A stretch of 26,848 bases of DNA from a virus: positions 1-26,848 of the IMG/VR virus record IMGVR_UViG_3300009425_000077; one strand, written 5' to 3'. The notes below the pieces were generated by a model that was given only the letters and a program-made list of their open reading frames with translations, did not search any database and was not told the DNA's origin. Each line of letters opens with the position of its first letter. Within the stretch, counting starts at the first letter, position 1. A program made the position numbers and the translations under genes. Positions 1 to 26,848 of the stretch are shown here, piece by piece.

Positions 1-1277
1 ACACCTTGGTCTCTAAGAAGAGTTGATGCAATGTCATAGTAGTGTCCTTGGTCTGATAAGGATTCACTTTTGGAAAGTAAGATGTCCAACTTCTCTTCGT
101 TATCCATCATCTGTTCTTGAGCATTAGAATTACTTATACCTTCTTTCTCTAACTCATTTATCTCTGTTTGTATTTTTTGAATGAACTTTACGTTGGAATG
201 AATTTCCGTTTGAAGTAAACTTATTTGGGTTTGGAGACTGGTGATGGCAGTGGTAACCTCATGGATTCTGGCAATGCGTTCCTCAGACTTTCTGATTGTT
301 TCATATAGTTGTCCGAGTCCATCCAATAACTCATCCTTCTTCTTCTGCTTCTCTGCGACATGGTTCGTTTTATGTTCTTCATCTATACCCTGTTTGCAGG
401 TTGGACAATTATCATTGGATTCATAAAATTCGATTTCCTCTAAAATGGTTGTTTTACGGTTCTCTAACTGTTTATATAAATCTGAAGCTTCTTTGAATTT
501 ATCTTCAACTTTGCCTTCATCGGTGATGGTAGATTTTCGATGTTCAATGTCTACGTTTTTCTCTTGAACCCTTCCTAACAAATCATCAATATTAGTTTGA
601 GTGTCATCTATAGACGTTTCTAATTTCGCCATCCTTTGGTCACGATTCTCTTGAAGAGCTAAAAGTTGATTGGATAACCCACTAATTCTCTCTTCCATTA
701 TATTTATTGAATGTGAAGTGTCACGAACATTTTCTGTATGAGTAGTTACTCGTTGGCGAAGAATGTCTTGCATGGTTGAAAATATAGAAATATCCAATAG
801 GTCTTCGACCAACTTTCGTCTCTCTACTGATTTCAATTGCATGAACGGAACGAAGTTTGCACTTCCTAGTATCGCAACTTGAGTGAATGAACGATAGTTC
901 ATCTTAAGTATATGTTTCTCTAATTGTTCTTGATAATCTTTAACTGTTGCAGTTTGGTTTGCAAGAACTCCGTCTAGATATATCTCAAAAATATTTGGTT
1001 TTGCACCACGGATAATTTTATATTCTTTCTTACCAACAGAAAACTCTATTTCTACTAGTAAACCTTTCTCATTGACACTATTAATAAGTAGGTCTTTTTT
1101 AAGGTTCCTAAATCCACGGCCATACAATCCGAAACACAATGCATCTAATAGTGTAGATTTCCCTGCACCATTCTCACCTAATATAAGTGTAGTCTGATGA
1201 GAGTTCAATTCTATCTCAGTAAAGGTATTTCCCGATGAAAGTAAATTCTTCCAACGTATCTTTTCAAAATTTATCAT
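1..1277 (-). CDS. 46: Recombination endonuclease subunit gp46 (SbcC/Rad50-like), C-terminus cut by window edge
   Basis: ATPase subunit of the gp46/gp47 (Rad50/Mre11-type) complex, which in T4 resects DNA ends for recombination-dependent replication and degrades host DNA. I translated 425 codons by hand. They start MINFEKIRWKN, and the Walker A GENGAGKST is at residues 34-42, as in SMC/Rad50 N-lobes. A long Glu/Lys/Gln-rich coiled coil begins near residue 180 and is interrupted by a zinc-hook CPTC (C291, C294; bases 396-407). The second coiled-coil arm and the C-terminal Walker B lobe lie beyond position 1. The ATG overlaps the gp47 stop as ATGA, so translation is probably coupled. The frame is open throughout. 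Confidence 0.95.
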   Translation of the reverse strand, partial: MINFEKIRWKNLLSSGNTFTEIELNSHQTTLILGENGAGKSTLLDALCFGLYGRGFRNLKKDLLINSVNEKGLLVEIEFSVGKKEYKIIRGAKPNIFEIYLDGVLANQTATVKDYQEQLEKHILKMNYRSFTQVAILGSANFVPFMQLKSVERRKLVEDLLDISIFSTMQDILRQRVTTHTENVRDTSHSINIMEERISGLSNQLLALQENRDQRMAKLETSIDDTQTNIDDLLGRVQEKNVDIEHRKSTITDEGKVEDKFKEASDLYKQLENRKTTILEEIEFYESNDNCPTCKQGIDEEHKTNHVAEKQKKKDELLDGLGQLYETIRKSEERIARIHEVTTAITSLQTQISLLQTEIHSNVKFIQKIQTEINELEKEGISNSNAQEQMMDNEEKLDILLSKSESLSDQGHYYDIASTLLRDQG

Positions 1278-2341
1278 AGAAAGTTATGCTCTTCAAGTGC
1301 TTCATGATATAACGAAGTCATTAATTCATCAAGACTTTTCTTCTTGCCTTGTATCTCTAAACCATCAACATACTTAGATAGGATGGTTAAGGTATCTTCA
1401 ATGTCTTCAATATCATCGTCTCCAAAGAAGTCCATGTGTTTGTTATCATCAACCACCTGTAAATGTATTGGGTTTTGTGAGTGTATCTTATCGAGATAAC
1501 TGTCAAACCAATAGGGGTTATCTTTGTTGATTACTATCACCTTTACGAACTTGCCGTTAATGTCTGAGTAGTCTGCAGCCTGTATTTCTTCAAAAGATGA
1601 ATTGGTATCATCATAGAATGCTTTGTGGAACATCTTAATTGGGTTCAGTACAGGTAAAATCTCTCTAGTCTCTGTATCAAAAATATGGAAGTATTTGTTA
1701 TCCCCATAATCACCCCAAGTAAATTCCATCTGACTTCCTAGATATCTAATGTTTCCTAGTTCTGATTTATGGTGAAAGTGACCACTGAGGACTTGTTCGA
1801 ATCTTTTTAGATATGTGAAATCTAATCCATGAGGACAATTAAAGCCAGGCATCATCAATGCACCTTCAATTTCAAAATGACCCCAACACTGAGTTGCTTT
1901 ATTCGATAGTAAAAAGTCTACGGAGTCTGCATAGTTCTCAGGGTTAATCCAAGGAACAAGTGCAATCTCACAACCATCATATTCTTTAGTAACTGGTTCT
2001 GATATTACGTTGATGTTGTTATCACCAAACAAAAGAAGTTCAGGTGAATTTACATCGTTGGTGTTCTTATAATAAGTGTCATGATTACCGAGAATTAAAT
2101 CCATTTGGATGTTTCTCTTTAACATGGGTTCGATGAAGTGTTGTTTGTTTGCTTTTAAAGTCGCAAAGTTTACATACTTCCTTCTATCAAAGTAGTCTCC
2201 TAAATGAACTATCTGTTTGATATTATGTTCATCAAGGTATGGGAAAAATACTTCATCATAAAATCGACCTTGGTAGTTAGACATCTCTAACATATCGGCA
2301 CGAACTCCACAATGTGTGTCGTTTAGGATTGCAATTTTCAA
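1274..2341 (-). CDS. 47: Recombination endonuclease subunit gp47 (SbcD/Mre11-like)
   Basis: Metallophosphoesterase nuclease partner of gp46, acting at DNA ends in phage recombination and replication. The 355 residues, close to T4 gp47 in size, carry all the calcineurin-type metal motifs: D8-x-H10 in the first strand (LNDTH), GD at 48-49 (HLGDYFDRR), GNHD at 85-88, H155 (WGHFE) and GHFHH at 187-191. The C-terminal third after about residue 230 would form the capping and gp46-binding region. The gene lies two bases after the gene 55 stop and overlaps gene 46 by ATGA, giving the T4 order 55-47-46. It has no promoter of its own that I can see. Confidence 0.96.
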   Translation of the reverse strand: MKIAILNDTHCGVRADMLEMSNYQGRFYDEVFFPYLDEHNIKQIVHLGDYFDRRKYVNFATLKANKQHFIEPMLKRNIQMDLILGNHDTYYKNTNDVNSPELLLFGDNNINVISEPVTKEYDGCEIALVPWINPENYADSVDFLLSNKATQCWGHFEIEGALMMPGFNCPHGLDFTYLKRFEQVLSGHFHHKSELGNIRYLGSQMEFTWGDYGDNKYFHIFDTETREILPVLNPIKMFHKAFYDDTNSSFEEIQAADYSDINGKFVKVIVINKDNPYWFDSYLDKIHSQNPIHLQVVDDNKHMDFFGDDDIEDIEDTLTILSKYVDGLEIQGKKKSLDELMTSLYHEALEEHNFL

Positions 2342-2343
2342 AA

Positions 2344-2922
2344 TTAACTTTCTTTTGGTTCAGTGTCAGGAGACATATTCTCTTCTAACGCTGTAGTTTT
2401 TTTAGTGGTGGGTTTTTTCTTTGTTTTACGAGGTTCGTAATTAACGTGGTTCATGTTTTCTTTCAACCATTCCACGTTGGTGTTTGTTAATGCAGGGTCA
2501 TAGTTCCCATCAATAGTTTGGAAAGATTCCAATGAAACTGATGATTCCATGATTGACTTTTGTTTTATAAAAACTTGTTTCTTTTCTTTCTGTATTCTTC
2601 GTAAGAAAGCATAGTAACATATCTGAGTAACATATGCGAATGCATTTGATGACTTTTCGATATTAAAGTTTCCAAGATACTGAATGCAGTTTTCGATTGC
2701 ATCACATATCATTTCACCTCTATAAGTGTAGTTGATGAAGTTAGGTCTTGTAGATAGTCGAGTTGCAATTTTATAAACGCATTCTCCTATGTACTCCGAC
2801 ATTCTAGGTAGAGTTTCTTCATTCGCTTTTGCAGTTTTGATTAGTCCAGCATATTCTGCAACAGCGGCAGTAAAGTCCTTGTTGTTGACGTAGTGTTCAG
2901 GTTTCTTCTTTTCTTTTATCAT
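2344..2922 (-). CDS. 55: Late-transcription sigma factor gp55
   Basis: Phage-encoded minimal sigma factor that directs host RNA polymerase to late promoters. The central part (about residues 45-120, with TYRGEMICDAIENCIQY and AYVTQICYYAFLRRIQKEKKQ) matches the sigma region 2-like core of gp55. The C-terminus is Lys/Thr-rich and ends in an acidic tail, where T4 gp55 carries its sliding-clamp-binding end. I chose the ATG at 2922 (192 aa; T4 gp55 is 185). An in-frame TTG at 2937 lies between the -35 and -10 elements and would not be on the transcript. The gene is followed immediately by 47 and 46. Its product is the likely reader of the TATAAATA and CTAAATA elements in this window. Confidence 0.93.
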   Translation of the reverse strand: MIKEKKKPEHYVNNKDFTAAVAEYAGLIKTAKANEETLPRMSEYIGECVYKIATRLSTRPNFINYTYRGEMICDAIENCIQYLGNFNIEKSSNAFAYVTQICYYAFLRRIQKEKKQVFIKQKSIMESSVSLESFQTIDGNYDPALTNTNVEWLKENMNHVNYEPRKTKKKPTTKKTTALEENMSPDTEPKES

Positions 2923-2928
2923 GCACCT

Positions 2929-2957
2929 ATTATACAACGATTATGATGGTTATGTAA
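2929..2957 (-). promoter_or_regulatory. Sigma70-like promoter of gene 55, ATG at predicted +1
   Basis: On the minus strand TTACAT (2957-2952) is followed by a 17-base spacer and a perfect TATAAT (2934-2929). Only six bases separate the hexamer from the ATG at 2922, so the predicted +1 coincides with the A of the start codon. AGG within those six bases would not be transcribed, or only just. The site suits a gene needed before late transcription. Confidence 0.6.
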
Positions 2958-2999
2958 GGTGTTTTCTAGATTAATTTATTTTTAATTTAATTTCAAAAA

Positions 3000-3016
3000 C
3001 CTCTAGACATCTGAGG
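3000..3016 (-). terminator. Weak hairpin between the small membrane genes and gene 55
   Basis: CCTC and GAGG form a four-base stem with a nine-base loop, followed on the minus strand by five T (2999-2995). It sits downstream of the last tiny ORF (stop at 3056) and upstream of the gene 55 promoter. The position is right for a terminator but the stem is short. The rest of 2958-3055 is AT-rich with no further feature that I see. Confidence 0.25.
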
Positions 3017-3055
3017 AATCTATGTTAAAATTAATATGTCCCAAGGGGAATATAG

Positions 3056-3181
3056 CTATAAGGGATTAAACACCACACTCATATCTACATCTCTTCCTCG
3101 ACCAATCTTTTGAATTTCACCTAGGACTAATAGTCCCAAACAAATGATTAATGTTATACCTAGTATATATGGTGGTTTCAC
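3056..3181 (-). CDS. Tiny putative membrane protein (41 aa), GTG start
   Basis: The frame starts with GTG at 3181, overlapping the TGA of the preceding 62-aa gene as GTGA, and ends in TAG. Residues 5-21 (YILGITLIICLGLLVLG) form one strong hydrophobic segment, followed by a basic and polar tail (KIGRGRD). I do not recognise a family. The evidence that it is a gene is the stop-start overlap, the clean transmembrane segment and its place as third in a run of three small membrane proteins. The GTG start and short length leave real doubt. Confidence 0.45.
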   Translation of the reverse strand: MKPPYILGITLIICLGLLVLGEIQKIGRGRDVDMSVVFNPL

Positions 3182-3366
3182 AACCCCATTTCCAAGGAGA
3201 AATTAATGATGGAGAATGATAACATCATGAATCCAAAAACAGAGACTTGCACTATGGTAGCCCAAAAGATTTGTCTCATCGGATGCATTTCTACAATACG
3301 CTCCATCCATCGTTCGGAAGGTGAAAAGTTTACGAATTGAAGAAGTTTTTCTTCAGTGGTTTTCAT
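3178..3366 (-). CDS. Small putative membrane protein (62 aa)
   Basis: Unrecognised small protein. The N-terminal half is polar and charged (MKTTEEKLLQF, SERWMERIVEMHPMR). It is followed by a hydrophobic stretch of about 25 residues (IFWATIVQVSVFGFMMLSF) and a short tail, so it is probably a single-pass inner-membrane protein. A ribosome binding site, AAAGGAT, lies seven to eight bases before the ATG. Its start overlaps the stop of the upstream 53-aa gene by one base (TAATG), and its stop overlaps the next start (GTGA). Holin-like or superinfection-exclusion roles are possible for such proteins, but nothing here distinguishes them. Confidence 0.65.
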   Translation of the reverse strand: MKTTEEKLLQFVNFSPSERWMERIVEMHPMRQIFWATIVQVSVFGFMMLSFSIINFSLEMGL

Positions 3367-3527
3367 TAGTATCCTTTAACGGACATCGATATAATAAATA
3401 TTGGTAATACGAATGGAAGAGTCATCAGTACTAGAAATTCGATTGCATCACATACTTTACATTCAAAGATTGTAATTTCTCTAGCTTTTCGCACCATGGT
3501 CTTCGCAAAGTAAATTGCAGTTGTCAT
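3366..3527 (-). CDS. Small putative membrane protein (53 aa)
   Basis: Hand-translated frame from ATG 3527: an N-terminal MTTAIYFAKTMVRKAREI, a C-x-x-C pair (ECKVCD, residues 22-27), then a hydrophobic segment at about residues 29-47 (AIEFLVLMTLPFVLPIFII) and a short tail. AGGA lies eight bases upstream of the ATG, so initiation looks good. Its TAA overlaps the next ATG as TAATG. No family is recognised. It is the first of three coupled small membrane genes behind a CTAAATA-type late promoter at 3593-3600. Confidence 0.6.
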   Translation of the reverse strand: MTTAIYFAKTMVRKAREITIFECKVCDAIEFLVLMTLPFVLPIFIISMSVKGY

Positions 3528-3592
3528 GGTTTTTTTCCTATAAGGTTCAGTTATAATAAGATATTCATCAACATGATGATATCGTACGCAGT

Positions 3593-3600
3593 TATTTAGA
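3593..3600 (-). promoter_or_regulatory. Candidate late promoter (TCTAAATA)
   Basis: TCTAAATA on the minus strand, about 60 bases ahead of the 53-aa membrane gene in a non-coding gap (3528-3612). The same TCTAAATA octamer recurs before the 86-aa gene at 21290, which supports it as a variant of the T4 late element TATAAATA. Confidence 0.45.
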
Positions 3601-3612
3601 CAAGATAAAAGT

Positions 3613-4068
3613 CTAGTGAATTATTTTCTTTTCGTCCGAGGTAATTGATAGAACATAATCTTCTTCTGCGAATTGTTCTCTCTCAAGTTCTGCGAGTTCC
3701 TCTTCGGACACACCATCCATAATTTCATCTAACTTCTCTCTGATGAATTCTCTAGGAGACGGCATCGAGTTAGTAAGAGGTATGTTTCCATCTTCTACCA
3801 TACCCAACCACTTTGCAGAAGCTTCGTCATAGAAGGGGATGAATTGGTCATTCATGGGACTGGTATGCATAACACTTTCTAATCCTATAGAAAGGATAGG
3901 GTCAAGTGCCAATGGAGCGTAAGGTATAAATGTTGCAAGTGTATTTTGTTGCGAGACACGAGTAAGTTGACATACCATAGGTAAAGTAACCTCAATGGTA
4001 GTTTCTGTATATGAAACCATCCCACAAAGTTCTTGACCTGTTTTAAGTTTTAATACTTCGTATTTCAT
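3613..4068 (-). CDS. Unknown 151-aa protein, possible Sm-like N-terminal fold
   Basis: The function is not established. The first 60 residues (YEVLKLKTGQELCGMVSYTETTI..LPMVCQL) show the strand pattern and the G-x-x-L-x-G-x-V element of small Sm/Hfq-like beta barrels, which is suggestive only. Residues 60-100 are mixed. Residues 105-140 are strongly acidic and helical (REKLDEIMDGVSEEELAELEREQ), possibly a protein-binding tail. The ATG overlaps the uvsW stop as ATGA, so the two are translated together. A TATAAATA late element inside uvsW (4118-4125) could give it separate late expression. Confidence 0.75.
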   Translation of the reverse strand: MKYEVLKLKTGQELCGMVSYTETTIEVTLPMVCQLTRVSQQNTLATFIPYAPLALDPILSIGLESVMHTSPMNDQFIPFYDEASAKWLGMVEDGNIPLTNSMPSPREFIREKLDEIMDGVSEEELAELEREQFAEEDYVLSITSDEKKIIH

Positions 4069-5471
4069 TTTAGTTCGAACTGCTTGATGTCATAGTTAAA
4101 TCCTTCTTCGTTGTATATATTTATACGTTCCTTACAGTGATTTAGAGTGTAGTTACTACCCCCTATGTCATCGGCAATATCAAACAATCTCATAGTGTCT
4201 TTGTCTTTACCTTTTCTAAGTCCTCTACCAATAGATTGTAGATTTCTTATTCTTGATTTTGATGGAGATGCAAAGATGATATTATCTATCTTCTTAATAT
4301 TTACTCCAGTGGAGAAAGTTCCGTATGACGCTAGTATGACGTTATTGTCACTCTTCTCTACTATTGTTCTTACATCCTCTCTATCGGTTACGTCTGTTCC
4401 ACCATATACATAATGCAACTTCTCTCCCAATCTTTTAAACATCTTACCGTGCAATACTTCACCATGTTTTTGAACATACTGGAATAGTACAAGTGTGTTT
4501 CCCTTTAAATTATAAACTAGATTACAAATAAACTCGTTCCTACTATCATTCGATACTAAGTAGTCCATCTCCTCTTGGTAGTTCGCAAGTTTTATCTTCT
4601 TATGTTTCAATATTAGTATATCAATATTCAAGTTTGCGATTGTTCCCTCTTCCATTAAAGCTGCAGTAGTTGTAACTTTCTTAAGAGGCCCGAATAATCC
4701 TTCGAGTTGTAGTCTATGAACTTCTGTTCCGTCCAGTGTTCCCGTTGTTCCAAAACGTAATGCAGTGTTCTTCATCTTTTCGAGAATACCTTTCAACACG
4801 TTTGCTTTAAATAAATGTGCTTCGTCTCCGACAACCATTTTGAATGACTCTAATGTTTTCTTAGGTGCCTTACTGAATGACTGCCATGTAGTAATTGTTA
4901 TAGGTGCATCGAATACAGGTTGACCATGGTAGATTTTACAGATAGGTTCTTTGTATCCGTAATCCTCAAAATCTTTACTCATCTGTTCTACCAGTGAGGT
5001 TGTTGGAACGATGATTACAGTTTTGGTGTCGTAGTATCGTGCTAACATATAAATGATTAAAGACTTACCACTTGCAGTAGGTGACAATAATAATTGTCTT
5101 CCATACTTGGTTGCAGTGTGGAATGCATCTAATTGATAATCTCTAGGTTCAAATGGTAAATTTAAATCTGTAATATTAAAATCTTTCGTCTTGTGTTTGT
5201 GTCCGATAACATCCTGAACACCCTCAAAGTTAAATCCTCGTTCCCTGCAGAACTCATCAACGTATGGGAGTAATCCAATGTAAATTTTGTGTGTTTTAAT
5301 AGAGAATAGGTATACCTTACCATCCCACATTCTGTTTCTATAGGAAGGCATGAACTTAGCGTTGGGAACTTTAAAAGAAAAGAATTCGAATAACTCCTTC
5401 GCAAGTCCATCATCACAATCGACTTTAAGAAATACTTCGTTTACTTTTGAAATTTTTACAGTATCAGACAT
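4065..5471 (-). CDS. uvsW: DNA/RNA helicase UvsW
   Basis: Superfamily 2 helicase that in T4 unwinds R-loops and branched DNA, ending origin-initiated replication and driving recombination-dependent replication. From the ATG at 5471 (468 aa) the N-terminal 100 residues form the substrate-binding domain. They are followed by the Q-motif-like FEPRDYQLDA, Walker A SPTASGKS (about 130-137), DEAH (216-219), motif III GTTGTLDG and motif VI SIGRGLRKG in the C-terminal helicase lobe. I chose 5471 because it sits in an eight-base overlap with the upstream oxygenase stop. An upstream in-frame ATG at 5516 would extend far into that gene. It lies in a recombination operon with uvsY. Confidence 0.94.
   Translation of the reverse strand: MSDTVKISKVNEVFLKVDCDDGLAKELFEFFSFKVPNAKFMPSYRNRMWDGKVYLFSIKTHKIYIGLLPYVDEFCRERGFNFEGVQDVIGHKHKTKDFNITDLNLPFEPRDYQLDAFHTATKYGRQLLLSPTASGKSLIIYMLARYYDTKTVIIVPTTSLVEQMSKDFEDYGYKEPICKIYHGQPVFDAPITITTWQSFSKAPKKTLESFKMVVGDEAHLFKANVLKGILEKMKNTALRFGTTGTLDGTEVHRLQLEGLFGPLKKVTTTAALMEEGTIANLNIDILILKHKKIKLANYQEEMDYLVSNDSRNEFICNLVYNLKGNTLVLFQYVQKHGEVLHGKMFKRLGEKLHYVYGGTDVTDREDVRTIVEKSDNNVILASYGTFSTGVNIKKIDNIIFASPSKSRIRNLQSIGRGLRKGKDKDTMRLFDIADDIGGSNYTLNHCKERINIYNEEGFNYDIKQFELK
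4118..4125 (-). promoter_or_regulatory. Candidate late promoter inside uvsW
   Basis: A perfect TATAAATA on the minus strand lies within the uvsW coding sequence. It predicts a +1 near 4112 and a 44-base leader before the ATG at 4068. Because it overlaps codons, chance occurrence in AT-rich DNA cannot be excluded. Confidence 0.4.
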
Positions 5472-6144
5472 ACGGATGTCCCACCATCCAACATACCAAC
5501 GATTTTCTAGTTCCACTTAATATAGGTGTAACTTGATGGTATAGGAACGAGGGAAATATAACTACTGAACCAATACTTTTGGCAGAATGAGACAATGTTG
5601 AAATTGCATCTGCCATGTTAACTTGTGGGTTAGTCCCAGTCATTTTATCAAACTGGGTTGCAGGTTCTAACCACTGAAAATGTCCACCCTCATAATCGTC
5701 TTGGTCTGATAACTGAATGGTCATACTTAATTTTCTATGCATTCCGTTTCCATAAGGAACTGGGCCTGCATCAGTATGCCATGTATAGAAATCTCCCTTC
5801 CTATCAGGTTGTTCATTGTAAATAGTGTATTGGGGATTTTCCATGTATTCTATATTATGATTCCACCTGCACTCTCTATTTGCCATAGTAACTGCATCAT
5901 TAATCTTCTTGAGTAAATGTTCTGGCATATGGTTGTTTTCCATCTCGAACCACTTAACCTGAGAACTACGGACACTCCAGTCTTCTGTTCCACCCATTTT
6001 TTCACCATCTCTATCTTGATTATCTAGTCCCCCCCCTACTTGTCCTGCCTGGAATTGTAGTTTATCCGATGCACGATGTAAATCATCTATTTCTTTTCTA
6101 GAGAAGAAGGATGGTGCTTGCCATACGTAGTTTTCTAATATCAT
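5464..6144 (-). CDS. 2OG-Fe(II) dioxygenase (PKHD-type) between uvsY and uvsW
   Basis: Predicted 2-oxoglutarate- and Fe(II)-dependent hydroxylase; the substrate is unknown. With the start at 6144 (226 aa) the iron ligands are H123 and D125 (WHTDAG) and H203 (LYHQVTPI), and the 2OG-binding arginine is R213 (GTRKSLVCW). DYEGGHFQW precedes the distal half of the double-stranded beta-helix, as in PKHD/prolyl-hydroxylase-like proteins. AGG lies nine bases before the chosen ATG. The longer start at 6177 would overlap uvsY by 32 bases. The gene is wedged between uvsY (one-base gap) and uvsW (eight-base overlap), so it is co-translated with recombination genes. Confidence 0.88.
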   Translation of the reverse strand: MILENYVWQAPSFFSRKEIDDLHRASDKLQFQAGQVGGGLDNQDRDGEKMGGTEDWSVRSSQVKWFEMENNHMPEHLLKKINDAVTMANRECRWNHNIEYMENPQYTIYNEQPDRKGDFYTWHTDAGPVPYGNGMHRKLSMTIQLSDQDDYEGGHFQWLEPATQFDKMTGTNPQVNMADAISTLSHSAKSIGSVVIFPSFLYHQVTPILSGTRKSLVCWMVGHPYV

Positions 6145-6145
6145 C

Positions 6146-6580
6146 TTAATTACCTGCCATGAATTTTCTCCAATCAATCGTATTACGGATTGTTTGGTGT
6201 CTCCATGTAATGTTTGTTAGACACTCCTTAAGGAAGTCTATAGTTATTTTTAAATACTCTTGTTTTGCTTTTAGTGTTTGTAATTCGGGGTCTGCATTAA
6301 AGACATAATGCAAGTCTGCTTTCATGATTTTTAAATCAAACTGTTCCCAACCCAATGCGTTTAGTTCTTCTTGCGAGAACTTACCATTATACCACATCCA
6401 CTTGTTCTTAAGCAAAGTGTCGTATTTCATTTGATATTGTTTCTGAAGCAGTAACTTACTGGAAAGTAAGTCTAAGTATTTTGCGTGAAGTTTAGGTACT
6501 TCAAGTGATGCGTTATCCAACTGGATATCGTCAATCTCACAATCTTTTTTCCATTCAATTTTTAAATCATCTAGGTTCAT
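6146..6580 (-). CDS. uvsY: Recombination mediator UvsY
   Basis: In T4, UvsY helps the UvsX recombinase load on gp32-coated single strands. The 144 residues (T4 UvsY 137) begin MNLDDLKIEWKKDCEIDD, matching the UvsY N-terminus pattern (LEDLQ..LKKD..ID). They continue as an all-helical, Lys/Leu-rich protein with the WRHQTIRN..DWRKF ending seen near the UvsY C-terminus. It is the first gene of the uvsY-oxygenase-uvsW-151-aa unit. A sigma70-type extended -10 element lies upstream at 6616-6624, as expected for a middle gene. Confidence 0.88.
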   Translation of the reverse strand: MNLDDLKIEWKKDCEIDDIQLDNASLEVPKLHAKYLDLLSSKLLLQKQYQMKYDTLLKNKWMWYNGKFSQEELNALGWEQFDLKIMKADLHYVFNADPELQTLKAKQEYLKITIDFLKECLTNITWRHQTIRNTIDWRKFMAGN

Positions 6581-6615
6581 AATATTATCTCATAATAAAG
6601 AGGTACTCATGGTCT

Positions 6616-6624
6616 ATTATACCA
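6616..6624 (-). promoter_or_regulatory. Extended -10 promoter of uvsY
   Basis: TGG followed by a perfect TATAAT on the minus strand forms a TGn extended -10. A -35 is poor (TAGTTA at a 17-base spacing). The predicted leader is about 30 bases to the uvsY ATG at 6580. This is consistent with middle-gene transcription, which in T4 uses a phage activator in place of a good -35. Confidence 0.5.
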
Positions 6625-6637
6625 CAAATAGGGGGTT

Positions 6638-7180
6638 TTAACTAGATGATTTTATATCGTAATACTGAAAACGGAACTGAACCTCACAAGTCACTGGTTC
6701 TGTTTCTGAACCTGACTGTAATTCTATTCCACTTAAAGATATTGGGAATGCATCGTAAAATCTAAAATACCTATTTGGAAGGTTTTTGTTTGTATTGGTA
6801 ACTAGTGTAATCTGAGAGTGCAGATTAAGTGCATCTCCCGACTGATTTGCAACACCTAGTGTATGTTTTTTGCTTCCTGTAAGTTTTCCGTAATCATCAG
6901 TATTGCTTATCGGAACAATCTGAGACATCCAATCGTATATCTCTTTAAAATTCTGAAGGTCTTCATCAACTAGGAAGGTCACATTCAGTGTTTCGAATGA
7001 GACCCTATCACCAGCAAAATATGCATCAACACCAAGACCTGACGGTTCAATAACCTCATTGAAACTTATGGCAGGAATATTAACCTGCTGAACATAGTAT
7101 TCAACTGTTGGAACCTTATCAATAAGAAGTTTAAAATTATTCTTATTGAGTATAGATTTGTTGATTGTTGTTTCAGACAT
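6638..7180 (-). CDS. Tail-tube-like virion protein (second gp19/gp54-like protein)
   Basis: A 180-aa protein with the layout of myovirus tail-tube folds. An N-terminal strand-rich part (NFKLLIDKVPTVEYYVQQVNIPAISF) is followed by RVSFETLNVTFLVDEDLQNFKEIYDWM, a signature I associate with gp19-like tube and tube-initiator proteins in marine T4-like phages, and a C-terminal beta pair (CEVQFRFQYYDI). It is distinct from the clear gp19 at 13644. Its place outside the tail operon could mean a tube-baseplate junction protein such as gp54. The assignment to tube fold is moderately firm; the exact role is inference. The start overlaps the upstream 72-aa gene by eight bases. Confidence 0.7.
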   Translation of the reverse strand: MSETTINKSILNKNNFKLLIDKVPTVEYYVQQVNIPAISFNEVIEPSGLGVDAYFAGDRVSFETLNVTFLVDEDLQNFKEIYDWMSQIVPISNTDDYGKLTGSKKHTLGVANQSGDALNLHSQITLVTNTNKNLPNRYFRFYDAFPISLSGIELQSGSETEPVTCEVQFRFQYYDIKSSS

Positions 7181-7391
7181 TTACCTTGAGTATCCGTTTG
7201 TTAGAAGAAGTATCGAAGTAATCGTCACCCCTATACTCTCTTGTTGTTGTAGATTCACACAAATATCCGTCTTGGACGTATGTGGTAATCGTTTTTCTAG
7301 AAAGGACATCAGTTGTCTCTTCACCTTGGGGAAACGTATCTGCTTCCCATGGGCCTTCTAGAACCTTTACTGTTTTTTCATATTTACTCAT
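7173..7391 (-). CDS. Unknown 72-aa protein upstream of the tube-like protein
   Basis: No family is recognised. It is a polar, beta-rich-looking sequence (KTVKVLEGPWEADTF, RKTITTYVQDGYLCESTTTREYRG) ending in a basic strand (SSNKRILKVNV). The stop overlaps the start of the tail-tube-like gene by eight bases, which suggests a structural or assembly partner. AGG lies six bases before the ATG. A perfect late promoter TATAAATA sits only 11 bases upstream, so the predicted leader is about six bases and would exclude that AGG. Confidence 0.7.
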   Translation of the reverse strand: MSKYEKTVKVLEGPWEADTFPQGEETTDVLSRKTITTYVQDGYLCESTTTREYRGDDYFDTSSNKRILKVNV

Positions 7392-7402
7392 AATATACCT
7401 AG

Positions 7403-7410
7403 TATTTATA
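7403..7410 (-). promoter_or_regulatory. Late promoter TATAAATA
   Basis: A perfect T4-type late element on the minus strand lies in the short gap between two small genes. With +1 six bases after the octamer, the leader to the ATG at 7391 is only about six bases. It would serve the 72-aa and tube-like genes. Confidence 0.7.
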
Positions 7411-7411
7411 C

Positions 7412-7630
7412 TTATTTCTCAGTGACAAACTCATTGAGTTGTCTAGCAGTTCTAATAACTTCTTCACCAGTGATTTCTCTTAAAGGTAAAGGTTTCTTAT
7501 CATTAGGGAATGAATCGTTGTGTGCATAGATAGCGTCAACTTCCCTCTGATAATTAGAGGTCAAAAGACCTTCTGATAGTGATAATAAGTCAGCTCGAAT
7601 TTCGAACCCCGATTTTGTTGAATTACTCAT
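7412..7630 (-). CDS. Unknown 72-aa helical protein
   Basis: A short, mostly helical protein (SGFEIRADLLSLSEGLLTSN..REVDAIYAHND..LPLREITGEEVIRTARQLNEFV). The pattern of two helices and a final EEV-x-x-TARQL helix resembles small proteins I have seen in marine T4-like phages, but I cannot name a function. CGGAG lies six bases before the ATG at 7630, which fixes the start. A longer frame from 7810 would run over the divergent promoter and is not supported. A CTAAATA-type late promoter lies 45 bases upstream. Confidence 0.75.
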   Translation of the reverse strand: MSNSTKSGFEIRADLLSLSEGLLTSNYQREVDAIYAHNDSFPNDKKPLPLREITGEEVIRTARQLNEFVTEK

Positions 7631-7673
7631 ATTTTTCTCCGTGTGTATGTGTAATGTACTGTATTGTACCTTG

Positions 7674-7681
7674 TATTTAGT
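7674..7681 (-). promoter_or_regulatory. Late promoter variant ACTAAATA
   Basis: ACTAAATA on the minus strand predicts a 38-base leader that contains the CGGAG binding site of the 72-aa gene at 7630. It is 13 bases from the -35 of the divergent plus-strand promoter, so an early and a late promoter sit back to back. Confidence 0.5.
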
Positions 7682-7693
7682 GCGTAAAAACAC

Positions 7694-7723
7694 TTGACTA
7701 TGGGTTGCATTTTTTGGTATACT
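7694..7723 (+). promoter_or_regulatory. Sigma70-type promoter of the plus-strand HAD gene
   Basis: TTGACT (7694-7699), an 18-base spacer ending in TGG, and TATACT (7718-7723) make a good -35 with an extended -10. Six bases separate it from the ATG at 7730, so the start codon is at the predicted +1. No Shine-Dalgarno sequence is present. Confidence 0.7.
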
Positions 7724-7729
7724 ATAAGT

Positions 7730-8176
7730 ATGGAAAAACAAACAATAATTTTTGACGTTGATGGAACTATCGCTGATGTAGAGCATAGGAGATATCACGT
7801 TACTCAACAACCTACCGACTGGAAATCATTCAAAGAGGCGACTCAATTTGACACTCCTGTACAATGGGTATGTGATATCGCAAAGAAACACATTGAAGAC
7901 GGACACGATGTCGCATTCTTCAGTGCAAGAAACGAGTCGCAAAGAAGTCTTACTGAAGCTCAGATTGATGAGTGGATTGGTAAAGGACATCAAGGTCTTT
8001 TCCTTAGACCCGATGGCGACTTCAGACCCGATGAAGTGTTCAAGTCCGACCTTGCAGATAAATTCGAAGAGTTCGGTGGTAAGATTGACATTGTCTATGA
8101 CGACAGAAACAAAGTTGTTGCAATGTGGAAAGCAAGAGGAATCAATGTGGTTCAAGTTGCTGAGGGCGATTTCTAA
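7730..8176 (+). CDS. HAD-superfamily phosphatase like the 3'-phosphatase domain of T4 polynucleotide kinase
   Basis: A 148-aa stand-alone HAD hydrolase. Motif I is DVDGT with D9 and D11; motif II is FFSARNE with S65; a candidate motif III lysine is K105; motif IV is YDDR with D124 and D125. The C-terminal run DDRNKVVAMWKARGINVVQVAEGDF-like pattern closely parallels the end of T4 PseT (DDR..VV.MW...G....QVA.GDF), so a nucleic-acid 3'-end phosphatase is likely. The kinase half is absent. ATG 7730 is the only start that keeps motif I and agrees with the promoter. It is the sole plus-strand gene, converging on gene 23. Confidence 0.88.
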   Translation: MEKQTIIFDVDGTIADVEHRRYHVTQQPTDWKSFKEATQFDTPVQWVCDIAKKHIEDGHDVAFFSARNESQRSLTEAQIDEWIGKGHQGLFLRPDGDFRPDEVFKSDLADKFEEFGGKIDIVYDDRNKVVAMWKARGINVVQVAEGDF

Positions 8177-8193
8177 GATACCTTATTCAAGGC

Positions 8194-8223
8194 AAAAAAA
8201 AAGGTCTCGTGAGAGACCTTTTT
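8194..8223. terminator. Bidirectional terminator between the HAD gene and gene 23
   Basis: GGTCTC (8203-8208), a GTGA loop and GAGACC (8213-8218) form a perfect stem. It is flanked by a nine-A run on the left and five T on the right, so it works as an intrinsic terminator in both directions. It ends the plus-strand HAD transcript and the late head-gene transcript that closes with gene 23. Confidence 0.92.
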
Positions 8224-8242
8224 CAAACTCGAAAGTTTTAAT

Positions 8243-9538
8243 TTACAGAATGTTAGTAACTGCAAATTTTCTGTAGTACTGGTTAGTACCTGCAGATGCA
8301 AGTCCGTCAGCTGGTGTAGCACCAACGAAAGGATTTGAAACCATACCATATCTAGTTTTGAAACCGATTTTTGGTTGGAATGTGTTCTCGCCAACAGCAC
8401 GAACCATTTGTAATGGAACGTATGGGCAATAGAACATACCTGCATCATACGGATTAGTTCCTCTATAACCAACAGTTAAGTAGTCTGAACCTGCATAAGG
8501 GTCAACGTATACTTTAACTCTACCGTTTAGAACACCAGCAAATGTATTGCCTGTGTCATCTACGTTTAGAGATGTTGATAAAGCAGGTGCGTAATCTAAT
8601 ACTCCTGCCATTGAAAGAGCAGATGCTACGTCTGAAGAACATAGAATAAAGTTTCCTTTACCTCTACGAGTATCTTTAGCGATTGCATTTGATTCTCTTT
8701 CTATTTGGAACAATAATCCTTTAAATTTCTCAACAGACCATCTTCCGTTAGCATCAACATCTAAGTTGAATGTTCCAGCGGTTGCAGCTGCCTGAGCACC
8801 TGTTTTAGCTTGGATGTTGACATTTCTGACAACTTCACGGTTAATTTCTGCAAGAATTTCTGATGAAAGAATATTTGCTAATTCTGATTCTGCATCAAGA
8901 CCGTGGATTGCTTTAAGGTCTTGTGCTAATTCTAATGTGTATTCTGCTTTTAATGCTCTTGACTTAGCAGTAACTGTAGCTTTCTCGATTGAGAAACCCA
9001 TCTGAGCGAAACCGTTAGAGGCTTCAACATCACCGAGTGCTTCTGCGTTAGCAGTAGACATCCCAGCACCTGTATCACTAGCATAAGAACCGTTGAACGG
9101 GTCTCCTGTTTGTGCGGCAAGCTTTCCGTCTGCAGTAGGGTTAACGCCGGCAGAGTAATCACTCTGTACTTCGTCAATTCCCATTGCTTCAGATTTAGTT
9201 AAACGTGTTCCTGATGGATAATCATTATATCTTGCTTTCATAGCAAAGATTAATCCAGTAGGGCCAGTCATTGGTTGAACTCCACAAATGTCGTACGCAA
9301 CGAGATTTGGCATAGCACGTCTTACTAGGGATATTAAAATCGGATCCCAGTTAGAAACGCCTGTTCCAGTAGCATTTAAAGGTGCTGCTTCTTGCAAGTT
9401 CTGCTCGTTAAGAGCTTTCTCTTGGTTCTCAAGAATAACAGCAGTGACTGCACGTTTGTAGTTGTCTTCGATTTTTGGTAAATCGGAGTGTTCTAGAATC
9501 GGCGCCCACTTTTCTTGTAAGTTTTCTGATAAAAACAT
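8243..9538 (-). CDS. 23: Major capsid protein gp23
   Basis: Main head shell protein with an HK97-type fold. The 431 residues (T4 521) are in the range of marine T4-like capsids. Recognisable blocks are the NWDPILISLVRRAMPNLVAYDICGVQPM region after the propeptide, PTGLIFAMKARY, the central LAQDLKAIHGLDAESELANILSSEIL helix, and the C-terminal KIGFKTRYGMVSNPF. A gp21-type cleavage site (L/I-x-E) is present at LQE50|AAP, which would remove a 50-residue propeptide. It follows scaffold gene 22 by 24 bases with an AAAGGA binding site, and ends at the bidirectional terminator. I saw no late promoter right before it. Confidence 0.97.
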   Translation of the reverse strand: MFLSENLQEKWAPILEHSDLPKIEDNYKRAVTAVILENQEKALNEQNLQEAAPLNATGTGVSNWDPILISLVRRAMPNLVAYDICGVQPMTGPTGLIFAMKARYNDYPSGTRLTKSEAMGIDEVQSDYSAGVNPTADGKLAAQTGDPFNGSYASDTGAGMSTANAEALGDVEASNGFAQMGFSIEKATVTAKSRALKAEYTLELAQDLKAIHGLDAESELANILSSEILAEINREVVRNVNIQAKTGAQAAATAGTFNLDVDANGRWSVEKFKGLLFQIERESNAIAKDTRRGKGNFILCSSDVASALSMAGVLDYAPALSTSLNVDDTGNTFAGVLNGRVKVYVDPYAGSDYLTVGYRGTNPYDAGMFYCPYVPLQMVRAVGENTFQPKIGFKTRYGMVSNPFVGATPADGLASAGTNQYYRKFAVTNIL

Positions 9539-9562
9539 TTTATTTTTCCTTTAAATTAAACT

Positions 9563-10882
9563 CTAACCTAATGGTTGAAGTTTTGTTATTGCTGAAGAGT
9601 ACTTGGCCATTGTTGGGTCAACTGTACTTGAAGCTTTCACTTCAAATTCATTATCACCTTCAACAACTAAGGTCTCAGTCACTACCTTTTCACCTTCTGC
9701 AGGGAAGTAGGCACTTTTGATTTCTGCAATCTTCTCTTGGAAGTCTGCTTCGTCTTTGTAATCTACTCCTTCAGCAAGTGAAGATAGTTTTTCTTTTTGC
9801 GTATCAGTCAAGTCCGAAGACGCTTCTGACACAACATTTCCTCTCTTGAGTGTATCTAATTCTTCAACGATTGCCATGTTTTGAGACACTTCACCGTCTA
9901 GTTTAGCTTCCATCTCTTCGAGACGATTTGCGAGTTCATCGATAACATCATACTTATCTTCAGGAACGTCAACATAATGTTCTACGAACAATGTTTTCAA
10001 ACCTTCGATAAAGTTTTCTGTCATTTCTGACCTCAAACCACGTTCTATTGCAAGTTCGTTTTCTTTCGTCCACTCTTCTGCACAATAGGTTAAGTATTTG
10101 TCAACTGCAACCGTAAGGTCACCTTTAACAGAATTAACTGTAGTTTTTAATTCTTCTTGATATTTAGCATCAAGTTCTTCTTTAACTTCCTGTACTTTTG
10201 ATTGTACAGCAGCCTTGAAGATTGTTTTTGCTTTTTCAGCATTTTCTTCTGAAAGGTCTAATGCTTCTGAAATTGCAGATAGGTCGTCATCTATTTCAAT
10301 TTCAACTAATGAAGACTCAACATCTGCAGAAACTTCTTCTGAGACGGCATCTTCTAATACTTCTTCTTTAGACACTTCTTCAGACATAGACTCTAGGATT
10401 TCTCCTACTTTGTCTTCGTCCATAGATTTTAAAGACTCAACAACTGCTCTTGCAACTTCTGCTTTAGTCAAACTCTCGTCCTCTTCAGACTCAGATATTG
10501 TAGACAATACTGATTGAAGTTCTTCCTTAGTCATTTCCTTCATGTTGTTGACTATAGCTTTTATTGATTCCATCTTGGAAGGTTTAGTGTCTTCTTTGAT
10601 TTTCTCTTGCTTTTCAGCCTTACCAGCACCTTTCTTCTGAGGGTCACCTTCGTTTGAAGGGACTTTCTTCTCAGCGTCTTTTACTGACTTAACTGCTTTG
10701 TCAACAGGATTGGTTTCAACTGGGACGACTTCCGCTTTACCTGCATCAATAGATGCGGCATCGGATGAACCTTGTTTGACTGGTTTTTTATCACCTTTTT
10801 CAGCTTTAGCGTCAGGTTGTCCTGCCTCTAATACTGTTTCTACAGTTTCATCAACTGTAAGGTTATTTTCTTACTCTGCCAT
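9563..10882 (-). CDS. 22: Prohead core scaffold protein gp22, interrupted by an in-frame TAA at codon 4
   Basis: Main scaffolding core of the prohead, digested by gp21 during maturation. The coding frame begins at ATG 10882, six bases after AGGAG and behind a late promoter, but reads Met-Ala-Glu-TAA (10873-10871). After the TAA it stays open for 435 codons. Residues 5-103 are Lys/Glu/Ala/Pro-rich with no start codon. From Met104 (10573) come acidic helices (SEEVSKEEVLEDAVSEEV) and a long coiled coil, ending MAKYSSAITKLQPLG. T4 gp22 is only 269 aa. The fallback ATG at 10573 has no good binding site and would give 336 aa. A point mutation or sequencing error of a CAA, GAA or AAA codon is the simplest reading. 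Confidence 0.85.
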
Positions 10883-10923
10883 TTTTTTCTCCTGTTTTAA
10901 TACTTTAATGTATTACTTTATTT

Positions 10924-10931
10924 TATTTATA
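10924..10931 (-). promoter_or_regulatory. Late promoter of gene 22 (TATAAATA)
   Basis: A perfect late element on the minus strand, in the gap between gene 21 and gene 22. The predicted leader is 36 bases and contains ACAGGAGAAAA before the ATG at 10882. It is nearly the same arrangement as before gene 18. It would also transcribe gene 23. Confidence 0.8.
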
Positions 10932-10933
10932 TG

Positions 10934-11584
10934 TTATAGACTCTCAACGAACCTTTTCCATAGATTTAATTTAGTTTCTTCTAATTTATTTAGTCGTGCA
11001 GATTTAAGAGTTCTTTGGAAGTCTTCTGCTTGGTGAGCAGTTAATATTCCATCGGCACCCATAATCCACTCGACACCTTCCATTATTCCTTCGACAAACG
11101 CCTCAGGAGCAGATGGGTCTGCAACGATATCGCCTGCAGTTGCAAGTTGAAAATCGTCTTTAACATATTGTGCATTTCCCTTTTGTTCTAGTGAACCAAG
11201 TCCTCTAGAAGATACTCCGAGTTTTGCACCATCATTGATAAGAGCTTTTACTATCTCACCATTTGGAGTACTTAAAATCTTTGCTTTTCCAACATAGTTC
11301 TTACCTTCTAGGGTAAGTGATTGGATAAGATGCGATACTTTATCTAAATTAATAGTTGGCCCTTCAGGGTGACCCAATTCGCCAAATGCACGAGACTTTT
11401 CAACAAACTCTTTGTTATAACGGTCTACTTCCTTCTCCATAATCGCTTTTGGATAGACTCTACCGTTTCTGTTTTTGATATCCGATTGCATGAAGACACC
11501 TTCTATGAAGTAGTCTTTTTTACCATCTTTTGATTCGGTGATAATTGGTGCAATTGAATCGTTAAATTCAGCTATTAATTTCAT
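10934..11584 (-). CDS. 21: Prohead core protease gp21
   Basis: Serine protease of the herpesvirus-assemblin-like U35 type that cleaves scaffold and capsid propeptides after L/I-x-E. The 216 residues (T4 212) include FGELGHPEGP with the likely catalytic H72, KLGVSSRGLGS with the catalytic serine at 125 or 126, and AGDIVADPSAPEAF with an acidic residue near 152-156 completing the triad. FIEGVFMQSDIKNRNGRVYP at residues 26-45 is typical of the family N-terminus. The start overlaps the 100-aa gene by 17 bases. The order 20-67-x-21-22-23 is that of T4. Confidence 0.96.
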   Translation of the reverse strand: MKLIAEFNDSIAPIITESKDGKKDYFIEGVFMQSDIKNRNGRVYPKAIMEKEVDRYNKEFVEKSRAFGELGHPEGPTINLDKVSHLIQSLTLEGKNYVGKAKILSTPNGEIVKALINDGAKLGVSSRGLGSLEQKGNAQYVKDDFQLATAGDIVADPSAPEAFVEGIMEGVEWIMGADGILTAHQAEDFQRTLKSARLNKLEETKLNLWKRFVESL

Positions 11585-11870
11585 TTACTATTTCCTCTAT
11601 TGTAATATCAAATTCTTCACCCATGTTCTTCATAATCTTTTTGATTTCTTTAAATTCTTTTTCGGCAGATTTTATATCTTTATATGGTGAATCACCAGTA
11701 AAGTTTCTACCATTTACAAAAACGTGAATCTTTCCTTTACTACTAGAATACACGATATCAACAGACTTTCCACCAACTTTGGTGACCTCTGACTTGACCT
11801 CTTTGTGTCCTGAAGGAAGTTTAGACTTCGCCTCATTCAACTCTTGTACCATACTAGTGAAAGACTTCAT
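11568..11870 (-). CDS. Unknown 100-aa protein in the T4 gene 68 position
   Basis: A small Lys/Glu-rich protein. It begins MKSFTSMVQELNEAKSKLPSGH, has a central beta pattern (KSVDIVYSSSKGKIHVFVNGRNF) and ends in an amphipathic helix (AEKEFKEIKKIMKNMGEE..ITIEEIVNEI). The N-terminal MKSF..M..L.EA form resembles starts of head core proteins, and the place between the gp67-like gene and gene 21 is where T4 has gene 68, a minor prohead core protein. Similarity to gp68 is not evident from sequence alone, so the role is positional inference. It starts directly after the TAA of the upstream gene and overlaps gene 21. Confidence 0.8.
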   Translation of the reverse strand: MKSFTSMVQELNEAKSKLPSGHKEVKSEVTKVGGKSVDIVYSSSKGKIHVFVNGRNFTGDSPYKDIKSAEKEFKEIKKIMKNMGEEFDITIEEIVNEINS

Positions 11871-12047
11871 TTATGCCTCTGTTCCTTCCTTCGAGTCCAT
11901 CCAGTCTACTTGACTTTCAACTCTTTTAAAGTCCACTGCACTTGCAGCTTTCTCTTTGATACCCTGATGAATTAGGTCTTTCGCACCCTGCAATTCACCT
12001 GCTTCTATAGTATCTACAATTTGTCTTGCTATTGTTACTTCACTCAT
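11871..12047 (-). CDS. 67: Prohead core protein gp67-like (58 aa)
   Basis: Short frame from ATG 12047 overlapping the portal stop as ATGA; its TAA is followed at once by the next ATG. The helical pattern IVDTIEAGELQGAKDLIHQGIKEKAA parallels the start of T4 gp67 (LIEAIKSNDLVAARKLF..), and the position right after the portal is the same. T4 gp67 is 80 aa with a long acidic tail; here the tail is only DWMDSKEGTEA. gp67 is a prohead core protein cut by gp21. The family match is by pattern and synteny, so moderately firm. Confidence 0.7.
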   Translation of the reverse strand: MSEVTIARQIVDTIEAGELQGAKDLIHQGIKEKAASAVDFKRVESQVDWMDSKEGTEA

Positions 12048-13591
12048 TTATTGTCTCCAATTTCGTTCGAATCATAAAATCCGTCATTATCACCACTATC
12101 ACCATCAGACTTTTCGTCTTCGATTTGGTCATCAATTATTTTGATGTCCTCTTCAGTTTGTCTTAGGATATACTTTCTGACATACTCTTTACTAAAGTAT
12201 TGTCCGACATATTCCTGAGCAGTTTGTAGTGCATCTAGTCTCTCTTTAAAAATCTCTTGTTCTTTTAATTCTGTAAAGTGGTTGTCTGCAGTAAAGTCAT
12301 ATTGTAAAAAGTCTTTAAACTTATCAAACTCTTCTGCATTTAACACCTCTTTTAGAACCAATTGAGTTCTTAATAAATCGGTAAACACTCTAGCAAACTT
12401 CTTCTGAAGTCTGTTAGTGAACTTATTAAACTTAAGTTCGTCTCTAGAAATCTCAGAAGAACGACCCATATTGAATCCGTTATCTGCTTCCATTCTAGAA
12501 CTAGGAACATTTAATGATTGGTATAACTTCTTCTTGAAGTATTCTACGTCATCAATTTCTGCGAGGTTTTGTCCACCAGGCAAGGTTGTAATTTCTGTTC
12601 CTCTACCACCTTCTCTTCTTGGTAACCAAAAATCTTCCAACATACTCATATGTTTTCTGTCATCTTTGATTTCACCTGTATCTGCATTATAAACAAGTTT
12701 ATTTCTATACTTATTCATAACATCTGCAAGATACTGTTCTGCCTTTGCCTTTGGAAGATTACCTACATCTATGTAAAATATTCTTCTTTCAGGAGCCCTA
12801 GACAATCTATAGATTACTAGTGCATCTTCCATCATTGATAACTGATTTGCAGTCTTCAATGCTTTGTGCAAATATCCGATAACTGCATTCTTGTTAAAAT
12901 CTAACAATCCCGAAGTAGTATAACATACTGCCTCAGGTGCAATTTTTACTGTTGTCCCTTCATTGACACCAGTTTTATCAAAGCCTTTATCATTGAAGAC
13001 ATAAAATTCTTCAATTTTCGAAATAATTTCGACACCCTTCTCTTTCTTGGTTTCAACATTCCTAACCTTCTTAATTTTAAGAGGGTCAACTTGTCTAATA
13101 TCAACAAGACCTTGTTTAGTTCTGTTGCCATCAACTACCTTATGGAAGTAAATCCTTCCATCAACGTACCATTTTCGGAATATTTCATGAGAGTTCTGAT
13201 TGAACTTCATCATTGATAAGATGTTGTAAAACTCGTCTTGCATCTTGTTTTTGATGCTGTCAGAGAGTTTCACATCTCTGAGGTCGAGTGTTACTATCCT
13301 ATCGGCACTATCCGAAGTGATACACTCATTAACTATATCTTCAATAGCTGCATCGCATTCAGGTACAAGAGAGGTTTCTCGGTATCTTCTAATGAGTTCG
13401 ACCTCATTTTTAATACCACCTTCCATGTCCACATAGGCACCATAAGCGCCTCCTGCGATGTAACCTGCGTTTTGTGAGACAACGGGTGTTCCGTCATCAT
13501 CAACTTGAGGGACAAACGACTTAGCGTTCTTAACCTCTGCAGCTCTTAACTCGTCTTTTTTACGAGTGATTTCAAATCCAAATATATCCAT
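12044..13591 (-). CDS. 20: Portal vertex protein gp20
   Basis: Dodecameric DNA entry and exit ring at the unique head vertex; it nucleates prohead assembly and docks the terminase and neck. The 515 residues (T4 524) contain conserved blocks such as DAAIEDIVNECITSD, WYVDGRIYFHKVVD, the VDPLKIKKVR strand, and the long stem and crown segment YRLSRAPERRIFYIDVGNLPK with LPGGQNLAEIDDVEYF and SSRMEADNGFNMGRSSEISRDELKF. The tail is acidic (EDEKSDGDSGDNDG). The ATG at 13591 has no Shine-Dalgarno, and lies five bases after a perfect late promoter. Confidence 0.97.
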   Translation of the reverse strand: MDIFGFEITRKKDELRAAEVKNAKSFVPQVDDDGTPVVSQNAGYIAGGAYGAYVDMEGGIKNEVELIRRYRETSLVPECDAAIEDIVNECITSDSADRIVTLDLRDVKLSDSIKNKMQDEFYNILSMMKFNQNSHEIFRKWYVDGRIYFHKVVDGNRTKQGLVDIRQVDPLKIKKVRNVETKKEKGVEIISKIEEFYVFNDKGFDKTGVNEGTTVKIAPEAVCYTTSGLLDFNKNAVIGYLHKALKTANQLSMMEDALVIYRLSRAPERRIFYIDVGNLPKAKAEQYLADVMNKYRNKLVYNADTGEIKDDRKHMSMLEDFWLPRREGGRGTEITTLPGGQNLAEIDDVEYFKKKLYQSLNVPSSRMEADNGFNMGRSSEISRDELKFNKFTNRLQKKFARVFTDLLRTQLVLKEVLNAEEFDKFKDFLQYDFTADNHFTELKEQEIFKERLDALQTAQEYVGQYFSKEYVRKYILRQTEEDIKIIDDQIEDEKSDGDSGDNDGFYDSNEIGDNK

Positions 13592-13596
13592 AATGT

Positions 13597-13604
13597 TATT
13601 TATA
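13597..13604 (-). promoter_or_regulatory. Late promoter of gene 20, ATG at predicted +1
   Basis: TATAAATA on the minus strand, then ACATT, then ATG. With the late octamer spanning -13 to -6, the +1 is the A of the portal start codon. There is no room for a ribosome binding site on such a transcript. Confidence 0.75.
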
Positions 13605-13643
13605 CCACCTAAAAGTAGCAGTATTCACTGTACTAATGTGTAC

Positions 13644-14138
13644 TTAAATTACTCTTTCCCAGTGAGAATAGGCAAATGTTGCAGTAAATTCCGTAATTCC
13701 TTCAGCGTCATTAGCAAGTGCTACTGTACTGAGTTCTGTTGGGAAGATATTGAAAAATTCGTATCTCGCTAGGACTGAGTCGTCTTTACCTAGTTGTTCG
13801 ACAAATGCCCTACTTAATAAGTAGTCTGTTGTCGCCATACCTAATGAAGTTCCGTGACCTTGAATGTCTTCTTGCCACTGTTCTAATGAAGTTCTTGCTG
13901 AAAACTCGACATCATTAACAATTGTTACTTCCCAATCAGCGTATGTTCTATCTCCAGCAAGTTTTAATACTTGACCTTGATATGGAACTTCTACCGAAGC
14001 TATTGAAGCAGCAGGAATTGATGAACCTTTCGCCAAGAACTCAATCTTATTACCTGCACGGGGTAGAAAAACTCTAAATCTGTTTGCCCTTGGGCCACCA
14101 CCTATTAATTGTGCCTTAAATTGGTCTATTGTTGACAT
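13644..14138 (-). CDS. 19: Tail tube protein gp19
   Basis: Hexameric building block of the inner tail tube, made in large amounts. The 164 residues (T4 163) show the family form: MSTIDQFKAQLIGGGPRANRFRVFLP, FLAKGSSIPAASIASVEVPYQGQVLKLAGDR, WEVTIVNDVEFSARTSLEQW, and the C-terminal ARYEFFNIFPTELSTVAL..EGITEFTATFAYSHWE. It is placed directly after sheath gene 18 with a 14-base gap, in T4 order. Expression is presumably from the gene 18 late promoter. Confidence 0.96.
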   Translation of the reverse strand: MSTIDQFKAQLIGGGPRANRFRVFLPRAGNKIEFLAKGSSIPAASIASVEVPYQGQVLKLAGDRTYADWEVTIVNDVEFSARTSLEQWQEDIQGHGTSLGMATTDYLLSRAFVEQLGKDDSVLARYEFFNIFPTELSTVALANDAEGITEFTATFAYSHWERVI

Positions 14139-14152
14139 TTATAATACTCCTG

Positions 14153-16146
14153 TTATACTGCTGAATAAATTTCTTCAAACTGTACACCACTTCTAGCAGC
14201 GACAAAGTTCAATGTTATATAGTTAATAGAACGAGCAGGTTTAACAAAGATAGAACAAACAAATTCGTTTCTATCCATGACTGAATCAGTGTTGTTCGTT
14301 TCATCACAAACTACTGAGAAGTCAATTAAACCCCTTCTATTTTTGACATCCCTTAAGAAAGGTTCGATTGCAGCCCTAAACTGAGCACGTGTGAACGAAT
14401 CGTTATATTCGAACAACTGTGCTTGAGCGGCAGTTGATATTGCTTTCTCTAAAACTATGAACAATCTTCTTACATTGATTCTATCGAATGCAGAAGGTGT
14501 TGTTAGTGCTGTTTTGTCCCCGAATAGGATTGTTCCTTGGCCTGGGAATGTTGCGACTGGGTTAACTCTTGCACGATACAAGTCATCTCTAGATGCTTGT
14601 TTCGGGTTGAATGCAATCTTAGTTATTCCTAAGTATTGACCTCTTGAGAAACCTGCAGGACTTACCCATGCATCTCTTTGAAGGTCACTTCTTGCCATAA
14701 TTCCACCAGTGTGTCCGTTTGCAGGAACCCAACAATATCTATCGTTGTATCTGTCGTACTGATAAACCCATGTTGAGTCTAATACTGCGAATGAACTTGA
14801 AGTTGCAGTGTTACAATCTGCAAGGACATTTGTTGTTTGTGTTGACTCTGAAGTAACACCAACTACTGAAGCACGTCTAGGACTTGCGAGAACCATGCAG
14901 TCTTTTCTTGCTTCTGCAAGAAGAATACCTTGGTTGACTAATGAAGTCCAGTTTGCAACGGTATCTACTTGTGTTCCTGTACCATCGTCAGCACGTGTTG
15001 AACCGACTAGTAAGAATGAGATATCTATTGTGTTTGCATCACCGAAATGAGTTGACCATGCACCATGTTTCTGACCTACAGTACTCAATCTTCCATCAGT
15101 ACCAAATTGTAATGAGGAATTTTCAGGAACAGTCGGTCTTCCGAATGCAACTGATGCTGAACCTGCAACGGTTGTTGTTGAAGATACAGTAGCGTGAGTT
15201 GATGTTGAATGTCCTGACCAGTAAACGTAGTTTGATTTTGTTTCTAGAACGTCTTTATAGTAGTTAGAAGCACCTTGTGCATCTTTACCATCTGAAGCAC
15301 ATGATAAGAAACCATGAGTTTCTAATACAGTATGTGTTTTACCAGTGAATACTCCGTCTTCGTCTATAACTACAACATGAATTTCGTCATTTGAACCACT
15401 ACCTGCAACTGCAGAATATGATTTAGATGGTGCTTTTGCAAATAGATTATGGTGTTCCCAATATCTATCAATAGCAATCCCACTTCCGACAGAAAGAGTA
15501 AGACCTGAACCTGAAGGTTGACCTAATGCTTCGATTGTAATTGTTGTTGCACTAGGTAATGTTAATACTCTATAGTCTGTTGTGTGACCTGCGAATCTGA
15601 TTATGTCTCTTACAACGAATACGTTACTTGCAGTAACCGTTATTGTTGTTGCACCTAGTGTCCCTGTAGCATTAGTAGTAGTTACTGCATCATTGAAATA
15701 TGCATCTGAAGATGCACAAGTTGATACTTTTAGTGAATTACCCTTAACACCTGCAAATTTAGATATAAATTTACCGACTGTTGCTGCTGAACCACCACTT
15801 TTAAATGTTTGTGTGTAGTCGTCATTACCTTTAAGTAGTGTTACGTTAGATGACCCACCAGCGTTAGCGTTTGCTAAACCTGTTGAGTTTGTTCTAACCA
15901 CTCTTAATGATGAACCGTACTTTAAAAATGATTCTGCTGTATAGAAGTCTTCTGAACCAGCGTCTGTATTAACGGGTGAACCGAACGTGTCTACTAAACC
16001 CTTTGAATCTGAAACTGTTATTACTTCATCAACAGGGCCCCATTGAAATGAACCAGCGAATGCACCAGTTGTTGTTGAAACTGCTGGTACAACATTTGTT
16101 AAGTCAATCTCGTTACCTGAACGCTTGGTGATACTTGAAATGCCAT
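14153..16146 (-). CDS. 18: Contractile tail sheath protein gp18, with a one-base frame break after codon 12
   Basis: Outer sheath subunit whose contraction drives infection. From ATG 16146, six bases after AGGAG, the frame reads MAFQVSPSVQVT and then meets TAA at 16101-16099. One frame over (GAG at 16111-16109) the protein continues EIDLTNVVPAVSTTT, GSFQWGPVD and FLKYGSSLRVVR to the stop, in good register with T4 gp18 (SPG..E...FQWGP, FLQYG..LRVVR). Restoring one G in ACG-GAG gives 664 aa (T4 659). The downstream frame has no plausible start near its head. C-terminal IDFSVVCDETNNT and the final strands are normal. An insertion of about 65 residues (160-225) is a beta-rich module. Confidence 0.9.
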
Positions 16147-16187
16147 ACTTTTCTCCTGTTAATGTAAAAAGTTGTTGTTTACTGTTT

Positions 16188-16195
16188 TATTTATA
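16188..16195 (-). promoter_or_regulatory. Late promoter of gene 18 (TATAAATA)
   Basis: A perfect late element in the gap between genes 17 and 18. The predicted leader is 36 bases, ending ACAGGAGAAAAGT-ATG, so length and binding site match those before gene 22. It would drive sheath and tube expression. Confidence 0.8.
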
Positions 16196-16241
16196 ACAAT
16201 ACTAATGTTAACAACCACCCAATACATTCTATGTTTTATTT

Positions 16242-17834
16242 TTATGTTCCTTTGATATACCACCTGTCACCTTCGTTGTCTACGAATGAGGATGCTTCGG
16301 GAGTTGCATTAGGGTCTCCGAATATTCCTGCAGGTAATAGGTCGTTTTCTATTAACTTTTGTTGTTCTGCATACAACAAGTCTTTAATCTGATGATTAGT
16401 TAGATGGTGAAAGTATTCAGTAGTTACAAACCAACTGAATAAAACACAATTCATTACCAAGTCATCGTGATAACCTTTTGCAGCCTCGAACGACATACCT
16501 TTATTTATGAATGTCATGAGTTCAGTAATCGTATTTCTATCACACAATGTCAATCTGTTCTCTTCTAACAGTTCTTTTAGTGTAGAACATCCGATTCTTT
16601 TAATCTTTTTATTCATTGTCACACCGATATCGTCTATCTTAGTCTGACCCTGAACGAATACATTTTCGTATTCTATATCAAAATGTAATTGGGTTGCTAC
16701 CATCCCACCTTCTGCATTGTTTTCAATTATCACCAATGCTTCATTATATGATGTTGCATACTTATTTATAATATCGGGAAACAGCATGGGTGATATCATA
16801 CTATTTCTATACACTGCAACCTGTTCAAATGGTTGAGTAGTTATATCAAAAACTGTAAATGTCGAGTAATCCATCCCTCTACCCTTTGCAACATCTACTG
16901 TTATTATATATGTGTGGTCTGCTTGAGGTCTTTTGTACATGGAGAAGTCTTCCTTCCACCATTCCGAATCTATCGACCTCATACCCAATAAACAATTAGA
17001 ACTGATAAGTGTATTACCTGTTCCTAAGAAACTGTTACCATACTCCTGTTCAAACTGAGTTTCAGAAGTGTTTGCAATGGTTTGTCTTTTCCACTCCTCA
17101 TCTCTGCCTGGCACATCATACCAGTTAATTGTGAAGTCTTTATACTCAGACTGTTTCTGCACTGCACTTTCATACAGTTTATAAAACATATTACCAACAC
17201 CGTTTGCAGTAGAAGTAATAATAACCTTAGTATCTTTACCCGATGTTACTACGGGATATGTTGCAGTATAGAACTCTTCTGCATTCTCTACGAACGCAAA
17301 CTCATCTAAGTATAGTAAGTTAATTGAAAGACCACGAATAGAACTTGAGGATGTTGCAGCTGCAACTAGTTTACTATCATTTGCAAACTCTATCGAACCT
17401 TTGTTAAGTATCTTAACTCCTGGCTGTAAGAAGAAGGGAACTGACTCTAACATAGTAACTATACGAGAAATCATCTCTCGTGCGATTGCACCCTTGTTAG
17501 CGAGGATTGCTACGGTGACTTCAGGATGGAATAACAGATACCATATTAGATATGCACATGATGTGATTGACTTACCTGACTGTCTTGATGCAAGAACTAC
17601 GTTGAATCTATCTTTATCGTAGTGTTTTATGAGTTCGTTCTGATACCCACGGAGTTTAAACTTGACCATACCTTCGTCAAGTGAGATGACCTGACAATAG
17701 TTTTCAATGAAGTGTACAGGGTCTTGGGAACACTTAAGGTATTCACCCAACTCTTCTTCGGTATACTGGTGTTCAACCCCAGCCTTCTTGATTAAGGTAT
17801 TACCTAAGTATCCTTGGTTCTTCGCATCAGTCAT
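16242..17834 (-). CDS. 17: Terminase large subunit gp17
   Basis: DNA packaging motor ATPase with headful nuclease. The 530 residues have an N-terminal ATPase with Walker A SRQSGKS (83-89), Walker B LLYLDEFAF (D177, catalytic E178) and coupling motif ITSTANG near 207-213. The C-terminal RNase H-like nuclease has D304 in ITVDVAKGRGMDYS, an acidic site in ALVIIENNAEG, and HDDLVM near the end. T4 gp17 is 610 aa; the difference is mainly shorter termini. It follows gene 16 by ten bases. A TATAAATA string inside it (16763-16770) is probably chance. Confidence 0.97.
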   Translation of the reverse strand: MTDAKNQGYLGNTLIKKAGVEHQYTEEELGEYLKCSQDPVHFIENYCQVISLDEGMVKFKLRGYQNELIKHYDKDRFNVVLASRQSGKSITSCAYLIWYLLFHPEVTVAILANKGAIAREMISRIVTMLESVPFFLQPGVKILNKGSIEFANDSKLVAAATSSSSIRGLSINLLYLDEFAFVENAEEFYTATYPVVTSGKDTKVIITSTANGVGNMFYKLYESAVQKQSEYKDFTINWYDVPGRDEEWKRQTIANTSETQFEQEYGNSFLGTGNTLISSNCLLGMRSIDSEWWKEDFSMYKRPQADHTYIITVDVAKGRGMDYSTFTVFDITTQPFEQVAVYRNSMISPMLFPDIINKYATSYNEALVIIENNAEGGMVATQLHFDIEYENVFVQGQTKIDDIGVTMNKKIKRIGCSTLKELLEENRLTLCDRNTITELMTFINKGMSFEAAKGYHDDLVMNCVLFSWFVTTEYFHHLTNHQIKDLLYAEQQKLIENDLLPAGIFGDPNATPEASSFVDNEGDRWYIKGT

Positions 17835-17844
17835 TCTTTATATT

Positions 17845-18246
17845 CTACTCTTTGTTTTTTTTCAAATACTTCTGTAGTTCTGAGGTGGAACCAACATACA
17901 AATGATTGTGTTGGGTCTTTACATTACTATCTTCATTCTCCAATTCTTTGACTTTCTTTTGTAGGTCTAGGAGTTTTTCTGCAGTGTCCCCAACGGTCTT
18001 TATAAGTTGTCCTGCAACCTCGTAAGCACGTGGGTGTTCGGTTTCCTTGCATAGGTCAAGTATCCCATCAATCGCATCCTGACCCCTCTCTACGAGGTTG
18101 TAGAGGGTCTCTCGACCATACTTGTAGTCGTTGTCTACTGACTCTGCACGTTGAAGTGCAGGTAGTTTAACTACTTTGGTTTCTTTTGTGATTTCTGTAG
18201 AGATATCTAGGATATCGTCCAATTTAGAATCTATGTTTTTTGCCAT
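17845..18246 (-). CDS. 16: Terminase small subunit gp16
   Basis: DNA-recognition partner of gp17 that regulates packaging initiation and cutting. The 133 residues (T4 164) are helical: a polar N-terminus with DDILDISTEITKE, then YKYGRETLYNLVERGQDAIDGILDLCKETEHPRAYEVAGQLIKTVGDTAEKLLDLQKKVKELE. This is the central oligomerisation coiled coil typical of T4-like gp16. A Lys-rich tail (LQKYLKKNKE) follows. Synteny between 15 and 17 supports the call. Confidence 0.92.
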   Translation of the reverse strand: MAKNIDSKLDDILDISTEITKETKVVKLPALQRAESVDNDYKYGRETLYNLVERGQDAIDGILDLCKETEHPRAYEVAGQLIKTVGDTAEKLLDLQKKVKELENEDSNVKTQHNHLYVGSTSELQKYLKKNKE

Positions 18247-18248
18247 AA

Positions 18249-19298
18249 TTAACTCGCATCTTCAGTCTGATTGTCTGCAAATGTTGAACCAGTACCGTCA
18301 TCATAAAAATTTACCGTTTCTGCAACTACGAAAGTATCTTCAGGGTCTACTGAACCCACGAACTTAAGTGTTGTTTTGTTTGCAAGTGTAATTGCACTAC
18401 TAAGTGTTATACTTAGTTTATCTGTTGCAATCGCACTAACTGTTGGGTTTGTTGCTAGTCCTGTATCGAACACTTCATCACCAACACTTATAGAACTATT
18501 TATCGCACTTGCAAACACCACATTTGTGGATGAACTTTGAACATTTGCAATCTCCCCGAATGCAGGTTCATAGTGTTTGACCTCTTTAACAAGACCTGAT
18601 GTTGTTGTCTCATTCGTTGTAAACCCCTTAGTAACTTCAGGATTGATGTATGTTCTTTCGATAACATTCTTAATAATCTTACCTTTGTATACAGGGCCAA
18701 AGAAGTATATCTTCATAGAAAACTCTAAGGTGTGTTCGATGACTCGTCTTTCCGTGAACTCACCTTCGTAAGTGTCTTCCATCGATACACTAGTAAGTGT
18801 AATAGGAACGTCTCGAACTTCACTCATCTCGTCAATCATCTTCATAGAAACGGTATATTCGGGTTGGAAGTAAGGTAGAATCTGTTCTACAATTTGAAGT
18901 CCGTCATTTGCTTGTTTAGCAAGTATTGACAAAGTAAAGTTTATGGTATATGGTGCAGGTGCGTACTGGAATCCTCGATTAGATTTATCTGCATCTAATC
19001 CACCCTTTTCTGCTTTGATTAATTTACTTTGTTGTCTAGCTGCATCATATTCAAATCCAGTAATTTCAAATGCCATTCTAGGTAAACTAATTGCACTTCT
19101 ATTGTTATCAGATAGGTTTGCTTCTTCGTTAAGTCTTGATAACCATTTTGCTTTTGGGCCATATGATATAGGAACTATCTGTTGTGCAAGAACTGTTCCG
19201 TCTGCTTTGGTTTTCTTTATGGTTACGTTGTTGAATAGTGTTCCAAAAATAGACACACTTCTCTTAATAGTTTCATGATAAAAATGAGTTCCAAACAT
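18249..19298 (-). CDS. 15: Tail sheath stabiliser and completion protein gp15
   Basis: Hexameric tail terminator that caps tube and sheath and joins the head. The first 225 residues fit gp15: MFGTHFYHETIKRSVSIFGTLFNN near the start, then RMAFEITGFEYDAARQ, the PAPYTINFTLSILAKQANDGLQIVEQILPYFQPEYTVSM core and HTLEFSMKIYFFGPV. T4 gp15 is 272 aa and this one is 349. The extra C-terminus (about 250-349) is Ser/Thr/Val-rich and looks like a beta module. Its start overlaps the gene 14 stop by one base (TAATG), so translation is coupled. Confidence 0.93.
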   Translation of the reverse strand: MFGTHFYHETIKRSVSIFGTLFNNVTIKKTKADGTVLAQQIVPISYGPKAKWLSRLNEEANLSDNNRSAISLPRMAFEITGFEYDAARQQSKLIKAEKGGLDADKSNRGFQYAPAPYTINFTLSILAKQANDGLQIVEQILPYFQPEYTVSMKMIDEMSEVRDVPITLTSVSMEDTYEGEFTERRVIEHTLEFSMKIYFFGPVYKGKIIKNVIERTYINPEVTKGFTTNETTTSGLVKEVKHYEPAFGEIANVQSSSTNVVFASAINSSISVGDEVFDTGLATNPTVSAIATDKLSITLSSAITLANKTTLKFVGSVDPEDTFVVAETVNFYDDGTGSTFADNQTEDAS

Positions 19299-20155
19299 TA
19301 TGTAACCTCACCGAATGGATTTGTTTCACTAAAGTCTAGATAACCATCTGCTTTAGTTTCGAAGTCTAAGTTATCTGCATTTCCGTCATTTGCCATAGTC
19401 ATAACATCCACAATACTTCCAATAGTATGAGATGCACTTCCTGATGCACCAACAATAACGTCTCCCACTACTAGTGTCTTCGTATTATCTCTGATTCTTA
19501 AGTTTTTAGTTACTGGATTCCAAGAGATGACCTCTCCCACTACAACACTACTTAGTGTAATATTTTCATTGTTCACATAGTTTCCTGAACCACCTGACGC
19601 CATTGTTAGGTCGATGTAGTATGCTTGTTCATCTTCGATAAGGTCAATGTCTGTAACATTAGTGTCAAAGTCTTCTCCACTGTATTCGAATAATTCACAT
19701 TGTAATTTGAATACAAATAGTTTTCCGACCTGATAGAATGGGTTCTCATGTTCTACAAATTTGATTTCAAACATCGAACCACTCATAGGGAAATGTATTA
19801 AATCCCCTTCGTTAGGTCTTAAAGAAGATGCGAGGTTTGAGTCCAAGGAAATGAATCTTTCCCACGACCTTAAAGAAATTACAAAAGTTGCAGTGTCACG
19901 AACTGAGACACCGAACTTAGACATTAAGTCTCCCTCTCCTTCAAATCCTTCTACATTTTCAATATACATCTCTACTGAGTATGCATCACCAAATCTAGAT
20001 TGCACATCTTCATTTAGTATAGTGTCTTCTTCTACAACTTCTCTAGGTAGATAGAAACACTCATGTCCATACATTCTTAACGACTCAACAACTAAATCCT
20101 CATAGAGGTGTTGTTCAGTGTTTACTGCATGGTTAAAAAATACATTAGTTGGCAT
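19298..20155 (-). CDS. 14: Neck protein gp14
   Basis: Head completion (neck) protein placed between portal, gp13 and tail. The 285 residues start PTNVFFNHAVNTEQHLYEDLVVESLRMYGHECFYLPRE, a pattern diagnostic of T4-like gp14. They continue with FGVSVRDTATFVISLRSWERF and the GDLIHFPMSGSMFEIKFVEHENPFYQVGKLFVFKLQCELFEYS block. T4 gp14 is 256 aa. A C-terminal insert near residues 185-252 (NITLSSVVVGEVISWNP, TLVVGDVIVGASG) is beta-rich and resembles inserts in gp15 and gp18 here. It lies three bases after gene 13. Confidence 0.94.
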   Translation of the reverse strand: MPTNVFFNHAVNTEQHLYEDLVVESLRMYGHECFYLPREVVEEDTILNEDVQSRFGDAYSVEMYIENVEGFEGEGDLMSKFGVSVRDTATFVISLRSWERFISLDSNLASSLRPNEGDLIHFPMSGSMFEIKFVEHENPFYQVGKLFVFKLQCELFEYSGEDFDTNVTDIDLIEDEQAYYIDLTMASGGSGNYVNNENITLSSVVVGEVISWNPVTKNLRIRDNTKTLVVGDVIVGASGSASHTIGSIVDVMTMANDGNADNLDFETKADGYLDFSETNPFGEVT

Positions 20156-20158
20156 TTA

Positions 20159-20974
20159 TTACCCCATCATGTCCATGACTGGCATTTCATAGTTCAGTCT
20201 AGACTCTTCTTCTAATCTTGTTATCTCTTCTTGTGCTTCGGTTTTCATCTGTTCAGAGTTAAGTGTAACTCCGCCAGGCAAAGCAATTCCAGTAAATTTC
20301 GCAAGGTTTTCGCCCCACTGATATTTAACTTTTGCAGTTGCATATTTTTTTAACCACATATCATTAAAGACATCGGTCATATCTGTTGGGTTAATCTTTC
20401 TGTAACACTCGATGATAATCCACTCATTTGCTGAAAGTTTATTTGCATTGTAGTCTATGTAAAGTCTATTAGAATGCATATTATATCTTATTGGTATCTG
20501 ACCAACTAACATCTGATTGAGTAGTGCAAGGTGTGACTGAACTTGTGAATAATACATTACACTTGTAGACGTTAAATCCCACAAGTCATTTAGTCTAAGT
20601 TGATATTGGATATCAAACATATTTGATTGTGTTCCACTTGAGAACGGGAATAGATTAATAACTGCAAGAACGTGTTCAGGTAGTGTAATATAATTCTTAC
20701 CTTCTCCGTAAGTCTGTCCTGATATTGCTTGAGTTCCAGTTGTCGAAGCTGAATGGGATTCATTTGTTTTAAACGAATCTATTTCTGCTTGAGTAATCTG
20801 ATGTTTAAGATATGTTTTTATAGACCCATCGTAATGGAATTCTTGGAAATACTGAAGTGCTTCATCGACTCTATCGTCCAATTGGTCGTCATCGATATTA
20901 ATTTCCACAACAGGAGCTCCTAATGCCCTTTTGATGTATTCTTTAAATGTTGCTTTTGAATTTGGTGCTGCCAT
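20159..20974 (-). CDS. 13: Neck protein gp13
   Basis: Head completion protein that closes the filled head together with gp14. The 271 residues show the gp13 layout: KATFKEYIKRALGAPVVEINIDDDQLDDRVDEALQYFQEFHYDG near the N-terminus, then FDIQYQLRLNDLWDLTSTSVMYY, WIIIECYRKINPTDMTDVFND, and KYQWGENLAKFTGIALPGGVTLN near the C-terminus. GGAT lies nine bases before the ATG. A perfect late promoter is 36 bases upstream. It opens the 13-14-15-16-17 run. Confidence 0.94.
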   Translation of the reverse strand: MAAPNSKATFKEYIKRALGAPVVEINIDDDQLDDRVDEALQYFQEFHYDGSIKTYLKHQITQAEIDSFKTNESHSASTTGTQAISGQTYGEGKNYITLPEHVLAVINLFPFSSGTQSNMFDIQYQLRLNDLWDLTSTSVMYYSQVQSHLALLNQMLVGQIPIRYNMHSNRLYIDYNANKLSANEWIIIECYRKINPTDMTDVFNDMWLKKYATAKVKYQWGENLAKFTGIALPGGVTLNSEQMKTEAQEEITRLEEESRLNYEMPVMDMMG

Positions 20975-21009
20975 AATAGTTATCCAGTAGTAATAATCTT
21001 AACTACTAC

Positions 21010-21017
21010 TATTTATA
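21010..21017 (-). promoter_or_regulatory. Late promoter of gene 13 (TATAAATA)
   Basis: A perfect late element in the gap between the 86-aa gene and gene 13. The predicted leader is 30 bases and includes GGAT ahead of the ATG at 20974. It heads the neck-terminase unit. Confidence 0.75.
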
Positions 21018-21029
21018 CCATTTGGTAAC

Positions 21030-21290
21030 CTATTCTTGGAAGTATGTCTTGGACTGGAGTCTATCGATTTTTTCGTCTATTCTATCGATGGTGTCAATCA
21101 TTCGTTGGAAGTCTTTTTCTATTTGGTCTCTTGTAACGTAATCTTTAGCAACCTCTTCTCTTGTTCGGTTAATTAGAATTGACAGTCTAGATTGCTCAGT
21201 CATGATATTACGAATCATCCAAGCGACAGGCGTTAAGATAAAGGTTAGAAGTAAATTCCAAATTATGTGAGCATCGATTACTATTTCCAT
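21030..21290 (-). CDS. Small membrane-anchored coiled-coil protein (86 aa)
   Basis: Unrecognised. Residues 5-29 (IDAHIIWNLLLTFILTPVAWMIRNI) form one N-terminal transmembrane segment. Residues 30-82 are charged and heptad-like (EEVAKDYVTRDQIEKDFQRMIDTIDRIDEKIDRLQ), so it is probably a membrane-anchored coiled coil. The layout is compatible with a spanin or lysis accessory protein, or a membrane-bound assembly factor; nothing decides between them. The ATG lies five bases after TCTAAATA with no Shine-Dalgarno, so its mRNA may be leaderless. It lies between the oxygenase block and the neck genes. Confidence 0.8.
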   Translation of the reverse strand: MEIVIDAHIIWNLLLTFILTPVAWMIRNIMTEQSRLSILINRTREEVAKDYVTRDQIEKDFQRMIDTIDRIDEKIDRLQSKTYFQE

Positions 21291-21295
21291 ACTAC

Positions 21296-21303
21296 TATTT
21301 AGA
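21296..21303 (-). promoter_or_regulatory. Late promoter variant TCTAAATA, ATG at predicted +1
   Basis: TCTAAATA, then GTAGT, then ATG on the minus strand. This is the same five-base spacing as at gene 20. No binding site precedes the start codon at 21290. Confidence 0.5.
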
Positions 21304-21311
21304 AGTTCTAG

Positions 21312-22019
21312 TTACTTAGAAGTAATAGGATTACCGTTTTTATCTAAATCAAACATAAATTCATCTCTGCAGTAGTTTTCTATATTTCCTTGATTAGCTG
21401 TTGCAGTTGTGTATTGCATATTCGTATTAAATGAAATACTATACCGTTCTTTGTCGGTAGGATTGGGTTCTACCATGTGCATTGCACCACTAGGAAAGAG
21501 AACTAATTCTCCAGTTCTAGGTTCGAACGGAAATGAAGTATTCATCCTTGGACTCTGAGGAAAATCTGCCACAACCTTCTCATGTGTGTCAATCATCGTC
21601 AAACGTCCTTCATCTCCATCTGCATGAATGTACAACACCCCCGAATACCAACAACCATTGTGTAAATGTGGTGCATTCCAAGCTCCCTTATCGTTGATGT
21701 TTGCCCATGAATTTGATATTGTTAATTTTGCTTGTGATGGGTTTAGTCCATGAAATGCAAGAACCTCTTCATTGAACATAGTTATAATTCTGTTCATACA
21801 CTTTTGAAATACTGGATTGTTTTCTACTGCATCATTTGACTGCCAACCAGTGTATTGATTTGATAGTTGTCTACCTATTGGGTCTCTACGTCTCATAGCA
21901 TCCATTTCATCTCTCAACATACCCATGTATTCTTTGCTGACTCCTTGTTTCTCGCCAAGATTTTCATGTGTTATATCTCTATGAAATAGATATGTCGGAA
22001 ATAATAATCTAACTGCCAT
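21312..22019 (-). CDS. 2OG-Fe(II) oxygenase (putative phage type, 235 aa)
   Basis: Predicted Fe(II)/2-oxoglutarate dioxygenase of the type common in cyanophage genomes. Its substrate is unknown. With the start at 22019, AGGAG lies seven bases upstream. A longer frame from 22046 lacks this and overlaps its neighbour more. Likely metal ligands are H118 and/or H120 (NAPHLHNGCWYSGVLYIH) and H181 (SGAMHMVEPN), and R192 (RYSISFN) would bind 2OG. The spacing and the GELVLFPSGAMHMV block fit the double-stranded beta-helix. It overlaps the preceding unknown gene by 11 bases. Confidence 0.88.
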   Translation of the reverse strand: MAVRLLFPTYLFHRDITHENLGEKQGVSKEYMGMLRDEMDAMRRRDPIGRQLSNQYTGWQSNDAVENNPVFQKCMNRIITMFNEEVLAFHGLNPSQAKLTISNSWANINDKGAWNAPHLHNGCWYSGVLYIHADGDEGRLTMIDTHEKVVADFPQSPRMNTSFPFEPRTGELVLFPSGAMHMVEPNPTDKERYSISFNTNMQYTTATANQGNIENYCRDEFMFDLDKNGNPITSK

Positions 22020-22902
22020 CTTCGTTCTCCTTGAACATCTCTTCATATTCAGGTTTCATTTTACCTGTCTTAGGGTCAAACGGACATCCATCTAAATCTT
22101 CTTTAAAGTCTTTATGTTTAGGAGTCCAAACCTTACCTCTCTTATATGGCCCTGCTTTAGTAAGTTCATCTGCATAACCTGTACGAGATAACTCTGCCAT
22201 TGTCTTGTAACCTTCGGGATTTTCTGTAGTATATTCCGATAGGTTAGTTATATAAGATTTATGGTCTTTAACAGAATAGGTCGCAACCCACTCTTCTCTT
22301 TGAAACGGTATAATTTGACAAATAGGTGTCCCCTCTGTTATAACAAAGGACTTGTCTGTTTTAGGGTATAGTATAATTTGTGAGTTGTCTTTGTTTACCG
22401 AAAATTTATCAGTGTCAATAATACCCTGCCATGTTGCAAAGTAGTCATTCTGAAATAGGAAGGGGTCTAGGTAGAAACATGAGTATCCTTTAGGGGTTGT
22501 TATGTTCCAAGGATTAGACATTTTAAATGCATCTTTCATTGGAGTATCCATTCCCCCATGAGGTCTGAATGCATCGTGAAACTGAACTGTAGGATGTGTT
22601 TGAGATGCATAAGTTTCCATCTCACCCTCACGAGTATCTTCTGTATGCCAGTAAATAGAATCACCATCTTCAACAGTTACACCATTTCTTACATACAAAT
22701 CTCTGTTTGCTAGAATAATATAACCTGATGATAACCAATCTTGCATTGCAGGACATGAACGTATTGTTTTGTTAATAGTTCCGTTTACAACTTCTGCTAC
22801 TTTTGCCTTTTTCCACCAATCGGGTTGGATAGATTTAGCAAGAATTGGTTTAAAGTTCTTTAGTGTTTCTTTATCGTATGTATGAAAGTCTATCGTTGGC
22901 AT
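22009..22902 (-). CDS. Unknown 297-aa protein between two oxygenases
   Basis: No function is known to me. The start at 22902 (MPTIDFHTYDKE) is chosen because GGGGGA lies about nine bases upstream. An earlier in-frame ATG at 22944 would overlap the neighbour by 74 bases. Notable blocks are SIQPDWWKKAK..INKTIRSCPAMQDWLSSGYIILANRDLYV, DSIYWHTED, TVQFHDAF, and a C-terminal region with ITEGTPICQIIPFQREEW. I have the impression that P-x-W-x-K..CPA..D...SGYII is a recurring signature of a phage protein family. The chance of a cupin-like beta core is inference. It is sandwiched by, and overlaps, both 2OG oxygenase genes. Confidence 0.85.
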   Translation of the reverse strand: MPTIDFHTYDKETLKNFKPILAKSIQPDWWKKAKVAEVVNGTINKTIRSCPAMQDWLSSGYIILANRDLYVRNGVTVEDGDSIYWHTEDTREGEMETYASQTHPTVQFHDAFRPHGGMDTPMKDAFKMSNPWNITTPKGYSCFYLDPFLFQNDYFATWQGIIDTDKFSVNKDNSQIILYPKTDKSFVITEGTPICQIIPFQREEWVATYSVKDHKSYITNLSEYTTENPEGYKTMAELSRTGYADELTKAGPYKRGKVWTPKHKDFKEDLDGCPFDPKTGKMKPEYEEMFKENEDGS

Positions 22903-23581
22903 GATAATTTTCCCCCTCGTCTTCAAGTCTAACTTCATCACCACGAATTACTAAAGACCTTCTATCCATATATCTTGCTGATGGTTCGGGTGCATCTGCA
23001 CCGTGTGGTATTCTACCATCAAACATAATCAATCTGTTTGGTTTAAATTCTATTTCTGCTATCTGATGATTTTTGATATGTTCATCTCTACCATCTAACC
23101 CTTTTTGTTTCTCATTATATAACCTCAACTTTCCGCCCCATTTAGGATTCCAAAATCTGTTAGGATAATATAAGAAAGATAGATTCCATTCATCGTCCTG
23201 TTGACAATCTTCGTGAGTAGTTCCCTGTAAACCAACTGTCTGAGAATTCAAACCTGCGTATTGAAATCTGACCCACTTAAAACCAAATTCAGTTTGTAAT
23301 CGTCTGTCTAGATATCTTGTAAACCATGTTGTAGATTCGTCTACATCTGAATCCACTTTATAATCGTTTCTAAAAAAGGTTGCTCCCCAAAAACTATGAT
23401 GGGGTAATCCTGTAGATGAACCACTACCGACCTGATTGGTTTTACTCCAAATATTTTTTGAAGAAATCTGTTCATCATAAAAATGATGTAGGGGTTGAGC
23501 TAACCAATCATCTAATACATAAACTTTTGTTAATGGTAGTTCCTGTATCTTAAATGGTTCGTCTAGATAAACGATTTCCAT
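22871..23581 (-). CDS. 2OG-Fe(II) oxygenase (236 aa)
   Basis: Predicted Fe(II)/2-oxoglutarate dioxygenase. Iron ligands are H123 and D125 in GTTHEDCQQDDEW and H193 in FDGRIPHGADAPE. Arginines at 207-208 (DRRSLVIR) would hold 2OG. The LSFLYYPNRFWNPKWGGKLRLY strand block and PNRLIMFDGR..H are characteristic of prolyl-hydroxylase-like enzymes that act on proteins or sugars. Substrate is unknown. The gene is three bases after the 187-aa gene and overlaps the next by 32 bases, so the block is translated as one unit. Confidence 0.88.
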   Translation of the reverse strand: MEIVYLDEPFKIQELPLTKVYVLDDWLAQPLHHFYDEQISSKNIWSKTNQVGSGSSTGLPHHSFWGATFFRNDYKVDSDVDESTTWFTRYLDRRLQTEFGFKWVRFQYAGLNSQTVGLQGTTHEDCQQDDEWNLSFLYYPNRFWNPKWGGKLRLYNEKQKGLDGRDEHIKNHQIAEIEFKPNRLIMFDGRIPHGADAPEPSARYMDRRSLVIRGDEVRLEDEGENYHANDRLSYIR

Positions 23582-23583
23582 AA

Positions 23584-24147
23584 TTACCTTGCTTGGTGGT
23601 CGGGAAGTCTAGTTGGTTGTGGTATATGTTGTTCGTATTGCTGTTGGTCTTTCAAAGCATCTTCACGAGTTGCAGTTATTTCAGCGCAAACTTGGTCTAG
23701 TACGTTGTATATTGCATCACCATATTCCATTACACGTCTTGCATTAGAACGATGTGGGTGATTAGACCCCTCTCTACCTGCAAAAGTTACTTCTCCTAGA
23801 TTAGTAAATCCATGCATATCAACACATTCCTGTAAGTATCCATCTACCATTTGGTTGAGTTTATTCATGACTTGATTGTTTAAACTAGTTCCCATTGGTG
23901 GTTCTGAATTTTTAATGTATTGTTCACACATATCTTTTTCAGCATCACTAAGTTCTGTTTTTTCCTGTAAATCAAAATTAACTTCCTTGTTCCATGACAT
24001 AATTTTAACTTCAATATCATCATATACTAGAACATCATAGTCAAAACCTAACTCAGGTGAGTCTACATTGTTGAATTCGTATTCAAGACCATTTGATTTT
24101 CTAACAAAGAGGTTGTTTTCTTCTGTAAATATTAGTGCGTTTTTCAT
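23584..24147 (-). CDS. Unknown 187-aa phage protein
   Basis: Not recognised with confidence. The first 60 residues are beta-like (ALIFTEENNLFVRKSNGLEYEF..YDVLVYDDIEVKIMSW). The rest is helical and polar: LSDAEKDMCEQYIKNSEPP, GYLQECVDMHGFTNLGEVTFAGREGS and MEYGDAIYNVLDQVCAEI, with a Gln/Pro-rich tail. This two-part layout recalls tail-fibre assembly or fibre-associated proteins, which often follow fibre genes, but that is weak inference. AGGA lies nine bases before the ATG. It sits between the glycosyltransferase and the oxygenase. Confidence 0.8.
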   Translation of the reverse strand: MKNALIFTEENNLFVRKSNGLEYEFNNVDSPELGFDYDVLVYDDIEVKIMSWNKEVNFDLQEKTELSDAEKDMCEQYIKNSEPPMGTSLNNQVMNKLNQMVDGYLQECVDMHGFTNLGEVTFAGREGSNHPHRSNARRVMEYGDAIYNVLDQVCAEITATREDALKDQQQYEQHIPQPTRLPDHQAR

Positions 24148-24170
24148 AATTATTTTCCTATAATCTTTCT

Positions 24171-24176
24171 ATTATA
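24171..24176 (-). promoter_or_regulatory. Possible -10 element before the 187-aa gene
   Basis: A perfect TATAAT on the minus strand in the 31-base gap after the glycosyltransferase gene, predicting a leader of about 17 bases that keeps AGGA. No convincing -35 is present, so this may be chance. Confidence 0.25.
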
Positions 24177-24178
24177 CC

Positions 24179-25723
24179 CTATTTTGGGGTATTTTCATAG
24201 AGGTTTTTGTATTTGTTATACACCTCAAGGTTATTTATAGAGGTAGAATCCATTCCATCTATCCATGGGCCTCCTCTAGTGTAGTGTATCCCTGAGTAAT
24301 CCCACTTCTCTTCAGGGTTATCATACCCCTCAACAAAGATGTATTTCTGAGGTATTTCGGATATTGCATCCGTCCATTCAAACTGATGTAATTGTTTACC
24401 AGTCCAAGTGTTAACAACTTCGGGTGTTAGTTTTTTACAATCTTCATGACTGTTATTAAAGAACATCATTGAAGACCATAATTTACATGGGTAATCGATG
24501 TTAATTTCTCCGTCAAATTTAGACTCATCGTGTTCATAGTGTGGATACTTAATACACGCAATCGCATCTTCAGGATTGAGGTAATAGAACATTGGCAGTA
24601 AATTTTTAGTGAAGATGAAGTCGTTGTCTACAAACAAACTAAAACCTTCGTAGTTTTCTAAATGGGGAATAAGGAATCTACTGTATGTAAACTCAGTACT
24701 TTGATTTGCATACTCTCTATTATAGTCGGGAAGTTTAGAAATGTCAAGGTATTTGATTACTGGTTCATAATTAACAAGGGATGAAATGTCGCCTCTAGAA
24801 TGTGCATCTTTAATGGTTTTTCTGATAGAGTGTTCGCATACCTTTTCTAGGTCGTTCATTTTACTATCATAACCGATGTATATTGTCAAGGGTTTGCCTG
24901 CAGAAAGTTTAGAAACCTTTTCATTGAAATCAAATACTTGTGTTCTAAATCCTAGTTCTGCTAAATCGGTTTGGTATTCTATTACACCTCTAGTGTAAAG
25001 GAATGATATATTGATATGTTTACCTTGTTTCTCTAGTTTATCTTTCCAGTACTCCACCGATTCTGTAAATGTTGCAGATGGAAGGTCTGATAATGCACCA
25101 GTTTTATCAAATATCATAAGTTCCATATCATCGTCTTCTATTTCTTCAAAGATGCAAGAACGAACTGAGCCTGGGTGAATTGTTAACTGTATTTTATCAT
25201 CATATGGATTATGGGTAAATCCTTGAATTGGGGCCCAAAGTCCTTCTTTCATAATACTCTGAGTTAACCAATGTGCTTTTGCAGAATGATAATAAGATGA
25301 ACCTATACTTTCTTCTACATGAGGGTCTTTCATTACCGAAGGTCTCATTCCCACAATAGAATCTAATATACTTCCCTCAACTCCATCTGTTTTAAATCCA
25401 AATCCTGCATGATTTCCTTCCATCTTTAGAGTACTAGAACCGTGATGCAAGAATCTATGGTAATCAATGGACTTGTTTACTAGACCATTAAATCCCACAT
25501 ATTTGTTGTCCTTTCTATCCTGAAGTGTATCACCCCATTTGAATATCTTTAATGGTGGAAGAACATTTTCAAACATCCACTTCATGATTTCTTCGGTGAC
25601 TTTGTCCGACTCTGCACCAACTCCAATATTCATTGAACCTAGAAGATATGAGTTATCCTTAGATTCTTCGGTAGTTAGGGTATTTTTTGCCTCTTCTAAA
25701 GAGGTGATTTTGATTAATGACAT
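24179..25723 (-). CDS. Two-domain glycosyltransferase with a ParB/sulfiredoxin-like N-terminal region
   Basis: 514 residues. From about residue 278 (KPLTIYIGYDSKMN) to the end it fits a GT-A (GT8-like) glycosyltransferase: TEFTYSRFLIPHLENYEG, the DxD-type FVDNDF (D366, D368) for nucleotide-sugar and metal binding, CKLWSSMMFFNN, and a late IHYTRGGPW (H480). Residues 150-210 (SIMKEGLWAPIQGF, LTIHPGSVRSCIFEE, MELMIFDKTG) have the order of a ParB/sulfiredoxin fold, where a G-x-x-R loop can bind nucleotide. The first 140 residues are unassigned. Donor and acceptor are unknown; DNA, virion or host glycans are possible. It starts a unit behind a terminator and a CCTAAATA element. Confidence 0.85.
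   Translation of the reverse strand: MSLIKITSLEEAKNTLTTEESKDNSYLLGSMNIGVGAESDKVTEEIMKWMFENVLPPLKIFKWGDTLQDRKDNKYVGFNGLVNKSIDYHRFLHHGSSTLKMEGNHAGFGFKTDGVEGSILDSIVGMRPSVMKDPHVEESIGSSYYHSAKAHWLTQSIMKEGLWAPIQGFTHNPYDDKIQLTIHPGSVRSCIFEEIEDDDMELMIFDKTGALSDLPSATFTESVEYWKDKLEKQGKHINISFLYTRGVIEYQTDLAELGFRTQVFDFNEKVSKLSAGKPLTIYIGYDSKMNDLEKVCEHSIRKTIKDAHSRGDISSLVNYEPVIKYLDISKLPDYNREYANQSTEFTYSRFLIPHLENYEGFSLFVDNDFIFTKNLLPMFYYLNPEDAIACIKYPHYEHDESKFDGEINIDYPCKLWSSMMFFNNSHEDCKKLTPEVVNTWTGKQLHQFEWTDAISEIPQKYIFVEGYDNPEEKWDYSGIHYTRGGPWIDGMDSTSINNLEVYNKYKNLYENTPK
24232..24239 (-). promoter_or_regulatory. Possible late element inside the glycosyltransferase gene
   Basis: A perfect TATAAATA on the minus strand, within the last 20 codons of the glycosyltransferase. 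It could give a 79-base leader for the 187-aa gene. Codon overlap makes chance plausible. Confidence 0.3.
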
Positions 25724-25742
25724 AATATAATTTCCATGACAA

Positions 25743-25750
25743 TATTTAGG
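25743..25750 (-). promoter_or_regulatory. Late promoter variant CCTAAATA
   Basis: CCTAAATA on the minus strand begins four bases after the terminator of the repeat-protein gene. It predicts a 14-base leader with TGGAAA ahead of the glycosyltransferase ATG at 25723. Confidence 0.45.
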
Positions 25751-25753
25751 TGT

Positions 25754-25782
25754 AAAAAAAGGACTCCGAAAAGTCCTTTTTT
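25754..25782. terminator. Strong hairpin terminator after the repeat-protein gene
   Basis: GGACT (25761-25765), a six-base loop and AGTCC (25772-25776) are flanked by seven A on the left and six T on the right. On the minus strand the stem is followed by seven T, so it ends the transcript of the repeat-protein gene 14 bases after its stop codon. Confidence 0.9.
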
Positions 25783-25795
25783 ATTTTTTTAAAGT

Positions 25796-26848
25796 TTAAC
25801 TAGATACTGGTGTTGCAGGCCATTGTTGCGACAATGCATTATCCCATCTAATTACAGGTGTCTGACCTTGTCTAGCATAAGTGAACGGAGACCTGTTCTG
25901 ATAAGTGAACGGAGTCTGACCTTGTCGGGCGTAAGTTCCTGGCTGTCTGCTCTGATAAGTCGTAGGTGTTTGACCTTGTCTAGCATAAGTAGTCGGGTTC
26001 TGATTCGAATATGTAGAAGGCGACTGACCTTGTCTAGCATAAGTAAACGGTGTTCTATGTTGATAAGTGAACGGTGTTTGACCCTGTCTTGCATATGTTC
26101 CTGGCTGTCTGTTCTGATATGTAGAAGGTGTTTGACCTTGGTTCGAATATGTTCCTGGCTGTTGTGCCTGTCTAGCATAAGTAAACGGTGTTCTATGTTG
26201 ATAAGTGAACGGTGTTTGACCCTGAGTTGCATATGTAGCAGGTGTTTGTGCCTGTCTAGCATAAGTAAACGGTGTTCTATTACTGTATGTAAATGGAGTC
26301 TGACCTTGTGTAGCATATGTTGTAGGTTGGTTAGCAATATACGGGTATGTTACAGGTGTTCTATTACTGTATGTGAACGGTGTTTGACCTTGTCTAGCAT
26401 AAGTAGTAGGTTGGTTAGCAATATACGGATATGTAAACGGTGACCTATTACTATATGTAAATGGAGTCTGACCTTGTCTAGCATAAGTAGTAGGTTGGTT
26501 AGCAATATACGGATATGTAAACGGTGACCTATTACTATATGTAAACGGTGTTTGTCCTTGTCTTGCATATGTAAACGGTGCCCTATTACTATATGTAAAT
26601 GGAGTCTGACCTTGTCTAGCATAAGTAAACGGTGTTCTATGTTGATAAGTGAACGGTTGTCTTGCAGGTGCTTGATAAGTAAACGGTGTCTGACCCTGTC
26701 TTGCATATGTATATGGTGTTCTATTACTATATGTAAACGGGGTTCTTGCAGGTGCTTGGTATGTAAACGGCGACCTTGCACTGTATGTAAATGGTTGTCT
26801 TGCGTTTCCTATAAACGGTTGTTGTGCGTTAGCAGGATACGTTGCAGG
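25796..26848 (-). CDS. Tyr/Pro/Arg/Gln-rich tandem-repeat protein, N-terminus outside window
   Basis: The minus-strand frame is open from the right edge to a TAA at 25798-25796 (350 residues visible). Nearly all of it is built from P-x-T-Y steps; I count about 35. They are linked by alternating ARQGQT and SNRT, QHRT or QNRS spacers, so the common unit is ARQGQTPFTYSNRTPFTY (18 residues, 54 bases). PYIANQPTTY variants add ten-residue steps. The repeats contain no Lys, Asp or Glu; Arg is the only charged residue. The C-terminus leaves the repeat (VIRWDNALSQQWPATPVSS). A fibrous virion or adhesive part is the likeliest role, but no domain proves it. Confidence 0.88.
   Translation of the reverse strand, partial: PATYPANAQQPFIGNARQPFTYSARSPFTYQAPARTPFTYSNRTPYTYARQGQTPFTYQAPARQPFTYQHRTPFTYARQGQTPFTYSNRAPFTYARQGQTPFTYSNRSPFTYPYIANQPTTYARQGQTPFTYSNRSPFTYPYIANQPTTYARQGQTPFTYSNRTPVTYPYIANQPTTYATQGQTPFTYSNRTPFTYARQAQTPATYATQGQTPFTYQHRTPFTYARQAQQPGTYSNQGQTPSTYQNRQPGTYARQGQTPFTYQHRTPFTYARQGQSPSTYSNQNPTTYARQGQTPTTYQSRQPGTYARQGQTPFTYQNRSPFTYARQGQTPVIRWDNALSQQWPATPVSS
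26385..26545 (-). repeat. Perfect 77-bp direct repeat, offset 84 bp, within the repeat gene
   Basis: Bases 26385-26461 recur without a mismatch at 26469-26545. The period of 84 bases equals 28 codons (one ARQGQTPFTY-SNRSPFTY-PYIANQPTTY set). Other units in the gene differ at many synonymous sites, so this pair looks like a recent duplication. Confidence 0.85.

Follow-up and report, generated by a model that had tools for sequence, protein, structure and literature searches.

An in-frame TAA at codon 4 of a T4-type head scaffold gene, private to one metagenome contig

Gene 22 in T4 and in marine Kyanoviridae

The major protein of the T4 prohead core is gp22, with about 580 copies (PMC9958956), and its gene is one of the essential head genes (PMC9026906). 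T4-type gp22 of the family studied here is also encoded by marine Kyanoviridae (e.g. Pelagibacter phage Mosig EXVC030M, Methylophilales phage Melnitz, and the cyanophages P-SSM2 and Syn19), in the same place between gp21 and gp23. The window, by which we mean the whole stretch of 26,848 bases that was analysed, is a virus record that carries such a gene in such a place, and its nearest annotated phages include Pelagibacter phages Mosig and HTVC008M and Methylophilales phage Melnitz, all of them Kyanoviridae. The gp22 proteins of Mosig (410 amino acids) and Melnitz-2 (392 amino acids) are similar in length to that of the window. What sets the window's copy apart from the marine Kyanoviridae gp22 compared with it is a stop at codon 4, found in the window's copy only.

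One of these phages offers a partial parallel. In the deposited genome of the cultured HTVC008M (NC_020484; L173:3328-4607, minus strand), gene 22 is annotated as two genes, one for a 116-residue hypothetical protein (I899_gp089) and one for a 306-residue scaffold protein; the first of these matches the N-terminal part of gp22 from Mosig (E 1.7e-13) and from Melnitz (E 2.5e-11). The break falls at a run of A that differs by one base in length from that of two near-identical metagenome contigs, L337 and L338, and in both of these a single unbroken frame leads from an upstream start into the scaffold. HTVC008M thus resembles the window in that a difference of one base, not shared by near-identical contigs, breaks gene 22 in a single record, whereas the two interruptions differ in kind, that of HTVC008M being a difference in A-run length that shifts the frame and that of the window a substitution that gives a stop. 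The GTA AAA AAG context at the HTVC008M break fits a known slippery motif; the unbroken frame in the closest relatives argues against programmed frameshifting. Judged against those contigs, the split in HTVC008M probably goes back to a mistake in the reference sequence or to an isolated mutation.

Gene 22 and its neighbours in the window

The gene with the TAA at codon 4 is a real T4-type gp22. Residues 5-439 match Pfam model PF25623 (T4_CASP), which describes the T4-like capsid assembly scaffolding protein, with E 2.1e-67 and 227.7 bits against a cut-off of 27 bits, and PHROG 237 (head scaffolding protein) with E 6.8e-71. The gene occupies the position expected of a T4-type gp22, between the genes for the gp21 protease and the gp23 capsid protein (Table 1), and profile matches place the gp20 portal among its neighbours as well. 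Counted as though codon 4 were a sense codon, the gene has 439 codons and a terminal TAG.

The preliminary description had reported AGGAG, six A and ATG GCA GAG TAA, followed by 435 open codons leading into gp22, and direct reading of the minus strand confirms this: ATG at 10882-10880, GCA at 10879-10877, GAG at 10876-10874 and TAA at 10873-10871, after which the frame stays open for 435 codons, to the TAG at 9565-9563. The frame that follows the ribosome-binding site is therefore broken at codon 4 in the window, and it is uninterrupted in 74 relatives. It had also been stated that codons 5-103 contain no ATG, GTG or TTG; this too is so, the first later start being the ATG of codon 104 at 10573.

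Table 1. Features of the gene 22 region, in window coordinates
Feature	Position	Strand	Basis
gp21 prohead protease, neighbour of gene 22	10934..11584	minus	Pfam Peptidase_S77, PHROG 207
Shine-Dalgarno AGGAG, A6 and start ATG of gene 22	10880..10893	minus	direct reading; conserved in relatives
TAA at codon 4, private to the window contig; TTA (Leu) in relatives	10871..10873	minus	74/74 distinct relatives; near-identical contigs L124, L132, L135
ATG of codon 104, first possible in-frame restart, without Shine-Dalgarno	10571..10573	minus	sequence reading, relatives
Gene 22, head scaffold (prohead core) protein	9563..10882	minus	Pfam T4_CASP, PHROG 237, gp21/gp23 neighbours, full length in 74 relatives
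gp23 major capsid protein, neighbour of gene 22	8243..9538	minus	Pfam Gp23, PHROG 138

Codon 4 in relatives and substitutions private to the window

Relatives were gathered in two ways, as 80 loci from a protein search of the IMG/VR viral contigs and as 93 stretches from a search with a start-site pattern; the two sets overlap in many contigs, and were collapsed to 74 distinct full-length gp22 genes, the window excluded. An alignment of gp22 from related phages at codon 4 had been proposed in the preliminary description, with CAA, GAA or AAA as the guessed sense codons. The guess was wrong, as codon 4 is TTA (Leu) in all 74 genes, none of which has a stop there; TAA occurs in the window only. 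All 137 loci aligned at base 10872 (a count that includes repeat fetches of the same contigs) have another base than the window. A scan of 2.9 million viral contigs, which may not have included the record of the window itself or those very close to it, gave no match to a gene 22 start followed by TAA or TGA. Two kinds of sequence were set aside: the only match to another TAA pattern, 19 bases long, lies in IMGVR_UViG_643886199_000009 amid flanks unlike those of the window and is a chance match, and six sequences with TAT at codon 4 (MTDYERTVKVLE, a 73-residue frame where complete) belong to another small gene that is not gp22. Every member of the gp22 group has the Shine-Dalgarno, the ATG and Leu4 in frame. 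The first codons, ATG RCA GAK TTA GAA (10868-10882 in the window, and in the relatives), are nearly invariant as DNA, and Leu4 is spelled in one way only, TTA, in 74 of 74 genes.

Three contigs that span the codon-4 site are almost the same as the window: L132 (99.89% identical over 6,273 bases), L135 (99.42% over 7,984) and L124 (99.25% over 6,672). The stop is private to the window's contig, in a gene otherwise identical to those of two other contigs, since within gp22 base 10872 is the sole difference from L124 and L135; L132 differs at that base and at codon 2. The identity with L124 and L135 rules out decay of the gene.

Relatives more than 99% identical to the window (these three, L177 and L257) cover 26,399 of its 26,848 bases, which allows substitutions seen in the window and in no relative to be counted. 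The count takes in about 25.8 kb and omits the tandem-repeat gene (25796 onwards), which does not align reliably. It gives eight such substitutions, at 2717, 3327, 5453, 10872, 14297, 16125, 20312 and 22414, made up of three amino-acid changes, one stop, three silent changes and one non-coding change; no private insertion or deletion was found outside the repeat gene. The amino-acid changes are D to G at 2717 (gene 2344-2937), L to F at 3327 (gene 3178-3366) and V to I at 5453 (gene 4065-5516), and the aligned relatives show no variation at these positions (26, 7 and 22 loci, respectively); such changes may be additional errors or mutations of recent origin. Some of the private substitutions are probably real variants. 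Of the 3,933 single substitutions possible in gene 22, 217 (5.5%) create a stop, and the chance of at least one stop among eight random substitutions is about 36% (1 - 0.945^8), if all are assumed to be coding and unselected. With eight private substitutions and this rate of stop creation, one nonsense change is unremarkable.

Readings of the codon-4 stop

Comparison with the relatives leaves little doubt that the TAA at codon 4 is either a sequencing error at one base or a stray, dead-end mutation, and that it is no mark of special reading of the gene. Both options had been left standing in the preliminary description. The first of them, an error or nonsense mutation, is borne out by a stop that is unique to the contig and by the Leu codon in near-identical contigs. 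The other, special initiation or recoding, is not, given that 0 of 74 relatives have the stop, that the usual start signals and Leu4 are universal, and that codons 5-103 are conserved as protein in frame.

The TAA probably stems from one wrong base introduced into the window contig during sequencing or assembly. The source phage population would then have an intact gp22 made from the annotated ATG, with Leu at codon 4 as in all relatives, and no phage genome would have carried the wrong base. Because gp22 is essential in T4 (PMC9026906), a lineage with a stop at codon 4 should not persist. A point against an error is the nature of the change: as a substitution, with no gain or loss of a base in a homopolymer, it bears no clear error signature.

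The DNA molecule or molecules that were assembled could also have truly carried the TAA, as a nonsense mutation and a transient dead end; we regard this as possible, if rather unlikely. A defective genome might have been complemented, and so packaged, during a mixed infection, or low coverage or amplification from few molecules might have captured a rare mutant. Unfiltered young mutations would be expected to give private substitutions of the kind seen elsewhere in the window, some of which change amino acids at uniform positions, but a consensus contig normally gives the majority base, and three near-identical contigs are without the stop. Since some of the private substitutions are probably real variants, a real mutation and an error are indistinguishable by sequence alone.

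It is improbable that the stop reflects a tolerated truncation, in which a restart at ATG104 would give a scaffold of 336 residues with the Pfam domain entire but without the N-terminal segment; that the variant is both real and viable, with the phage making its shortened scaffold from ATG104, is more doubtful still. All members of the group have ATG104, and the Pfam match begins well downstream of it, but the internal methionines 114, 117 and 287 are equally invariant, and no ribosome-binding site is evident: between -16 and -4 of ATG104, a 4-base match to the Shine-Dalgarno is found in 0 of 74 relatives and a 3-base match in 3 of 74. For these reasons an internal start at codon 104 was rejected, and a restart there is unlikely to replace the normal product. 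Selection also weighs against a dispensable segment, with dN/dS among 22 close relatives at 0.185 for codons 2-103 versus 0.160 for codons 104-439. Such purifying selection, like that on the rest of gene 22, suggests that the family translates codons 2-103 from the first ATG, including the stretch after the window's stop (codons 5-103). The gp22 of Mosig and of Melnitz reach upstream to a position similar to that of the full-length gene 22. If a shortened scaffold were nevertheless made, at least one natural lineage could do without an N-terminal segment of about 100 residues (the N-terminal fifth).

Programmed readthrough or suppression of the TAA has scarcely any likelihood: the frame beyond the stop is intact and conserved, but no relative carries the stop (nor did the pattern scan find it), so readthrough is not a property of gene 22 and is ruled out as a trait of the lineage, TAA ends more of the window's genes than any other stop codon, and no tRNA gene lies within these 26,848 bases, which are the smaller part of the phage genome. 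General reassignment of TAA, rightly judged unlikely at the outset, is ruled out by the TAA terminators of neighbouring genes, as the 30 minus-strand genes that end in the window do so with TAA in 17 cases, TGA in seven and TAG in six.

The case for an error or stray mutation carries a caution, namely that a single-base difference in one metagenome contig can mimic recoding of an essential gene. The caution is strengthened by the cultured reference genome HTVC008M, where gene 22 is also split by a one-base difference.

Two observations concern other genes of the window. The region 25796-26848 encodes a repeat protein of short units such as TPFTYSNRTPFTYARQGQ, without a Pfam match and open at the contig end; the end of the contig probably falls within the repeat. 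In the N-terminal region of gp21 (11375-11526), changes relative to L124 and L135 are dense and many are non-synonymous, while the flanking DNA is nearly identical; by this pattern it looks like a recombined patch.
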